Shown piece by piece: positions 1 to 64,000 of a stretch of 64,000 bases of DNA. The number at the start of each line of letters is the position of its first letter. Within the stretch, counting starts at the first letter, position 1. Source of the DNA: Polaromonas jejuensis NBRC 106434 (GTDB taxonomy: Bacteria; Pseudomonadota; Gammaproteobacteria; Burkholderiales; Burkholderiaceae_C); contig NZ_BCYO01000004.1 of NCBI RefSeq assembly GCF_001598235.1, positions 124,001 to 188,000 on the forward strand, in the 5' to 3' direction. The notes beneath the pieces were generated by a model. It did no database searches, was not told where the DNA came from, and saw only the letters and a list, made by a program, of their open reading frames with translations. The position numbers were made by a program, and so were the translations under genes.

Positions 1-1
1 C

Positions 2-1462
2 AATCCCGTGACCTTTGCTGACGTGGCCGGCTGCGACGAGGCCAAGGAAGAGGTCAAGGAAGTCGTTGATTTCCTGAAAGATCCGCAAAAATTCCAGAAA
101 CTGGGCGGCCGTATTCCGCGTGGTTTGCTGCTGGTTGGCCCTCCGGGCACGGGTAAGACCCTGCTCGCCAAAGGCATTGCCGGCGAGGCCAAGGTGCCGT
201 TCTTCTCGATTTCGGGCTCCGATTTCGTTGAAATGTTTGTTGGCGTGGGCGCAGCCCGCGTGCGCGACATGTTCGAGAACGCCAAGAAAAACGCGCCCTG
301 CATCATCTTTATCGATGAAATCGACGCCGTCGGCCGCCAGCGTGGCGCCGGCCTGGGTGGTGGCAATGACGAGCGCGAACAGACCTTGAACCAGATGCTG
401 GTCGAGATGGACGGCTTTGAAACCAATGTGGGCGTGATCGTGGTGGCTGCCACCAACCGCCCCGACATTCTGGACGCTGCCTTGCTGCGCCCCGGCCGTT
501 TTGACCGCCAGGTCTATGTGACCTTGCCCGACATCCGCGGCCGCGAGCAGATCCTCAATGTGCACATGCGCAAGGTGCCGCTGGGCCAGGATGTGAACGC
601 CAGCGTGATCGCCCGCGGCACGCCAGGCATGTCCGGCGCCGACCTGGCCAACCTGTGCAACGAAGCCGCACTCATGGCGGCGCGCCGCAATGCGCGCACC
701 GTCGAGATGCAGGACTTCGAAAAAGCCAAGGACAAGATTCTCATGGGCCCCGAGCGCAAGAGCATGGTCATGCCCGAGGAAGAGCGTCGCAACACGGCTT
801 ATCACGAGTCTGGCCATGCGCTGATCGGCAAGCTGCTGCCCAAATGCGATCCGGTGCACAAGGTCACCATCATTCCGCGCGGCCGCGCACTGGGCGTGAC
901 CATGAGCCTGCCGGCGCAAGACCGCTACAGCTATGACCGTGAATACATGCTGAGCCAGATCAGCATGCTGTTCGGCGGCCGTATTGCCGAAGAAGTCTTC
1001 ATGAACCAGATGACCACTGGCGCCAGCAACGACTTTGAACGCGCCACGGCACTGGCCCGCGACATGGTCACGCGCTACGGCATGACCCAGGCCCTGGGCC
1101 CCATGGTGTATGCCGAAAACGAAGGGGAAGTGTTCCTGGGCCGTTCTGTCACCAAGACCAACAACATGAGCGAGTCGACCCTGCAAAAGGTGGATGGCGA
1201 GGTGCGCCGCATCATTGATGAGCAGTACGCCCAGGCGCGCAAGCTGATCGAGGACAACAAGGACAAGATGCACGCCATGGCCAAGGCCTTGCTCGAATGG
1301 GAAACCATTGACATGGAGCAGATCGACGACATCATGGCCGGCAAGGAGCCCCGTCCGCCCAAGGACTGGACACCACGTAACGCCTCCGTGGGCGGCGGTG
1401 GCGGCCCCACTGGCGGCACGCCTGCCGTGAGCACCGATCATCCGGCACCGACAGTGGCCTGA
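2..1462 (+). CDS. ftsH: ATP-dependent zinc metalloprotease FtsH (5' end outside window)
   Basis: This is the membrane-anchored AAA+ protease that extracts and degrades misfolded membrane proteins and short-lived regulators. The reading frame is already open at base 2, and about 486 residues are visible of the roughly 640 usual for the family, so the N-terminal membrane segments lie upstream. Counting from the GTG at base 8, the Walker A motif GPPGTGKT is at about residues 44-51, the pore motif FVGVGA at 77-82, Walker B IIFIDE at 99-104, the second region of homology (ATNRPDILD...RPGRFDR) further on, and the zinc-binding HESGH at 266-270. The C-terminal tail is rich in Gly and Pro. A strong terminator follows at 1494-1518. 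Identification is secure; only the true start is missing. Confidence 0.97.
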
Positions 1463-1493
1463 AGATCAGGAGACTGCCGCAGCGCATCATGAC

Positions 1494-1518
1494 AACCGGG
1501 GCCAGTCCCCGGTTTTTC
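1494..1518 (+). terminator. Rho-independent terminator after ftsH
   Basis: A perfect 7-bp stem (ACCGGGG / CCCCGGT) with the loop CCAGT is followed by a run of T. It begins about 30 bases after the ftsH stop and lies before the folP ribosome binding site, so it probably ends the ftsH transcript. Confidence 0.85.
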
Positions 1519-1573
1519 TTTGCTGGCCGCCATGTGCTGCTGGAACAACGAGTTTTTGAAGGAAGGCCTTTCC

Positions 1574-2425
1574 GTGATCTGGCAAACCTCACGCTTTCAG
1601 ATTGATTTGTCGCAGCCGCGCGTCATGGGCATCGTGAATGTCACGCCCGACTCATTTTCTGATGGCGGCAAGCATTTCACCCAGGGCGGCGGATTTTCTG
1701 GCGTGCTCGCGCACTGCGAGCAGTTGATCAGGGATGGTGCCGACCTGCTGGACATAGGCGGCGAGTCCACACGCCCCGGCGCGCCGCCCGTGCCGCTGGA
1801 AGAAGAACTGGCGCGCGTGCTGCCCGTCGTGCGGCATGCCGCCACGCTCGGCGTGCCGCTGTCGATCGACACCTACAAGCCAGAGGTGATGCAAGCCGTG
1901 CTCGATTTGGGCGCTGACATCATCAACGACGTCTGGGCGCTGCGCCAGCCGGGTGCCGTGCAGGCCGTGGCCGCGCACCCGCGCTGCGGCGTCTGCCTGA
2001 TGCACATGCACCGCGAGCCGCAAACCATGCAGGCGGCCCCCATGGAGGGGGACGTGGTGCCGCAAGTATTGTCCTTTCTGGAACGCGCTGCGCAAGACCT
2101 GCAAGCCGCCGGCGTTGACAAGGCCCGCATCGTGCTGGATGTCGGGGTGGGTTTTGGCAAAACCGTGGCGCAGAATTTCGCGCTGCTGGCACGTCAGCCG
2201 GTCTTTCTGGCGGCCGGCTATCCACTGCTGGCGGCCTGGTCGCGCAAGTCCTCGCTGGCCGCCGTGTGCGCCAGTCCGGCCGGAGATCCGCTGGACATGG
2301 CGGACCGCATGGTGCCCAGCGTAGCCGCAGCCTTGCTGGCGGTTGACCGTGGCGCCCGCATCGTGCGTGTGCACGATGTGCGCGAGACCGTGCTGGCCCT
2401 TAAAGTCTGGGCCGCTGCGCGCTGA
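1574..2425 (+). CDS. folP: Dihydropteroate synthase
   Basis: The enzyme condenses 6-hydroxymethyl-dihydropterin diphosphate with p-aminobenzoate to form dihydropteroate in folate synthesis, and is the sulfonamide target. Both family signatures are visible: [15 protein letters not shown] near the N-terminus and [11 protein letters not shown] about 40 residues later, followed by a TIM-barrel body. I chose the GTG at 1574 (283 residues) because GGAAGG lies seven bases upstream and the protein then begins just before the first barrel strand. An in-frame ATG at 1520 would overlap the T-tract of the preceding terminator. Placement between ftsH and glmM is the common gammaproteobacterial and betaproteobacterial order. 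Confidence 0.95.
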
Positions 2426-2576
2426 GCAGCAAGCCTTTCCCGCCCGAAGCATTCACCAGGTCTTGCGCCTGGTTACGCTCGGTGCAGGGCCTTGCCCGGG
2501 TTGGCCTTCTAAAATGAGCGCACGCGTGTTGCAAGCACGGAACGACAGAACTACAGACCCCCAGAGGGAACAACTC

Positions 2577-3908
2577 ATGACCCGAAAATACTTTGGCACC
2601 GACGGCATTCGCGGCACGGTGGGCCAGGCGCCCATCACGCCCGACTTTGTTTTGCGGCTCGCGCATGCCGTTGGCCGCGTGCTGCGCAAGACCGAAGCGC
2701 GCCCGACCGTGCTGATCGGCAAGGACACCCGGATTTCCGGCTACATGCTCGAAAGCGCGCTGGAATCCGGCTTTAACTCCGCGGGCGTCGATGTGGTGCT
2801 GCTCGGACCTTTGCCCACGCCAGGCGTGGCCTACCTCACAAGGGCCCAGCGGGCCAGCCTGGGCGTGGTCATCAGCGCCAGCCACAATGCCTTTGCCGAC
2901 AACGGCATCAAGTTTTTCAGCGCCCAGGGTACCAAGCTCAGCGACGAGTGGGAACTGGCCGTGGAGGCCGCCCTTGACGAGCCGCCGGTATGGGCCGACT
3001 CGGCCGCACTGGGCAAGGCGCGCCGGCTGGACGACGCGGCGGGGCGTTACATCGAGTTTTGCAAGAGCACCTTTGCCAACGACCTGACACTCAAGGGCCT
3101 GAAGATCGTGGTCGACGGTGCCCATGGCGCGGCCTACCACATCGCGCCCATGGTGTTTCATGAGCTGGGCGCCGAAGTCATTGCCATCGGCTGCGCACCG
3201 GACGGCCTGAACATCAACCACGAGGTCGGTGCCACCCACCCTGAGGCGCTGATCGCCGCGGTCAAGGCCCACAAGGCGGATTACGGCATCGCGCTGGACG
3301 GCGATGCCGACCGCCTGCAGATGGTGGATGCCGAAGGGCGGCTGTTCAATGGCGATGAAGTGCTCTACCTCATGGTCAACGAGCGGCTGGCGCGCGGCGA
3401 GAAAGTGCCCGGCACCGTCGGTACCCTGATGACCAACATGGCCGTGGAAGTGGCCTTGCAGCGCAAGGGCGTCGAGTTTGTGCGCGCCAAGGTCGGCGAC
3501 CGCTATGTGCTTGAAGAGCTCGAAAGGCGCGGCTGGCTGTTGGGCGGCGAAGGCTCGGGCCACCTGCTGGCGCTGGACAAGCACACCACCGGCGATGGCC
3601 TCATCAGCGCGCTGCAGGTGCTGCAGGCCTGCGTGCGCAGCAAGAAAACCCTGGCCCAGCTGCTGGGCGATGTGGTGCTGTTTCCGCAGACGCTGGTCAA
3701 TGTGCGGCTCAAGCCCGGCCAGGACTGGAAAGGCAGTCCGCAGTTGGCGGCCATGACCAAAGCCGTGGAAGCCGAGTTGGGCGACACCGGCCGCGTGCTG
3801 ATCCGCGCCAGCGGCACCGAGCCGCTGCTGCGGGTGATGGTCGAGGCGCGCGACGCGGGCCAGGCCAAAGCCTGCGCCGAGCGCGTGGCTGATACGGTGC
3901 GCGCCTGA
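2577..3908 (+). CDS. glmM: Phosphoglucosamine mutase
   Basis: It interconverts glucosamine-6-phosphate and glucosamine-1-phosphate on the route to UDP-GlcNAc for peptidoglycan and lipopolysaccharide. The 443-residue protein begins with the typical [10 protein letters not shown] start. The phosphoserine loop SASHN places the catalytic serine at residue 102, and the metal-binding loop DGDADR is at 241-246. A C-terminal phosphate-binding loop ([14 protein letters not shown]) is also present. The ATG at 2577 is preceded by AGAGGG with 8-base spacing; longer frames upstream run into folP and are not supported. Its 3' end faces the converging cassette gene that ends at 3967. Confidence 0.97.
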
Positions 3909-3966
3909 AACTTTTTGGCTGTACCCGCCGCCCCCTTTCCAGACACGCAAACCGCTCGGGCTTGCC

Positions 3967-4629
3967 CTATCTCGCTTGGGATTTCCCCGGTTTCGCTGCT
4001 GCCGTTTGCGCCGTGGGGTTGGGCGTAGGCTCGCCGATCTTCCGGAGCGTGTTGCGGTCCGTATGGTGGAACGGTTCTGCCTGACCCGGGATGACTAACA
4101 CGGTGTCCTGCTCGTAGGACCACGTTCCATCGGCGTTGATCGAAACCGTGATGGTGTAGCTCTCCGTCCTGAATGCGTACTCCAGAAACGGATTTGACAC
4201 GATCCCATTCGTCTCGGACCCCCGGACCGCCTGGAGGCGAAATGTCCTCGCGTCAGCCGCAGCGCGACCGACAGCCATCGCCGTTTGTCCGCGCGGTATC
4301 GAAAGCGTCAGGAGCACGGTGCCTGTCGCCGGTTCCCATAGCCAATAGCCGACCTGATCGTGAAATGTCTCGACGTCATCAGGTTTGACGATCCGCGTGT
4401 GGTAGCGCAATCCGTAGAACAGCTGCGGCCCATTGGTCTGTGCATCGATCGGCTGCAACTCCGTGTGTTCGATGAAAGCCTGCTTTTCGGGGCCGTCAGG
4501 CCTCGGGTTGACGTCGAGACCGCGCGTGCCGGTCCAGATGCCTGCCATCCCGGTGAGCGGTCCCAGATTGGCGAGCGTATCGACGTCCGGTTCGGGTTCC
4601 GTGTAGATGTCTTTGGGGAAGTTTTTCAT
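3967..4629 (-). CDS. Nitrobindin/THAP4-like beta-barrel protein in an integron-type cassette
   Basis: This 220-residue protein resembles the heme-binding beta-barrel family (nitrobindin, THAP4 C-terminal domain, fatty-acid-binding-protein fold). It carries the hallmark G-x-W-x-G-x-x-G (GIWTGTRG, residues 30-37), repeated beta-strand sequences, and a late PFHHTDR segment where the proximal heme histidine would be expected. That family binds ferric heme and reacts with NO or peroxynitrite; the role here is inferred. The ATG lies 13 bases after a GTTAGGC core site, the classic position of an integron cassette gene. No second attC is recognisable after its stop, so the cassette is probably truncated on the glmM side. 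It is transcribed towards glmM. Confidence 0.7.
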   Translation of the reverse strand: MKNFPKDIYTEPEPDVDTLANLGPLTGMAGIWTGTRGLDVNPRPDGPEKQAFIEHTELQPIDAQTNGPQLFYGLRYHTRIVKPDDVETFHDQVGYWLWEPATGTVLLTLSIPRGQTAMAVGRAAADARTFRLQAVRGSETNGIVSNPFLEYAFRTESYTITVSINADGTWSYEQDTVLVIPGQAEPFHHTDRNTLRKIGEPTPNPTAQTAAAKPGKSQAR

Positions 4630-4642
4630 GGTTAATCCATAG

Positions 4643-4720
4643 GCCTAACGCCTAAATTCACCCGACCCTGCGCCGTAGCGAAGCGAAGGCATGGGGGTTG
4701 GGTGCAACGCCTTGTTAGGC
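4643..4720 (-). other. Integron attC recombination site (78 bp)
   Basis: Read on the minus strand, the site starts with GCCTAAC (R'', consensus RYYYAAC) and ends with GTTAGGC (R', consensus GTTRRRY). Between them is an imperfect inverted repeat: TGCACCCAACCC on one side and GGGTCGGGTGAA on the other. This is the folded structure used by integron integrase. It sits exactly between the stop of one cassette gene (4735) and the start of the next (4629). No integrase gene is in the window. Confidence 0.85.
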
Positions 4721-4734
4721 CGGTTTTTGTGATG

Positions 4735-5328
4735 CTACGGCGCATGTGGATGCCGTTTTGCGCGCTCTCTTCGCCAGGCCTCAAGGAGCTCTGTGTTGCC
4801 GCCTGCGACTTCCAGGAGCATTTGAAGGGACAGGATAGCTCCCGGAACAATGCCCTCTTCATCGACCTCTGCATCCGCGTAGTCTGGGTTGGTTGGAATT
4901 TCTACGTTGACCACCCACCATACTTCAATCTTTCGCAGAAGCTCAACTAGAACGTGGAACTGGTCTGTATGGTTGGACTCCGCTTGGCCCGTGACTACCG
5001 CGAAGAGTTGGTGAGCGAGAAGATTTCTGGTTTTCTTGAGTAGCTCGAATGTTTTTAGGTCTTCGTCGTTTATTGCTTGGTGCTCAAGCAGCCAGTTGAG
5101 AGATGCGTAGACCGTGCTTTTGTTGCGCGCAAGAACATTTGCTTCGTACTTGGGGGACACAGTCGAACCTTCTTCCGACCAACCAATCGAGTAGAAGTCT
5201 CGGATGCGATCAACTATTGAGTTCTTGAGAATCTCAAAGGTGGTGATGAACATTGTGGCCATGAAGAGCGACGGCCTGACAACGTCCGGATCGAGGAAGC
5301 GTTCCCAGCGTTCTTCGTGCGCGCTCAT
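4735..5328 (-). CDS. Hypothetical protein with HEPN-like RN-x3-H motif (integron cassette gene)
   Basis: I do not recognise a named family. The 197-residue protein is mostly alpha-helical. Around residues 115-122 it has the segment KKTRNLLAHQL, which contains R-N-L-L-A-H and fits the R-x4-H motif of HEPN domains. Those domains are common in RNase toxins and abortive-infection proteins, but also in DUF4145-like proteins without known activity. The gene fills a complete cassette: a GTTAGGC core lies six bases before the ATG and a full attC follows the stop. Base composition is visibly lower in GC than glmM or the sugar-acid cluster, consistent with acquisition. No antitoxin partner is seen. Confidence 0.7.
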   Translation of the reverse strand: MSAHEERWERFLDPDVVRPSLFMATMFITTFEILKNSIVDRIRDFYSIGWSEEGSTVSPKYEANVLARNKSTVYASLNWLLEHQAINDEDLKTFELLKKTRNLLAHQLFAVVTGQAESNHTDQFHVLVELLRKIEVWWVVNVEIPTNPDYADAEVDEEGIVPGAILSLQMLLEVAGGNTELLEAWRRERAKRHPHAP

Positions 5329-5333
5329 AAGAG

Positions 5334-5340
5334 GCCTAAC
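5334..5340 (-). other. Integron core site (GTTAGGC) at the cassette boundary
   Basis: The minus strand has GTTAGGC just upstream of the HEPN-motif gene, matching the R' end of the attC at 4643-4720. The rest of an attC or attI should extend to about 5400-5470, but no partner RYYYAAC box is present there. Instead the sequence changes abruptly to GAGGCTGT plus an A-run, leading into IS1182 remnants. Confidence 0.65.
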
Positions 5341-5494
5341 GAGGCTGTAAAAAAAACCGGTTCCTACGCGCGCAACTGTGGCGTTGTCCCGTGCGCGGAT
5401 CGAGTTTCGTGAATGGGACGTTCATGCCCACAGTGTGCCGCAATTTCGCCTTTCTTTTTTGCCTGCGATGGCAGTTCAGAGCCTTGCTGCGGCC

Positions 5495-6063
5495 CTATTG
5501 ATCCTTCTTGCGCCCCAATTCCGTCCTCGCCAACTTCTCGATGTTGTGCACCATGCAGTACAGGTTCCACTGCGTGTTGACCTTGGCTCGCCCTCTGTGG
5601 TTCAAGCGGGTCAGGCGCTTGTTGTGCCGGATGTTGGCAAACACCGGCTCCACCGTGCCAATGCGCTGGCTGTAGAGCTGTCGGCCCCGAGGTGAATCGA
5701 TGGCCTGGCGCATGCGTTCACTCGGATTGGTCGGGTCTTTGGGTTTGGGCTCAAAGCGGGGGTAACTTGGCGGCCCCGTCCATCATTGGGTTTGAGCGCT
5801 CCTTTGAGGCACTTGCCACTGAGTTTGCAGGCGTTGCAACCCACCGCATTGGCTGTGTATGTCTGGTAGTACAAACCAGTTGCTGTGGTGTGGATGCTGC
5901 CTGGGCTGGTCATCAGCTTGCCCGCCGGGCAGGTGGCGGTGTTGTAGTCGTTGAAGCGCAAGTCCTGGGTCCAAAGCCCTTTATCGGCTTGGACTCACCC
6001 GTAGCCTGCTTGTCGTACAGCGGGTCGGGCTTGGGGTGAGGGCCAGCGGCGTATAAAAAGGTC
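5495..6063 (-). pseudogene. IS1182-family transposase remnant (C-terminal part, frameshifted)
   Basis: Three minus-strand pieces in different frames together give the C-terminal third of an IS1182-type DDE transposase. From upstream to downstream they are YDKQATGESKPIKGFGP, then DLRFNDYNTATCPAGKL followed by a Cys cluster (C-x2-C-x5-C), then GRQLYSQRIGTVEPVFANIR and a tail ending GRKKDQ. Frame changes occur near 5966-5969 and in the G-run at 5758-5762. The N-terminal two thirds are missing, so the element cannot transpose by itself. It lies directly beside the integron cassettes. Confidence 0.85.
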
Positions 6064-6278
6064 CCGTCTTTTGCATCAGTCGCAGCCCCCATCCCAACCT
6101 TCCCCCAAAGGCGGGAAGGCGTAAAAAAAAACGGGAAACATCGCTGTTCAAGCGGCAGGAAGGACTGAGTCGTTACCAACTTTTAAGAAAATAATGGCCG
6201 TAGCCCAACAAACACAGTCGCAACAAGCTATCAATTAAATAGCACTTATTGCGGCCCGATTTCACAAGCGCATGACCT
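6064..6278. other. Non-coding gap between IS remnant and ALDH gene
   Basis: No convincing gene is present. The stretch holds a G/C hairpin (CCTTCCC...GGGAAGG, about 6099-6119) followed by an A-run, and one copy of the GCTAT...ATAGC intergenic repeat at 6227-6243. It probably includes the 3' end of the long minus-strand cluster transcript. Confidence 0.5.
6227..6260. repeat. GCTAT...ATAGC intergenic hairpin repeat
   Basis: GCTAT-CAATTAA-ATAGC forms a 5-bp stem with a 7-base loop and is followed by a GC-rich tail. Related copies occur at 22610, 22753, 32935, 48394, 50168 and 59064 in this window, always between genes. Confidence 0.6.
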
Positions 6279-7727
6279 TCAGGCCAGCGTGTAGGCGGTC
6301 TTCACCATCGTGAAAAACTCCTGCGCATACTTGCCCTGCTCACGCGGGCCATAGCTGGAGCCCTTGCGCCCGCCGAAGGGCACGTGGTAGTCGACACCGG
6401 CGGTGGGCAGGTTCACCATGACCATGCCGGCCTGGCTGTGCCGCTTGAAGTGTGTGGCGTACTTCAGGCTGGTGGTGGCAATGCCCGCCGACAGGCCAAA
6501 CGGCGTGTCATTGGCCATGGCCAGTGCGGCTTCGTAGTCTTTCACCCGGATGATGCTGGCCACCGGGCCAAAGATTTCTTCACGGCTGATGCGCATGGCG
6601 GCGGTGCTTTCGCTGAAGAGCGCCGGGGTCATGAAGTAGCCCTCGGCGCCACTGCCGGTGTGGCATTGGATGCGCTCGCCACCGAAGGCCAGGGTCGCGC
6701 CTTCGCTCTTGCCGATTTCGACATAGCTCAGGTCCTGCTCCAGCTGCGCCTGCGATGACACCGGCCCGATGTCGGTTCCGGCGGCCAGCGCATCCCCCAC
6801 CTTGATGCGCGCCATGCGTTCCTGCAGGGCTTTGACGAAGGCGGGGTAAATGCCTTCGGTCACGATCAGCCGGCTGGACGCCGTGCAGCGCTGGCCGGTG
6901 GAGTAAAAAGCGCTCTGCGCGCTCAGCTCCACCGCCTGGGTGAGGTCGGCATCGTCCAGGATGACTTGCGGGTTCTTGCCGCCCATCTCGAGCTGCACCT
7001 TCTTGAGGTTCTTGGCGCAGGCCTCGGCAATGCGGCTGCCCACACCGACCGAGCCGGTGAAGCTGATGGCGTTGATGCCGGGGTGGTTGACCAGCGCATC
7101 GCCAATCACGCGCCCGGGGCCCATCACCAGATTGAAGACGCCGGCCGGAATGCCCGAGCGCGAGATGATCTCGGCCAGCGCCCAGGCGCTGCCGGGCACC
7201 AGGTCGGCGGGCTTGAGCACCACACAGTTGCCGAAGGCCAGCGCCGGCGCAATCTTCCAGGCCGGAATGGCGATAGGGAAATTCCAGGGCGTGATCAGGC
7301 CGATCACGCCCACGGGCTCGCGCGTGATTTCCACGCCGATGCCGGGGCGCACCGAGGGCAGGGTTTCACCGCTGAGGCGCAGGCACTCGCCGGCAAAGAA
7401 CTTGAAGATCTGGCCGGCGCGGGCTACTTCGCCTATGCCTTCGGCGCGGGTCTTGCCTTCTTCACGCGAGAGCAAGGTGCCCAGCTCTTCGCGGCGCGCC
7501 AGGATTTCACTGCCTATCTTGTCGAGCGCATCCGAGCGCGCCTGGATGCCCGAGGTGGACCAGGCGGGAAACGCTGCCTGGGCCGCCTGCACTGCGGCAT
7601 TGAGCCCAGTGGCATCGGCCTGCGCGTATTCGCCGATCACGTCGGCCAGGTTGGACGGGTTCAGGTTGGCGCTGGTGCTGTTGCCGGCGACCCATTGGCC
7701 GTTGATAAAGTTGTTGTGTTCGCTCAT
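6279..7727 (-). CDS. Aldehyde dehydrogenase, probable alpha-ketoglutarate semialdehyde dehydrogenase
   Basis: A 482-residue NAD(P)-dependent aldehyde dehydrogenase. The catalytic cysteine is C281 (STGQRCTASSR), the general base E247 (LEMGGKNPQ) and the oxyanion asparagine N149 (TPWNF). It most resembles the enzyme that oxidises 2-oxoglutarate semialdehyde to 2-oxoglutarate, the last step of non-phosphorylating pentose, hexarate and hydroxyproline routes. That specificity is supported by an AraD-type dehydratase in the same gene run at 13871-14800. The ATG directly follows the TAA of the amidohydrolase gene, so the two are probably translationally coupled. It is the last gene of the minus-strand cluster. 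Confidence 0.88.
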   Translation of the reverse strand: MSEHNNFINGQWVAGNSTSANLNPSNLADVIGEYAQADATGLNAAVQAAQAAFPAWSTSGIQARSDALDKIGSEILARREELGTLLSREEGKTRAEGIGEVARAGQIFKFFAGECLRLSGETLPSVRPGIGVEITREPVGVIGLITPWNFPIAIPAWKIAPALAFGNCVVLKPADLVPGSAWALAEIISRSGIPAGVFNLVMGPGRVIGDALVNHPGINAISFTGSVGVGSRIAEACAKNLKKVQLEMGGKNPQVILDDADLTQAVELSAQSAFYSTGQRCTASSRLIVTEGIYPAFVKALQERMARIKVGDALAAGTDIGPVSSQAQLEQDLSYVEIGKSEGATLAFGGERIQCHTGSGAEGYFMTPALFSESTAAMRISREEIFGPVASIIRVKDYEAALAMANDTPFGLSAGIATTSLKYATHFKRHSQAGMVMVNLPTAGVDYHVPFGGRKGSSYGPREQGKYAQEFFTMVKTAYTLA

Positions 7728-8699
7728 TTATTCAAATCTCGGTTGGTTGGGAAGATCAATACGGTAAAAGTGCAGGGCGTTGCCACACATCACGGCATGC
7801 CGCTGCTCAGGGCTCAGAGGGTCCAGCATCCGCAACATGCCATCGACCAGTTCCGGGTAGCCGATACGCAAGCCCGCCACTGGAAAGTTACTGGCGAACA
7901 TGCAGCGCTGCCAGCCGAAGATGGCCAGCGTGTCGCGCACAATGCGCGCGTTGTCCTGCCAGTTCCAGAGCTGGTCGCGCAAGCCGAATTCGGAGAGCTT
8001 CACATGCACGTTGGGCTGGCGCGCCAGCACCTGCATCCAGCCTCGCCAGCGCTTGAGGCCTTCCTCGCTGCGGTCCCAGGCAAAGCCGTGGTGATTGAGA
8101 ACAATGGGCACCTCTGGAAACATGGCGGCAACTTCCGCTGCTTCGGGCAGATGCCAGGCCGGTACCCGCAGGTCCCAGCTCAGGCCGAATTTCTGCAGCA
8201 GCGAGAAGCCGCGCAACCAGGCTTCATCCTGCATGGTGCCGGGCTGGCCGCGCACGCTGTCGGCGCTCGAGCGCGCGGTCACCGGCTTGCTGCGAATGCC
8301 GCGAACCAGCGGATAGCGCGAATGCTGCTGCAAACGCTCCTCGGTATCGGGGCGGTCGAACCAGGCATGCGCCACCACCGCGTTGGGAAATCCGTGTTCA
8401 GCGTGCAGCTTATGCAGCCAGGCGGTCTCGGCCACTTGTTCGGAGCGGTCGCGCTCGGCCTCCACATGCACCGTAGCGATCACATTGCAGCCCTGGCTTG
8501 CCTTGCGGTAGTCCGCCGGCAGGAAGTCGCGGCACAAAGCCTGGTAGTCGCCGAGGAAAAACTCCTGCGGCTTGTAGTCCTGCTGCAACCAGGGATAGCG
8601 GCCTTGCGACAGATCCCACAAGTGATGATGTGCATCAACGACAGGCTGTCGGAGCCGCTGTGCATCAAGGGGGAGGGAAGATGTTCCCGCGCTGATCAT
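7728..8699 (-). CDS. Amidohydrolase-2 family protein, probable sugar lactonase
   Basis: The protein has 323 residues if translation starts at the ATG at 8699. It belongs to the metal-dependent TIM-barrel amidohydrolases related to pyrone-dicarboxylate lactonase and fuconolactonase. The N-terminal VVDAHHHLWD supplies the metal-binding histidines, VLNHHGFAWD lies in mid-protein, and the C-terminal part has the CGNALHFYRI close typical of the family. In this operon a lactonase would open an aldonolactone before the dehydratases act; that is an inference. A TTG at 8726 overlaps the TGA of the upstream gene and is a possible alternative start adding nine residues. No strong ribosome binding site favours either. 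Confidence 0.82.
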   Translation of the reverse strand: MISAGTSSLPLDAQRLRQPVVDAHHHLWDLSQGRYPWLQQDYKPQEFFLGDYQALCRDFLPADYRKASQGCNVIATVHVEAERDRSEQVAETAWLHKLHAEHGFPNAVVAHAWFDRPDTEERLQQHSRYPLVRGIRSKPVTARSSADSVRGQPGTMQDEAWLRGFSLLQKFGLSWDLRVPAWHLPEAAEVAAMFPEVPIVLNHHGFAWDRSEEGLKRWRGWMQVLARQPNVHVKLSEFGLRDQLWNWQDNARIVRDTLAIFGWQRCMFASNFPVAGLRIGYPELVDGMLRMLDPLSPEQRHAVMCGNALHFYRIDLPNQPRFE

Positions 8700-8722
8700 G
8701 GTTGGCTTGTGCCCTGGTCGAC

Positions 8723-9670
8723 TCAATGCTGCCAGACGTAGGACGAATCGGGCTCGCGCAGGGTCTTGATTTCCTGCTCGAACTCGAAGTTGTCGAGGTT
8801 GAGCCGGCGCACCGTCTCATCCTGGAACGAGATGTAGACCGCGCGATCCGCCGGGTGAAAGGACAGCGCCAGGGGATTGCTTGGCAGCGCAAAGCAGCGC
8901 TGCTCCTTCAGATCGGTGCCGAACACCGATAGCGAGTGCTCGCCGGAGTTGGTGGTCAGCAACAAGTCCTTGCCCTCGGCTCCGCGGAATCGGTAGACCC
9001 GGTTCGGGTCGCGCCGGGTCTTGCCCTGGGCCACGACTTTCATGCTGGCCGTGTCCACGGCCACGATGGTGTCGTCACCGCGGTTGGCCACATACAGCAG
9101 CGACTCATCCGCCGACAGCACATTGCCTTCAGGCACCGGCCCCGGCATCATCGCCACCGGCGTGAAGGTCGGGTCATTGGGCTTGATCTTGGTGACGGTG
9201 TTCGACAGCAGGTTGAGCGCGTAGGCGGTCTGTGCGTCCTTGGTCAGTGCAAACAAATGGGTCTTGTAGCCGCCAGACGCCACGGCCAGGTCCGGCACAT
9301 GGCGATTCACCGGGTCGGAGAAACGCAGCAGGGTGTTGTGCGCCTCAGACATCACGAACAGACGCCCTTCGGCGTCCACCGTCAGCCCATGCGGGCGGTA
9401 AAACGGCCAGAGGTTGAGCGTAGCCACATGTTCGCGCCTGTCCAGATCGATCACGAACACCGAGTGCCCGCCCACATCGCCGAGGTGGCTGGCGGTTTCG
9501 ATGCCGTAGTGACCGACATAGGCTCGCCGGCGCACCGGGTCGACCGTGAATTCATGCGGAAAGTTGGGCAGCACGATGTGTTTTTCTGCCTCGCCGCTGG
9601 CAAGGTTGTAGAAACTGAAAGTATGGGCGCATTTCTGCACCAGCAGGAGTGTTTCGGATTTTGTAGTCAT
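8723..9670 (-). CDS. YncE-like beta-propeller protein (possible lactonase or binding protein)
   Basis: This 315-residue protein consists of repeated 40-45 residue units with the pattern hydrophobic strand, DP.../DAEG..., then Y/F-V, typical of seven-bladed beta-propellers (YVTN/YncE or 6-phosphogluconolactonase-like). Examples are [44 protein letters not shown] and LSFHPADRAVYISF. No signal peptide is evident, so it is probably cytoplasmic. Its ATG overlaps the preceding stop by four bases (ATGA), indicating coupling with the TRAP binding protein gene. A role in lactone hydrolysis or sensing would fit the cluster, but no catalytic residue can be assigned from sequence alone. Confidence 0.75.
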   Translation of the reverse strand: MTTKSETLLLVQKCAHTFSFYNLASGEAEKHIVLPNFPHEFTVDPVRRRAYVGHYGIETASHLGDVGGHSVFVIDLDRREHVATLNLWPFYRPHGLTVDAEGRLFVMSEAHNTLLRFSDPVNRHVPDLAVASGGYKTHLFALTKDAQTAYALNLLSNTVTKIKPNDPTFTPVAMMPGPVPEGNVLSADESLLYVANRGDDTIVAVDTASMKVVAQGKTRRDPNRVYRFRGAEGKDLLLTTNSGEHSLSVFGTDLKEQRCFALPSNPLALSFHPADRAVYISFQDETVRRLNLDNFEFEQEIKTLREPDSSYVWQH

Positions 9671-10662
9671 TTGGTTGCCGGTTGGCTGGGTTTTGCGGTG
9701 GCGGAAAGTCGATTTGAAAAATGGACGGCGCTCTGTTTGATGGCCAGCATGCGGAATGGCCGCGATTCGACTTTTTCCAGCACTTCTATGCCTTTGCTGC
9801 GAAGGTCGGCGATCATGGCGGCTTCATTTTTGCTGTTGAGCGCACGTTGAAAATCGCGGCCAATGACCGCGGCATCGAGCAGGGCTTTTTGATGTGCTGG
9901 GGAAAGTGATTCAAAGCGCTTGAGGTTGATCGCCACCATCAAGGCGGTGTAGGCGTGCCTGGTCATGGTCACGTATTTTTGTACCTCGTAGAGCTTGGCG
10001 CTGTAGGTAATGGGCAGCGGGTGGTCTTGGGCATCAAGCTTGCCTGCCTTGATGGCGTCATACAGCTCACCCAGCGGCATGCTTGTGGTCACTGCCCCCA
10101 ATTCTTTGAAATACGCTTCCTGTGTCGAGTTTCCCACCCGCAGGCGCAAGTCCTTGAAGTCGGCTGGGGTTTTGACAAAGCCTTTGTTGCTGGTAATGAT
10201 GCGAAAACCCACTTCCCAGAACGACAGACCCTTGATGCCCGAGGCCATGGTTTCATTCAGCAGCGCTTTGCCGAAATAAGGGGAGTCAAGCTCTTTCCAG
10301 ACATCTTGTGGCGTCTGGAAGGAGTAGGGCTGGTCAATCTCGACCAGTCGAGGCGCCAGGGAAACAAAATTGCCGCTGCCGGCCATGGTCATGTCCAGCG
10401 TACCGCTTTTGACGTCGGCAATGGATTTGGCATCATTGCCCAGTTCTCCGTTGGGGTAAACGTCTATGCGCAAACTCCCTTTTGTCAGCTCGCTCACCGA
10501 ACTTGCCATTTTCAAGGCCGCCAGATGCTGGCTGGACGTGGTTGACCCGACATGCGAAAGACGCAAGAAAGTTTGTGCCGCGCCTGCAGCCGTTTGCGCA
10601 TGGCTTGTGGCGCCGCTTATGACCAACGTCAAAGTCAGTACGAATTTAGAGACGGTTTTCAT
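9667..10662 (-). CDS. TRAP-type DctP solute-binding protein, orphan
   Basis: The 331-residue protein starts with a clear Sec signal (MKTVSKFVLTLTLVISGATSHA, cleavage near AQ) and belongs to the DctP family of periplasmic receptors. A mid-protein RVGNSTQEAYFKELGA segment carries the family's substrate-carboxylate-binding Arg, followed by a LGELYDAIKAGKLDAQ region. Such receptors feed DctQM membrane pairs, yet no dctQ or dctM gene is in the window; the neighbours encode an ABC transporter instead. I chose the ATG at 10662 because it begins the signal peptide; the frame remains open further upstream without a signal. Codon use looks somewhat less GC-rich than in the flanking enzyme genes. Confidence 0.85.
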   Translation of the reverse strand: MKTVSKFVLTLTLVISGATSHAQTAAGAAQTFLRLSHVGSTTSSQHLAALKMASSVSELTKGSLRIDVYPNGELGNDAKSIADVKSGTLDMTMAGSGNFVSLAPRLVEIDQPYSFQTPQDVWKELDSPYFGKALLNETMASGIKGLSFWEVGFRIITSNKGFVKTPADFKDLRLRVGNSTQEAYFKELGAVTTSMPLGELYDAIKAGKLDAQDHPLPITYSAKLYEVQKYVTMTRHAYTALMVAINLKRFESLSPAHQKALLDAAVIGRDFQRALNSKNEAAMIADLRSKGIEVLEKVESRPFRMLAIKQSAVHFSNRLSATAKPSQPATK

Positions 10663-10756
10663 GTTGCAGGCCTTATTGGTTTTGGTGGCGCGGGTGAATT
10701 TCTGAGGCAGAAGCGAAGAGGCCGATTCACGCATCGCGAGCGGCCATTCCCGTCTT

Positions 10757-11488
10757 TTATTTAACATCGGCACTTAAAAATTGCCGCATTTCCGGCGTTT
10801 TAGGGTTGGCGAACAGATCTTGTGACGGACCTGTTTCCCATATTTTTCCTTGGTGCATAAAGACCGTAGTGTTGGCCACCCGCCGGGCAAAACCCATTTC
10901 ATGCGTCACCAGCACCATCGTCATGCCCTTGCGCGCCAGCGTCTCCATGACGGTCAGCACTTCCTGGGTCAGTTCCGGGTCGAGCGCCGATGTCACTTCG
11001 TCGAACAGCATCACGCGCGGCTGCATCGCCAGCGAACGGGCAATCGCAACGCGCTGCTGCTGTCCGCCCGACAGCATGTCGGGATAGGCGTCGAACTTTT
11101 CGCTCAGGCCGACCAGTTTCAGCGCCTCTTCCGCTGCCTTGCGGGCTTCGGTGCGTTTCACTTTCTTGACGATGCTGGGCGCCAGCATGATGTTTTCGCC
11201 GACCGTCAAATGCGGGAACAGGTTATAGCTCTGGAACACGATGCCGACATCGGTGCGCAAGGCGCGCAGATGCTTGGGGTTGCCGTCGAGGGTATGACCG
11301 GCCACCGTGATGCTGCCGGAATCGATCGTCTCAAGACCGTTGATGCATCTCAGCATGGTGCTTTTGCCGGAGCCGCTGCGGCCTATCAGTGCGACTACTT
11401 CACCGCTTTTGACCGAGAGCGACGTTCCCTTCAAAACCTGCATCGCGCCGAAGCTCTTGTGAATATTGTTAACCATGATCTCAGGCAT
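10757..11488 (-). CDS. Polar amino acid-type ABC transporter ATP-binding protein
   Basis: A 243-residue ATPase of the GlnQ/HisP class. Walker A GRSGSGKST starts at residue 36, the signature [16 protein letters not shown] follows, then Walker B RVMLFDEVTSALD and the switch histidine in LVTHEMGFA. It would energise the two permeases encoded immediately upstream, whose last gene it overlaps by eight bases. The substrate is unknown. GlnQ-class systems take amino acids or opines, but the surrounding genes are for sugar acids, so an acidic sugar derivative is possible. Confidence 0.92.
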   Translation of the reverse strand: MPEIMVNNIHKSFGAMQVLKGTSLSVKSGEVVALIGRSGSGKSTMLRCINGLETIDSGSITVAGHTLDGNPKHLRALRTDVGIVFQSYNLFPHLTVGENIMLAPSIVKKVKRTEARKAAEEALKLVGLSEKFDAYPDMLSGGQQQRVAIARSLAMQPRVMLFDEVTSALDPELTQEVLTVMETLARKGMTMVLVTHEMGFARRVANTTVFMHQGKIWETGPSQDLFANPKTPEMRQFLSADVK

Positions 11489-12125
11489 GGGATTTCCTTT
11501 CCAGCCGGCGGCTGCAATATGAAAGCGGGTAGCAGACGCAGAAGTACAGCGCCGCCACGATTAAAAACACACGGAACGGCTGGAAGGTCACGTTGTTGAT
11601 CAACTGCCCGGCCTTTGCCAGTTCGACGAAACCGATGATCGATGCGATCGACGAATTCTTCACCACCTGCACCATGAAGCCGACCGTCGGTGGCAAGGAG
11701 ATACGCACCGCCTGCGGCAGGATGACGTATTGATATTGCTGACGCCGGGTCATCGCGAGACTTTCCGAGGCCTCCCATTGCTGCTTTGGCACCGACTGAA
11801 TCGAGCCGCGCCAGATATCGCCAAGATAGCCGCTGACGTAGATCGTCATCGACACGCTGGCTGCGACCATTGGCGGCAAGTCGTAGCCGAACAGGCTCAG
11901 GCCGTAGTAGGACAGGAACAGCAACATCAGCACCGGTGTGCCTTGCACGACCTGGATATAGGTGGCTGCTGCGGTCCGCAACGATCGTGAGCGGGCGACC
12001 CGTGCCAAGGCCACGCCCAAGCCAAGCACGCCGCCGCAGGTGCAGGCGATGGCGGCAAGCAGCACGGTCCAACGCAAGGCATCCAGGAAAAACAGCATGT
12101 CGTTCCAGCTCAATGAACGGATCAT
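11481..12125 (-). CDS. Polar amino acid-type ABC transporter permease (second)
   Basis: A 214-residue HisM/GlnP-type inner-membrane permease with about five hydrophobic segments. The conserved EAA loop has the form EASESLAMTRRQQYQYVILPQAVRISLPP, which docks on the ATPase. Its start overlaps the stop of the first permease by four bases (ATGA) and its end overlaps the ATPase gene. It is expected to form a heterodimer with the product of 12122-12844. Confidence 0.92.
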   Translation of the reverse strand: MIRSLSWNDMLFFLDALRWTVLLAAIACTCGGVLGLGVALARVARSRSLRTAAATYIQVVQGTPVLMLLFLSYYGLSLFGYDLPPMVAASVSMTIYVSGYLGDIWRGSIQSVPKQQWEASESLAMTRRQQYQYVILPQAVRISLPPTVGFMVQVVKNSSIASIIGFVELAKAGQLINNVTFQPFRVFLIVAALYFCVCYPLSYCSRRLERKSHA

Positions 12126-12844
12126 GGCGCCACCTCTTTCATAGGGGATACGACGCCGATTTCGACCTGACGGGAAGCCGCCCGGCGCCGCGAAAAAATC
12201 AGGTGACCGATCAGCGTCAGCACCGCTTTGAACAGCAAGGCGAGCCCCAGATAAATCAAGGTCACGACGGTGTACACCTCAAAGCTGCGGAAGGTTTCGG
12301 AATCGATCTGCGCCGCCATCGACGACAATTCCTGGGTCGAGATGGCCGAGGTCACGCTCGATGCCAGCATCATCAAAACGAACTGGCTGCACAAGGCCGG
12401 ATAAACTTTTGCGACCGCCGGCTTGAGAATCACGTGCCTGAAGATCTGCAGGCGCGTCATGCCCAGCGACAGTCCAGCCTCGACTTGCGAACGATGGATA
12501 GCCTCGATGCCGGCGCGGATGATTTCCGTCGAATAGGCACCGAGATTGATGATCATGCCGATCAGCGCCGCCTCGGTCGCGGTGACCCGCAAATTGACCG
12601 CCGGCAGGCCGAAATACAGGATAAAGATTTGCACCAGAAACGGCGTGTTGCGCACCACTTCGACATAGGCGTCGATCAGCGTGCGGATGCGGCCGGTTTG
12701 CACCGAGCGTAATGCCGCTGTCGCGATGCCGATGGCGGTGCCGAAAAAAATCGCCGCCGACGATATCGCCATCGTCATCAGCACGCCTTCGGCCAGCAGA
12801 TTGACGTGCGCGAATACCGGCTCGAATTGAAATTGATAAGCCAT
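12122..12844 (-). CDS. Polar amino acid-type ABC transporter permease (first)
   Basis: A 240-residue permease of the same HisMQ class, with hydrophobic segments and an EAA loop of the form EAGLSLGMTRLQIFRHVILKPA. I chose the ATG at 12844 (MAYQFQFEPVF), since the family starts close before the first membrane helix. Upstream codons in this frame are rich in Arg and Ala and look non-coding. The C-terminus ends in an Arg-rich stretch before the overlap with the second permease. The 130-base gap to the binding-protein gene has no evident terminator. Confidence 0.9.
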   Translation of the reverse strand: MAYQFQFEPVFAHVNLLAEGVLMTMAISSAAIFFGTAIGIATAALRSVQTGRIRTLIDAYVEVVRNTPFLVQIFILYFGLPAVNLRVTATEAALIGMIINLGAYSTEIIRAGIEAIHRSQVEAGLSLGMTRLQIFRHVILKPAVAKVYPALCSQFVLMMLASSVTSAISTQELSSMAAQIDSETFRSFEVYTVVTLIYLGLALLFKAVLTLIGHLIFSRRRAASRQVEIGVVSPMKEVAP

Positions 12845-12974
12845 GGTCCTTTTCCAAGTACCGGCTGGCCGCGCAGCCCTGTGCGCGAGTTCCAGCCGAG
12901 TGCGAATATGTCTGTGAAGGAATCGCCGCAAGCGGGTCAGGATTCAGACACGCAGCGGATCGATTCATCAACAC

Positions 12975-13790
12975 TCAGGGTTTGGAGAGGTCGGGCAAGG
13001 GATTGCCGGTCCATTTCAGCGAAACCTTGTTCAGCTCGCCGGAAGCGGTCATTTTGACGATGGACTTGTTGAGCCAGTCGCGCATTTCCGGGTCATCCAG
13101 GCGGACCGCCATGGCATTCGGCTGATGGAAGAAGGTGAATTTGATCGCCAGCCCGGCATCAGCCTGCTGCTTCAGCACATCCTTGGCGACACCGTCCGGA
13201 ATGGCGGCGGCATCGATTTGATGCGCGATCAGGGCTTGCACCACGGTCGCATCATCCTGGTAGCGAATGATTTGCAGGCCGGGGATATTCGCGCGCACCA
13301 AGGCGGTTTCCTGGCTGGAGCCGCGGTTCACGCCGATGCGCTTTCCGTTGAGATCGGCCAGCTTGTCCAGCGCAGTGTTCTTGGCCGAAAAAATAACCAT
13401 CTGGAATGCGCTGTAGGGCGCAGTGAACATGACCGCTTTGGCGCGTTCAGGTGTCGCCGCGAGCGTGGCCACCAGAAAATCGATCTTGCCGGCTTGCAGG
13501 GCGGGGATGCGGGCCGGCGGTGTCAATGGCACCAGTTCGGCTTTGACGCCGAGATATGTTGCGAGAACGCGCGCCACGTCGATGTCGTAGCCAGCAGGGT
13601 TGCCCTTGTCATCGACCGTGCCGTAGATCGGCACGCCGGACAACACGCCAATTTTTACGGTGCCACGTTTGACGATGTCGTCTACCGAAGTCGCGCCAGC
13701 GTGCGTCGCAGCGCCGAGTGATACAGCCAGCGTTGTGGCACATACTGCGGCGCATTGAAGTGCTGCGCGGATTTTTTGGAAAATGTTCAT
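12975..13790 (-). CDS. ABC transporter periplasmic solute-binding protein (family 3)
   Basis: A 271-residue receptor with an N-terminal signal peptide ending near THAGATS. It has the family-3 core: VKIGVLSGVPIYG, GYDIDVARVLATYLG, PARIPALQAGKIDFLVA and KRIGVNRGSSQET. These proteins bind polar amino acids or related small acids and deliver them to HisMQ-type permeases. It is the first gene of the ABC set and lies 80 bases downstream of the keto-deoxy-acid dehydratase gene, so it may belong to the same transcript. The ligand cannot be predicted from sequence. Confidence 0.92.
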   Translation of the reverse strand: MNIFQKIRAALQCAAVCATTLAVSLGAATHAGATSVDDIVKRGTVKIGVLSGVPIYGTVDDKGNPAGYDIDVARVLATYLGVKAELVPLTPPARIPALQAGKIDFLVATLAATPERAKAVMFTAPYSAFQMVIFSAKNTALDKLADLNGKRIGVNRGSSQETALVRANIPGLQIIRYQDDATVVQALIAHQIDAAAIPDGVAKDVLKQQADAGLAIKFTFFHQPNAMAVRLDDPEMRDWLNKSIVKMTASGELNKVSLKWTGNPLPDLSKP

Positions 13791-13870
13791 TTTTGCCTCT
13801 TTGTCTCTATATCTCGTTGGAAAACTTGTTTTGACACACTGAATTGATGAGGTCGTGAAACTAATTCATG

Positions 13871-14800
13871 CTATTTCCCCCAGCGCAGCACCAGCGGGTC
13901 CAGGCGGCGGGCGGTTTCGAGGAGGCCGGCACGCACGGCAGGGTGCATGCTGGGGAAGGGGTGGCGCGGGGCCTCGCAGGCGATCACACCGCCTTCTTTC
14001 ATCAAGGCCTTGGCCGTCAGGATGCCGCCCTGGCGGTTTTCGTAATTGATGAGCGGCAGCCAGCGTGTGTACTCCGCTACAGCTTCTTCGCGGCGGCCTG
14101 CGGCATAGGCATCCATGATGCGGCGTATGCCGTCGGGGTAGCCGCCGCCCGTCATGGCGCCGGTGGCGCCGGCGTCCAGGTCGGGCAGCAGGGTGATGGC
14201 TTCTTCGCCGTCCCACGGGCCTTCAACCGCGTCGCCACCCAAGCGGATCAGTTCGCGCAGCTTGGAGGCGGCACCGGCTGTTTCGATCTTGAAATATGAA
14301 ACCTGCTTGAGCTCTTTGGCCATGCGAGCCAGGAAGGCCGCAGACAGTGTCGTGCCGCTCATGGGGGCATCCTGGATCATGATGGGGATGTCGATGGCGT
14401 CTGACAGCGCGGCGTAGAACTCGTAAATCTTTTCCTCGCTCGCCCGCAGGGTGGCGCCGTGGTAGGGCGGCATCACCATGACCATGGCGGCGCCGGCGTC
14501 CTGCGCGCGGCGGCTGCGCTCGGCACAAACGCGTGTGCCGAAGTGCGTGGTCGTGACAATCACCGGCACCCGGCCCGCGACATGCTTGAGGATGGTTTGC
14601 GTGAGTGTTTCGCGTTCGTCATCCGACAGCAAAAACTGCTCGGAGAAGTTGGCCAGAATGCACAGCCCGTTGGAGCCCGCGTCGATCATGAAGTCGACGC
14701 AGCGCTTCTGGCTTTCCAGGTCGAGCTCGCCGGCTTCGTCGAAGGTGGTGGGCACAACGGGGAATACGCCTTGGTATCGGACGTTCTTGGATTGAAGCAT
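13871..14800 (-). CDS. araD: DapA-superfamily 2-keto-3-deoxy-L-arabonate dehydratase-like enzyme
   Basis: A 309-residue class I aldolase-fold protein, close in length and pattern to Azospirillum-type L-2-keto-3-deoxyarabonate dehydratase. That enzyme dehydrates the keto-deoxy acid to 2-oxoglutarate semialdehyde. The Schiff-base lysine is K171 (SYFKIET). The family Y-N-x-P is replaced by QDAP at 143-146, as I recall for AraD-type dehydratases. The segments LCILANFSEQF and LPLINYENRQGG are also characteristic of that branch. With the semialdehyde dehydrogenase at 6279-7727 it forms a complete two-step route to 2-oxoglutarate. A hydroxyproline-pathway deaminase of the same superfamily is a less likely alternative, since no hydroxyproline epimerase or dehydrogenase is nearby. 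Confidence 0.8.
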   Translation of the reverse strand: MLQSKNVRYQGVFPVVPTTFDEAGELDLESQKRCVDFMIDAGSNGLCILANFSEQFLLSDDERETLTQTILKHVAGRVPVIVTTTHFGTRVCAERSRRAQDAGAAMVMVMPPYHGATLRASEEKIYEFYAALSDAIDIPIMIQDAPMSGTTLSAAFLARMAKELKQVSYFKIETAGAASKLRELIRLGGDAVEGPWDGEEAITLLPDLDAGATGAMTGGGYPDGIRRIMDAYAAGRREEAVAEYTRWLPLINYENRQGGILTAKALMKEGGVIACEAPRHPFPSMHPAVRAGLLETARRLDPLVLRWGK

Positions 14801-14873
14801 GATTTATCTCTGTAAATTGGTAGGTTTTCTGAGGCCGTTTGGATTCGGGAGGGTCATTCTTCGAGCGTGGTGA

Positions 14874-16457
14874 TCACGTAATAACGCTGAGCTGCCATGG
14901 CACGAATTCGTTCTGTCCGTAGCCATGCAACTCGCTGCGCGAGCGTTTGCCTGATGCGGTATCGAGCAGCATCTGGAACAACTTTGCGCCCAACTCCTCA
15001 ATGGAGGCGCCGCCATCCAGCACTTCGCCGCAATTCAGGTCCATGTCGTCGGCTTGGCGCAGCCACAAAGCCGTGTTGGTGGCAAGCTTCACCGAGGGCG
15101 AGGGCGCACAGCCATAGGCTGAGCCTCGGCCCGTGGTAAAGCAGATCATGTTGGCGCCGCCTGCCACCTGGCCTGTCGCCGAGACCGGGTCGTAGCCGGG
15201 CGTGTCCATGAACACCAGGCCGTGGGCACGCACGGGCTGCGCGTATTCATAGACCTCCACCAGATTGGTCGAACCACCCTTGGCGATCCCGCCGAGTGAT
15301 TTTTCAAGCACGGTGGTCAGGCCCCCGGCCTTGTTGCCCGCCGAAGGGTTGTTGTCCATAGCCGCGCCGTTGCGTTCGCAGTACTGTTCCCACCATTGAA
15401 TGCGATCAACCAGTTTCTGGCCGACTTCAGGTGTGACGGCCCGGCGCGTCAGCAGATGTTCCGCCCCATAGATCTCGGGGGTCTCCGACAGAATCGCGGT
15501 GCCGCCGTGGCGCACCAGCAGGTCAACGGCAGCGCCAAGCACGGGGTTGGCGGAAATGCCGGAGTAGCCGTCGGAGCCGCCGCACTGCAGGCCGATCACC
15601 AGGTGGCTGGCCGGCACCGTCTCGCGCCGCACCTCGTTGGCCTGCGGCAGCATGGCCTTGATCTGCTCGATGCCGTGCGCGATGGTGCGTGTGGTGCCGC
15701 CGGTGTCCTGGATCGTGAAGCTGCGCAGGTGCTCGCCGTCGGTCAGTCCCTGGGTGGCGAGCAGCCTGGGGATCTGGTTGGTCTCGCAGCCCAGTCCGAT
15801 CACCAGCACGCTGGCGAAGTTGGGGTGGCAGGCGTAGCCGCCCAAGGTGCGTTGCAGGACCGCGAGGCCTTCGCCTTCCGGGTCGACCGCGCAGCCGGCT
15901 CCGTGCGTGAGCGCGACCACGCCATCGACATTGGGAAAGTCCGCCAGCATTTCGGGGTGGATGTCGCGCCGGAAGTGGTCGGCGATGGCGCGCGCCACCG
16001 TGGCCGAGCAGTTCACCGAGGTCAGGATGCCGATGTAGTTGCGTGTGGCAACGCGGCCGTCCGCCCGCACGATGCCCTGGAAAGTCGCCGGCCCGGCTGC
16101 GAGCGGCGTGGGCCGGGACTCCGCCGCATGGGCGTAGTCGCGCGTGAAGTCGCCCATGGCCAGGTTGTGCGTGTGCACATGCTGGCCGGGACGGATCGGC
16201 TGGCTCGCAAATCCGATGATCTGGCCGTAGCGGCGCACCGCGGCTCCGGGTTCGATGGCGCGCGTGGCCATCTTGTGCCCGGGCGGCACGAGCCCAGCGA
16301 CGGTCACGCCTTCGCTGGCGATACGGGTGCCCGAGACCAGTTGGTCCAGCGAAATGACGACGTCATCGTCCGCATGCAGGCGGATGACGCGGGCGTGAGG
16401 GCGCACCGGCGGCTCGGCGACCTGGGCCAGCGCCTGCTCTTCGGTAGGAGAAAACAT
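14874..16457 (-). CDS. UxaA/GarD-family sugar-acid dehydratase (altronate/galactarate type)
   Basis: A 527-residue iron-dependent dehydratase. It has an N-terminal SAF domain (about residues 25-95, HADDDVVISLDQL...GHKMAT) fused to the large UxaA catalytic part. Conserved blocks include RNYIGILTSVNCS, GCAVDPEGEG, GLQCGGSDGYSG, NPSAGNKAGGLTTV and FTTGRGSAYG. Family members dehydrate altronate or galactarate to 2-keto-3-deoxy acids. It cannot be assigned to one substrate; length and the fused SAF domain fit GarD-like enzymes. The ATG at 16457 follows GGAG with 7-base spacing, whereas a TTG two codons upstream lacks that spacing. It follows the chimeric remnant by only two bases. Confidence 0.87.
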   Translation of the reverse strand: MFSPTEEQALAQVAEPPVRPHARVIRLHADDDVVISLDQLVSGTRIASEGVTVAGLVPPGHKMATRAIEPGAAVRRYGQIIGFASQPIRPGQHVHTHNLAMGDFTRDYAHAAESRPTPLAAGPATFQGIVRADGRVATRNYIGILTSVNCSATVARAIADHFRRDIHPEMLADFPNVDGVVALTHGAGCAVDPEGEGLAVLQRTLGGYACHPNFASVLVIGLGCETNQIPRLLATQGLTDGEHLRSFTIQDTGGTTRTIAHGIEQIKAMLPQANEVRRETVPASHLVIGLQCGGSDGYSGISANPVLGAAVDLLVRHGGTAILSETPEIYGAEHLLTRRAVTPEVGQKLVDRIQWWEQYCERNGAAMDNNPSAGNKAGGLTTVLEKSLGGIAKGGSTNLVEVYEYAQPVRAHGLVFMDTPGYDPVSATGQVAGGANMICFTTGRGSAYGCAPSPSVKLATNTALWLRQADDMDLNCGEVLDGGASIEELGAKLFQMLLDTASGKRSRSELHGYGQNEFVPWQLSVIT

Positions 16458-16459
16458 GA

Positions 16460-16732
16460 TCAAACTCCGTTTTGGGGTGGGGCACGCCGTGGGGGACGTT
16501 CGGGTTCGCGCGCTGCTTGGCGCGTATGACGCAACTCGATGAAGAGCGTCGCGATCACATAGACCAGCGCGCAGGCGCTGAAGAAGGTGATCACGGCATC
16601 GAAAGAGCCGGTGGCCTGCAGGAGCATGCCGGTGACGATCGGGATCAGGATGCCGCCGCAGCTGCCTGCCCAGAAGTGGTGGTGCGCATCGACGATCGCG
16701 ATCGTCGACGGCGCCGTTTCGGTCTGCGCCAT
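16460..16732 (-). pseudogene. Chimeric remnant: amidohydrolase N-terminus fused to MFS transporter C-terminus
   Basis: This 90-codon frame starts with a good ribosome binding site (GGAGACAACG before the ATG). Its first 21 residues, ending VDAHHHFW, are the metal-binding start of an amidohydrolase like the one at 7728-8699. From about residue 22 (base 16669) it changes to GGILIPIVTGMLLQATGSFD and a further hydrophobic helix, the last membrane segment and basic tail of an MFS sugar-acid permease. Neither protein is complete. The simplest reading is an in-frame deletion that removed most of two adjacent genes. A functional 90-residue product is unlikely. Confidence 0.75.
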
Positions 16733-16784
16733 CGTTGTCTCCGTTCTCGTTCTCGTTCTTGTGCAGTGCTCGCGCCGCGGCGAC

Positions 16785-17957
16785 CTACTCGATGATCTGG
16801 AACTGGTCCAGGTACTCGGTCTTCATGGTGAGGCCCAGGCCCGGCTTGTTGTCGTCAAGCTGCAGGAAGCCGTTCTCGGCGACCGGCTCGCCGTCAAAGA
16901 TGTAATAGAACAGCTCGTTGCCCACTTCCACATCGAACATCGGGAAGTACTCGCTCATGGGCGAAGCCAGCGTGCTCATGGTCAAGTGGTAGTTGTGCAT
17001 CTGGCCGGCGTGCGGAATCACCGGCACGCTGTAGGCCTCGCACAGGGCATTGATCTTGTGCGCCGCCGTGATACCGCCGACGCGGTTGGTGTCGTACTGC
17101 ACCACCGACACGGCTTTTTTGTCGAGCAGCTGCTTGAAGCCGTAAAGCGAGAATTCGTGCTCGCCGCCCGAGATCGGGATGCTGGTGAGCTGATTCAGTT
17201 CGGCGTAGCCGTCGATGTCGTCGGCAATCACCGGTTCTTCGAGCCAGCGCGGCTGGAATTTTTCCAGTTTGGGCAGCATGCGCTTGGCATATTCCAGGTT
17301 CCAGCCCATGTAGCACTCGAGCATGAGGTCGTTGTCGTAGCCGATGACTTCGCGGATCGCCTCGACCGCCTTCAGGTTTTCCGCCACGCCCTTGGTGCCA
17401 TGCGCCGGGCCGTAGCCGAAACGCGACTTGAACATGGTGAAGCCCTGGTCCAGGTATTTCTGCGCTTCGTCCTGCATGGCCTTGATGTCGGTGCGGTAGA
17501 GCTTGGAGTAGTAGCAGGGGATTTTTTCCTTGGTGCGGCCACCCAGCAGCTTGAACACGGGCTTGTTCACCGACTTGCCCAGGATGTCCCAGATCGCCAG
17601 GTCAACCGCCGATATGGCGGCCATGGTCACGCCCTTGCGACCCCAGGCGTGCGTGGCGCGGTACATGCGCTGCCACAGGTATTCGTAGTCCCAGGGGTCC
17701 TGGCCCAGCACCAGCGGCGTGAGGTATTGGTCGATGATGGCTTTGGCGATGTGCGGCGCCAGCGCCACATTGCCCAGGCCGATGATGCCGTCGTCGGTTT
17801 CAATCTCCACCACCGTCCAGGCATGGAAACGGAAGGTGCTCATGGTTTCCTTGTTGGAATAGAGCAGGTCCATGGCGTTGGAGCAGAAATTGCCTTGCGG
17901 TGGAACGGTCTTGCCTTTCCACTCGAACACGCGTGCGCGAACTGATTTGATTTTCAT
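16785..17957 (-). CDS. Enolase-superfamily sugar-acid dehydratase (mandelate racemase subgroup)
   Basis: A 390-residue protein with the N-terminal capping domain and C-terminal barrel of the mandelate racemase subgroup. Putative Mg ligands are E214 (LMLECYMGW), E240 (RWLEEP) and E266 (SGGEHE). H316 (IPHAGQ) is the catalytic histidine, and K177 lies in FKSRFGYGP. This motif set is close to L-rhamnonate dehydratase and other acid-sugar dehydratases, for example the L-lyxonate type, which form a 2-keto-3-deoxy acid. The substrate is not decided by sequence. The product could feed the AraD-type dehydratase downstream. It is 46 bases from the pdxA-like gene. Confidence 0.87.
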
Positions 17958-18002
17958 GATGACTCTTGGTGGGTAGTAAATGAAAGGTTGAAAGGGAGGC
18001 GC

Positions 18003-19040
18003 TTAAGCTGCGGGCGGTCGTCGGGCAGCACCCATGCGGCGGGCAATCTGGAAGGCATTGAAGGTGGCATTCACATCGGCCACGCCCTGGCCGGCAATGT
18101 CGTAAGCCGTGCCGTGGGCCGGGGTGGTGATGGGCACCGGCAGGCCGCCTTGCACCGTCACGCCCTTGGAAAAGCCCATGAGCTTGATGGCGATCTGGCC
18201 CTGGTCGTGGTACATGGTGACGATGGCCTGGTACTGGCCGTCACGCGCCTTCAGGAAGATGGTGTCGGCGGGGAAGGGGCCATCCACCGGAAAGCCGCTG
18301 GCGCGCAGTTCGCGCACGGCCGGCTCGATGATGTCGATCTCTTCGCGCCCGCAGACGCCGCCGTCACCGCCGTGCGGGTTGAAGGCCGCGACCGCGACTT
18401 TGGGGTGGGCGGTGCCGCTGGCCTGCAGCGACTGGTAGATCAAACGGGCTGCATCCACGATGCGTTCCTTGCTCAGCACGGACGCCGCATCCTTGAGCGG
18501 GATGTGCGATGACACGCGCGAGGTCCACAAGTCGCCCAGCGTGTTGAACTCGCAAAAATAGCCGGTCACGCCCAGGTACTCGGCAAAGTGGTGCAGCTCG
18601 TCTTCGTGCTTCAGGCCGCCCAGTTTCATGGCCTGTTTGTTGAGCGGTGCAAAACAGATGGCATCGACCTCGCCGCGTTTGGCGCCGTCCATGCAGAGGT
18701 CGAGCACCTGCAGCACCGACGCGCCGCAGGCCGCCTGCGCCTGGCTGCGCTGTACCTGCTCCGGGCCAATGGTGTCCACGGCGAGGAAGGCCGGCAGGTG
18801 CTGATCGGGGCGCGTGCGCACTTCGGCCAGGCTGGTGACGGGTTGCGTGGCCACGGTCTGCTTTGCCGTGGCCTGGCCGTCCTGCCAGAGCCAGGGGTCG
18901 CCCACCAGCACGATGTTGGCGCCGTCCGTGATGCCGGGCTGGCTCAGCAGCCGCGCGATCAGCTCGGGGCCAATGCCGGCGGCGTCGCCCAGTGTCAGGG
19001 CAATGACGGGTGTCTTTGTCGGTGTCTGTTGTTGGTTCAT
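18003..19040 (-). CDS. pdxA2: PdxA2-like 4-phospho-hydroxyacid dehydrogenase
   Basis: A 345-residue member of the PdxA family of NAD-dependent, metal-using beta-decarboxylating dehydrogenases. It has the start TLGDAAGIGPEL, a metal-binding His cluster at KHEDELHHF, and TMYHDQGQIAIKLM. Authentic PdxA acts in vitamin B6 synthesis. The catabolic PdxA2 branch oxidises 4-phospho-D-threonate or 4-phospho-erythronate. Placement among sugar-acid genes favours PdxA2, but the DUF1537 kinase usually paired with it is absent here. It is transcribed with the enolase-type dehydratase downstream, and five bases separate it from the Bug gene upstream. Confidence 0.8.
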   Translation of the reverse strand: MNQQQTPTKTPVIALTLGDAAGIGPELIARLLSQPGITDGANIVLVGDPWLWQDGQATAKQTVATQPVTSLAEVRTRPDQHLPAFLAVDTIGPEQVQRSQAQAACGASVLQVLDLCMDGAKRGEVDAICFAPLNKQAMKLGGLKHEDELHHFAEYLGVTGYFCEFNTLGDLWTSRVSSHIPLKDAASVLSKERIVDAARLIYQSLQASGTAHPKVAVAAFNPHGGDGGVCGREEIDIIEPAVRELRASGFPVDGPFPADTIFLKARDGQYQAIVTMYHDQGQIAIKLMGFSKGVTVQGGLPVPITTPAHGTAYDIAGQGVADVNATFNAFQIARRMGAARRPPAA

Positions 19041-19044
19041 GGGT

Positions 19045-20007
19045 TCAGTCCAGTTTGATGTTTTTCTTGGCGATCAGGTCGCCATAGCGTTTGTTTTCAG
19101 CCGCGTGAAACTGCGCAAACTGGGCCTGCGTCATGGGCGTAAGGTCGGCGCCTATGGCCCCCAGCCGGGCTTGCGTCTCAGGCATGGCCAGCACCTTGGA
19201 GACTTCGGCATAGACGCGGTCCTGCACCGCCTTGGGCGTCGAGGCCGGCATGTAAATGCCGTACCAGGCGCTCATTTCCACCCCTTTGAGGCCGGCTTCT
19301 GCCATGGTGGGCACATTGGGCAGTTGCGGATTGCGTTTGGCGCTGGCCACGGCCAGGGCCTTGATGCGGCCGTTCTTCACCTGGCCGATCACCGACGGCA
19401 TGGTGTCAAAACTCATTTGCACCTGGCCGCCGACCAGGTCGACCAGCGCCGGGCCGCTGCCGCGGTAGGGGATATGGGTGATGAAGACACCGGCCTTGTC
19501 CTTGAACAGCTCGGCCGCGATGTGCTGGGTGCTGCCGGCGCCACTGGTGGCGTAATTGAGCCTGCCGGGCTGGCTCTTGGCCAGCTGGATCAGCGACTGG
19601 ACCGAATCAGCCGGCACCGAGTTGTTGAGCACCAGTACATTGGGCACGGCGCCGACAAAGACCACGGGCACCAGGTCCTTGTTGTTGTCGTAGCCGAGCT
19701 TGAGCAGATGCGGCGCAATCGCGTGCGCGGTGGAGACGCCCATCACCATGGTGTGGCCATCGGTGGCCTTGGCCGTCAGATCGGCGGCCAGCGTGTTGGA
19801 CGCGCCCGGGCGGTTTTCCACCACCACCGGCTGTTTGAGCAGCGGGCCCAGCCGGTCGGCCACGGCACGGGCCATGGCGTCGGTGCCGCCGCCGGGGGCC
19901 GAGCCGACCAGGATGCGCACCGGCTTGGTCGGCCATTCCTGGGCAAAGGCATGGGTTTGGCTGGCCAGCGCGCAGGCGGCCAGCAGCAGGGCGGGGAAGA
20001 GTTTCAT
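19045..20007 (-). CDS. Bug-family (TctC-type) periplasmic binding protein
   Basis: A 320-residue extracytoplasmic receptor with a signal peptide ending near AFAQ. It has the Bug signatures WPTKPVRILVGSAPGGGTD, VVVENRPGASN and LNYATSGAGSTQHI. Such receptors bind carboxylates or other small organic acids, and burkholderial genomes carry hundreds without matching TctAB membrane genes, as here. Being first in the minus-strand cluster, it is probably the capture protein or sensor for the sugar acid. Upstream is the TGATAA-N7-TTATCA palindrome at 20095-20113, shared with a truncated LysR gene reading the other way. Confidence 0.93.
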   Translation of the reverse strand: MKLFPALLLAACALASQTHAFAQEWPTKPVRILVGSAPGGGTDAMARAVADRLGPLLKQPVVVENRPGASNTLAADLTAKATDGHTMVMGVSTAHAIAPHLLKLGYDNNKDLVPVVFVGAVPNVLVLNNSVPADSVQSLIQLAKSQPGRLNYATSGAGSTQHIAAELFKDKAGVFITHIPYRGSGPALVDLVGGQVQMSFDTMPSVIGQVKNGRIKALAVASAKRNPQLPNVPTMAEAGLKGVEMSAWYGIYMPASTPKAVQDRVYAEVSKVLAMPETQARLGAIGADLTPMTQAQFAQFHAAENKRYGDLIAKKNIKLD

Positions 20008-20094
20008 GATTTGTCTCCGGCTCTCTTGTTGTGAACTAATGCCTTGATGGTAGGGACGGTAACTGTTAACGTAAATTCAAAATATATGATTGTT

Positions 20095-20113
20095 TGATAA
20101 TCATTGGTTATCA
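20095..20113. promoter_or_regulatory. LysR-type operator palindrome (copy 1)
   Basis: TGATAA-TCATTGG-TTATCA is a perfect 6-bp inverted repeat with a 7-base spacer, lying between the divergent Bug gene and the LysR fragment. The same arms, and about 25 bases of flanking sequence, recur at 21577-21595 before the second LysR gene. Only the spacer differs. Confidence 0.65.
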
Positions 20114-20170
20114 GTTTCGGTGCCCGGAAATTGACCTGCCGAATGTCTGCATCCACCCTGGGCGTCCGCC

Positions 20171-20407
20171 ATGAACACCCCCAACCCGATTTCCCAATTG
20201 CTCAACCGCCTGCGCATCCGGCAGGTGGCCTTAATTAATGTTGGCTGTGGGGTGCACGGTACTCTGCGCAAGGCGCCCGCCGAGCTGGGCATGACGCAAC
20301 TGGCGGCTGCCAAGATGATCCAGGCGCTGGAGTCAGCCCTCGGCCAGCGCCTGTTTGAACGGGTCGGGGCGGGCCCGCGCGCGGCCCGTAGTCCAACGCC
20401 GCGATGA
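20171..20407 (+). pseudogene. Truncated LysR-type regulator (helix-turn-helix end only)
   Basis: The frame encodes the first ~67 residues of a LysR regulator that closely matches the N-terminus of the intact gene at 21641. Shared segments are QLLNRLR, RQVALI, HGTLRK, AELGMTQ and ESALGQRLFERVG. After base ~20372 the similarity stops and the frame ends ten residues later. The whole effector-binding domain is missing, and the recognition helix has substitutions (for example LAAAK for PAATK). It is therefore a dead copy of a regulator that probably once controlled the adjacent Bug/sugar-acid genes. Confidence 0.8.
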
Positions 20408-20470
20408 GCTTGTCCGCAGCCGGGTGAGCCATCGCGCGGCGGGTGGTGGTGAAGAGGAGGCAACTGCCTG

Positions 20471-21478
20471 TCAGTTTTTCAGTTGCAGCTTCGGGATCAG
20501 CTGTTTGAAAGAGGCGTTGTCGCGCTCCATGGTGGTGCGGAAAGCGGCGGCGTCGGCATAGGCCCAGCCCAGGTTGGCCTTGGCCAGCGTCTCGCGAAAT
20601 GCAGGGTCGTTCGCTGCCTGGCGGCTGACGTCGCGCAGCAAATCGATCACCTCGCTCGGCGTATTCTTCGGCGCGGCCAGACCCCGCCAGACTTCCACTT
20701 TCAGATCGATGCCGCTTTCCTTCAGAGTGGGCACCTTTTCAAACACGCCGCCCCAGCGCTGGTCGGACATGATGGCCAGCGTCTTGAGCTTGCCGGCCGC
20801 CACATACTGCGATACCTCTCCCGGGCTGACGGCCAAGGCATCTATATGGCCGCCAAGCAGCGAGATCACCGCCGGGGCCGCACCGGAAAATGGCACATTG
20901 CTGAATTTGACCTGGGCCTTGTCTTCCAGCGAGGCCGCGGCCAGATGCCAGATCGAGCCCTGGCCCCCATTGCCCACCTTGACCTCGCCGGGATTTTTGC
21001 GGGCGTAGGCCAGGAACTCACCAATCGTGTTCCAGGGCGCATTGGCCGACACCGTGATGGCAGAGGGGTCGGCGTTCAGGCGGGCGATGGGTGTGAAATC
21101 GTCGATCGAAAACCTGACGTTGTTGATATACGGCACGATGGTCAGTTCCGAAATCAGGATGGCGAGCTTGTATCCGTCGGGCTTAGCGCTGGCGACGTCG
21201 CCCATGCCGATGGCGCCACTGGCCCCCGGCTTGTTGATCACGGTGAGCGGCTGCTGCGGCAGGTACTTGCGCGCGGCCTCGGCAAAGGCTCTTCCGACCA
21301 CATCGGTGCCGCCTCCGGCCGTGACGGGAACAATGATCTCGATCGGCCGCGAGGGGTAGGTTTGCGCGGCGGCGGGCAAGGACATCGCTGCAAGCAGGAT
21401 GCACCAGACTGGCAGGAATGCTGCGATTCTTGAGCCGAGGCTGCGGGCCTGCGTGGCGCGACGGTGATACGGTTTCAT
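20471..21478 (-). CDS. Bug-family (TctC-type) periplasmic binding protein
   Basis: A 335-residue receptor with a long signal region (an Arg-rich start, hydrophobic FLPVWCILLAAMSLPAAAQ, then TYPSRPIEIIVPV). Bug motifs include TAGGGTDVVGRAF, TVINKPGASGAIG and VGNGGQGSIWHLAAASLE. It is only moderately similar to the Bug protein at 19045-20007, so it is not a recent copy even though promoter and regulator look duplicated. No transporter membrane genes are adjacent. It faces away from the intact LysR gene across a shared promoter. Confidence 0.93.
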   Translation of the reverse strand: MKPYHRRATQARSLGSRIAAFLPVWCILLAAMSLPAAAQTYPSRPIEIIVPVTAGGGTDVVGRAFAEAARKYLPQQPLTVINKPGASGAIGMGDVASAKPDGYKLAILISELTIVPYINNVRFSIDDFTPIARLNADPSAITVSANAPWNTIGEFLAYARKNPGEVKVGNGGQGSIWHLAAASLEDKAQVKFSNVPFSGAAPAVISLLGGHIDALAVSPGEVSQYVAAGKLKTLAIMSDQRWGGVFEKVPTLKESGIDLKVEVWRGLAAPKNTPSEVIDLLRDVSRQAANDPAFRETLAKANLGWAYADAAAFRTTMERDNASFKQLIPKLQLKN

Positions 21479-21576
21479 GGGTTTGTCTCCAGCTGTTATT
21501 AAATGAAGGGTGAACTTGGGAATGCCTGATGGTGAGGACTCAGATTGGTCACGTAAATTGAAAATGCATGATTGTT

Positions 21577-21595
21577 TGATAATCTGCAGTTATCA
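21577..21595. promoter_or_regulatory. LysR-type operator palindrome (copy 2)
   Basis: TGATAA-TCTGCAG-TTATCA has the same arms and spacing as the palindrome at 20095-20113. It lies between the divergent Bug (20471-21478) and LysR (21641) genes, the usual place for a LysR site. It includes part of a spurious upstream extension of the LysR frame, which argues for the later ATG. Confidence 0.65.
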
Positions 21596-21640
21596 ATGAA
21601 ATCCCACGTCATTTACCCATCGCTTGCGTTCGCCCCCGCC

Positions 21641-22594
21641 ATGAGCAACCCCAATCCCAATCCCAATACCATTCCCCAATTGCTTAACCGTCTGCGCATG
21701 CGCCAGGTGGCTCTGATCCTGGCGGTGGGTGAGCACGGCACCTTGCGCAAGGCCTCGGCCGAGTTGGGCATGACGCAGCCGGCGGCCACCAAAATGATTC
21801 AGGAACTGGAGTCGGCGCTGGGCCAGCGCCTGTTTGAGCGGGTCGGGCGCGGGCAGAAGCTCACCGCAGCGGGCAGCAGCGTGCTGGGCTACTTTCGCGG
21901 CATGCGTGGCTCGATGGAGTCGATGACGCGCGAGCTGGCCGAGCTGCAGCTGGGCAGTTCCGGGCGGCTCTCGGTGGGCACCATCATGGCACCGTCGCCG
22001 ACCTTGCTGACCAACGCCATCATTGCGCTCAAGCAGGCCTACCCCTTGCTGTCGATTGACATCACGATGGACACCAGCGACCGCTTGCTGGAGCTGCTGC
22101 GCGAGGGCGAGCTGGACGTAGCGATTGGCCGTATGCGTGATGAACACAGGCAGGACTACAGCTTTACCGCGCTGGAGAACGAGGCGCTCTCGGTGGTGGT
22201 AGGCGTGCACCACCCGCTGGGCAGCAAGAAATCGGTACCGTTCATCAGCCTGCAGGGCTACCCCTGGATCTTGCAGCCCACCGGCAGCCCGATGCGCGAG
22301 GTGCTGGACCAGGAGTTCCGCATGCTGCAGATGCCGGCGCCCAGGGGCCTGATCGAAACGGCCTCCATCCTGACCACAACCGACCTGATCGACAAGACGG
22401 ACATGATCGCGGTCATGCCCGAATCAATTGCGGGCACCTATGCCCAACACGGCCTGCTCAAGGTCTTGCCCTGCGATATCCGGCACAAGATGGAGTCGTT
22501 TGGCTCCATCACCCGCAAGGACCGGCCGCTGAGCGAGGCGGCGCAGTTTTTCCTCTCGGCGCTGCACCGGAGCGAGCCTTCATCGCCGCGCTGA
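21641..22594 (+). CDS. LysR-family transcriptional regulator
   Basis: A 317-residue regulator with an N-terminal winged helix-turn-helix (LLNRLRMRQVALILAVGEHG, then AELGMTQPAATKMIQELE) and a C-terminal periplasmic-binding-fold effector domain. In GbpR/CbsB-type LysR proteins this domain senses sugars or organic acids. I chose the ATG at 21641 because the truncated sister gene aligns from the equivalent ATG. The open frame further upstream runs through the operator palindrome. It is divergent from a Bug gene, the classic LysR arrangement, and may also control the sugar-acid cluster, whose promoter carries the same palindrome. Confidence 0.93.
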   Translation: MSNPNPNPNTIPQLLNRLRMRQVALILAVGEHGTLRKASAELGMTQPAATKMIQELESALGQRLFERVGRGQKLTAAGSSVLGYFRGMRGSMESMTRELAELQLGSSGRLSVGTIMAPSPTLLTNAIIALKQAYPLLSIDITMDTSDRLLELLREGELDVAIGRMRDEHRQDYSFTALENEALSVVVGVHHPLGSKKSVPFISLQGYPWILQPTGSPMREVLDQEFRMLQMPAPRGLIETASILTTTDLIDKTDMIAVMPESIAGTYAQHGLLKVLPCDIRHKMESFGSITRKDRPLSEAAQFFLSALHRSEPSSPR

Positions 22595-22609
22595 TGAAGG
22601 CTTGCAGGC

Positions 22610-22657
22610 GCTATTGTTTTGATAGCTACTAGCGACCGTCCCTTGCGGGCTGGCAGC
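22610..22657. repeat. GCTAT...ATAGC intergenic hairpin repeat
   Basis: GCTAT-TGTTTTG-ATAGC is followed by a second potential stem around CCCTTGCGGG. It lies just after the LysR stop and is one of several copies in the window. Confidence 0.6.
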
Positions 22658-22737
22658 CAGTTTCATTTGAGAAGCTCGGGGGCTGCGAGCTAATCTCGGT
22701 TGGACATTTTTAGCCAGACAGGCCTTTAGCCCAATCA

Positions 22738-22784
22738 GTACGGGTGCAGTGTGCTATCAAAATAATAGCGTACTGCGCCCGTAC
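22738..22784. terminator. Long bidirectional hairpin between converging genes
   Basis: A 20-base left arm starting GTACGGGTGCAGT pairs with a right arm ending ACTGCGCCCGTAC. The pairing continues through GCTAT / ATAGC to the loop CAAAATA; the few mismatches are G-U wobbles in RNA. It lies between the 3' ends of the LysR gene and the efflux channel gene, so it probably acts as a shared terminator. It is built on the GCTAT...ATAGC repeat. Confidence 0.6.
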
Positions 22785-22791
22785 CGCCACT

Positions 22792-24219
22792 TTACTTGCC
22801 GGGCTGCCAGCCGCCGCCCAGCGACTGGATCAAGGCCACGGCGGTGGTTTGGCGGTCGGCCATGGCCTGCACCAGCGCGCGGCGTGCGCTCAGCGCGGTG
22901 GCCTGGGCGGTGATGACCTCGGTGTAGCTGACCTGGCCGCTGCGGTAGCGGTTGAGCACCTGCTGCTCCACCTGGTCGGCGGCCAGCGAGGCCTGGCGGC
23001 GCAAGTCCTGCTGGGTCAGCAGCACGCGGGTGGCGGCCAGCTGGTCTTCGGCCGCCTGAAAGGCGGCGAGCACGGTTTGCCGGTAGCGCGCCACCGCCTG
23101 CGCGTGCGCGGCCTCGCTGCCTTCCACGCGAGCGCCGGTGGCGCCGGCGTTGAAAAGCACCTGCACGGCCGACAGGCCGATCGACCAGACGCTGCTGGAG
23201 GCACTGAACAGGTCGGCCACACGGCTGGCGCCGAAACCATAAGACGCGCTCAAGGCGAGGCTGGGGTAGTAGGCGCTTTTGGCGATGCCGATCTGCTCGT
23301 TGGCCGCGGCGACGCGGCGCTCGGCGGCGGCAATGTCCGGCCGGCGCTGCAGCAGCGTGGAGGGCAGGCCGACGGGAACTTCGGGCACCACGGGGTTCCA
23401 GGCCGCCGGCGCCAGCGAGAAATTGCCGGGCGCCTCGCCGGTCAGCACGGCGATGGCGTGTTCGAGCTGGGCGCGCTGGCGCACCAGCCCGGCCTCGTCG
23501 GCCTGCGCATTGGCCAGCTGCGTCTGGGCCTGCAGCACGTCGGTTTTGGCGGCGATGCCGGCGGCATAGCGGTTTTGCGTGATCTCCAGGGTGCGCTGGT
23601 AACCTGCAATGGTGCTTTCGAGCAGCGCCTTTTGTGCATCGGTCTGGCGCAGCGACAGGTAGTTGGCCGCCAACTCGCCCTGGGCCGACAGCCTGGCCGA
23701 GGCCAGGTCGGCCGCGCTGGCCTGGGCGCCGGCCGTGGCGCTGTCGACTGCGTGGCCCAGCCGGCCCCAGACATCGGGCTCCCAGCTGCCGCCTATGCTG
23801 AGCTGGTAGTTGTTGCCGATGCGCCCGCCCGTGCTGGCGCCGCCGCTGCGCGAACGGCTGGCGCCGCCGTCAAGCGTGACCGAAGGAAAGAGCGAGGCCC
23901 GCTGCTCGCGCACCAGAGCGCGCGCCTGGGCATAGGCGGCCACGGCGGCGGCCACGTTCTGGTTGGACACCTCCACGCGAGATGCGAGCTGGTCAAGCAC
24001 CGGATCGCCAAACAGCGACCACCACGGGCCGCGCTCCAGCGCGTCTGCGGGCGCGGCGGGCACCCAACCTGCGGCCTCTTTGAAGGTGCTGACATCGGTC
24101 GTGGCCGGGCGCTGGTAGGCAGGGCCGACGGCGCAGCCTGTGACGGACAAGACCAGCAGGGTCAGCGCTGCAGCGCTGAAAAGGGAAGGGGCGGAACTTG
24201 GGCGCATGGCTTGACTCAT
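22792..24219 (-). CDS. RND efflux outer-membrane lipoprotein (OprM/NodT family)
   Basis: A 475-residue TolC-like channel protein. The lipobox LSVTGC places the acylated cysteine at residue 29, followed by AVGPAYQRP, the usual mature start of the family. Two repeats of an alpha-helical/beta-strand unit follow, including LRQTDAQKALLESTIAGYQRTLEITQNRYAAG and its counterpart near the C-terminus. It provides the exit duct for the two RND pumps upstream. Its ATG overlaps the mdtC-type stop by four bases (ATGA), so the four efflux genes form one operon. Confidence 0.93.
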   Translation of the reverse strand: MSQAMRPSSAPSLFSAAALTLLVLSVTGCAVGPAYQRPATTDVSTFKEAAGWVPAAPADALERGPWWSLFGDPVLDQLASRVEVSNQNVAAAVAAYAQARALVREQRASLFPSVTLDGGASRSRSGGASTGGRIGNNYQLSIGGSWEPDVWGRLGHAVDSATAGAQASAADLASARLSAQGELAANYLSLRQTDAQKALLESTIAGYQRTLEITQNRYAAGIAAKTDVLQAQTQLANAQADEAGLVRQRAQLEHAIAVLTGEAPGNFSLAPAAWNPVVPEVPVGLPSTLLQRRPDIAAAERRVAAANEQIGIAKSAYYPSLALSASYGFGASRVADLFSASSSVWSIGLSAVQVLFNAGATGARVEGSEAAHAQAVARYRQTVLAAFQAAEDQLAATRVLLTQQDLRRQASLAADQVEQQVLNRYRSGQVSYTEVITAQATALSARRALVQAMADRQTTAVALIQSLGGGWQPGK

Positions 24220-27200
24220 TGCGGTTGCAGCGGGCTACCCGCGGATGGTTCATGGAACGATGGCGCATCGGGATGGCGGCTCAACTGGCGCTCGGACGGG
24301 CTGCGGCGGCGTAGCTTGTCCATCAGCACATACACCACCGGCGTGCTCAGCAGCGTGAGCAGCTGGCTGGCGATCAGCCCGCCGATGATGGCGATGCCCA
24401 GCGGGCGGCGCAGCTCGGCGCCTTCGCCAAAGCCTATGGCCAGCGGCAGGGCGCCCAGGATGGCGGCCAGCGTGGTCATCAGGATGGGGCGAAAGCGCAG
24501 CAGGCAGGCCTCGCGCACGGCCTGCGTGGCGGTGAGGCCGCGCGCGCGTTCGGCTTCCAGTGCGAAGTCGATGATCAGGATGGCGTTTTTCTTGACGATG
24601 CCGATCAGCAGGAAAATGCCGATCAGCGCGATGATGGAGAAGTCCAGCTTGAACATCAGCAGCGCCAGCACCGCACCCACGCCGGCCGAGGGCAGGGTGG
24701 AGAGCACCGTGACGGGATGCACCAGGCTTTCGTAAAGAATGCCGAGCACGATGTAAATCACCACCAGCGCGGCCAGGATCAGCAGCGGCTGCTGGCCTTG
24801 CGACTGCTGGGCATCTCTGGCCGAGCCGGCAAAACTGCCGCGCACATTGTTGGGCAGGCCGATCTCGGCTTCCGCCTGCTTCACGGCGGCCTGCGCATCG
24901 CTGAGCGTGCTGCCCTCGGCCAGGTTGTAGGAGATCGTGGTGGAGAGCTCGCCATCCTCGTGGCTGACCGATGCGGCCTTGGCGCTCTCGCTGAAACGCG
25001 CAATGGCTGACAGCGGCACCATGGTGGTGGGCGCCGAACTCAGGGCCTGGCCGCTGGACGGGTCGCGCAGCGCCGGGTTCACCGGGATGGTGGATGTCGT
25101 GGGCGTGGCCGGCGTGGTGCCGCTGCCGCTTCCACCGGTGTTTTTTGCCGGGACGTAGATGTCCTTGAGCGACTCGGGGCTGCGGGTGAAGCGCGGCGCC
25201 ACTTCCATGACCACGTGGTACTGGTTCAACTCGGCATAAATGGTGGCCACCTGGCGCTGGCCAAAGCCGTTGTACAGCGCGTTGTCCACGTCGCGTGAGC
25301 TGACGCCCATGCGCGCGGCGCTGTCTTTGTCGACCGCGATCATGGTCTCGACACCGTTTTCCTGCTGGTCGGTGTCGACATCGATCAAGGCCTTTTGAAG
25401 CTTCATCTGGTCGGCCAGGCGCGTAGCCCAGACGCGCAGGTCGTTGGTACTGTCGCTTTTAAGCGTGTACTGGTAGGTCGAGTTGCTCTGGCGCCCGCCG
25501 CCGCGCAGGTCCTGCACCGGGTTGAGAAAGAGGGTCACGCCGGTGACCTTGGCCAGTTGCGGACGCAGCCGGGTGATGACGGCCTGGCCGGACTCGGTGC
25601 GTTGCGCCACGGGCTTGAGGTTGATGAACATGAAGCCGCCCCCGGCGCGCGAGCCGCCGGTAAAGCCCACCACCGTGTCCACCGCCGGGTCGCGCCGGAT
25701 GATGTCGACCAGTTCCCTGAGCTTGCCCTGCATGGCTTGGAAGGAAATACTGCGGTCGGCGCTCAGGCCGCCATTGATTTGCCCGGTGTCCTGCTGCGGG
25801 AAAAAGCCCTTGGGCGCCTTCATATACAGATAGACGTTGAGCGCGACGACGGCCAGCAGAATCAGCATCACCAGCCCCTTGCTGGCCAGCGCCCAGTCCA
25901 GGCTCACTTCGTAGGTGCGATGCACGCGCAGATAGGCATTTTGAAACCAGCGCGGTATCCATCCGAAGCGCCCGGGCGGCTTGTCATGAATGCCTTCGTG
26001 GGTGGGCTTGAGCAGCCAGGCGCACATCATGGGCGTGGTGGTCAGTGAAATCAGCAGCGAAATCAGCACCGCGACCGACAGCGTGACGGCGAATTCGCGA
26101 AACAGCCGCCCCACCTGCCCGCCCATGAAAAGCAGGGGAATGAACACCGCCACCAATGACAGGCTGATGGACAGCACCGTGAAGCCGACTTCGCGCGCGC
26201 CCAGCAGCGCGGCCTTGAAGCGGTCCATGCCGGCTTCGATGTGGCGGCTGGTGTTTTCCAGCACCACGATGGCGTCGTCCACCACAAAGCCGGTGGCCAC
26301 CGTGAGCGCCATCAGGCTCAGGTTGTTCAGGCTGAAGCCCAGCAAATACATCACGCCGAAGGTACCCAGCAGCGAAACGATGGTGGCCACGGCCGGAATG
26401 ACGGTGGCGCGCGCGCTGCGCAGGAAAGCGCTAACCACCAGCACCACCAGCGCAATCGAGATTAGCAGCGTCAGTTCAATTTCGCGCAGCGATCGGCGTA
26501 TGGAATTGGTGCTGTCCGAGGCCACCTGCAACTGCACGTCTTGCGGCAGCTGGGCCTGCAGCTCGGGCAGCAGCGCACGCACGCCGTCCACCGTGTCAAT
26601 CACGTTGGCGCCGGGCTGGCGCGTGATCAGCACGATGACAGCCGGGCTGCCGTTGAACAGGCCCAGGGTGTTGATGTTCTCCACGCCATCAACGACTTCG
26701 GCCACATCGCTCAGCCGTATCGCGGCGCCATTGCGCCAGGCCACCACCAGGCCGCGGTAATCGGCCGCCTTGAGTCCGCCCGTGGTCGTGTTGGCGCCCG
26801 AGTAAATCTGCAGGCGCTGGCCGTTGCCTTCAATCGCGCCCTTGGGCCGGTTGGCGTTGGAGGCCTGCAGGGCGGCCCGCACATCTTCCATGCTGACGCC
26901 GTAGCGGTTGAGCGCAAACGGGAGCAGCTCGACGCGCACGGCGGGCAGCGAACCGCCGCCCAGCTCCACATCGCCCACGCCCGGCACCTGGGCGATTTTT
27001 TGCTGCACCACATTTGACACTTCGTCGTAGATCTGTCCCGGCGAGCGGGTTTTGGAGGTGAGCGCCAGGATGATGACCGGCGCCGAAGCCGGATTGGCCT
27101 TGCGGTAGGTCGGGTTGCTGCGCAGCGTGGCCGGCAGGTCCGCGCGCGAGGCATTGATGGCGGCCTGCACTTCGCGCGCGGCGGCATCGATGTTGCGGTT

Positions 27201-27491
27201 CAGGTCAAACTGCAGGCTGACGCGGGTCTGCCCATTGCTGCTGTTGGACGTTATTTCGTTGACGCCGGCAATCACGCCCAGCCGCCGCTCCAGCGGCGTG
27301 GCGACGCTGGTAGCCATGGTCTCGGGGCTGGCGCCGGGCACCGCCGCGTTGACCGAGATGACGGGAAAGTCGACCTGCGGCAGGGGGGAGACCGGCAGCA
27401 CGAAGAACGCGCCTATGCCGGCCAGGGCGAGGCCTATGGTCAGGAGGACGGTGGCTACCGGGCGGCGGACGAAGGGCTCGGAGAGGTTCAT
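24216..27491 (-). CDS. mdtC: RND multidrug efflux permease, MdtC-like
   Basis: A 1091-residue proton-driven RND pump subunit matching MdtC in segments such as FVRRPVATVLLTIGL, LPQVDFPVI, PGASPETMATSVATPLER and [24 protein letters not shown]. In Enterobacteria MdtB and MdtC form a heterotrimer exporting bile salts and novobiocin. It is about 65 residues longer than usual. Part of the extra length is a low-complexity Gly/Ser/Thr/Pro insert (about bases 25040-25160, AKNTGGSGSGTTPATPT and onwards) in the periplasmic portion. The ATG at 27491 has a G-rich ribosome binding site. Upstream in-frame codons belong to the large palindrome and are not coding. Confidence 0.94.
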   Translation of the reverse strand: MNLSEPFVRRPVATVLLTIGLALAGIGAFFVLPVSPLPQVDFPVISVNAAVPGASPETMATSVATPLERRLGVIAGVNEITSNSSNGQTRVSLQFDLNRNIDAAAREVQAAINASRADLPATLRSNPTYRKANPASAPVIILALTSKTRSPGQIYDEVSNVVQQKIAQVPGVGDVELGGGSLPAVRVELLPFALNRYGVSMEDVRAALQASNANRPKGAIEGNGQRLQIYSGANTTTGGLKAADYRGLVVAWRNGAAIRLSDVAEVVDGVENINTLGLFNGSPAVIVLITRQPGANVIDTVDGVRALLPELQAQLPQDVQLQVASDSTNSIRRSLREIELTLLISIALVVLVVSAFLRSARATVIPAVATIVSLLGTFGVMYLLGFSLNNLSLMALTVATGFVVDDAIVVLENTSRHIEAGMDRFKAALLGAREVGFTVLSISLSLVAVFIPLLFMGGQVGRLFREFAVTLSVAVLISLLISLTTTPMMCAWLLKPTHEGIHDKPPGRFGWIPRWFQNAYLRVHRTYEVSLDWALASKGLVMLILLAVVALNVYLYMKAPKGFFPQQDTGQINGGLSADRSISFQAMQGKLRELVDIIRRDPAVDTVVGFTGGSRAGGGFMFINLKPVAQRTESGQAVITRLRPQLAKVTGVTLFLNPVQDLRGGGRQSNSTYQYTLKSDSTNDLRVWATRLADQMKLQKALIDVDTDQQENGVETMIAVDKDSAARMGVSSRDVDNALYNGFGQRQVATIYAELNQYHVVMEVAPRFTRSPESLKDIYVPAKNTGGSGSGTTPATPTTSTIPVNPALRDPSSGQALSSAPTTMVPLSAIARFSESAKAASVSHEDGELSTTISYNLAEGSTLSDAQAAVKQAEAEIGLPNNVRGSFAGSARDAQQSQGQQPLLILAALVVIYIVLGILYESLVHPVTVLSTLPSAGVGAVLALLMFKLDFSIIALIGIFLLIGIVKKNAILIIDFALEAERARGLTATQAVREACLLRFRPILMTTLAAILGALPLAIGFGEGAELRRPLGIAIIGGLIASQLLTLLSTPVVYVLMDKLRRRSPSERQLSRHPDAPSFHEPSAGSPLQPQ

Positions 27492-27536
27492 TTTTGCCCC
27501 CCTTGTTTTCCGCCTAGTGCTGGTCTTTTTGAGGTC

Positions 27537-28069
27537 GGAGGCCGGGACTCGCCCCGGCGGGCGAGGCACTTTTCTTTGCTTCGCCAAAGAAAAGTACCCA
27601 AAAGAAAGGCGACCCGCAGTCTGGGTCCCCTGCGCTTCGCTACGGGGCACCTTGCGGTGCTCGGTCCAGGCGGGGTCTCGTGCAAACTCGCTTCGCTCAG
27701 ACAAGCACGAGCCCTGATCCGCCTGGCCCTGCGCTCCTCAGCCCAGCCAGAACGGGGTGGGAAAGAAATACCAACAGCCGAACTCCGCAAGTACGCGCTT
27801 TGGCGCGTACTTGTTTTGGTGTTTGTATTTGGTATCCGTTTTTTTGCCTGTCCCGTCCTGGCTGGGCTGAGCAGCGCAGATGGAGGCGGGATCAGGGCCG
27901 CAGTTGTTTGAGCGAAGCGAGTTCTGCGGACCCCCGCCGGAATCGAGCAGCGCAGGTTGCCTGGAGCGAAGCGCAAGGACCCAGACTGCGGGTCGCCTTC
28001 TCTTTGCTTACTTTCTCTTGGCGAAGCAAGAGAAAGTGAGTCGCCCGCCGGGGCGAGACCCGGCCTCTG
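27537..28069. repeat. Large imperfect palindrome (~530 bp) between the two RND pump genes
   Basis: The left arm (from 27537) and the reverse complement of the right arm (to 28069) align along almost their whole length. Shared blocks include CTCGCCCCGGCGGGCGA, GGCGACCCGCAGTCTGGGTC, ACTCGCTTCGCTCA, CCCTGATC and CTCAGCCCAGCCAG. The centre is a perfect stem AAGTACGCGC / GCGCGTACTT at 27789-27812 with the loop TTTG. No gene fits in it. It fills nearly all of the 616-base gap and could form a cruciform in DNA or a long hairpin in RNA. Confidence 0.85.
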
Positions 28070-28107
28070 CCTCAAAACTAGCCTGCAGCAATCATCGGAC
28101 AGACGCC

Positions 28108-31100
28108 TCACACCGAAACCTCACTCTTCCGCTTCCGCCCAAACCTCCGCCCCATCCGATCAAACGCCAGGTAAATCACCGGCGTCGTGAACAGCGTCAA
28201 CACCTGGCTCACGATCAGCCCGCCAAAAATCGAAAGCCCGAGCGGCTGGCGCAGCTCGGCGCCTTCACCCCATCCCAGCATCAGCGGCACGGCCGCAAAC
28301 AGCGCCGCCAGCGTGGTCATCAGGATGGGCCGGAAGCGCAGCAGGGCCGCCTGGTGGATGGCCTCCTGCGCCGACTTGCCCTGGCTGCGCTCGGCGTCAA
28401 TCGCGAAGTCAATCATCATGATGGCGTTCTTCTTCACGATGCCGATCAACAGGATGATGCCGATGATGCCGATCACCCCGAGGTCGGAGCCGCTCATCAT
28501 CAGTGCCAGCAACGCACCCACGCCGGCCGAGGGCAGCGTCGAGAGAATCGTCAGCGGGTGGATATAGCTTTCATAGAGCACACCCAGCACGATGTAGACG
28601 CAGATGACGGCCGCCAGGATCAGCCACAGCTGGTTGGACAGGGACGACTGGTAGGCCCCGGCCGCGCCCAGGAAGGTCATGGTCACGCTGGCCGGCATGG
28701 CGATGTCCTTGGCCGCCTGCTTGATCTCATCGACCGCCTTGCCCAGCGAGACGCCGGGCGCGGTGTCAAAGCCCAGCGTGGTCGCCGGGTACTGGGCCAC
28801 ATGGGTGATTTGCAGGGGCGCGGGCCGTTCGGTGATGGTGGCAATCGCCGAGAGCGGCGTCGTGCTGCCGGAGCCGGTTTTCAGCTGCAGCTCGCCCAGC
28901 GAGGCCGGCGTCGTCAGCTGGTCGGGCATGGCTTCGAGGATCACGCGGTACTGGTTGGTCTCGGTGAAGATGGTCGAGACAATGCGCTGGCCGAAGGCGC
29001 TGTAGAGTGCGTCGTCAATCGATGAGGTGGTGATGGCAAGGCGCGACGCGGTGTCGCGGTCCACCGTGATGTAGGCGCCGGCACCGCTGGAGCCCGCATC
29101 GGAGGCCACGTTGCGCACGCCGCCCAGTGTCTGCATGCGCTGCGCGAGCCGGGTGGCCCATTGCACCACCGTGGCGTTGTCCGCACCCTCCAGCGACACG
29201 CGGAACTGCGTCGGGCCGGTCTCGGCATCGATCGTCAAATCCTGCGTGGGCTGCAGGTAGAGCGTCACGCCCGCGACCTGGCCCACACGCGCCTTCAGCC
29301 GGGCCATGGTTTCCTGCTGGCTGTCGGCGCGGCCGGGCTTGAGGTTGATCAGCATGCGGCCGGTGTGCAGCATGGTGTTGTTGGCGGCGTCCACCCCGAT
29401 GAAGGAGCTCAGCGTATCGACATCGGGGTCTTCCAGGATGGCCTGGGCCGCCGCCTGCTGCAGATCGGCCATGCGCGCATATGAGACCGACTGCGCGGTT
29501 TCAATGCGGGCCTGCAGCTGGCCGGTGTCCTGCGTGGGAAAGAGGCCTTTGGGAATCAGCACATAGAGCAGCACCGTCAGCAGCAAGGTGGCCAGCGCCA
29601 CCAGCAAGGTGGCGCCCTGGTGCTTGAGCACCCAGCTCAGCCAGCGGTCGTAGCGGGCAATGACCCGGTCAATCAGCGCCTGCAACCAGGCCCCGGTCTT
29701 GCTGCCCTGGCCTTCGGGAATGTGCCTGAGCCATCGTGCCGACATCATGGGCACCAGCGTGAGGGAAACCACCGCCGAGATCAGGATGGTGATGGCCAAG
29801 GTGACGGCGAACTCGCGGAACAGGCGCCCCACGACATCGCCCATGAAGAGCAGTGGAATCAGCACCGCAATCAGCGAGACGGTCAATGAAATGATGGTGA
29901 AACCGATCTGCGTCGCGCCCTTGATGGCGGCGGCCATGGGTTCCTCTCCCCCCTCGATGTAGCGCGAGATGTTTTCAATCATCACGATGGCGTCGTCCAC
30001 CACGAAGCCGGTGGCAATCGTCAGCGCCATCAGGCTGAGGTTGTTCAGGCTGTAGCCCAGCAAATACATGGCGCCGCAGGTGCCGATCAGCGAGATAGGC
30101 ACGGCCAGGCTGGCAATCACCGTGGCGCGCACGCTGTGCAAGAACACAAAAATGACCAGGACCACCAGCAGCACGGCCAGCACCAGTTCGATCTCGACGT
30201 GCAGCACCGAGGCGCGTATGCCGGTGGTGCGGTCGCTCAGCACCTCGACCTTGAGCGCGTCGGGCAGGCCGGACTGCAGTTCGGGCAGCCGTTGCTTGAT
30301 GGCGTCCACCGTGGCGATCACGTTGGCACCGGGCTGGCGCTGCACGTTCAGGATGATGGCGGGTTTCAGGCCGCTCCAGGCGCCGAGCTTGATGTTCTCG
30401 GCGCTGTCAACGACCTGCGCCACGTCCTTCACCCGCACCGCCGCACCGTTGCGGTAGGCAATGATGAGGTTGTTGTAGTCAGCCGCGGCCAGCAACTGGT
30501 CATTGGCGTTGATGCTGTAGGCGCGGGTCGGCCCGTCAATGCTGCCCTTGGCGCCGTTGGCATTGGCGGCCGAGATGGCCGTGCGCAGCGAGTCGAGCGC
30601 CAGCCCGTAAGAAGCCAGGGCGCGGGTGTCCGCCTGGATGCGTACCGCCGGACGCTGGCCGCCGCTGAGCGACACCAGGCCGACACCGCTCACTTGGCTG
30701 ATCTTCAGCGCCAGCCGGGTGTTGACGAGGTTCTGCACTTCCGTCAGCGGCATGGTGTCGGAGGTGATGGCCAGGGTGAGCACCGGCGCATCGGCTGGGT
30801 TCACCTTGGCGTAAATGGGGGGCGCCGGCAGGTCGGCCGGCAGCAGCGAGCCCCCGGCGTTGATGGCCGCCTGCACTTCCTGCTCGGCCACGTCCAGCGT
30901 GAGCCCCAGCCCAAACTGCAGGGTTACGATGGACACGCCCGCGGCACTGTTCGAGCTCATGCGCTGCAGCCCGGCCATCTGGCCGAACTGGCGCTCCAGC
31001 GGCGCCGTCACGGTTTGCGCCATGACCTCGGGGCTGGCGCCGGGGTAGAGCGTCTGGACCTGGATCGTCGGGTAGTCCACCTGCGGCAGGGCCGACAGCG

Positions 31101-31197
31101 GCAGGAACTTGAAGCCGACCAGGCCCGCGAGCACGATGGCCACCATCAGCAGCGAGGTTGCCACCGGGCGGAGGATGAAGGGACGTGACGGGCTCAT
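28108..31197 (-). CDS. mdtB: RND multidrug efflux permease, MdtB-like
   Basis: A 1029-residue RND pump subunit. It follows MdtB closely, for example [61 protein letters not shown] and [15 protein letters not shown]. It has twelve expected membrane helices and two large periplasmic loops, and should pair with the MdtC-like subunit. The gene lies 55 bases after the adaptor gene and about 620 bases before mdtC. The large palindrome in that gap could set the ratio of the two pump subunits. Confidence 0.95.
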
Positions 31198-31252
31198 GGC
31201 GTGATGCTGCTTGGGGGTTGTTGGCGCGCAGGCGGCTCAACCGGGTGCCGGT

Positions 31253-32677
31253 TCATGAGCCCTCGGCTTGCGAAGCAGGGCGCCGGCGGCGCGGACTGGA
31301 GGCATAGTCCGCAGGCGCGTCGGCTGCGGCGGATGCCGATGCCGATCCGCTAGGTGCGGGCGCCGTGCCCGTCGCGCCGGGGCGCTGGCGCTTGCCGCCT
31401 GCGCCACCGCCTGCGCCACCGCCTGCGCCTGCGCCTGCGCCGCCCGGCTGGTCACCGGGCAAGACGATCTTGGCGCCGTCCTTCAGACGGTCCGCGCCCT
31501 CGGTGATGACGCGCTCGCCCGCCTGCAGGCCGGAACTGATGATCACTTTGTCGATGGTCGCCTGGCCGCGCTGCACGGGCCTGAGGCTGACGGTCCGCTC
31601 GGCGCCGTTCACCACATAGACATAATCGCCGGTGCTGCCATGGCGCAGGGCGGTCACCGGCACCACCACGGCGTTCTCAATGGTTTTGACCAGCAGCTGC
31701 ACATTGACGAACTGGCTGGGAAAGAGCGCCAGCTGGTTGTTGGCAAAGCGTGCCTTGGCCTTGACCGTGCCGGTCGTCGTGTCGACCTGGTTGTCCAGCG
31801 AGGAAAACACGCCGGTGTCCAGCGTGGCCGAGCGCGTCCGGTCGAGCGCGCTGACCTTCATGGCGATGCCGCCGCCGGCGTTTTGCTGCAACTCGCCGGC
31901 CTGGTCCTGGGGAATCGCAAACACCACGTCAATCGGGCTGAGCTGCGTAATGAGGGCAATGCCGTTGGCATCGCTACTGCTCACCACATTGCCCACGTCC
32001 ACCGTGCGCAGGCCGACGCGCCCGCTCACGGGCGCCACCACGCGGGTGTAGGCCAGGTTCAGGCGGGCCATGCCTTCGGCGGCCTTGTCGACCACGACCG
32101 TTCCTTCGAGCTGCTTGACCAGCGCGGCCTGGGTGTCCACCTCTTGCCGGGCGATCGAGTCCTGCTCCAGCAGGGTCTTGAAGCGCTGCAGGGTGACCCG
32201 GGCGCTGTCGAGTTGCGCTTCGTCGCGCTGGCGTTGGCCGGTGGCCTGCATCAAGGCCATTTCAAACTGACGCGGGTCTATGGTGGCCAGCAGGTCGCCG
32301 GCGCGCACCATCTGGCCTTCCTTGAACAGCACTTTCTCCATCACGCCGGACACCTGGGGGCGCACCTTCACGGTGGCCTGCGGGGTGACCGTGCCCAGCG
32401 CTTCCAGAATCACCGGGATGCTGCTTCGCTCTGCGGTGGCCACACCGACCGTGGTGGCCGGTGCATTGCGCCGGCCGGCCTGGCCACCGGGACCGCCCGG
32501 GCCGGCGGCGGTGCTGGCCGGGTCCGCAGATGGATGGGTCAGGCGCCAGGCCAGCCAGCCGGTGCCGGCGAGCGCCAGAACGGCCACCAGGGCGCCAATG
32601 ATGGACGCGCGGCGGCTCAAACGTTTACGGGGAGAAATATCGGCGCCGGTTTGCGGCGTTTCGGCTTTCGGGTCCAT
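31253..32677 (-). CDS. mdtA: RND efflux membrane fusion protein, MdtA-like
   Basis: A 474-residue periplasmic adaptor. It has an N-terminal membrane anchor (SIIGALVAVLALAGTGWLAW), the two halves of a lipoyl domain (VKVRPQVSGVMEKVLFKEGQ and VVAPVSGRVGLRTVDVGNVV) around a coiled-coil hairpin, then beta-barrel and membrane-proximal domains. The C-terminus ends in a Gly/Ala repeat and an Arg-rich tail beyond the usual family end. I chose the ATG at 32677 (MDPKAETPQTG) over an upstream start, as family members begin close to the anchor. It is the first gene of the efflux operon. Confidence 0.93.
   Translation of the reverse strand: MDPKAETPQTGADISPRKRLSRRASIIGALVAVLALAGTGWLAWRLTHPSADPASTAAGPGGPGGQAGRRNAPATTVGVATAERSSIPVILEALGTVTPQATVKVRPQVSGVMEKVLFKEGQMVRAGDLLATIDPRQFEMALMQATGQRQRDEAQLDSARVTLQRFKTLLEQDSIARQEVDTQAALVKQLEGTVVVDKAAEGMARLNLAYTRVVAPVSGRVGLRTVDVGNVVSSSDANGIALITQLSPIDVVFAIPQDQAGELQQNAGGGIAMKVSALDRTRSATLDTGVFSSLDNQVDTTTGTVKAKARFANNQLALFPSQFVNVQLLVKTIENAVVVPVTALRHGSTGDYVYVVNGAERTVSLRPVQRGQATIDKVIISSGLQAGERVITEGADRLKDGAKIVLPGDQPGGAGAGAGGGAGGGAGGKRQRPGATGTAPAPSGSASASAAADAPADYASSPRRRRPASQAEGS
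31395..31443. repeat. Short in-frame tandem repeat in the mdtA 3' end
   Basis: GCCTGCGCC(ACC) units repeat about five times and encode Gly-Ala-Gly-Gly runs in the adaptor's C-terminal tail. Such repeats can expand or contract by slippage in steps that keep the frame. Confidence 0.7.
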
Positions 32678-32855
32678 CAGCTGTCCTTGTTGCCAGCCAC
32701 GGTAAACGGCGTACCGCAGCATTTATTGTGTTTGATGGGGTGGGTCATATGCGGGGCTGGCCGGGTGCCGGGCATGGCTCAATCCGTACTCACCCGGCGT
32801 TCAATAATTATCACCACAACACTGTGGGGACAGGTATACGGCTTGAAAGAGCGAC

Positions 32856-32871
32856 GTAAACGTCCGGTAAA
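32856..32871. promoter_or_regulatory. CpxR-like direct repeat upstream of the efflux operon
   Basis: GTAAA-CGTCCG-GTAAA has the 11-base period used by OmpR-class regulators and fits the CpxR consensus of two GTAAA boxes. It lies about 180 bases before mdtA. MdtABC in E. coli is controlled by the BaeR and CpxR envelope-stress regulators; relevance here is inferred. Confidence 0.35.
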
Positions 32872-32934
32872 GAGCGCTGGCCGCCCGCCGCTAAAAAACG
32901 GCCCTCAGTGGAGGTGCTTAAGGGGGCTTTGTTT

Positions 32935-32985
32935 GCTATCTTTTTGATAGCGTATTGCGCTCGTGCCGATTGGGCTGGTGCCGTA
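32935..32985. repeat. GCTAT...ATAGC intergenic hairpin repeat
   Basis: GCTAT-CTTTTTG-ATAGC is followed by a GC-rich tail, as in the other copies. It lies in the gap between the ribokinase-family gene and mdtA. Confidence 0.6.
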
Positions 32986-33048
32986 TCTGGCAATAAGAAG
33001 GAGAGAAAAGGCGGCGTGACGGGCTTGGTCAGGCCCGGTCAAGCCAGA

Positions 33049-33956
33049 TCAGCGCAGCAAGGCCGCAACTTCCCCATAAGCCGGAATGCCGTCAATCGCG
33101 CCGTGCCGGGTCACTGACAGCGCCGCCGCGGCATTGGCCCATTCCATGGCAATGGCCAGCGTTTGGCCACGGGCGAGCGCCGCCGCCAGCGCGCCGGTGA
33201 AGGTGTCGCCAGCGCCTATGGTGTCGCGCACGGTCATGCTGCGGCCCGCCAGCGCGACCGGAGCTTGCCCTGTTTGGTACAGCCGGCAACCGGTCGCGCC
33301 CAGCGTGACCAGCACCGCGCCAACGCCCTGTGTCAGTAAATGCTGGGCCGCGTCATCGACAGAGCCCGAATGCGCTGGCCCTGCGAGCTGGAGCAACTCG
33401 CTTTCATTGGGTGTCAGCACATCCACCAGCGCCAGCAAGGCGTCGGGCAGGGCGCGCGCGGGGGCTGGGTTCAACAGGGTGATGGCATTGGCCTTACGCG
33501 CCAGTTGAAAGGCCTGCAGCGTGGCTTCTACGGGCACTTCGCACGAGGCCATGACGACGCGGCAGTTGGCCAGCAGGGCGGCTGCGGCCTGCACCTGCGC
33601 TGCGCCCAGGCCGGCGCCGGCACCGGGATGGACGGCAATGCTGTTGTCGCCGTCGTCATAGACCAGGATTTGCGCCACGCCGCTGCGCTCGCCAGGGGCC
33701 TGCTCGACATGCTCGGTGGCAATGCCTTCGGCGTGCCACAAATCCATGCCCATGCGGCCGAAATCGTCGTCGCCGATGCGCGCGATCAGCGCCACGCTTG
33801 CGCCCTGGCGTGCCGCCGCGACGGCGGCGTTGCTGCCCTTGCCGCCGGGGCTGATGCTAAAAGAGCGGGCCATCAGCGTCTCGCCGCGGGCGATGGGGCG
33901 CGCCACCTGCGAAATCAGGTCGGCATTCCAGCTGGCCACGCAGACTACGTCGGCCA

Positions 33957-33957
<1 letters not shown>
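33049..33957 (-). CDS. PfkB/ribokinase-family carbohydrate kinase
   Basis: A 302-residue kinase with both PfkB signatures: the N-terminal glycine-rich SPGGKGSNAAVAAARQGA and the C-terminal DTIGAGDTFTGALAAALARG, whose Asp is the catalytic base. It phosphorylates a sugar taken up by the adjacent ABC system; which sugar is not clear. I chose the ATG at 33957 because it overlaps the stop of the ABC ATPase gene by ATGA and begins the family's first strand (MADVVCVASWN). The frame remains open upstream only as an antisense-like extension. It is the last gene of the minus-strand fucose-type transport operon. Confidence 0.9.
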
Positions 33958-35015
<1,058 letters not shown>

Positions 35016-35017
35016 GA

Positions 35018-35836
35018 TTAACCGCCTTTGACGCCGCCGGCCGTGAGGCCGCCAACGATTTCTTTTTGAATGACAAGGGTCAGCAGCAGCACCGGCGCGG
35101 TGACCAGCAGCGCCGCCGCGGCCAGCGGCCCCCAGGCGATCTGCTCGAAGGTCAGCACGTTGTAGATCGCCACCGGCAAGGTGCGCGTGGCGCGGCCTGC
35201 CAGCACCGCACCGAACACAAAGTTGTTCCAGGAGAAGATGAAGGCCAGGATCGCCGCCACCGTGATGCCGGGGCGGGCCAGCGGCATCGCCACATAGCGA
35301 AAGCGCTGCCAGGTGCTGCAGCCATCCATCAAGGCGGCTTCTTCAAGCTCGCCGGGCAGGGTTTCAAAGTAGCCCGAGACGATGTAGACGATGATGGGCA
35401 GCGTGATCACCATGTGCGTGATGATGATGGGCGTGAGCGTGCCGGTCAGGCCCAGCGCCTGGAACAAGGTGAAAAGTGGAATCAAAAAGCTGATCGCCGG
35501 CGTCATGCGCGCTATCAAAATCAGCAGCAGCAGCTTGCGTGCCTTGAGCCGCGCAATGCCGTAGGCGGCCGGTACGCCGATGGCCAGCGCCAGCAGCGTT
35601 GCCAGGCCCGATACCGTCACGCTGTTCAGAAAGTAGCTGAAGAAGGGCGTGCCTTCGAACACCGCGCGGAAATTGGCCAGCGTCGTGCTGCTGGGGATGA
35701 ACACCGGCGGGTAGGCCAGGTTGTCGGTCTCGGTCTTCATCGACAGCGACAGCATCCACAGAAACACCGACGCTGCCGGCGTTACCAGCACCAGCACCAG
35801 GAAGGTCAGACCGATCCGGTCGAGCAGTTTTTTCAT
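35018..35836 (-). CDS. Sugar ABC transporter permease (MalG/UgpE class)
   Basis: A 272-residue inner-membrane permease with about six hydrophobic segments. The EAA loop is EEAALMDGCSTWQRFRYVAMPLARPG, the contact point for the ATPase. It is two bases upstream of the ATPase gene and four bases after the partner permease gene, so the set is clearly one operon. Confidence 0.94.
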   Translation of the reverse strand: MKKLLDRIGLTFLVLVLVTPAASVFLWMLSLSMKTETDNLAYPPVFIPSSTTLANFRAVFEGTPFFSYFLNSVTVSGLATLLALAIGVPAAYGIARLKARKLLLLILIARMTPAISFLIPLFTLFQALGLTGTLTPIIITHMVITLPIIVYIVSGYFETLPGELEEAALMDGCSTWQRFRYVAMPLARPGITVAAILAFIFSWNNFVFGAVLAGRATRTLPVAIYNVLTFEQIAWGPLAAAALLVTAPVLLLTLVIQKEIVGGLTAGGVKGG

Positions 35837-35840
35837 GATG

Positions 35841-36725
35841 TCAATCGTTCCATTTGGAGCGCTCGCGCATCCAGAACAGGGTCAGCGACAAGGCCACCAC
35901 GATCACGAAGAACACCACCACCACGGCCGAAGCCTTGCCGACCTGGTAGAACGAGAACGCCTGCAGGTAGAGGTAGAGGTTGATGGTCTCGGAGGCGGTT
36001 CCGGGGCCGCCTTGCGTGATGACGTAGATGGTGTCGAAGGTCTTCAGCGCATCGATCAGCCGCACCACCGCCGCAATCATGATGAAAGGCAGGATCATCG
36101 GCAGCGTGATGTGGCGAAAGGTCTGCCAGCGGCTTGCGCCTTCCATATAGGCGGCTTCGAAGGGGTCGACCGGCAGCGATGCCAGGCCGCCCAGCACGAT
36201 CAGCATCACCAGCGGCGTCCATTGCCAGATGTCCACCAGCACCAGGCAGGGGATCGCGAGGCGCGGCGAGTAAACCCATTCCGAGGGCCCGATGCCGACC
36301 AGCGACAGCAGGTAGTTCAGCACACCTTGCTGCGGATGGAACATCATGGTCCAGACCAGGGCAATGGCCACCGGCGTGGCCATCATCGGCAAGGTGAACA
36401 GGCCGCGCATGAAACCGCGCAGCGGGAACTTGTGGTTGAACACCAGCGCGGCCAGCGTGCCCAAGACCAGCGGTCCGGCCACCGCCATGGCCGTGAACAG
36501 CAGCGTGTGCCAGATCGACTCGAGAAAGCGCTGGTCGCTCGCCAGAGAGGTGTAGTTGCCCAGGCCGATGAAGGTCTGGCCCGAGCCTATTTTCCAGTCG
36601 AACAGGCTCATCCAGAGCGTAAAGGCCCAAGGGAACGCGATGATCGCGACGATGGCGATCAGCGCCGGGACAATGAACCAGTACAGCGCGGAACGGTTGC
36701 TGTTGAACATGGCAAGACGACTCAA
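35841..36725 (-). CDS. Sugar ABC transporter permease (MalF/UgpA class)
   Basis: A 294-residue permease with the typical start SALYWFIVPALIAIVAIIAF and LYLYLQAFSFYQVGKASA near its end. The EAA loop is EAAYMEGASRWQTFRHITLPM. It pairs with the MalG-class permease downstream. Its start overlaps the binding-protein stop by four bases. Confidence 0.94.
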   Translation of the reverse strand: MSRLAMFNSNRSALYWFIVPALIAIVAIIAFPWAFTLWMSLFDWKIGSGQTFIGLGNYTSLASDQRFLESIWHTLLFTAMAVAGPLVLGTLAALVFNHKFPLRGFMRGLFTLPMMATPVAIALVWTMMFHPQQGVLNYLLSLVGIGPSEWVYSPRLAIPCLVLVDIWQWTPLVMLIVLGGLASLPVDPFEAAYMEGASRWQTFRHITLPMILPFIMIAAVVRLIDALKTFDTIYVITQGGPGTASETINLYLYLQAFSFYQVGKASAVVVVFFVIVVALSLTLFWMRERSKWND

Positions 36726-38050
36726 CTCTTGCCTTCGCTTTTGTTCAGCACGGGCTGGAACTCGGCGGTTGCCTTCTTCATCTCCGTGGCCACGTCGGCG
36801 CCGGTCAGGATGTTGTTGAGCGCAATGCCGAAGGTGTCGCGAAACTCGTTGACCGGCTCAATGACAGGCAGTCCGGGGCGGGAGATGCGCAGCGAGTCCG
36901 CCACCGCCTGCAGCCAGGCCACGGGCAGCTTGAGCGCGGCCAGCGCCTCCTTGTTGGCATAGGCCGAGGTGCGCACCGGTGCGCCCATGCCGTCGGCCAG
37001 CATGCGCTGCTGCATCAGCTTGCCGGTCGCCCATTGCACGTAGTACCAGGCCGGCCCTTTCTTCTGCGTGAAGGCCGAAACGCCGACACCATCGCCGAAC
37101 ATCGAAACCAGATGCGCCTTGGGCCCGGCGGGGATCACGCCATAGCCGACCTTGCCGACGACCTTGGACTTGGCGGTGTCTTCCAGCGGCAGCGCAAAGC
37201 CGCTGCCGTCTATCCACATGGCTGCCTTGCCTTGCAGGAACAGGCTTTGGGACTCGTTCCAGTTGAAACCCGCGATGCCGGCCGGGCCGTTGCTCTTCAA
37301 CAGGTCACGGTACAGCGTGGCCGATGCAATGGCCTCGGGGCCATCGGTCAGGAGCTTGCCCGATGCGTCGGTGAAGCTGCCGCCGTAGCCCAGGAAGAAG
37401 GTGGTCCACAAGGGCACGTTGGCGTTTTTCAAGCCGCGGCCCACCATGCCATACACGCCGTTGGCGGGATCGTGCAGGGCCTTGGCGGCTGTCAGCATGT
37501 CGGCCATGGTTTTGGGCGCCTGTATGCCCTTGGCGGCGAACAGCTCCTTGTTGTAGTACAGCAGCCACGGGTCGAGGTTCAGCGGCAGGCTGTCGATGCG
37601 TCCGTCGGTCTGCGTGGCGTAGAACATGCCGCCGGCGGCGAAGTCCTTGAGGTCGAAGTCGGTTGCTGCCTGGCTCGCGAAGTAGGGGCGCAGATCCTCC
37701 AGCCACTTGCCTTTGGCGAACTGGCGTTTCTGCACGTGGTAGGAGAGATGGATCACATCAAAGCTGGTCTTGCCCGAGTTGAACTCGATCACCGCCTTTT
37801 GCCGCGACTGCTGCTCGGGGACCTGTTCCGAGCCGACCGTGATCCCGGTCATGGTCTGGAACTCCTTTTCGTACTTTTGCAGCAGGTCGGCGCGCGGACT
37901 CTTGACCAGATGCACCTCTATGCTTTGACCTGAATAGCGCTTCCAGTCGAAACCGGCCTGCGCGAAAGAGGCTGGCAGCAGCCCGGCCAGTCCAAGACCG
38001 CCGGCGCCCTGAATGAGCATGCGCCGCTGATTGTCGATGCCGTGTGTCAT
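36722..38050 (-). CDS. Sugar ABC transporter periplasmic binding protein (family 1)
   Basis: A 442-residue extracellular solute-binding protein. The N-terminus NQRRMLIQGAGGLGLAGLLP, ending near SFAQ, resembles a twin-arginine signal, suggesting export in folded form. Family-1 features follow: YEKEFQTMTGITVGSEQVPEQ, the NLDPWLLYYNKELFAAKG segment and AMWIDGSGFALPL. It starts the transport operon; the likely ligand is L-fucose or another 6-deoxy or neutral sugar, judging from neighbouring fucU-like and fuconolactonase-like genes. Confidence 0.9.
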   Translation of the reverse strand: MTHGIDNQRRMLIQGAGGLGLAGLLPASFAQAGFDWKRYSGQSIEVHLVKSPRADLLQKYEKEFQTMTGITVGSEQVPEQQSRQKAVIEFNSGKTSFDVIHLSYHVQKRQFAKGKWLEDLRPYFASQAATDFDLKDFAAGGMFYATQTDGRIDSLPLNLDPWLLYYNKELFAAKGIQAPKTMADMLTAAKALHDPANGVYGMVGRGLKNANVPLWTTFFLGYGGSFTDASGKLLTDGPEAIASATLYRDLLKSNGPAGIAGFNWNESQSLFLQGKAAMWIDGSGFALPLEDTAKSKVVGKVGYGVIPAGPKAHLVSMFGDGVGVSAFTQKKGPAWYYVQWATGKLMQQRMLADGMGAPVRTSAYANKEALAALKLPVAWLQAVADSLRISRPGLPVIEPVNEFRDTFGIALNNILTGADVATEMKKATAEFQPVLNKSEGKS

Positions 38051-38122
38051 GGTTTGTCTCCAGTACGTTGTTGAATGGCCAGGGTGATCTTTGAACTTGT
38101 CGGTGTTTGAATGGCCGCAGTG

Positions 38123-39058
38123 TCAGTCGGTCTTGGCGTCGATGCCAAAGGTGCGAATCTGCTCTGACAATGCATCGTACGCACTGTCGCTCATGGCCAC
38201 CAGCGGCGGCCGCACGCGCAGCCAGGCGGCGTCGCCGCTGAGGAGCGCCATCACGCCCTTGAGCGCGGGGATCAGGGCGTAACCGCCCAGAATGGCCAGC
38301 AGCTCCTTGACGCGCGCCAGATCTTGAACGGTGCCCGGTTCGTCGGGCTGCGTGACCAGGCGGTGCACCAGCTGCGGAAGGAAGTTGGCCAGGCCGCTGA
38401 TGGCGCCGGTGCTGCCGCGCCGCCCCAGCGCCGGCAGGTCTGGCTCGTTGCCCACGTAGACGGTCAGCTGCTGCATGAACGCGTCGGCCAGACCCAGCGA
38501 ATGCTGCAACTCGCAGGAGCTGTCCTTGATGCCGACGATGGTCTGCGGGTACAAATCCCTGAGCGTTGCAATCACGTGGTGTGACAGCCCGACGCCCGTC
38601 ACCTGCGGGATGTGGTACAGGTACAGCTTGAGCCGATCGTCGGCCAGGCCGTCAATCACATAGCGGTAGCAGTCGATGATGCCCTGGTCGGACACGCCCT
38701 TGAGGAAGAAGGGCGGCAGCATCAGGCAGCCGTGCGCGCCGGCGTTTACCGCGTGGCGCGTGAGTTCCAGGGTTTCGGGCAGGGCGGCGCAACTGGTGGA
38801 CACCATGATCTGGCTGGCCGGAATGCCGTTTTTGATCAGCTGTTCGATCGCTTCCTTGCGCTCGGCCAGGGAAAAGGACGGCCCTTCGCCAGTGGTGCCA
38901 AAGGGCGTCACGCCGGGGCAGCCGCGGGCGATCAGCGATTTGCAATGGGCCGCCAGTTTGGCGTGGTCAATGCTCAGGTCGGCATTCAGCGGCGTGAGCA
39001 GGGCGGGCCAGATGCCGCGGAAGGCGGCCGGGTTGGTCGGGGAAGCGGAAGTCGTCAT
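38123..39058 (-). CDS. DapA-superfamily aldolase/dehydratase
   Basis: A 311-residue pyruvate-type class I lyase. Schiff-base lysine K178 is in VGIKDSS, Y148 is in YLYHIPQVTG, and the pyruvate-binding GTTGEGPSFS starts at about residue 54. In this locus the natural role would be cleavage of a 2-keto-3-deoxy acid such as 2-keto-3-deoxy-L-fuconate to pyruvate and lactaldehyde, but that is inferred. True dihydrodipicolinate synthase is unlikely given the context and the longer N-terminus. It overlaps the GntR regulator gene by four bases. Confidence 0.85.
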   Translation of the reverse strand: MTTSASPTNPAAFRGIWPALLTPLNADLSIDHAKLAAHCKSLIARGCPGVTPFGTTGEGPSFSLAERKEAIEQLIKNGIPASQIMVSTSCAALPETLELTRHAVNAGAHGCLMLPPFFLKGVSDQGIIDCYRYVIDGLADDRLKLYLYHIPQVTGVGLSHHVIATLRDLYPQTIVGIKDSSCELQHSLGLADAFMQQLTVYVGNEPDLPALGRRGSTGAISGLANFLPQLVHRLVTQPDEPGTVQDLARVKELLAILGGYALIPALKGVMALLSGDAAWLRVRPPLVAMSDSAYDALSEQIRTFGIDAKTD

Positions 39059-39762
39059 TCAGGGGTCTCCAAAGACCACGGCATATCCGGCCGCGGCAGT
39101 CCGAGCACGCGACGGTGCGCACTCTCGATGTGGTGGCTCAGGCGATCGACCACGGCTTGCGCGTCGCGTCGCTTGAGGGCGTCTATAAACCAGAGGTGCT
39201 CTTCCATGGCGGGAATCAGCACGTCCGCGGAAAGGGTCGAGCCTTCCAGTCTGATGAGGCGCACGCGCAGGCTGTTGATGCGGTACACCTCGGAAATCAA
39301 TTCGTTGCCCAGCGCATCGATCATCAGGTCATGCAGACCCCAGTCCACCGCGGTCGCCTCCTTGAGCAGGGCTGCGTCAATGGGGCCCTTGCGCGCGCGC
39401 CGCACGATGTCCAGGTGTGCCTGCTCAATGGCGGCCAGGTCGCGATCGGACACGGTGGTGACAAAGCGGCTGGCCGCCTCGCGCTCTAGCAGCTGGCGCA
39501 GCTGAAAGGCGTTGTTGATCAGTTTCAGGTCCACATGGGCCACTTGCAGGCCGCGCTGCGGCACGGTCTTGAGCAAACCCTCGGCCTCCAGGCGGGGAAT
39601 CAGCTCCCGCACGGCGCCCAGCGGCATGCCCAGCAACTGCATCAGCTCGCGCTGCGAGATGAACTGGCCGGGGCGGATGTTGGCATCGACGATCTGCTGC
39701 TGAAAGCTTTCGTAGGCCTGCGCGCGCAGGCTGGTGGGGGCGGGGTGGTGGGTGCTCTTCAT
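39055..39762 (-). CDS. GntR-family regulator, FadR/FCD subfamily
   Basis: A 235-residue regulator with an N-terminal winged helix (SLRAQAYESFQQQIVDANIRPGQ, then SQRELMQLLGMPLGAVRELI) and an all-helical FCD effector domain whose metal-binding residues fall in the DWGLHDLMI and HHIESAHRR segments. FCD regulators usually repress sugar-acid catabolic genes until the acid binds. I chose the ATG at 39762, eight bases after the fucU stop. It probably controls the divergent promoters at 40217-40364. Confidence 0.92.
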   Translation of the reverse strand: MKSTHHPAPTSLRAQAYESFQQQIVDANIRPGQFISQRELMQLLGMPLGAVRELIPRLEAEGLLKTVPQRGLQVAHVDLKLINNAFQLRQLLEREAASRFVTTVSDRDLAAIEQAHLDIVRRARKGPIDAALLKEATAVDWGLHDLMIDALGNELISEVYRINSLRVRLIRLEGSTLSADVLIPAMEEHLWFIDALKRRDAQAVVDRLSHHIESAHRRVLGLPRPDMPWSLETPE

Positions 39763-39769
39763 CGTGCAA

Positions 39770-40216
39770 TCACTCGCCATACTGGGCAATGACACCCTTG
39801 CGCAGCAGGATATTGCCGTACTTGCGCGCCTCGCCGCTGCGCAAGACCACGAAGGCCGACTGCGCGCGCCGGTAAAAATCAAAACGCTCCAGCGAGACGG
39901 CCGGCTGTTCACCGGCTTGCCGCAGGGCAGCGGCAAACTCGGCCACCGGCTCCGGGACGGCGCTGGCATCACCCACCACCTGCATGGTCCAGGCCGCCTC
40001 GGGCACAAAATTATCCAGCGGCAATACCTGCAGCACGGCTTTCAAGGCCTCGGTTGCGCTGGCGCCGGCCAGCTGTACCAGCCGGGCGCCGCCTTGCTGC
40101 GCAATGCGGGCCGCCGGAAAATTGGCATCGACAATCGCCACCTCATCGCCATGGCCCATGCTGGCCAGCGCATGGAGGGCGTCGGGGCTCAGCAGTGGCG
40201 GGACATTTTTCAGCAT
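39770..40216 (-). CDS. fucU: RbsD/FucU-family sugar mutarotase
   Basis: A 148-residue protein with the family pattern LLSPDALHALASMGHGDEVAIVDANFPA near the start, the catalytic His and Asp included, and the C-terminal YGNILLRKGVI close. FucU interconverts alpha and beta anomers of L-fucose and speeds its entry into dehydrogenase or isomerase routes. It lies first in the minus-strand block, divergent from the aldo/keto reductase gene. Confidence 0.88.
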   Translation of the reverse strand: MLKNVPPLLSPDALHALASMGHGDEVAIVDANFPAARIAQQGGARLVQLAGASATEALKAVLQVLPLDNFVPEAAWTMQVVGDASAVPEPVAEFAAALRQAGEQPAVSLERFDFYRRAQSAFVVLRSGEARKYGNILLRKGVIAQYGE

Positions 40217-40289
40217 GAAGGCGGTGGACAGGGGGCGTTTCTTCTGTGCGCCTGCGTCTCGTAAGTCTCTGAAAGCAATTTGAAGAAAC

Positions 40290-40306
40290 CACGGGATTTC
40301 CCCGTG
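40290..40306. promoter_or_regulatory. Inverted repeat in the divergent fucose-locus promoter
   Basis: CACGGG-ATTTC-CCCGTG is a perfect 6-bp inverted repeat midway between fucU and the aldo/keto reductase gene. It is a candidate operator for the GntR regulator, though FadR-class sites are usually shorter and more AT-rich. Confidence 0.4.
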
Positions 40307-40364
40307 TCGATTGCTGACATGTTAGTTATACGATGGGTGAACTTTTATTAGTGCTTACCCTGCC

Positions 40365-41369
40365 ATGACGTATTTTTTTCCTTCTTGCTCGGGCAGCGGC
40401 CTGCGGCTGGGCCTGGGCGGTGCGCCGCTGGGCAACCTGTTTTCCGCCGTCAGTGACGAAGACGCCCGGGCGCTGGTGGAGGGGGCCTGGGCCAGCGGCT
40501 GCCGCAGTTTTGATACGGCGCCGCACTACGGGCATGGCCTGTCCGAACGACGGCTGGGTGATGCTCTGCGTCGCCACCCGCGTGATGACTATGTGTTGTC
40601 CAGCAAAGTGGGGCGTGTACTGACGCCGGACGCTGCGGCGCTCACTGCCCAGCATGGCTATGTGGACATACTGCCCTTCAATCAATCGTGGGACTTCAGC
40701 ATCGCAGGGACCCGTCGCAGCGTGGAGGACAGCCTGCAGCGCCTGGGCCTGCCCCGGCTGGACGTGGTGTATGTGCATGACCCCGATGCGGCAACCCACG
40801 GCGCCAGAGCGCCCGAGGTGCTGCGGCAGGTAATTGACGAAACCCTGCCTGCACTGCAGCAGCTTAAAAAGGAAGGCCTGGTGCGCGCCATTGGCCTGGG
40901 CACCAACGATGTGGCTGTCGTGCTGCAGGTGCTCAGCGAAGCCGAGCTGGATGTACTGATGCTGGCGGGCCGCTACAGCCTGCTGGACCACAGCGCGCTG
41001 CCCGAGCTGCTGCCGCAGTGCGTGGCGCGCGGCGTGCGCATTGCCCTGGGGGGCGTCTTCAACTCGGGCATTCTTGCCACCGGCGTGCGTGATGGAACAC
41101 CCAGCTTCAACTACGCGCCGGCTGCGCGGGAATGGGTTGAGCGCACCGCGCGGATCGAATCGGTGTGCGAAGCCCACGGCGTGCCGCTGCGCGCGGCGGC
41201 GCTGCAATTTCCGCTGGCGCATCCGGCGGTGGAGATCGTGATGCTGGGCGCCCGCCAGGTGGCCGAGTGGGACGATGCACAGGCCATGCTGCAGCATCCC
41301 ATTGCACCGCAATTCTGGGAGTCGCTGCGTGCACAGGGCCTGCTGCCCGCCGGGGCGCCCACACCATGA
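40365..41369 (+). CDS. Aldo/keto reductase, probable L-fucose (aldose 1-) dehydrogenase
   Basis: A 334-residue AKR with the catalytic tetrad visible: Asp and Tyr in FDTAPHYGHGLSE, Lys in VLSSKVGR, and His in DVVYVHDPD. The sequence follows the D-threo-aldose/L-fucose 1-dehydrogenase branch, which oxidises L-fucose to L-fucono-lactone with NAD(P). The following lactonase gene overlaps it by four bases, completing the first two steps of non-phosphorylating fucose breakdown. The ribosome binding site is weak. Confidence 0.88.
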   Translation: MTYFFPSCSGSGLRLGLGGAPLGNLFSAVSDEDARALVEGAWASGCRSFDTAPHYGHGLSERRLGDALRRHPRDDYVLSSKVGRVLTPDAAALTAQHGYVDILPFNQSWDFSIAGTRRSVEDSLQRLGLPRLDVVYVHDPDAATHGARAPEVLRQVIDETLPALQQLKKEGLVRAIGLGTNDVAVVLQVLSEAELDVLMLAGRYSLLDHSALPELLPQCVARGVRIALGGVFNSGILATGVRDGTPSFNYAPAAREWVERTARIESVCEAHGVPLRAAALQFPLAHPAVEIVMLGARQVAEWDDAQAMLQHPIAPQFWESLRAQGLLPAGAPTP

Positions 41370-42190
41370 GCATCGACGCGCACTTTCATTGCTGGCAGCT
41401 GGCGCGCGGCGACTACGGCTGGCTCACGCCCGCCCTGGCGCCGATCTACCGTGACGTGACGGTGAGCGACTGGCAGGCCCAGGCCATCCCGCACGGCGTG
41501 ACCGGCGGCGTGCTGGTACAGGCCGCGCCCACCGAGGCCGAAACCGGCTTTCTGTTGGCGCAGGCCGATGCGAACCCGGCCGTGCTGGGCGTTGTGGGTT
41601 GGGTGGATTTGCTGGCTGCCGATGCGCCTGCCCGCATTGAAAAGCTGGCGAGCCACCCCCGCCTCAAGGGCTTGCGGCCCATGCTTCAGGACATGGATGA
41701 CGCCCGATGGATATTGCAGCCTGCGCTGGCGCCCGCCTTGCGTGCCATGGCCGCGCGCGGCCTGGTGTTGGACGCGCTGGTCAAGTCCGTTCACCTGCCG
41801 CATATGTTGACGCTGGCACGGCGCCACCCTGATTTGCAGCTGGTGATCGACCACGCGGCCAAGCCCGGTATCGCGGGCGGTGAGTGGCAGCCCTGGGCCG
41901 ACGGCATGGCTCGGCTGGCTGCAGAAACCGGTGTGATGTGCAAACTCTCCGGCCTGATGACCGAGGCCGGCTCCGCACCCGCGCCCGGCGCCGTGCGGCG
42001 GTGGGCCGAGCATGTGCTGGCCTGCTTTGGCGCAGACCGGGTGGTGTGGGGCAGCGACTGGCCGGTGCTGGAGCGCGCGGGCAGCTATGCGCGGTGGTGG
42101 GGCGAAACCAGACAGCTGCTGGCCTCTCTGCGTCCGCAAGAACAGGCCGCCATCATGGGCGGGAACGCACGGCGCCTGTACCGGCTTTAA
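41366..42190 (+). CDS. Amidohydrolase-family L-fuconolactonase-like protein
   Basis: A 274-residue metal-dependent lactonase of the amidohydrolase-2 family. It has MSIDAHFHCWQL (metal-binding H-x-H), GLRPMLQDMDDARWI, VIDHAAKP and VVWGSDWPVL, the standard block order of L-fuconolactonase and related enzymes. It would open the lactone made by the aldo/keto reductase to give L-fuconate. The ATG at 41366 overlaps the previous stop (ATGA). No fuconate dehydratase gene follows; that step may be supplied by an enzyme encoded elsewhere, possibly one of the dehydratases at 14.9-18 kb. Confidence 0.88.
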   Translation: MSIDAHFHCWQLARGDYGWLTPALAPIYRDVTVSDWQAQAIPHGVTGGVLVQAAPTEAETGFLLAQADANPAVLGVVGWVDLLAADAPARIEKLASHPRLKGLRPMLQDMDDARWILQPALAPALRAMAARGLVLDALVKSVHLPHMLTLARRHPDLQLVIDHAAKPGIAGGEWQPWADGMARLAAETGVMCKLSGLMTEAGSAPAPGAVRRWAEHVLACFGADRVVWGSDWPVLERAGSYARWWGETRQLLASLRPQEQAAIMGGNARRLYRL

Positions 42191-42251
42191 GCAGTGAGGT
42201 CTCCGGCGACGTCTTTAAAATCAGGCCTTCTTTGTTCATAGAGAGAATTGC

Positions 42252-42755
42252 GTGACTGACCTTGCCCCTTCCCGCTTGCGCATTTGCCGGGCCGATTACC
42301 ACAACCCTGAGCATGCCGGCGCGCTGGTGCTGCTGCTGGACGCCTACGCGCAGGACCCGGCCGGCGGCGGCGAGCCGCTCAGTGATTTCGCCAAAAGCCA
42401 CCTGGTGAAGGAGCTCGCCGTGCGGCCCCAGGCTTTCAGCGTGCTGGCGTTTGACGGCGATGCGCCTGTAGGGCTGATCAATTGCATTGAGGGCTTCTCT
42501 ACTTTTGCCTGCAAGCCCCTGATCAACATTCATGATGTGGCCGTGATGGCCAGCCACCGCGGCCAGCGCGTGGGCGAGCAGATGCTGGCGTTGGTGGACG
42601 AGATCGCGCGCGAGCGCGGCGCCTGCAAGCTCACCCTGGAGGTGCTGCAGGGCAACCACAGCGCGATCAGGCTTTATGAGCGCGTGGGCTTTGCCGGCTA
42701 CCAGCTGGACCCGGCCATGGGCCAGGCCCGGTTTTTTCATAAATGGCTGGACTGA
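42252..42755 (+). CDS. GNAT-family N-acetyltransferase
   Basis: A 167-residue GNAT protein. The acetyl-CoA pyrophosphate loop is HRGQRVGEQMLALV, and the later VLQGNHSAIRLYERVGFAGY is the usual last two elements of the fold. The acceptor is unknown. Translation probably starts at GTG 42252, preceded by an AGAGAG ribosome binding site. It is downstream of the fuconolactonase gene by 61 bases, but nothing ties it functionally to fucose use. Confidence 0.88.
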   Translation: MTDLAPSRLRICRADYHNPEHAGALVLLLDAYAQDPAGGGEPLSDFAKSHLVKELAVRPQAFSVLAFDGDAPVGLINCIEGFSTFACKPLINIHDVAVMASHRGQRVGEQMLALVDEIARERGACKLTLEVLQGNHSAIRLYERVGFAGYQLDPAMGQARFFHKWLD

Positions 42756-42827
42756 TGCCCTCCACGAGGTCCAGCGTCCAGTTGAGAGAGTTACAAGTCT
42801 TGGGCATTTCGGCTTTGGGGATGCGCA

Positions 42828-43433
42828 TCAGGTCCTTCTCCTCAACAGGTCCATGAATCCCGGCTGGGCGGGCAGCTTGCTCGCCAGGTCGATGAACGCG
42901 CGCGGCTTGGGCAGCGTCTGCGTGCGCTTGGGGAAGTAAAGATACAGCCCGGCGTTCGCTGGTATGAAAGATTTGAGGACCTGTTCAAGCCGGCTTGCCT
43001 GCAGGTCGGGGCCCACCTCGAAATCGGCCATTTAGGCCAGCCCCAAGCCCTGTCGCGCAGAAGCCAACAAAGAGGCTCGGTCACTCACATGATCTTGCCT
43101 TTGATATCAATCAGGATTTCGCGCTTGTCGCGCTCGAACTCCCAGCGGTGGGCGACGCCCGATGCGACAAATCGCCACCCAGGGCGGCAAAGGCCGCCCC
43201 GATTTCTTCGGTTGCCGGGCGCAATCGGGCATACAGGCTTGCGCCTGCTTCCGTCAGTGCCAGCCGCCGGGTCGTGCGCTGAAACAGGATGACCGCATGC
43301 CGCTGCTCCAGGTGCCGAATGGCCTTGCGGACGGCGATAAGTGTTACGTCCAGTTTCGCAGCCGCCGTGGTGAAGCTCTTGTGTTCGGCCACGGCAAGGA
43401 AGAGGATTAAGCCATCAGGCAGTTTTTTTGCAT
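42828..43433 (-). pseudogene. LysR-type regulator pseudogene
   Basis: The 5' part (about 43433 to 43110) encodes a LysR helix-turn-helix (LILFLAVAEHKSFTTAAAKL, then LFQRTTRRLALTEAG). The 3' part (about 43080 to 42828) encodes the LysR C-terminus (ASARQGLGLA, then FEVGPDLQASRLEQVL and LYFPKRTQTLPKPRAFID). Roughly 130-150 central residues are missing, a TAA interrupts GLGLA/MADFEV, and the start codon is out of frame across a seven-base A/T run (43423-43429). It is clearly dead. It lies divergent from the IorAB locus and may be its former regulator. Confidence 0.8.
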
Positions 43434-43586
43434 GATCGTTTCATGAATCAGTGGTACATAACAAACGCGCCGAGATCGTATTGATCAAAGCAATAAGCAC
43501 GCGCTTGATACCTTCCGAAGATTTTGCCAAGGCGGCCTTTTCGCCTTTTACGCCATGAACTTCACCGCTAACCCGGAGAAAACACC
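43434..43586. other. Promoter gap before the isoquinoline-oxidoreductase-type locus
   Basis: The 153-base gap holds an ATTG-N7-CAAT inverted repeat at 43480-43494, which fits the LysR T-N11-A pattern, and the ribosome binding site GGAG of the next gene. It probably carries the iorAB promoter, formerly controlled by the LysR gene that is now broken. Confidence 0.4.
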
Positions 43587-44270
43587 ATGAGGCTCTCCAG
43601 CGACCGACTGACTGCGGAAGGGATTCAGAGAGGGTCGAGAGTCTTGCAGGCGTCAAGGATCCGGTGGCACACCGCCGCCGCCGTGGCTTGCTTTGCCTTG
43701 TCCGGCTCGTTGCACGCGCAGGGCGCTCCAGAGCCCGGCGCCGCCGGCGATGGCGGCTGGCGCGAGATCTACTCGGTACTGACGCATCCGCGCTGCCTGA
43801 ACTGCCACACCACAACAGGCTATCCGCGCCAAGGTGACGACCGGCATCGACACAAGTTCGGTGTGGTGCGGGGGCATGAAGGGAAGGGGGCGCCGTCTGC
43901 GCTGTGCATGGCGTGTCACCAGGCGAGCAACAACGCGTCCAGCGGTGTCCCGGGTGGCCCAGGCTGGCATCTCGCACCGTTGAGCATGTCGTGGGAGTCA
44001 AGGCCTGGTGTGGCGATGAGCAGCGCCGCGTTGTGTTCGACCCTCAAGACGCGTGCGAAGAACGGCAACCACAGCCTCGCCGAACTCGTGGAGCATCACC
44101 AGAAGGAGCCGCTCGTTCTGTGGGCCTTTGAGCCGGGCATGCGGTCCGATGGCACGCCGCGGGCGGCACCGCCGATGACGCATGAGCAATTTGCCAAGAC
44201 CTTCGCCGCATGGGTCAAGGCCGGGGGGCCGTGCCCCGGGCCCGACAAGACCGCGGCCGCAAGCAAGTGA
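43587..44270 (+). CDS. Di-CXXCH c-type cytochrome-like subunit of an isoquinoline 1-oxidoreductase-type enzyme
   Basis: A 227-residue exported protein with a hydrophobic signal segment (AAAVACFALSGSLHAQG). Two heme-attachment motifs are present, C70-L-N-C-H74 and C107-M-A-C-H111, so up to two covalent hemes are expected. Proteins of this type appear beside iorAB-like genes and are annotated as an isoquinoline 1-oxidoreductase subunit; they probably carry electrons from the molybdenum enzyme to the respiratory chain. The gene is 45 bases before the iron-sulfur subunit gene. Start chosen at ATG 43587 with GGAG upstream; a later start could shorten the long region before the signal. Confidence 0.78.
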   Translation: MRLSSDRLTAEGIQRGSRVLQASRIRWHTAAAVACFALSGSLHAQGAPEPGAAGDGGWREIYSVLTHPRCLNCHTTTGYPRQGDDRHRHKFGVVRGHEGKGAPSALCMACHQASNNASSGVPGGPGWHLAPLSMSWESRPGVAMSSAALCSTLKTRAKNGNHSLAELVEHHQKEPLVLWAFEPGMRSDGTPRAAPPMTHEQFAKTFAAWVKAGGPCPGPDKTAAASK

Positions 44271-44315
44271 TTCGGCCACCCCCGGCTAATCGCCTCCAAT
44301 TCAGGAGAACACAAC

Positions 44316-44774
44316 ATGATTTCGCTTCGAGTCAACGGCCGCACCGTCCAGGTCGACGCAGAGCCTGATACGCCTCTCCTGTGGGTCATCCGCGAAAACC
44401 TCAAGCTGACAGGAACCAAGTACGGCTGCGGGGTGGCGGCCTGCGGCGCCTGCACGGTCCACGTCGGTGGCAACGCCGTACGGTCCTGCTCGCTGCCGTT
44501 GTCTGCAGTGGGCAATCAGCCCGTCACAACGATCGAGGCCATCGGTGCGGATCGCGTTGGCAAGGCCGTGCAGGTGGCGTGGATCAAGCATGACGTGCCC
44601 CAATGCGGCTACTGCCAGAGCGGCCAGGTGATGACGGCGGTGGATTTTCTGAAAAAAAAGAAGCACCCGACAGAAGCGGAAGTGATCGAGTCCATGGGCG
44701 GCAATCTCTGTCGCTGTGGAACCTACGAGCGCATCAAGGCCGCTGTGCTGGATGCATCCAGGTCTCTCGCATAG
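44316..44774 (+). CDS. iorA: (2Fe-2S)-binding subunit of a molybdenum hydroxylase (IorA-like)
   Basis: A 152-residue small subunit of the xanthine-oxidase family. The N-terminal plant-type cluster ligands are in KYGCGVAACGACTV plus a later Cys (VRSCSLPL). The second cluster is held by CGYCQSGQ and NLCRCGTY. It passes electrons from the molybdopterin site to an acceptor. It is followed after ten bases by the large subunit gene, an arrangement typical of the IorAB type that lacks a flavin subunit. Confidence 0.94.
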   Translation: MISLRVNGRTVQVDAEPDTPLLWVIRENLKLTGTKYGCGVAACGACTVHVGGNAVRSCSLPLSAVGNQPVTTIEAIGADRVGKAVQVAWIKHDVPQCGYCQSGQVMTAVDFLKKKKHPTEAEVIESMGGNLCRCGTYERIKAAVLDASRSLA

Positions 44775-44784
44775 GGAGGATGCC

Positions 44785-46995
44785 ATGTCGTCCAAACAAA
44801 GCTGTGCAGCCTCCGCATCCACCCCCGATCAGCCGAGTGTCTCGCGCCGCCGCTTCGTCCAGGCCTCAGCGGCCACGGGGGCGGGCCTGGTGATCGGATT
44901 CTTCATTCCGTCGCTGCTCCGCGTCGCAAGTGCCCAGCAGCCGTCCAGCAAGGTCTTCCCGCCCAACGCCTTCCTGCGCGTGGCGCCGGACAACGCCGTG
45001 TATGTGCAGGTCTCGAAGGTCGATATCGGACAGGGGACGCTGACTGCCTTGCCCATGCTGCTTGCGGAAGAGCTGGATTGCGACTGGAAGAACGTCCATG
45101 CAGAGCTTGCCAAGGGTGAGGATGTCTTTCGGGACGCGCTGTTCGGCATCCAGATGGTCGGTGGATCCACCAGCATGGCAAATACCTTTCAGCAATACCG
45201 GGAGATTGGAGCGCGCGCGCGCAGCATGCTGGTGGCCGCTGCTGCGGCCCAGTGGAACGCTGACGCCGCAGCATGCAGGACCGCTGCCGGGGTGATCACC
45301 GGGCCGGCGGGGCAGCGCACGACCTACGGCGCGGTCGCTGACGCCGCGATGAAGTTGCCCGTGCCGCCAACGGTGAAGCTGAAAGATCCCAGGCAGTTCA
45401 AGATCATCGGCAAGGCGACGCCTCGCCTCGACTCTGCGGCCAAGTCGACGGGGCAGCAAAAGTTCGCGATGGATGTCGATGTGCCCGGCATGAAGGTGGC
45501 ACTGGTGGCGAGACCCGTTCCTTGGGGTGCCAAGGTTGCCAAGCTGGACGACATGAACGCCAGGGCCATGCCTGGTGTACGAAGCATTTTCAAGTTTCCG
45601 GGCGATCGAGGTGGCGAGGCGGTCGCGGTCGTTGCCGATGGCTACTGGACCGCGAAGAAGGCGCGCGATGCGCTGAAAATCGAATGGGATACGACCGGTG
45701 TTGAGCGTGTCAGCACCGACAAGCTGCTCGATGACTACAAGGCGTTGTCGCTGAAGCCCGGAACCCCGGCCGAGAAGGCCGATGTCTCGTCAATCGCGGC
45801 ATCCCCGAAGAAGATCGAGGCCCTGTTCGAGTTTCCATACCTGGCCCATGCGACGATGGAACCCCTGAACATGACGCTGCACTACACCGGCGATGCGTGC
45901 ACCGTGTGGGCGGGCTCACAGTTTCAGTCTCTAGATCGCGAGGCGATCGCCAGGACACTGGGCCTGGCCGTCGAGAAAGTCGAGTTCAACACCATGATGG
46001 CAGGCGGAGGGTTTGGGCGGCGCGCCATGCCTGGGTCCCAGAACGCCATCGAAGCGGCCGAGGTCGCCAAGGTCATGCGGGGCACGCCGGTGAAGGTCAT
46101 GTATTCGCGTGAGGACGATCTCAAGGCGGGCTACTATCGACCGATGCACGTGCATCGCGTGCGCATTGGCTACGACGACAGGGGCACGATCAGCGCCTGG
46201 GACCATGTGATCGTCGGCCAGTCCATCCTCACCGGCAGCCCGTTCGAGTCGTTGCTCGTCAAGGATGGCGTCGATGAGACGATGGTCGAAGGGGTTCGGC
46301 ACACGCACTATGCGATTCCGAACCTTGCGCTGTCGGTCCATAACGCCAAGCCCAACGTGCCCGTCCTGTGGTGGCGGTCGGTAGGCCACAGCCATTCGGC
46401 ATTTGTGATGGAGACCCTGGTCGACGAAATTGCGACATCCGTTGGTCGCGACCCGGTCGAATACCGCAGGTCCCTGTTTGCCAAGGAGGGCGAGCGCAGT
46501 CGTCAGGCGCTTGACCTCGCGGTCGAGCGTTCGGGGTACGGAAAGCGGGCACTGCCCAAAGGCAGAGCCTGGGGTGTTGCGGTCCACCACGGCTTCAACA
46601 CCTCGATTGCCTATGTGGCCGAGGTTTCGCTCGTCGATGGACGGCCGAAAGTTCATCGCGTCACCGCGGGCGTGCACTGCAACATGCCGATCAACCCGCG
46701 AACGATCGAGGCGCAGGTCCAGGGCGGTATCGTGTTTGGGCTGTCCGCGACCTTGCCCGGCTTCGAGATCACGCTCAAGGACGGCGTCGTCCAGCAGTCG
46801 AACTTTTCGGACTACACGCCCGCCTACATGGGGGAATCACCCAAAGTGGATGTGCATGTGGTGCCGAACAGCGATCCTCCCACGGGCATGGGCGAGCCCC
46901 CCGTGCCGCCGATCGCGCCCGCCATCGCCAACGCGGTCGCTGCGCTGACAGGCAAGCGCCTGCGCAAGCTGCCGTTTGATACTCTGGCGGCGTAG
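44785..46995 (+). CDS. iorB: Molybdopterin-binding large subunit of an aldehyde/isoquinoline oxidoreductase (IorB-like)
   Basis: A 736-residue catalytic subunit. A twin-arginine signal, SRRRFVQASAATGAGLVIGF, shows export as a folded, cofactor-loaded enzyme. Molybdopterin-binding blocks include DIGQGTLTALPMLLAEELD, MMAGGGFGRRA and WWRSVGHSHSAFV. The family's catalytic glutamate is in MGEPPVPPIAPAIANA. IorAB hydroxylates N-heterocycles at the carbon next to nitrogen; related periplasmic enzymes oxidise aldehydes, so the substrate here is open. I chose the ATG at 44785 because it has a ribosome binding site (AGGGAGG) and a proper Tat signal follows. Confidence 0.92.
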   Translation: MSSKQSCAASASTPDQPSVSRRRFVQASAATGAGLVIGFFIPSLLRVASAQQPSSKVFPPNAFLRVAPDNAVYVQVSKVDIGQGTLTALPMLLAEELDCDWKNVHAELAKGEDVFRDALFGIQMVGGSTSMANTFQQYREIGARARSMLVAAAAAQWNADAAACRTAAGVITGPAGQRTTYGAVADAAMKLPVPPTVKLKDPRQFKIIGKATPRLDSAAKSTGQQKFAMDVDVPGMKVALVARPVPWGAKVAKLDDMNARAMPGVRSIFKFPGDRGGEAVAVVADGYWTAKKARDALKIEWDTTGVERVSTDKLLDDYKALSLKPGTPAEKADVSSIAASPKKIEALFEFPYLAHATMEPLNMTLHYTGDACTVWAGSQFQSLDREAIARTLGLAVEKVEFNTMMAGGGFGRRAMPGSQNAIEAAEVAKVMRGTPVKVMYSREDDLKAGYYRPMHVHRVRIGYDDRGTISAWDHVIVGQSILTGSPFESLLVKDGVDETMVEGVRHTHYAIPNLALSVHNAKPNVPVLWWRSVGHSHSAFVMETLVDEIATSVGRDPVEYRRSLFAKEGERSRQALDLAVERSGYGKRALPKGRAWGVAVHHGFNTSIAYVAEVSLVDGRPKVHRVTAGVHCNMPINPRTIEAQVQGGIVFGLSATLPGFEITLKDGVVQQSNFSDYTPAYMGESPKVDVHVVPNSDPPTGMGEPPVPPIAPAIANAVAALTGKRLRKLPFDTLAA

Positions 46996-47116
46996 CCTCT
47001 CCATGAAAGCCATCATGAGCGCAGAGCGCTCGGGTGTGGCGGCCTGCTGATCAATGTTCGGCGGTTGAATGCGCCCATCCAGACAAGCCATCGCTGACGG
47101 CCCATGAGCCTGAACG

Positions 47117-47857
47117 TCACGCTGTTTCAATGGTTGTTTCACCCAGCCAGCGGCTGAGCAGCACGCCCATCCCGGCGCCGGCAAGCTCGGCGATCACAAA
47201 ACCCGGCGCACTGGTGGGCGCAATGCCGGCAAAGCTGTCCGACAGCATGCGCCCCAGAACGGCGGCCGGGTTGGCAAACGAGGTGCTGGCCGTGAACCAG
47301 TAGGCCGCACCGATGTAGCAGGCTACCAGCGCCGCGGCCTTGTCTTTGGGCGCGCGCAGCACCACCAGGATCAGCCCGGCGGTGGCCACGGCTTCCGCCA
47401 GCCACTGGCCCCAGCCGCTGAACTGGCCGGCCGCGTTCCAGCCGCCGCGCAGCTTGCTGCTGAACTGCAGCACGCTCACGTCGAACATGGCGTGCGCAGC
47501 CCAGGCGCCTGCCACCGCACCCAGCAGTTGGGCTGCTATGAAAAGAATAGCCCTCTGCGGCGATGCTTCCTGGGCTGGAAGGCCTTTTGACCATAAAACC
47601 AGCGTCACCAGCGGGTTGAAGTGTGCGCCGCTGATGGGACCCAGCACTTCAATCAGTACGTAGAGTGCAAACACGGTGGCCAGCGTGTTGGCCAGCAGGG
47701 CGATGGCGGTGTTGCCGCCGCTCAGGCGCTCGGCCATGATGCCCGAGCCAATCACCGCGCAGAGCAGGGCGGCCGTGCCGACGAATTCCGCGAGCAGCTG
47801 ATGCTGGTGGGTTTTGGGCAAGACGCGGCTTGCCGGGAGGGGGCGGACCTGGCTCAT
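47117..47857 (-). CDS. aqpS: Aquaporin-family channel of the arsenic locus (AqpS-like)
   Basis: A 246-residue MIP channel with six hydrophobic helices and two half-helix loops. The first is HFNPLV (NPL instead of NPA) and the second is FANPAAV. In Sinorhizobium an aquaglyceroporin of this kind replaces the arsenite pump and lets arsenite made inside leave by facilitated diffusion. The gene overlaps the thioredoxin-type arsC gene by four bases and shares its transcript with arsR. No ArsB or Acr3 gene is near, supporting the channel-exit model. Confidence 0.88.
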   Translation of the reverse strand: MSQVRPLPASRVLPKTHQHQLLAEFVGTAALLCAVIGSGIMAERLSGGNTAIALLANTLATVFALYVLIEVLGPISGAHFNPLVTLVLWSKGLPAQEASPQRAILFIAAQLLGAVAGAWAAHAMFDVSVLQFSSKLRGGWNAAGQFSGWGQWLAEAVATAGLILVVLRAPKDKAAALVACYIGAAYWFTASTSFANPAAVLGRMLSDSFAGIAPTSAPGFVIAELAGAGMGVLLSRWLGETTIETA

Positions 47858-48354
47858 GATGCGGCCAGATCGCGGGCGCGGGTTTGCAGCGTCAGCCTGT
47901 CAACGCCTGTTGCGGGCAGATTGACCAGTAATTCCAGCCGGCGGCGAATGGCGTGCAGGGTCTGGCGAAAGGCTTCGAGTTTTTGCACGTCGCTGCCTTC
48001 GGTGGCCGACGGGTCGGCGTAGCCCCAATGGGCCGTGGCGGGATGGCCCGGCCAGAAGGGGCAGGCTTCACCGGCTGCGTTGTCGCAAACGGTGATGACA
48101 AGGTCCATTTGCGGTGCGTCAGCCTGGCTGAACTCGTCCCAGCTCTTGCTGCGCAGGCCTTCTGTCGAGATGCCGGCGGATTGCAGGACTTGGAGCGCCA
48201 GTGGGTTGGGCTGCTGGTTATTGCGCGGGCTGCTGCCGGCCGAGAACGCCTGGAAGCGGCCTTTGCCGATGTGCTTGAGCGTGGCTTCGGCCAGGATGCT
48301 GCGGGCCGAGTTGTGGGTGCATAAAAACAGGACGTTGATGGGGCGATCAGACAT
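47854..48354 (-). CDS. arsC: Arsenate reductase, low-molecular-weight phosphatase (thioredoxin) type
   Basis: A 166-residue reductase with the phosphatase-like loop C12-T-H-N-S-A-R18 (C-x5-R). Two downstream cysteines, C90 and C98 in VCDNAAGEACPF, form the relay disulfide released by thioredoxin. It reduces arsenate to arsenite, which the adjacent aquaporin can release. Its 3' end overlaps the aquaporin start (ATGA). It follows arsR after a gap of about 105 bases containing a GCTAT...ATAGC repeat. Confidence 0.93.
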   Translation of the reverse strand: MSDRPINVLFLCTHNSARSILAEATLKHIGKGRFQAFSAGSSPRNNQQPNPLALQVLQSAGISTEGLRSKSWDEFSQADAPQMDLVITVCDNAAGEACPFWPGHPATAHWGYADPSATEGSDVQKLEAFRQTLHAIRRRLELLVNLPATGVDRLTLQTRARDLAAS

Positions 48355-48393
48355 GGTGTTTCAGTGGGTTAAAGAGGTCGAAGGAAATTTGTT

Positions 48394-48450
48394 GCTATGA
48401 AGTTGATAGCTGTTTACGCCCGTTGGTATTGGGCTGCGTGCCAAAAACTC
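48394..48450. repeat. GCTAT...ATAGC intergenic hairpin repeat
   Basis: GCTAT-GAAGTTG-ATAGC is followed by a second stem around GCCCGTTGGTATTGGGC. It separates arsR from the thioredoxin-type arsC gene within one operon, where it may affect message stability. Confidence 0.6.
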
Positions 48451-48459
48451 ATCAAATCG

Positions 48460-48822
48460 TCAGCAATCGAGGCAGGCCGCTCCGGCGCTGGCTTCGCAAG
48501 CCTGGCCTTCGCAGCAGTGCTCGCTCAGGTAGCCCAGCAGGGCGTTCATCTGGCCAAAATTGGCGCGGTAAATCAGGTTGCGGCCGCGCGCTTCGCTGCT
48601 GACCAGGCCTGAATGCGCCAGCTCCTTCAGGTGAAAGGACAGGGCGCTGGGCGCCACGCCCAGCTGCTCGGCCATGCTGCCCGGCGTGAGCCCGGCCGGT
48701 CCGGCCACCACCAGTGCGCGGAAGGCGCGCAGGCGTTGCGCCTGGGCCAGCGCCGCCAAGGCCTTGACGGCAGAGGTTTCATCGAGCGTTGTCAGACTAT
48801 CGCTTTGGCTAATTGCTTCCAT
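48460..48822 (-). CDS. arsR: ArsR-family metalloregulator
   Basis: A 120-residue winged-helix repressor. The recognition helix is in the segment MAEQLGVAPSALSFHLKELAHSGLV. Arsenite sensing is probably by the C-terminal cysteines C103, C104, C109, C117 and C120; the classic ELCVCDL motif in the DNA-binding helix is absent. It represses from the palindrome at 48819-48846, which covers its own start codon. It lies divergent from the glutaredoxin-type arsC and arsH genes. Confidence 0.93.
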   Translation of the reverse strand: MEAISQSDSLTTLDETSAVKALAALAQAQRLRAFRALVVAGPAGLTPGSMAEQLGVAPSALSFHLKELAHSGLVSSEARGRNLIYRANFGQMNALLGYLSEHCCEGQACEASAGAACLDC

Positions 48823-48846
48823 AATTCAAATATAATTGAATTATGG
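48819..48846. promoter_or_regulatory. ArsR operator palindrome
   Basis: CCATAATTCAA and TTGAATTATGG form perfect 11-bp arms around the spacer ATATAA. The left arm includes the arsR ATG. Position between the divergent arsenic transcripts and perfect symmetry make it the probable ArsR site for both directions. Confidence 0.75.
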
Positions 48847-48912
48847 AAATGAGGCAATGCTTCAAATCATTCAGTGCGCCTGTGCCGGCATCTTCATCAG
48901 GAAAATACGCCC

Positions 48913-49344
48913 ATGTCCAACATCACGATTTACCACAACCCCCGCTGCGGGACCTCGCGCAACACGCTGGCGCTGATCAGAAACACCGGCGCGGAGCCCG
49001 AGATCATTGAATACCTGCTCACGCCGCCGACGCGCGAAAAGCTCGCGGCGCTGATCGCGCAGATGGCGATTCCGGTGCGCGAGCTGATCCGCGCCAAGGA
49101 AAAGCTGTATGACGAGCTCCAGCTGGACGACCCGGCGCTGAGCGATGACGCGCTGATGGACGCCATGCTGGCCCATCCCATACTGATCAACCGGCCCATC
49201 GTGGTGACGCCGCTGGGCACGCGCCTGTGCCGGCCCTCCGAAGCCGTGCTGGACATCCTGCCGCTGCCGCAGCGTGCTGCGTTTGCCAAGGAAGATGGCG
49301 AGCCGGTGATCGATGAGAAGGGCGAGCGTGTTGCCGGCCGCTGA
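48913..49344 (+). CDS. arsC: Arsenate reductase, glutaredoxin type
   Basis: A 143-residue reductase of the plasmid R773 type. The catalytic cysteine is C12 in [11 protein letters not shown], with [20 protein letters not shown] as the arginine-bearing block. It uses glutathione and glutaredoxin, unlike the thioredoxin-type enzyme at 47854-48354, so the locus holds two unrelated arsenate reductases. I chose the ATG at 48913 ([10 protein letters not shown]); an upstream in-frame ATG would add 13 residues not typical of the family. Confidence 0.94.
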
Positions 49345-50062
49345 ATCCCCGGCCGCGGATCTTCCCCATATCGACCCGGCGTTTTTTGTGCGGCCGACGG
49401 CCGCCCGGCTCCAGGCGCCGGTGCCCAGCACGCACCCGCCGCGCATTTTGCTGCTCTATGGTTCGGTGCGCGAGCGCTCCTACAGCCGCCTGGCCAGCGA
49501 GGAGGCGGCCCGCCTGCTGCAGGCCATGGGCGCCCAAACCCAAACCTTTGACCCGCGCGGCCTGCCTCTGCCCGATGACGCGCCGGACTCGCATCCCAGG
49601 GTGCAGCAACTGCGCCAGCTGGCGCAATGGGCCGAAGGCATGGTCTGGTGTTCGCCGGAACGCCACGGCGCCATGACCGGCATCATGAAGTCGCAAATCG
49701 ACTGGATTCCGCTCTCGGACGGTGCGGTGCGCCCCACCCAGGGCAAGACGCTGGCCGTGATGCAGGTCTCGGGCGGCTCGCAGTCCTTCAACGCTGTCAA
49801 CCAGATGCGGGTGCTGGGCCGCTGGATGCGCATGCTGACCATTCCCAACCAGTCCTCGGTGGCCAAGGCCTTTCTGGAGTTTGACGAGGCTGGTCGCATG
49901 AAGCCCTCGGCTTACTACGACCGGCTGGTGGATGTCATGGAGGAACTGGTCAAATTGACCCTGCTGACCCGTGACGTGTCGCCCTGGCTGGTAGACCGTT
50001 ACAGCGAGCGCAAGGAAAGCGCCGAGGCACTGTCCCAACGGGTGAACCAGCGCGCGCTGTAG
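49328..50062 (+). CDS. arsH: ArsH NADPH-dependent FMN reductase
   Basis: ArsH is a flavodoxin-fold enzyme that oxidises trivalent organoarsenicals. The N-terminal [13 protein letters not shown] block, the phosphate-binding loop [15 protein letters not shown] and [18 protein letters not shown] identify it. The gene overlaps the end of arsC. I prefer GTG 49328, with AAGGG six to ten bases upstream, but ATG 49313 is also possible and would add five residues. It is the distal gene of the plus-strand arsenic transcript. Confidence 0.92.
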
Positions 50063-50167
50063 CGCACGCTCTGGGCGCGGCAGCAGGCGTTCAGTCCATT
50101 CCGGTCAGGCGCAGGCCGGCTTCTTAAGCCTTTCAGGCCTCCCGTCCACGGCTGGCGGGCGCAAGTA

Positions 50168-50205
50168 GCTATTGATTTGATAGCGTTTGTCGGGGCCTGC
50201 AGCGG
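50168..50205. repeat. GCTAT...ATAGC intergenic hairpin repeat
   Basis: GCTAT-TGATTTG-ATAGC with a GC-rich tail lies between arsH and the Pho-box array. Confidence 0.6.
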
Positions 50206-50234
50206 CTCACGCCGGCGGCCCGGCTGCGGGGCTG

Positions 50235-50278
50235 CTGTCACGCAACTGCCATTGAATTGACACGAACGTGTCACCCCC
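50235..50278 (+). promoter_or_regulatory. Array of four 11-bp Pho-box-like repeats
   Basis: Four consecutive 11-mers are in register: CTGTCACGCAA, CTGCCATTGAA, TTGACACGAAC and GTGTCACCCCC. PhoB binds head-to-tail as dimers on such 11-bp units (consensus CTGTCAT plus 4 bases). The array precedes the lipid-remodelling genes, and similar boxes occur before ppk and pstS. Confidence 0.65.
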
Positions 50279-50296
50279 GGCTTTCAGAATCACGCC

Positions 50297-50551
50297 ATGA
50301 CCCGAACGATGGAGCATGCGATGGGACTGGACTTGAATCACGCCGGTGAGCAGGCGGCAGCAGAAAAAACGGTCGGCCGACTCGGCCAGTACGACCTCGG
50401 CACGCAGTGTCTGCGCATTTTGCGATGCACCGCCAAGGCCATGGCCAGCAGCCCCGGCGGCTTGCGTTTCAGGGCGGGGACCCGGCCCTGGCTGGAGGGT
50501 GTGCCGGGTGGCCGACGTGAAAGCGCGGTTTTTCAGGCCGCCAATGAATAA
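50297..50551 (+). CDS. Possible small hypothetical protein downstream of the Pho-box array
   Basis: An 84-codon open frame between the Pho-box array and the terminator at 50557. I do not recognise it. It has no clear ribosome binding site, signal peptide or domain, and another frame is also open over much of it. It may be a leader peptide, or not translated at all; the segment could instead make a ~300-nt regulatory RNA. Confidence 0.3.
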   Translation: MTRTMEHAMGLDLNHAGEQAAAEKTVGRLGQYDLGTQCLRILRCTAKAMASSPGGLRFRAGTRPWLEGVPGGRRESAVFQAANE

Positions 50552-50556
50552 GTGTC

Positions 50557-50590
50557 AAGCCCCTTTAAGTCCTCTTAATGGGGCTTTTTT
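50557..50590 (+). terminator. Rho-independent terminator upstream of olsB
   Basis: The stem AAGCCCC / GGGGCTT continues inward with TTAAG / CTTAA around the loop TCCT, and is followed by a T-run. It lies between the Pho-box array and olsB, so it either ends a short transcript or attenuates the operon. Confidence 0.85.
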
Positions 50591-50653
50591 ACAGCCGGAT
50601 TCCAGGCAAAGCGGTTTCGTTTTTTGAGATATCAAGAAAACAAGGAGTTAGCC

Positions 50654-51529
50654 ATGAAAGAACTGCCCAATCCCACCTTTGCATTGTCGCCCGTCGCAAT
50701 GCCACGGGGGTCACTTCATCAAAGCGGTCATGTTGTCAGCCAGCCCGCTGTTCAAGGGGTTCAAAGGCCTGCAGTGGGGAAAATCTCGGTCAGCTGGGCC
50801 CGGCACCAGGACGAGGTCCGGCAGGCGCAGCGCCTGAGGTACCAGGTGTTCGCGCTGGAAATGGGCGCGACGCTGTCGAAAACCCTGCCCGGCCATGACG
50901 TGGACCTGTTTGACGACTACTGCGAGCACCTGCTGGTGCGCGACGCCGACAGCCAGGAGGTGATTGGCACCTACCGCGTGCTGACGCCGACCCAGGCCAA
51001 GCGTGTGGGCAGCACCTACAGCGACACCGAGTTCGACCTGACCCGGCTGCGCAGCCTGCGCGAGCGCATGGTCGAGCTGGGCCGCAGCTGCGTGCACGCC
51101 GACCATCGGCATGGCGGCGTGATCCTGGCGCTGTGGGGTGCGCTGGCCGAGTTCATGGCCCGCAACCAGCTCGACACCATGATTGGCTGCGCCAGCATCC
51201 CGATGCAGCACAACGGTGTGTCCAGTGGCCACGCGGCGGCCAGCATCTGGCGCCAGGTCAGGCAAACCCATCTGGCGGCTATCGAGTACCGCGTGACGCC
51301 GCGCCTGGCCCTGCCGGTCGAGCAACTCGACGATTCGCTGGACATTGAACCACCCGCGCTCATCAAGGGCTACCTGCGCCTGGGCGCCAAGGTGCTGGGC
51401 GCGCCCGCCTGGGACCCGGACTTCAATTCGGCCGACTTGCCCATGATGATGCGCATCGCCGATTTGCCGCCGCGTTACCTGAAGCATTTTTCCGGCAAAC
51501 CGCTGTCTGGCAAGCCGGAGCCGGCCTGA
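50654..51529 (+). CDS. olsB: OlsB-like N-acyltransferase (ornithine lipid synthesis)
   Basis: A 291-residue GNAT-fold acyltransferase of the OlsB/autoinducer-synthase-like group. Conserved blocks are QRLRYQVFALEMGA, the DLFDDYCEHLLVRD segment, VIGTYRVLTP and ELGRSCVHADHRHGG. OlsB transfers a 3-hydroxyacyl chain from ACP to ornithine, the first step to ornithine lipids that replace phospholipids when phosphate is scarce. The ATG at 50654 is preceded by AAGGAG. The PlcP-like gene overlaps its stop by one base, forming an operon with the glycosyltransferase gene. No olsA acyltransferase gene is in the window. Confidence 0.85.
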   Translation: MKELPNPTFALSPVAMPRGSLHQSGHVVSQPAVQGVQRPAVGKISVSWARHQDEVRQAQRLRYQVFALEMGATLSKTLPGHDVDLFDDYCEHLLVRDADSQEVIGTYRVLTPTQAKRVGSTYSDTEFDLTRLRSLRERMVELGRSCVHADHRHGGVILALWGALAEFMARNQLDTMIGCASIPMQHNGVSSGHAAASIWRQVRQTHLAAIEYRVTPRLALPVEQLDDSLDIEPPALIKGYLRLGAKVLGAPAWDPDFNSADLPMMMRIADLPPRYLKHFSGKPLSGKPEPA

Positions 51530-52389
51530 TGCGAAGCATGTTCGACGCCATGGGGTCGCTCGGGAACGGGTTTGCACCCGACGACGATGACAACGACGAT
51601 GACGCGCTGCGCAAGCGTTACCGCACGATTTTCATTTCCGACCTGCACCTGGGCACACCCGGCTGCCAGGCCTTGGCCCTGCTGGATTTTCTGAAGGCCC
51701 ACCCCAGCGACAACCTCTACCTGGTGGGCGACATCGTCGATGGCTGGCAGTTGCGCCGCAAATGGTACTGGCCGCAATCGCACAACGACGTGGTTCAAAA
51801 GCTCTTGCGGCGCGCCCGCAAAGGCTGTCGCATTGTTTATGTGCCCGGCAACCATGATGAGTTTGCGCGTGAATTTATCGGTCACCAGTTCGGCGGCATC
51901 GAGGTGATTGATGAAGCCGTGCACACCACCGCCGACGGCCGCCGGTTGTGGATCATCCACGGCGACTATTTCGATGCCGTGGTGCAGTGCGCCAAATGGC
52001 TGGCCTATGTGGGCGACAACCTCTATGAATTCACCCTCAAGCTCAACCGCTACCTGAACCGCCTGCGCGCCCGCATGGGCCTGCCTTACTGGTCGCTGTC
52101 GGCCTATCTGAAGCAAAAGGTCAAGAGCGCGCTCAACTACGTCACGGACTTTGAAGTGGCTGTCGCCAACGAGGCGCGCCAGCGTGGCCACCAGGGCGTG
52201 GTCTGCGGCCACATCCACCGCGCCGAGATGCGCGACATCAGCGGCGTGCTGTACTGCAACGACGGCGACTGGGTCGAAAGCCGCACCGCGCTGGTGGAAA
52301 ACTTCGACGGCACGCTGGAACTGCTGCACTGGGCGCCGGCCCATGAAACCCAGGGCCGCGGCCATGTCGCTGCAACGGCGGTCGCATGA
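51529..52389 (+). CDS. plcP: PlcP-like metallophosphoesterase (phospholipase C for lipid remodelling)
   Basis: A 286-residue calcineurin-like phosphoesterase. Metal-binding blocks are ISDLHLG (residues 36-42), VGDIVDGW, PGNHDEF, IHGDYFD and CGHIHRAE. It resembles LpxH in outline but follows the PlcP branch (GCQALALLDFL, WYWPQSHNDVVQKLLRRARKG, YWSLSAYLK). PlcP removes phospholipid head groups during phosphate starvation, releasing diacylglycerol. An unusual acidic run, seven Asp in eight residues (18-25), precedes the catalytic domain. It overlaps the glycosyltransferase gene by ATGA, the same plcP-agt pairing seen in rhizobia and marine bacteria. Confidence 0.82.
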   Translation: MRSMFDAMGSLGNGFAPDDDDNDDDALRKRYRTIFISDLHLGTPGCQALALLDFLKAHPSDNLYLVGDIVDGWQLRRKWYWPQSHNDVVQKLLRRARKGCRIVYVPGNHDEFAREFIGHQFGGIEVIDEAVHTTADGRRLWIIHGDYFDAVVQCAKWLAYVGDNLYEFTLKLNRYLNRLRARMGLPYWSLSAYLKQKVKSALNYVTDFEVAVANEARQRGHQGVVCGHIHRAEMRDISGVLYCNDGDWVESRTALVENFDGTLELLHWAPAHETQGRGHVAATAVA

Positions 52390-53501
52390 AGATAGCCCTG
52401 ATCACCGATGCCTGGCAGCCCCAGGTCAATGGCGTCGTCACCACCCTGGTGGAACTGGTGCGCGAGTTGGGGCAAGCCGGACACGAGGTCGAGGTGATTC
52501 ACCCCGGCCTGTTCAAGACCCGGCCTTGCCCGGGCTATGCCGGCATTGACCTGGCGGTGCGCCCCAAGCGCGGCCTCACGGACAGGCTGGACGCGTTCGG
52601 GCCGGAAGCCATACACATTGCCACCGAGGGCCCGCTGGGCTGGGCCGCGCGCAGCTACTGCATCAAGCGCGGTTTGCGTTTCACGACCGCGTTTCATACC
52701 AAGTTTCCTGAAATCCTCCATGCGGCCCTGAAAATTCCGCTGTCGTGGGGCTATGCGCTGTTTCGCCACTTCCACAAGCCGTCTTCCGGTGTGATGGTGC
52801 CTACCCATGGCGTGCTGCGCATGCTGGCGCAGCGCGGTTTTCGCAACCTGCGCAGCTGGACGCATGGCGTGGATACGCAGCTGTTCATCTTCCAGCCTGA
52901 GCCGCGCCCCCATCCGCCGCTTTCTCCGCCCACCGGCATCGTGGCCCGTCCGGTCTCGCTGTTTGTGGGGCGGGTGTCTTACGAAAAAAACATAGAGGCT
53001 TTTTTAAGGCTGGATATTCCCGGCACCAAAGTCGTCTGCGGGGTGGGGCCGCTGGAATCCTCGCTCCGGGAGCGTTACCCCAACGTCCGCTGGATGGGCG
53101 TGCTGGCCCGCCCCGAACTGGCCAGGGTGTATGCGGCGGCCGATGTGTTTGTGTTTCCGAGCAAGTCGGAAACCTTTGGCCTGGTCATGCTGGAGGCCAT
53201 GGCGGCTGGCACGCCGGTGGCGGCCTACCCGGTCGATGGGCCGCTGGAAGTGCTGGGAAAACCCGACGGCAGCTGTCACGGCGGTGTCATGGACGCCGAT
53301 TTGCAGCAGGCCTGTTACGGGGCGCTGGCGGTGCCGCGTCATGAGGCGCGTCTGCGTGCCTTAGACTTCAGCTGGGCGCATGCCGCGCAGCTGTTCGAGA
53401 GTTACCTGGTGGCGGCCCAAAACATGACTGCTTGCAAGCCTGCCGGAGCCGGTGCAACATCAGTCAAAAGTACTGTCACGCCTTTGTCATCAAACCAATA
53501 A
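52386..53501 (+). CDS. Agt-like glycolipid glycosyltransferase (GT4)
   Basis: A 371-residue GT-B glycosyltransferase. The N-terminal ITDAWQPQVNGVVTTLVELV is characteristic of glycolipid synthases of the Agt/MgdA type. SWTHGVDTQLF, LFVGRVSYEKN and the C-terminal E-x7-E motif SETFGLVMLEAMA bind the nucleotide sugar. Next to a PlcP-like gene, the expected reaction is transfer of glucose or glucuronate to diacylglycerol, giving phosphorus-free glycolipids. Its last codons contain the Pho box that serves ppk. Confidence 0.84.
   Translation: MKIALITDAWQPQVNGVVTTLVELVRELGQAGHEVEVIHPGLFKTRPCPGYAGIDLAVRPKRGLTDRLDAFGPEAIHIATEGPLGWAARSYCIKRGLRFTTAFHTKFPEILHAALKIPLSWGYALFRHFHKPSSGVMVPTHGVLRMLAQRGFRNLRSWTHGVDTQLFIFQPEPRPHPPLSPPTGIVARPVSLFVGRVSYEKNIEAFLRLDIPGTKVVCGVGPLESSLRERYPNVRWMGVLARPELARVYAAADVFVFPSKSETFGLVMLEAMAAGTPVAAYPVDGPLEVLGKPDGSCHGGVMDADLQQACYGALAVPRHEARLRALDFSWAHAAQLFESYLVAAQNMTACKPAGAGATSVKSTVTPLSSNQ
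53473..53494 (+). promoter_or_regulatory. Pho box upstream of ppk
   Basis: CTGTCACGCCT and TTGTCATCAAA are two in-register 11-mers matching the PhoB consensus. They lie within the last codons of the glycosyltransferase gene, 50-70 bases before ppk. Confidence 0.65.
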
Positions 53502-53543
53502 ACACTCAGGGTTACCTTTGATTACTGAGATCTGTCCTTGTTG

Positions 53544-55637
53544 ATGCCCGCTTCACCCGTCCCGCTGACCGCTGCGGCGCCAGTCATCCAGTTTCTGGAC
53601 CGCGACCACGGCATCCTCGCCTTCAACGAGCGGGTGCTGGACTGGGCCAGGCGGGCGGATGTGCCCCTGCTGGAGCGCCTGCGGTTTTTGTGCATCGTGT
53701 CGTCCAATCTGGACGAGTTTTTCGAGGTCCGCACGGCGCCTCATTTGACGGCGGCCCAAAGCAGCGAGCAAAAGGGTGTGTACACAGCCCAATCCTTCCA
53801 GGCGCTTTCGGCGGCGACACATGACATGGTGGCGCGCCAGTATGCCCTCTACAACAATGAGCTGCTGCCCGCGTTTGAACGGCAAGGCATTCGTATCATC
53901 TCGCACGGCGCGCGCAATCCGGCCCAGCGGCGCTGGGTCAAGGATTATTTCGAAAGGCAGGTGCGGCCCCTGCTGATTCCGGTCGGACTGGATCCTTCCC
54001 ATCCGTTTCCACAGGTGGCCAACAAGTCACTCAATTTCATTGTCCGGCTCAGCGGGTATGACGCCTTTGGACGTCAGAACGACATTGCCATCGTCAAAGT
54101 CCCGCGGGTGTTGCCGCGTCTGATCGAGATGCCTGGCCAGGACGGCAAGAAGGGGACGCTGTTTGTTTTGCTGTCCAGTGTCATCCGGTCCCACCTGGCC
54201 GAGCTGTTTCCCGGCCGGGGCGTGGAGCAGTTTTCCCAGTTCCGTGTCACGCGGCACTCCGATCTGGCGGTGGATGAAGACGACGTGAAAAACCTGCGCA
54301 TGGCGTTGCGCCAGGGTCTGGAGCAGCGCCACTATGGCCAGGCCGTCCGCCTGGAAGTGTCGGCCGGCTGCTCGGAATACCTCTCTGGCTTTCTACTCAA
54401 GCAGTTCAACCTGCCGGCGCTTGCCTTGTACCGGGTGAATGGCCCGGTCAACCTGGTGCGGCTGACTCAGCTGGTGGACCTGGTCAACGATCCCAAACTG
54501 CTTTTCCCGCGCTACAGCGGCTGCTATCCAATGCAACTGCAGCCCGGGCAGTCTTTTTTCGAGCGGCTCAAGCAGGGCGATGTGTCCAGCCACCAGCCGT
54601 TTGAGAGTTTCGACGGCGTGTTGGATTTTCTACGCGAGGCCGTTAACGATCCCCAGGTGTTGGCGATCAAGCAGACCATTTACCGCACCGGCACCGATTC
54701 GGAGCTGATGCTGCTGTTGCGGGAAGCCGTTCGGCGTGGCAAGGAAGTCACCGTCGTGGTGGAGCTCAAGGCGCGCTTCGACGAGGAAGCCAACATCAAC
54801 TGGGCAGAAATGCTGGAGTCGATTGGGGCGCAAGTGGTGTACGGCGTGGTGGGCCTGAAGACCCACGCCAAAATGCTGCTGGTGACCCGGCGTGAAGGCC
54901 GGCGCCTCCGCCGCTACGCCCACCTGTCTACCGGCAACTACAACCCGCGCACGGCCCGCCTCTACACCGACCTGAGTTACCTGACGGCCGAGCCCTTGAT
55001 GACGGCAGACATTGACAATGTCTTCGTGCACCTGGCCAGCCAAAGCCGCTTGCCCAAATTGAATCATCTGTGGCTGGCACCGTTTCAGCTGCACCGCAAG
55101 CTGCTGGACAAAATCGACTCGCTGGGCGAAGCCGCCCTGCAGGGCAAAGACACGCGCATTGTGGTCAAAATGAATGCGCTGACCGACGAAGACCTGATAC
55201 TGGCGCTTGTCAGGGCCGGGCAGCGCGGCGTGAAAATTGATTTGATCGTGCGCGGCGGCTGCATGTTGCCGGCGCAGGTGCCGGGCGTCACGGACAACAT
55301 CCGGGTGCGCTCGGTGATTGGCCGTTTTCTGGAGCATTCGCGCGTGTTTTATTTCCGCTGCGCGGAGGAAGAAGCCTTGTACTTATCCAGCGCCGACTGG
55401 ATGAACCGCAACATGCTGCGGCGGATAGAACTGGCCTGGCCGGTGAACGATCCTGCCATCCGCCAGCGCATCGTGGACGAATGCCTGGTGGCCTACCTGA
55501 ACGACGGGTGCGATGCCTGGGATCTGCAACCTGATGGCACCTACGCGCGCGTCAATCCGCCAGATCCGGCACAGCGCCACGGCGCACAGTCGGCCTTGAT
55601 GGCCCGCTATTCGGGCTCCCTGCAACAGGAGAAATGA
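53544..55637 (+). CDS. ppk: Polyphosphate kinase 1
   Basis: A 697-residue enzyme that polymerises the gamma-phosphate of ATP into polyphosphate. The N-domain start (IQFLDRDHGILAFNERVLDWA, SSNLDEFFEVR) is intact. The catalytic histidine that becomes phosphorylated is in GLKTHAKMLLV, and the second active-site histidine is in FLEHSRVFYF. RYAHLSTGNYNPRTARLYTD is the conserved nucleotide-binding block. The ATG at 53544 was chosen over a TTG two codons earlier. A Pho box precedes it and sixA follows after three bases. Confidence 0.95.
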   Translation: MPASPVPLTAAAPVIQFLDRDHGILAFNERVLDWARRADVPLLERLRFLCIVSSNLDEFFEVRTAPHLTAAQSSEQKGVYTAQSFQALSAATHDMVARQYALYNNELLPAFERQGIRIISHGARNPAQRRWVKDYFERQVRPLLIPVGLDPSHPFPQVANKSLNFIVRLSGYDAFGRQNDIAIVKVPRVLPRLIEMPGQDGKKGTLFVLLSSVIRSHLAELFPGRGVEQFSQFRVTRHSDLAVDEDDVKNLRMALRQGLEQRHYGQAVRLEVSAGCSEYLSGFLLKQFNLPALALYRVNGPVNLVRLTQLVDLVNDPKLLFPRYSGCYPMQLQPGQSFFERLKQGDVSSHQPFESFDGVLDFLREAVNDPQVLAIKQTIYRTGTDSELMLLLREAVRRGKEVTVVVELKARFDEEANINWAEMLESIGAQVVYGVVGLKTHAKMLLVTRREGRRLRRYAHLSTGNYNPRTARLYTDLSYLTAEPLMTADIDNVFVHLASQSRLPKLNHLWLAPFQLHRKLLDKIDSLGEAALQGKDTRIVVKMNALTDEDLILALVRAGQRGVKIDLIVRGGCMLPAQVPGVTDNIRVRSVIGRFLEHSRVFYFRCAEEEALYLSSADWMNRNMLRRIELAWPVNDPAIRQRIVDECLVAYLNDGCDAWDLQPDGTYARVNPPDPAQRHGAQSALMARYSGSLQQEK

Positions 55638-55640
55638 GTC

Positions 55641-56114
55641 ATGGACCTGATCCTGTGGCGTCATGCGGAGGCAGAAGACTGGTCCGGCCGTGATGCGCAG
55701 GGTCTCCATGACTTGCAGCGGGCGCTGACACCACGCGGGGAAAAGCAGGCCGCGCGCATGGCCAGCTGGCTGGACCGGCAGTTGCCCGAAGGGGCGCGCA
55801 TCATGGTGAGCCCGGCCAGGCGCTGCGAGCAGACGGCGCTGGCGCTGGGGCGCAAATACAAGATCAGGCCCGAGCTGGGCCCCGGTGCCAGCCCGGCGCA
55901 ATTGCTGGAGCTGGTGCAATGGCCGCTGGGTAAATCACCCATTCTGCTGGTGGGCCACCAACCTACGCTGGGGCAAGTCATTGCGCAGCTGCTGGGCCTG
56001 CAGGAAAACGACTACCCGGTCAAAAAAGGGGCGCTGTGGTGGTTTCGCAGCCGGGACCGGGAGGGCCGCAGCCAGACCATCGTGGTGACCGTGCAATCAC
56101 CCGAGGTACTTTGA
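55641..56114 (+). CDS. sixA: SixA-type phosphohistidine phosphatase
   Basis: A 157-residue histidine-phosphatase-superfamily protein. The catalytic motif is WRHAEAED (RHA rather than RHG, usual for SixA), followed by SPARRCEQTALALG and the second active-site His in LVGHQPTLGQ. SixA removes phosphate from phosphohistidine signalling proteins such as PtsN-pathway or ArcB-type domains. Three bases separate it from ppk, so it may temper a phosphate-related relay. It converges with ppx. Confidence 0.9.
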   Translation: MDLILWRHAEAEDWSGRDAQGLHDLQRALTPRGEKQAARMASWLDRQLPEGARIMVSPARRCEQTALALGRKYKIRPELGPGASPAQLLELVQWPLGKSPILLVGHQPTLGQVIAQLLGLQENDYPVKKGALWWFRSRDREGRSQTIVVTVQSPEVL

Positions 56115-56149
56115 GCCGCTGCTGTGCGGCTGCGTTTCGGCGGGCCGGT

Positions 56150-57649
56150 TCAGAGCCCGGCCAGGGCCAGGGTCCATGGCGTTTTTTGCCATGCCAGCAC
56201 CTCCTCCTGCAGCAAATACGCTGATTGGGGATAGGCTTGGGCCCAGCCGGTCCGGCAGTTCAGCACAAAAAGCCGTGCCGGTTCGGCACCGGATTCAAGC
56301 TGCAGGCCCTTGAGGTCCGGCTCCCGGCGGGCATGGCACAGGATGACCGCCAGCCGCAGGCAAAGCAGTTGCTGGATGAACACGCGGTCTTCAAAGTCGG
56401 CTTCCAGCTTGCGCAATTTGCCGCGATGCCCCAGCACCAGCTGGCTCAGTCGATGCAGTTCGGGCAGGGCGAAGCCGGGTGCATCGGCATTGTCGAGAAT
56501 GTAGGCGCCATGCTTGTGGTAATCGCCGTGTGAAATCTGGCTGCCAATCTCGTGAAGCTGCGCGGCCCATTCGAGTTTGCGCTGCAGGCGTTCCGACTCG
56601 GCACGCGGCATGCCCGAGCACGCCATCAGAAACAGCTGCCGGGACACCTTGCTGACGCGCTGGGCCTGCGCCGCATCGGCATTGAATTTGGTCGTCAGGC
56701 GCCGCACGGTCGTGGAACGCAAATCGGTCAGGTCCTGCTCGCGGTCCAGCAGGTCATAAAGCACGCCGTGGCGCAGCGCGCCTTGCGCCGCTTCCATGTG
56801 CTCGATATCCAGCAGGTCAAACACGGCCCGCAGCACGCTGATGCCGCCGCCGATGACGGCGCGCCGGTCCTCCTTCATGCCGTCAATCTTCAGCCGGTCG
56901 GCGCTTTGCGCCCTGAGCAGGCGATCCTGCAGCCAGTCAAGGCCGCCGCGGGTAACCCCGCCGGGTGGCCAGCCCGCAGCCGTCAGTACATCGCCGACGG
57001 CCCCAATCGTTCCTGATGAGCCATAAGCGGTATCCCACAGGCCCGAACGGTAGATGTCGAAGGCCTCGTCAAGAACCGCCTTGGCGGCTATTTCGGCCAT
57101 CTCGAAAGCGCGGAGGCTGAACTGCCCGTCCGGAAAGTACTTCATGGACCAGGCCACGCTGCCCACGTTGTAGGACTCCATGGTCTGGGCTTCAAGGCCG
57201 CGGCCCAGGATCATTTCGGTCGAGCGCCCGCCAATATCCACCACCAGCCGGCGCTCGTCCGACTGCGGCAGCGTGTGGGCCACGCCCTGGTAAATCAGGC
57301 GGGCTTCTTCGCGGCCTGAAATGACATCGATGGGAAAGCCGAGGATTTTGTGGGCACGCGCCAGAAATTCCTCGCGGTTGCGCGCTTCGCGCAAGGTTTG
57401 TGTGGCCACCGCCCGGACCTGCGTTTTTTTGAAGCCGGCCAGCCGCTCGCCAAAGCGGGCCAGGCAGTCCCAGCCGCGCTGCATGGCTTCGGCGCCCAGG
57501 TTGCCGTCGGCACCGAGGCCGTTGCCCTGGCGCACGGTTTCCTTGATGTATTCGGTGCGGTGGATCAGGCCGTGATCAAAGCGGCCAATTTCGAGCCTGA
57601 AGCTGTTGGAGCCCAAATCCACCGCGGCGAGTAGCGTTCCGTTTTGCAT
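56150..57649 (-). CDS. ppx: Exopolyphosphatase / guanosine pentaphosphatase
   Basis: A 499-residue ASKHA-fold phosphatase that releases phosphate from polyphosphate ends. Nucleotide-type loops are AAVDLGSNSFRLEIG and VVDIGGRSTEMILG. The second has Arg (R142) where E. coli has Gly, a change I believe is common in Burkholderiales. A C-terminal HD-type region (AAQLHEIGSQISHGDYHKHG) follows. The start at 57649 (MQNGTLLAAV) leaves out an upstream frame that runs into the adjacent repeat element. ppx converges with ppk-sixA instead of sharing their operon, so synthesis and breakdown of polyphosphate can be controlled separately. Confidence 0.94.
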   Translation of the reverse strand: MQNGTLLAAVDLGSNSFRLEIGRFDHGLIHRTEYIKETVRQGNGLGADGNLGAEAMQRGWDCLARFGERLAGFKKTQVRAVATQTLREARNREEFLARAHKILGFPIDVISGREEARLIYQGVAHTLPQSDERRLVVDIGGRSTEMILGRGLEAQTMESYNVGSVAWSMKYFPDGQFSLRAFEMAEIAAKAVLDEAFDIYRSGLWDTAYGSSGTIGAVGDVLTAAGWPPGGVTRGGLDWLQDRLLRAQSADRLKIDGMKEDRRAVIGGGISVLRAVFDLLDIEHMEAAQGALRHGVLYDLLDREQDLTDLRSTTVRRLTTKFNADAAQAQRVSKVSRQLFLMACSGMPRAESERLQRKLEWAAQLHEIGSQISHGDYHKHGAYILDNADAPGFALPELHRLSQLVLGHRGKLRKLEADFEDRVFIQQLLCLRLAVILCHARREPDLKGLQLESGAEPARLFVLNCRTGWAQAYPQSAYLLQEEVLAWQKTPWTLALAGL

Positions 57650-57708
57650 GTCTGAGTTTCTTTTTGCGGGCCCAGCATAGCATTCACGCGAGAGTCGCAT
57701 GGGCCCTT

Positions 57709-57869
57709 GTACTACAACCCGAAAATATCGAAACATGAAAGCGCGTCTTCGCACCCATGGCAGCGTTGCAACCCTTGCGAAGGCGCATGGCCTTCGCTGC
57801 GGCTTGCGCCTTGCCCTGGGCAGGAATCCATCGCTTTCATGGTGTTTCGCTACTTCCGGGTTGCCGTAC
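57709..57869. mobile_element. MITE-like element with ~35-bp terminal inverted repeats
   Basis: The ends match as inverted repeats: GTACTACAACCCG... at 57709 and, read in reverse, GTACGGCAACCCG... from 57869. Both continue through CGAAAC and ATGAAAGCG. The 161-bp element has no gene. An inner stem GCGAAGG / CCTTCGC lies near 57777-57797. Its right end coincides with the stop codon of the binding-protein gene. Confidence 0.6.
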
Positions 57870-59020
57870 TAACCAATCAGCCGGCCATCGATGGTCATCA
57901 TGCTTTGCGTGACATAGGTGCCGCTTCTGCGCTGGGCATTGAAGCTGACCGGAAAGCCGCCGAGATCCAGGCTGGCGCGGCGCTGAAAGGCCGCCAGGGC
58001 GCTTTGACGTGTCAGGGTGCCTTCGACGCCATTGAGGACCTCATAGGTGTAGCGCGCTGCAATAAAACCGGCCAGGCTGAGCGGGGTGGGCGGCTCGTCA
58101 AACAGGCGCGCCAGCGTTTCGCGGTAGCTTCTCACCACCGGCAGGCTGCCGTTGACGAGCGGCACCGGCTGGGTCGCGATCACGGGCGTGGTGCGCGCAG
58201 CGCCCATTTGCAGCATGGTCTGCAGGTTGACGTCGGCCAGTGCCACGATGTAGCGCTGGCGTGCCTGTTTTTGCAGGCCTTGGGTGAAACCGGCCAACTC
58301 CGGCGTGCCGCCCACAAACAGCAGCACCGCGGGGGTTTGTGGCGTGAGTTTTTGCCCCAGCAGGCGCAGGTCGTCCGCCCCCTGGAAGGACTGCAGCTTG
58401 AGTTTCATGCCGGCGGCAATGCGTTCCACCTCGACGTGATAGCCCGCGTAGTCTTGCGCGGAGCCATACACGGCGCCCATTTCCGTCAAGCCCATGACCG
58501 ACAGGGTTTTCAGGGCGTGGGCAATCTGCTCCTGGCGTGCCGCGAAGATGGGAAACGTGGTGTCGTCGACCTCCAGGCTGGCGTTTTGCAGCCAGGGCGC
58601 CACGTGCGCCATGTTCAGACCGCTCCGGTGTGCAAGGGCGACGACCTGGCTGGCCAACTGATCGCCCACAGTGCCGGACAGGGCGATGCAGCCGGGGTTG
58701 TTCCTGACGGTGTCCAGTGCCGTGCGCAGGCTGGCCGGCGTGCCGTCGGTTTCGACCGCGAGATGCTGTACCTGCCGGCCGCGGATGCCACCGTGTGCGT
58801 TGATGTCCTGCCAGGCGGCGCGTGAGCCGATCAGGAAATCCTTGGCCACATCCTGCTGGGCCGGCGAGAAGTCGACCACCTGCGCAATCGCGATGTTGTG
58901 CGGTGAGATGGCGCCTGACTTGCCCGGCTGGGCCCAGCCCGGTGCGGCGGTGCTGGCCGCCAGCAGCGCGGCGCGCTGCAGCCATTGCCGGCGGCGTAAA
59001 GGTGCTTTTTGTACAGGCAT
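57869..59020 (-). CDS. ABC-type branched-chain amino acid receptor-like periplasmic protein
   Basis: A 383-residue receptor of the Leu/Ile/Val-binding (Peripla_BP_6) class. The basic start RRRQWLQRAALLAASTAAPGWA, with signal cleavage near AQP, is Tat-like. Core segments are IAIAQVVDFSPAQQDVAKDFLIG, GIRGRQVQHLAVETDGTPA, SGTVGDQLASQVVALAHRSG and LLFVGGTPELAGF. No permease or ATPase genes are adjacent, so it may be a stand-alone sensor or scavenger. I chose the ATG at 59020. Its TAG stop lies exactly at the edge of the MITE-like element, so the C-terminus may have been altered by insertion. Confidence 0.85.
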   Translation of the reverse strand: MPVQKAPLRRRQWLQRAALLAASTAAPGWAQPGKSGAISPHNIAIAQVVDFSPAQQDVAKDFLIGSRAAWQDINAHGGIRGRQVQHLAVETDGTPASLRTALDTVRNNPGCIALSGTVGDQLASQVVALAHRSGLNMAHVAPWLQNASLEVDDTTFPIFAARQEQIAHALKTLSVMGLTEMGAVYGSAQDYAGYHVEVERIAAGMKLKLQSFQGADDLRLLGQKLTPQTPAVLLFVGGTPELAGFTQGLQKQARQRYIVALADVNLQTMLQMGAARTTPVIATQPVPLVNGSLPVVRSYRETLARLFDEPPTPLSLAGFIAARYTYEVLNGVEGTLTRQSALAAFQRRASLDLGGFPVSFNAQRRSGTYVTQSMMTIDGRLIG

Positions 59021-59063
59021 GGCGGATCCCCAGGCGAGGCCAGGCCCGCCTTCCGGTTGAATT

Positions 59064-59110
59064 GCTATGAAATTTGTAGCCATCAACGCCCTGTCAGTAA
59101 GGGCGCCGGC
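59064..59110. repeat. GCTAT...GTAGC intergenic hairpin repeat
   Basis: GCTAT-GAAATTT-GTAGC (one mismatch in the stem) is followed by GCCCT-GTCAGTA-AGGGC. It shows the two-stem design of this repeat family clearly. Confidence 0.6.
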
Positions 59111-59164
59111 TTGAAATGAGTCCGCCAGGCCATGCCGGGCAAGGCCTGGCTGTCTGGCGCTGCC

Positions 59165-59647
59165 TTACTTCGCGGGAGGGATCAGCACGCTGTCCACGAT
59201 ATGCACGACGCCATTGGTCGCGGAAATATCGGCGGTTTGAACCAGGGCTTCTTCCACGGTGAGGAAGTCGCCGGACTTGTACAGGGCCACATTGGCGCCA
59301 TTGACGGTCTTCTGGTTGCCGTTCTTGGCCTCGGCTGCCATGACCTTGCCGGGAATCACGTGGTAGGTCAGCAGTGCCTTGAGCTTGGCTGGGTCCTGGC
59401 CGAGCTGGTCCATGGTTTTGGCGGGAACCTTGGCAAAGGCCTCATTGCTGGGGGCAAAAACAGTGAATGGACCCGTGCCCTTGAGCGTATCGGCCAGGCC
59501 GGCTTTGGCGACCAGGCTGTTAAGGGTGCTCAGCTGTGGCTGGGCGGCGAGGGTGTCGGCGACCGATTTCGGGCCCGATGCGGAGGTGGCGCAGCCGGCG
59601 AGGGCGGCCAGCGTGGCGGTGATGATCAGAATGCGGCGATGGAACAT
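59165..59647 (-). CDS. Fasciclin-domain lipoprotein
   Basis: A 160-residue protein with a lipoprotein signal (lipobox LAGC, acylated C19) and one fasciclin (FAS1) domain. The FAS1 H1 and H2 motifs are GTGPFTVFAPSNEAFAKVP and NGVVHIVDSVLIPP, with LLTYHVIPGKV between them. FAS1 domains mediate adhesion or surface binding. Its upstream region has a Pho-box-like pair on the minus strand, so it may respond to phosphate together with the divergent pstS gene. Confidence 0.92.
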   Translation of the reverse strand: MFHRRILIITATLAALAGCATSASGPKSVADTLAAQPQLSTLNSLVAKAGLADTLKGTGPFTVFAPSNEAFAKVPAKTMDQLGQDPAKLKALLTYHVIPGKVMAAEAKNGNQKTVNGANVALYKSGDFLTVEEALVQTADISATNGVVHIVDSVLIPPAK

Positions 59648-59690
59648 GCGAAACTCTCCTGGTTAAGACAGCGGCAAGCGTAGGGGGCGA

Positions 59691-59710
59691 ATGTGACGAA
59701 TGTGTGACGG
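59691..59710 (-). promoter_or_regulatory. Pho-box-like pair upstream of the fasciclin gene
   Basis: On the minus strand CGTCACACATT is followed in register by CGTCACAT, an 11-base period like the other Pho boxes in the window. It lies 45-65 bases before the fasciclin start. Confidence 0.5.
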
Positions 59711-59770
59711 TTACTTGAAGTTTTTGTGACGCAATCCGTTGTGTGAAAATGCCGGGCAATTCGGGGATGT

Positions 59771-59792
59771 TTGTCACATATTTGTCATATGA
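59771..59792 (+). promoter_or_regulatory. Pho box upstream of pstS
   Basis: TTGTCACATAT and TTGTCATATGA are two in-register 11-mers close to the PhoB consensus, about 50-70 bases before the pstS ATG. A TACAGT sequence near 59800 is a possible -10 element. Confidence 0.75.
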
Positions 59793-59840
59793 GGCTCTTA
59801 CAGTGAACGCCTCTTTCCTACCAACCCAAGAGGTGTTCTG

Positions 59841-60884
59841 ATGAAATTGAATTTCAAGGCTTCCCTGACCGTAGCGATGGGAATTGCTGCCGTGTCCTTT
59901 ACCGCCCTGTCGGCCGCGCAAGGCGTTACGGGCGCTGGCGCCAGTTTCCCTGCACCGCTTTATTCCAAGTGGGCTGCTGACTACAACAAGTCGACGGGCG
60001 TGAAAATCAATTACCAGTCGGTGGGTTCGGGGGCTGGCATCAAGCAGATCGACAGCAAAACAGTGGATTTCGGCGCCTCGGACATGCCGCTGAAGGATGA
60101 CGAGCTTGCCAAGAAGGGGCTCATGCAGTTTCCGACCGTGATCGGTGGCGTTATTCCCGTTGTCAACATCAAGGGCATTGCCTCGGGCCAGCTCAAGCTG
60201 ACGGGCCAGGTTCTCGGAGACATTTATCTGGGCAAGATCACCAAGTGGACCGATCCGGCCATCAAGGCCCTGAACCCGACGCTGGCTTTGCCGGATGCCG
60301 CCATTGCGCCGGTTCGCCGTGCGGACGGCTCGGGCACCAGCTTTATTTTTACCAATTACCTGAGCAAGGTGAGTCCTGAGTGGAAATCCAAAGTGGGCGA
60401 GGGCACGGCCGTCAACTGGCCTGTAGGCGCCGGCGGTAAAGGGAACGAAGGCGTGGCTGCTTTTGTGGGCCGCTTGCCCAACTCGATTGGTTTTGTCGAA
60501 TATGCCTACGTCAAGCAAAATAAAATGACTTTTGCCCAGATGAAGAATTCCGAGGGTAATTTTGTGTCGCCCAATGACGTCGCCTTCAAGGCCGCCGCAG
60601 CTGGCGCTGACTGGTCCAAGAGCTTCTACCAGATCCTGACGGAGCAGCCAGGCAAGGATTCGTGGCCCATCACCGGTGCAACCTTCATCCTGATGCACAA
60701 AGCGCAAGACAAACCTGCACAGGCTGCTGCGTCGCTTAAATTCTTCGAGTGGGCTTACAAAAACGGTGACAAAACCGCTGATGACCTGGACTACGTGCCC
60801 ATGCCGGCAGCCGTCAAGGCCGCGATTGAAAAAGCCTGGGGCGAGATCAAGGACACCTCAGGCAAAGCGGTCGCTTACAAATAA
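59841..60884 (+). CDS. pstS: Phosphate ABC transporter substrate-binding protein
   Basis: A 347-residue periplasmic phosphate receptor with a signal peptide ending near ALSAAQG. Phosphate-binding blocks are [38 protein letters not shown] and [15 protein letters not shown]. The ATG at 59841 follows AGAGGT. It is the first gene of pstSCAB-phoU and is preceded by a Pho box, so it should be induced by phosphate shortage. Confidence 0.96.
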
Positions 60885-60939
60885 GCTGGCAGCGCAAACT
60901 GGTTTTCTGCTGTAGTTACAAACCATAGGGGTTTCTTAC

Positions 60940-61971
60940 GTGTCTTCTACACTTCCGGCTGGCCGGGCCGCTTTGGATCGTTCGGCGAAGTTGACCGGAC
61001 GTGACATGACCAATCCCCCTTCCGTAAATACCGTGCGCAGAAGCCCCATCGCGGACCGGCTGTTTGGCTGGGCCGCGCTAGGGGCTGCCCTGCTGACACT
61101 GGGCCTGTTGATAGGCATTCTGGTGTCGCTGGTGATTGGGGCCTGGCCCGCCATCAGCAAGTACGGACTCGGGTTTTTGACCAGCAGCGTCTGGGATCCG
61201 GTCAAGAACGAGTATGGCGGGCTGGTCATGATTTATGGCACGCTCGCCACGTCGTTCATTGCCCTGCTGATCGCGGTGCCCGTCAGCTTTGGCATCGCGC
61301 TGTTTTTGACGGAGCTGTCTCCGGCCTGGCTCAAAAGGCCTTTGGGTACTGCTATTGAACTGCTGGCCGCCGTGCCCTCCATCGTGTACGGCATGTGGGG
61401 CCTGCTGGTGTTCGGCCCCATCCTCGCCACCTATGTGCAGCAGCCGCTGCAAAGCCTGTTTGCCGATGTGCCTTACCTTGGTGCCCTGGTTTCAGGGCCG
61501 CCGGTCGGGATTGGCATCTTGTCGGCCGGCATCATTCTGGCGATCATGATCATTCCGTTCATCGCTTCGGTGATGCGCGATGTGTTTGAGGTCACGCCGG
61601 TGCTTCTGAAAGAGTCGGCTTACGGCCTGGGTGCCACCACCTGGGAGGTGGTTTTCAAGGTGGTGCTGCCCTATACCAAGGCCGGTGTGGTGGGCGGCAT
61701 CATGCTGGGCCTGGGGCGCGCGCTGGGCGAAACCATGGCGGTGACCTTCGTCATCGGCAACTTCAACCAGCTGGACTCCCTGAGCCTGTTCCAGGCGGCC
61801 AACAGCATCACGTCAGCCCTGGCCAACGAGTTTGCCGAGGCGGCCGACGGTCTGCACCAGGCGGCGCTGATCTACCTGGGCCTGGTGCTGTTTTTCATCA
61901 CCTTTGTGGTGTTGTCGCTGTCCAAGCTGCTGCTGGCGCAACTGCGGAAAAACGAAGGAGCCAAGTCATGA
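60940..61971 (+). CDS. pstC: Phosphate ABC transporter permease PstC
   Basis: A 343-residue inner-membrane permease with six helices. It contains [16 protein letters not shown], the [20 protein letters not shown] block and the EAA-type loop [26 protein letters not shown]. The GTG at 60940 has AGGGG upstream; an ATG at 61006 ([12 protein letters not shown]) is the alternative. It overlaps pstA by four bases (ATGA). Confidence 0.95.
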
Positions 61972-62828
61972 GCGCCGCGATGCAGGATGCTCGCCTGGCC
62001 AAGTTCGCCCGCCGCAAGCGGGTCAACCAGATCGCGCTGGTGCTGTCGCTGGCGGCCATGTCTTTCGGCCTGTTCTGGCTGTTCTGGATTCTTTGGGAAA
62101 CCGTGCGCCTGGGCATAGGCGGCATCGCGCTGGCGACTTTTACCGAGATGACGCCGGCGCCGAATGAGCCGGGCGGCATTGCCAATGCGCTGTACGGCTC
62201 TTTCCTGATGGTGCTGCTGGCCACATTTGTGGGCACGCCGATTGGCATCATGGCCGGCATTTACCTGGCCGAGTACAACACCAAGGGCTGGCTGGCCTCG
62301 GTGACGCGATTCGTCAACGATATTTTGCTGTCCGCGCCTTCGATCGTGATCGGCCTGTTTGTGTACGCCGTCGTGGTGTCGCGTTTCAAGTCCTTCTCGG
62401 GCTGGGCCGGCGTGCTGGCGCTGGCCCTGATCGTGATTCCGGTGGTGATACGCACCACGGAAAACATGCTGCAGCTGGTTCCGCCGGGGCTGCGCGAGGC
62501 GGCCTATGCGCTGGGCGCGCCCAAGTGGAAGGTCATCACCAGCATCACGCTGCGGGCGGCCCGCTCCGGTGTGGTGACAGGCATCTTGCTGGCCGTCGCG
62601 CGCATCTCCGGTGAAACCGCGCCCTTGCTGTTCACGGCCCTGAACAACCAGTTCTGGACCTCGGATTTGAGCCAGCCCATGGCCAGCCTGCCCGTGACCA
62701 TCTTCAAGTTTGCGATGAGCCCCTACGAAAACTGGCAGCAACTGGCCTGGGCGGGGGTATTCCTGATCACGGTCACAGTGCTCGGTTTGAACATCCTGGC
62801 GCGCGTGTTGACGCGCCACAAGGGCTGA
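61968..62828 (+). CDS. pstA: Phosphate ABC transporter permease PstA
   Basis: A 286-residue permease partner of PstC, with [34 protein letters not shown] and the coupling loop [44 protein letters not shown] is the usual late helix. It is joined to pstC by an ATGA overlap and lies 34 bases before pstB. Confidence 0.95.
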
Positions 62829-62862
62829 TGGCCGGCCTCCCTACAACAAGACAAGGTTAAAG

Positions 62863-63642
62863 ATGGACACCCTCACAGTCCCCCGCGAAAAGTCAAAAAT
62901 ATCGGTCAAGAACCTTGACTTCTACTACGGAAAATTCCACGCTCTCAAGGGCATCAATCTGGAAATACCCGAGAAGAAAGTCACGGCGTTCATCGGTCCT
63001 TCGGGCTGCGGCAAGTCCACCTTGCTGCGCATTTTCAACCGCATGTACGAGCTTTATCCCGAGCAGCGGGCCGAAGGCGAAATCATGTTTGACGGCGAGA
63101 ACCTGCTCACCTCCAAAAAAGACGTGGCGCTGATTCGCGCCAAGGTGGGCATGGTCTTCCAGAAGCCGACGCCCTTCCCGATGTCGATTTATGACAACAT
63201 CGCCTTTGGCGTCAAGCTGTTTGAAAGCCTCAATGCCGCGGACATGGACGAGCGGGTGGAGTGGGCCTTGCGCAAGGCGGCGCTCTGGAGCGAAGTCAAG
63301 GACAAGCTGAGCCAGAGCGGCTCCAGCCTGTCCGGCGGCCAGCAGCAGCGCCTGTGCATTGCCCGCGGCATCGCCATCAAGCCGGAAGTGCTGCTGCTCG
63401 ACGAACCCTGTTCGGCGCTGGATCCGATTTCCACGGCCAAGGTCGAGGAATTGATTGCCGAGCTGAAGGACGAATACACCGTGGTCATCGTGACGCACAA
63501 CATGCAGCAGGCTGCCCGCTGCAGCGATTACACGGCCTATATGTACCTGGGCGACCTGGTTGAATTCGGTGCCACGGAAGACCTCTTCTTCAAGCCCCGA
63601 CGCAAAGAGACTGAAGACTATATTACCGGCCGTTTCGGCTGA
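62863..63642 (+). CDS. pstB: Phosphate ABC transporter ATP-binding protein
   Basis: A 259-residue ATPase with Walker [10 protein letters not shown], signature [16 protein letters not shown], Walker [14 protein letters not shown] and switch histidine [10 protein letters not shown]. The C-terminal [14 protein letters not shown] is the standard PstB ending. It powers PstCA and, with PhoU, takes part in phosphate signalling to PhoR. Confidence 0.97.
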
Positions 63643-63662
63643 TAGGGATCGAGGAGCAACCC

Positions 63663-64000
63663 ATGCCTGATAAACATTTGTCCACCCAGTTTGACAGTGA
63701 GCTCAACACGGTCTCCTCCCGCGTGATGGAGCTGGGCGGTTTGGTGGAGTCCCAGATTCGCCTGGCCATCTATGCGCTGTCCCAGTTCAGCACCGAGAGC
63801 GCCGATCAGGTCATTGAAGCCGAAACGCGCGTCAACGCCATGGAAATCGACATTGACCGCGAGCTGTCTTCCATCATTGCGCGCCGCCAGCCCACGGCGC
63901 GTGACCTGCGCCTGCTGATCGCCATTTCGAAAACCACGGCCAATCTGGAGCGGGTCGGCGACGAGGCCGTCAAAATTGCGCGCATGGTCAAGTCCATCAT
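63663..64000 (+). CDS. phoU: Phosphate signalling regulator PhoU (3' end outside window)
   Basis: The first 112 residues or so of PhoU are present. They form the first helical half, with QFDSELNTVSSRVMELGGLVE, the metal-binding-type EAETRVNAMEIDID and ARDLRLLIAISKTTANLERVGDEAVKIA. PhoU links the Pst transporter to PhoR and keeps the Pho regulon off when phosphate is plentiful. The ATG has GAGGAG upstream and is 20 bases after pstB. The window ends in mid-gene. Confidence 0.95.
   Translation, partial: MPDKHLSTQFDSELNTVSSRVMELGGLVESQIRLAIYALSQFSTESADQVIEAETRVNAMEIDIDRELSSIIARRQPTARDLRLLIAISKTTANLERVGDEAVKIARMVKSI

Follow-up and report, generated by a model that had tools for sequence, protein, structure and literature searches.

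Genes and features of the locus

The locus was analysed within a 64-kb stretch of DNA (the window) and consists, in this order, of a Pho-box-like array, a small-protein gene, a hairpin with a T-run, olsB-like, plcP-like and agt-like genes, and ppk (Table 1). An earlier sequence-only reading had claimed that the three lipid genes overlap, that they sit behind four Pho-box-like 11-base repeats, and that they run into ppk and later pst. Both the overlaps and the repeats were borne out. The array was indeed observed upstream of the lipid genes but not directly so, as the small-protein gene and the predicted terminator intervene within the 375 bases that separate it from olsB. The run into ppk was also found, but pstSCAB lies outside the lipid-gene unit, because a ppx gene and a periplasmic-binding-protein gene on the minus strand stand between the ppk-side genes and pstSCAB, and pstS has a Pho-like box of its own.

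Table 1. Features of the locus, with positions as numbered in the window
Feature	Position	Strand	Remarks
Pho-box-like array, four 11-base direct repeats	50235..50278	+	24/28 against Pho heptamer consensus; 0/5000 dinucleotide shuffles as high
Candidate -10 element CAGAAT	50285..50290	+	6 bases behind the array
Small-protein gene, 76 codons	50321..50551	+	GGAG at 50311-50314; conserved core
Hairpin and T-run, predicted intrinsic terminator	50557..50590	+	13-base arms, 92% complementary
olsB-like ornithine N-acyltransferase gene	50654..51529	+	ATG start; Pfam Acetyltransf_5
plcP-like metallophosphoesterase (predicted phospholipase C) gene	51529..52389	+	1-base overlap with olsB
agt-like family 4 glycosyltransferase gene	52386..53501	+	4-base overlap with plcP-like gene
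ppk, polyphosphate kinase 1	53544..55637	+	42-base gap after agt-like gene; polyphosphate kinase family match
sixA-like phosphohistidine phosphatase gene	55641..56114	+	61.1 bits, SixA cut-off 74.5
Two-unit Pho-like box before pstS	59771..59788	+	Independent site

The units of the array are, in order, CTGTCACGCAA, CTGCCATTGAA, TTGACACGAAC and GTGTCACCCCC. All array scores refer to a Pho heptamer consensus. With this consensus, the Pho-regulon arrangement of tandem 11-base repeats ahead of a -10 element was found at the locus, and on both strands of the rest of the window no site scored 20 or more, except the array itself in an 11-base-shifted register. The phoB gene lies 0.4 kb beyond the window end, and its product scores 328 bits on the PhoB model, above the cut-off.

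The array was also scored upstream of the small gene in 53 loci, where the mean was 22.5 against 14.8 in shuffles. The threshold of 20 used in this scoring was reached at 50 of the 53 loci (lowest score 16) and in 0.06% of 5300 shuffles. Setting the repeat spacing to 10 or 12 instead of 11 gave means of 14.9 and 15.3, with a maximum of 18. The reverse strand of these stretches exceeded the shuffles too (mean 17.2, maximum 19), which is expected because the motif is partly symmetric. Of 50 loci, 40 have a [CT]AnAAT motif no more than 25 bases from the end of the array; the other 10 lack a clear -10-like motif.

The small gene has an alternative in-frame ATG at 50297, upstream of the start listed in Table 1, which would lengthen it to 84 codons. 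Across 50 loci, an in-frame start with a Shine-Dalgarno-like motif was found in 33 and not in 17. The stretch 50551-50596, which holds the hairpin, folds at -17.7 kcal/mol; a consensus terminator scan did not list this hairpin, and no RNA family matched in 49900-53800 at E up to 1. Shuffles in the hairpin comparison preserve base content only.

Identity and order of the lipid genes

The olsB-like product matched Pfam Acetyltransf_5 at 4.2e-36. Its best matches were NCBIfam OlsB models, at 157 and 147 bits, but the curated cut-offs of these models are 350 and 320, and the protein is therefore named OlsB-like only. The best OlsA-like candidate, an acyltransferase encoded elsewhere in the same genome, scored 134.8 bits against a cut-off of 300; four of the six PF01553 places were scanned for it, two of the four in a frame that yielded no family. 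The agt-like product matched Glyco_transf_4 at 3e-20, and a GT4 gene stands directly behind plcP.

The plcP-like product matched Pfam Metallophos_2 at 6e-12. Its relatives are named UDP-2,3-diacylglucosamine diphosphatase or LpxH in databases and all seven of its PDB matches are LpxH, which would suit a cluster serving lipid A. We give this reading a negligible probability, as it is contradicted at the sequence level. On the LpxH model the protein scores 40.3 bits, against 184 for a separate LpxH-type protein of the same genome, itself just under the cut-off of 190.35; since the genome has this separate protein, the metallophosphoesterase is not LpxH. The same split was observed across relatives: an LpxH-type match at 156.7-210.3 bits is present in 38 of 40 family genomes, the own genome included, whereas the plcP loci of family genomes score 32.6-50.5 bits. 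One of the other two genomes has the LpxH-type match in two parts (140.4 and 45.8 bits), and the other is a draft, 65% complete, without a match. Motifs further separate PlcP from LpxH (GNHD/GHIH against GNRD/GHTH). In a tree of the 29 of 60 offered rows that passed a motif filter, own-genome LpxH not among them, 14 of 15 PlcP rows fell on a 100/100 branch. The fifteenth (L046) is a misread frame, and the formal one-branch count for PlcP is 2 because this row fell outside. The PlcP-type assignment of the sequence-only reading, which grouping with true LpxH would have contradicted, is not refuted, given the separate LpxH-type protein and the PlcP branch.

Gene order was determined across the wider family, with 100 of the 105 orthologue-grade plcP matches outside the own genome (G000) taken in; fragments G104, G100 and G048 and short contigs G040 and G008 were left out. 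olsB precedes plcP in 39 of the 100 plcP loci, and olsB-plcP-agt stands in 31, so the view that olsB in the same operon is unusual for this lineage has to be given up. An array scoring at least 19, the threshold for counts of arrays before olsB, lies within 500 bases of olsB in 25 of the 39 olsB-plcP loci, and a convincing small-protein match was found in only two of these 25 (L091, L109). These numbers favour the earlier picture of a plain olsB-plcP-agt operon driven directly by the array, in which the small frame is there by chance. The small frame is, however, conserved and under selection in the genus, and we consider that picture very unlikely. As a whole, homology and conservation lend good support to a lipid-remodelling operon linked to phosphate, and the LpxH comparison does not refute it; what does not stand is the rarity of olsB with plcP and the placing of the array directly before the lipid genes.

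The small protein and its neighbours

A search for homologues of the small protein gave 228 proteins with E values of 1 or less, 120 of the 228 being among the matches listed; a Halomonas locus (L273) was excluded as a chance match. Over 32 core codons of 53 loci, pN/pS was 0.248 in the reading frame and 1.38 and 2.10 when the frame was shifted, and third codon positions hold 60% of the differences. By this codon pattern, the internal core of the protein is under purifying selection at the protein level. The small protein has a single predicted helix, in which a Q.L..L.CTA motif is invariant, followed by GGLRF..G...WL. The predicted structure is poor (mean pLDDT 59), too much so to serve a fold search; it has one helix at residues 32-51 and shows no function. 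No Pfam or NCBIfam family at E up to 10 and no PHROGs family matched the window protein, its profile reached a best E of only 0.51 against PDB sequences, and plasmids gave no match. When four proteins were searched against family databases, P0117 alone matched, weakly (E 0.059, 0.021 and 0.33). The idea of a phoX remnant, for which only a 16-residue alignment at E 0.085 spoke, was set aside.

The distribution of the small gene is narrow: it was found in 42 of 61 genus genomes and in 0 of 40 other genomes, and, when 15 candidates were scored in each of 349 family genomes, in 10, only six of the 10 being strong. Polaromonas sp. JS666 is among the carriers of the locus (L232). In the genus set, for which 70 of the 87 listed olsB places were taken in (L157, cut off before its upstream part, is uncounted), an array precedes olsB in all 52 loci that have the small gene, against 1 of 17 that lack it. 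In 14 of these 17 a phoX-type C-terminal motif lies directly upstream of olsB; one upstream gene from the phoX-olsB loci was checked and is PhoX. In the family set, seven phoX-olsB loci were scored around the phoX start, and an array of at least 20 was present there in six.

In the window, the gene directly upstream of the small gene is arsH-like, and 18 of 52 named loci have such a gene no more than 800 bases upstream, which could point to arsenic handling as the business of the small protein. Its absence from that place at the other 34 loci led us to reject an arsH link, and with the array being a phosphate signal we see a very slim chance of a role with arsenic.

A hairpin with a T-run is present in 34 of the 52 relatives that carry the small gene and missing in 18. 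Its position between the small frame and olsB, in the window and in these 34 loci, would fit a leader whose translation sets whether the 50557 hairpin halts transcription, attenuating olsB, and whose product does nothing by itself. We regard such attenuation as decidedly improbable: selection acts on the protein sequence of the core, 18 loci do without the hairpin, similar hairpins precede olsB in all 17 genus loci that lack the small gene (a phoX-type gene stands there in 14), and at three of the 52 named loci (L226, L233, L239) small gene and array are retained although olsB does not come after them.

These three loci also bear on the possibility that the small protein works with OlsB in ornithine-lipid synthesis itself, be it by activating OlsB or by linking it to the membrane or to acyl carrier protein. 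In favour of this, olsB follows within 1100 bases at 48 of the 52 named loci; 14 of the 52 have no plcP, and 12 of these 14 still have olsB on a stretch long enough to show plcP. At nine genus loci (L204-L206, L208, L210-L214) the small gene stops 8-9 bases before olsB without such a hairpin; L209 has the hairpin. Against this partnership, many relatives without the small gene have olsB behind phoX or directly behind an array. Among four genomes (those of the three stand-alone loci and of one cut-off locus) an olsB match was found in one, with none in the drafts carrying L233 and L239, so a role tied solely to ornithine lipid is doubtful. A partnership with OlsB is in our estimate unlikely.

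A proposed model of the low-phosphate response and its relation to known systems

Since the array is directly ahead of the small gene and its predicted stop, and the lipid genes come after, the small protein is likely made first, and it would likely be the first product of the low-phosphate membrane response. Our main reading, to which we assign a probability of roughly 0.6, is that under low phosphate PhoB would likely turn on the small protein first, and the olsB-like, plcP-like and agt-like genes and ppk by predicted read-through. PhoB would bind the array at low phosphate, and transcription would start near 50297. Part of it would halt at the hairpin, with the rest reading through into olsB, plcP, agt and ppk. 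PlcP may then release diacylglycerol from membrane phospholipid, which Agt would turn into glycolipid, and OlsB, together with the unlinked OlsA-like acyltransferase, would form ornithine lipid. The most likely role of the small protein is that of a regulator of the low-phosphate response, acting through binding another protein.

A broader proposal is put forward tentatively, as possible rather than probable. The small proteins may form a new Pho-regulon family of Polaromonas, Rhodoferax and close relatives, made before the lipid enzymes and dedicated, as protein regulators, to the low-phosphate membrane switch; either the small gene or phoX would then open one and the same terminator-split operon. 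Array, small gene, hairpin and phoX are combined differently among natural loci, so that a comparison of species can test what each of them does. If our readings are true, a conserved gene order unites two phosphorus-free lipid pathways with the storage of polyphosphate, in a large family of environmental bacteria whose PlcP is named LpxH in public records, and a testable small protein heads the response to low phosphate.

Among the matches listed from the literature, we found no report of olsB-plcP-agt in this family or of the small protein; this is weak evidence of absence, because only open-access papers are covered. PlcP-Agt remodelling in rhizobia, SAR11, Erythrobacter, Methylosinus and Pseudomonas has the same plcP-agt order as the window, and excerpts of PMC4796936 and PMC9239053 report plcP followed by agt, with Pho boxes in plcP clusters. 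The window differs in having olsB before plcP and ppk after agt; in its section on plcP context, PMC4796936 gives btaAB, agt and other glycosyltransferases as plcP neighbours, and its main text does not contain 'olsB'. With OlsB/OlsA synthesis, as by Pseudomonas olsBA, the window shares an OlsB-like N-acyltransferase, and a protein resembling OlsA, below the model's cut-off, is encoded in the genome. A passage of PMC9804370 reports a rise of olsBA in low phosphate in P. aeruginosa, and one of PMC5082522 reports PlcP, OlsA and OlsB of P. putida BIRD-1 to be Pho-dependent. Going by the locus tags given for BIRD-1, olsA-olsB is far from plcP, whereas in the window olsB is joined to plcP and agt, and the olsA-like gene lies elsewhere.

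Two systems resemble the small protein. Small DUF1127 proteins bind the sensor kinase PhoR, and the likeness is that of a short protein tied to phosphate control (PMC12501420, whose abstract mentions no Pho-box control); the window protein, which gave no Pfam match up to an E of 10, was not found to belong to that family. YtfK of Escherichia coli is a small protein induced by PhoB and acting on SpoT, with Pho boxes directly upstream according to a passage of PMC8600398. Compared by description only, the two are alike in being small proteins encoded directly behind Pho boxes or Pho-box-like repeats, but the window protein matches no Pfam or NCBIfam family at that same limit.

The Pho-box-like array and the predicted operon behind it

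Coordinates of the features are collected in the table. The array has four 11-base units: scored against the Pho-box heptamer consensus CTGTCA[TC], it reaches 24 out of 28, a value attained by 0 of 5000 dinucleotide shuffles. No second site scoring at least 20 was found in the window, other than this array read one unit out of register. The -10-like CAGAAT goes with the array, and together they would start transcription near 50297. For this reason, and because the GGAG at 50311-50314 is well placed, the small gene is likelier to start at 50321 (76 codons) than at 50297 (84 codons).

Features of the phosphate locus (window positions)
Feature	Position	Remark
arsR-, arsC-, arsH-like genes	48460-50062	directly upstream of array
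Pho-box-like array	50235-50278 (+)	four direct repeats
-10-like CAGAAT	50285-50290	
Small gene	50321-50551 (+)	no Pfam or NCBIfam match
Hairpin and T-run	50557-50590	inverted repeat; predicted terminator
olsB-like	50654-51529	1-base overlap with plcP
plcP-like	51529-52389	4-base overlap with agt
agt-like	52386-53501	ppk begins 42 bases further
ppk		sixA 3 bases behind
Open frame before pstS	59132-59683	183 aa; no Pfam or NCBIfam match

The positions and overlaps of olsB, plcP and agt agree with the sequence-only reading, and the products of these genes and of ppk and sixA belong to the expected families by Pfam and NCBIfam. Since the NCBIfam OlsB models match the window protein below their curated cut-offs, the names olsB, plcP and agt are meant as olsB-like and so forth. 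The array does lie upstream of the lipid genes, as had been read, but the small gene and the hairpin in between had been missed. The run into pst was not borne out, as pst forms a unit apart, with a box of its own, and is separated from these genes by ppx on the opposite strand. The arsR and arsC genes are presumably such, judging from their sequence; the arsH-like gene has an FMN reductase domain.

The stretch 50551-50596 containing the hairpin folds with -17.7 kcal/mol, and a consensus terminator scan did not list the hairpin. A hairpin with T-run precedes olsB in 34 of the 52 loci that have the small gene, in all 17 that lack it, and in 10 of 690 base-shuffled controls. Nine loci (L204-L206, L208, L210-L214), in which only 8-9 bases separate the end of the small gene from olsB, show no hairpin of this kind. 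Where it is present, transcription of olsB would depend on partial read-through or on a separate start; no plus-strand promoter was listed there by the consensus scan.

Gene order and identity of PlcP in the family

A plcP orthologue of at least 148 bits was found in 106 of 150 genomes, the window's own included, and 13 further genomes had matches of LpxH grade only. Apart from the window's own genome there are 105 orthologues, and neighbourhoods were obtained for 100 of them. In 39, olsB lies ahead of plcP and is read in the same direction (aligned parts at most 345 bases apart); 25 of the 39 have an array scoring at least 19 no more than 500 bases from olsB. The order olsB-plcP-agt, considered unusual for the lineage on first reading, occurs in 31 of the 100 loci, with ppk next in 26, and is thus common to part of the family and no peculiarity of the window.

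The metallophosphoesterase might instead have been a true LpxH, and public databases label the PlcP group UDP-2,3-diacylglucosamine diphosphatase or LpxH. It does not group there. On the LpxH model the window protein scores 40.3 bits and plcP loci 32.6-50.5, while another protein of the window's genome scores 184, just under the cut-off of 190.35. An LpxH-type match (156.7-210.3 bits) was present in 38 of 40 family genomes; of the other two, one carries the match split into two parts (140.4 and 45.8) and one, 65% complete, shows none. The tree holds 29 of the 60 rows offered, a motif filter having removed the rest, own-genome LpxH included. In it a 100/100 branch separates 14 PlcP rows from 14 LpxH rows; the fifteenth PlcP row, L046, is a misread frame without the motifs and raises the formal count of changes from 1 to 2. 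PlcP rows other than L046 carry GNHD and GHIH, LpxH rows GNRD and GHTH. At the sequence level, bit scores, branch and motifs contradict LpxH identity for the 51529-52389 product, and the database naming is likely a misannotation.

The small gene and its neighbours

A protein search with the small gene product found 228 relatives; of the 120 that were listed, those carrying an organism name are hypothetical proteins from Polaromonas and Rhodoferax. An alignment of 120 has 14 invariant positions (Q37, L39, L42, C44, T45, A46, G54, G55, L56, R57, F58, G61, W65, L66). On sequence evidence the product is a protein under selection: pN/pS of the 32-codon core is 0.248 over 53 loci, and 1.38 and 2.10 in the other two frames. 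An array scoring at least 20 lies upstream in 50 of 53 loci (mean 22.5), against means of 14.8 for shuffles, 14.9 and 15.3 for wrong spacings and 17.2 (maximum 19) for the reverse strand.

The genus set comprised 70 olsB loci from 87 listed places, one of them cut off. All 52 loci that have the small gene also have an array scoring at least 19, as against 1 of the 17 that lack it (Fisher p 9e-15, relatedness not corrected); the loci are related by descent, so that counts are not independent, and the counts rest partly on draft genomes. Array and small gene travel together in the genus. The single exception, L196, has the array alone, and L193 and L195 have a decayed-looking small gene copy before olsB. 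A phoX-type C-terminal motif directly precedes olsB in 14 of the 17 loci (L169, L171-L176, L179, L182, L183, L186, L188, L190, L197). In the family set, the gene upstream of olsB in L092, the only one checked, is PhoX by Pfam (E 2e-175), and 6 of 7 phoX-olsB loci tried have an array of at least 20 around the phoX start. From these motifs and arrays, it appears that one position is taken either by phoX or by the small gene.

A genome scan gave 53 small gene loci, or 52 after one Halomonas match was set aside as chance. Of the 52, 48 have olsB no more than 1100 bases behind the small gene (3 without, 1 not visible); 30 have plcP and 14 lack it, while in 8 it is not visible, and an arsH-like gene lies upstream in 18. 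ppk behind olsB with plcP and agt not found, the small gene being kept as such or in diverged form, was seen at L165, L168, L202, L204-L206, L208, L210-L214, L216-L220, L229, L234, L254, L261, L262, L266-L269 and L271. The small gene comes after an arsH-like gene and has no olsB behind it in L226 (Polaromonas glacialis R3-9) and L233, and L239 likewise lacks olsB behind; here the small gene thus stands on its own. The L226 genome, judged from coordinates to be that of L193, has olsB elsewhere behind the decayed-looking copy, L226 being the intact one. No olsB match was obtained from the genomes to which L239, L233 and the cut-off L253 belong, all of them drafts.

Proposed mechanism

Low phosphate would activate PhoB, which is encoded just outside the window (contig position 188397, 397 bases beyond its end). 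Binding of PhoB to the array would initiate transcription of the small gene, and read-through would yield OlsB, PlcP, Agt, Ppk and SixA. By the known pathway, ornithine lipid is made by OlsB with OlsA, and the OlsA-like protein of this genome is unlinked to the operon. Diacylglycerol freed by PlcP would be glycosylated by Agt, as described in PMC4796936 and PMC9239053. The AlphaFold model of the small protein gives one helix and low confidence elsewhere, so we can only infer a partner-binding step. Our best guess, by analogy, is a partner-binding regulator, since precedents exist elsewhere: YtfK is a small protein with Pho boxes (PMC8600398) and the DUF1127 proteins are small proteins acting on PhoR (PMC12501420).
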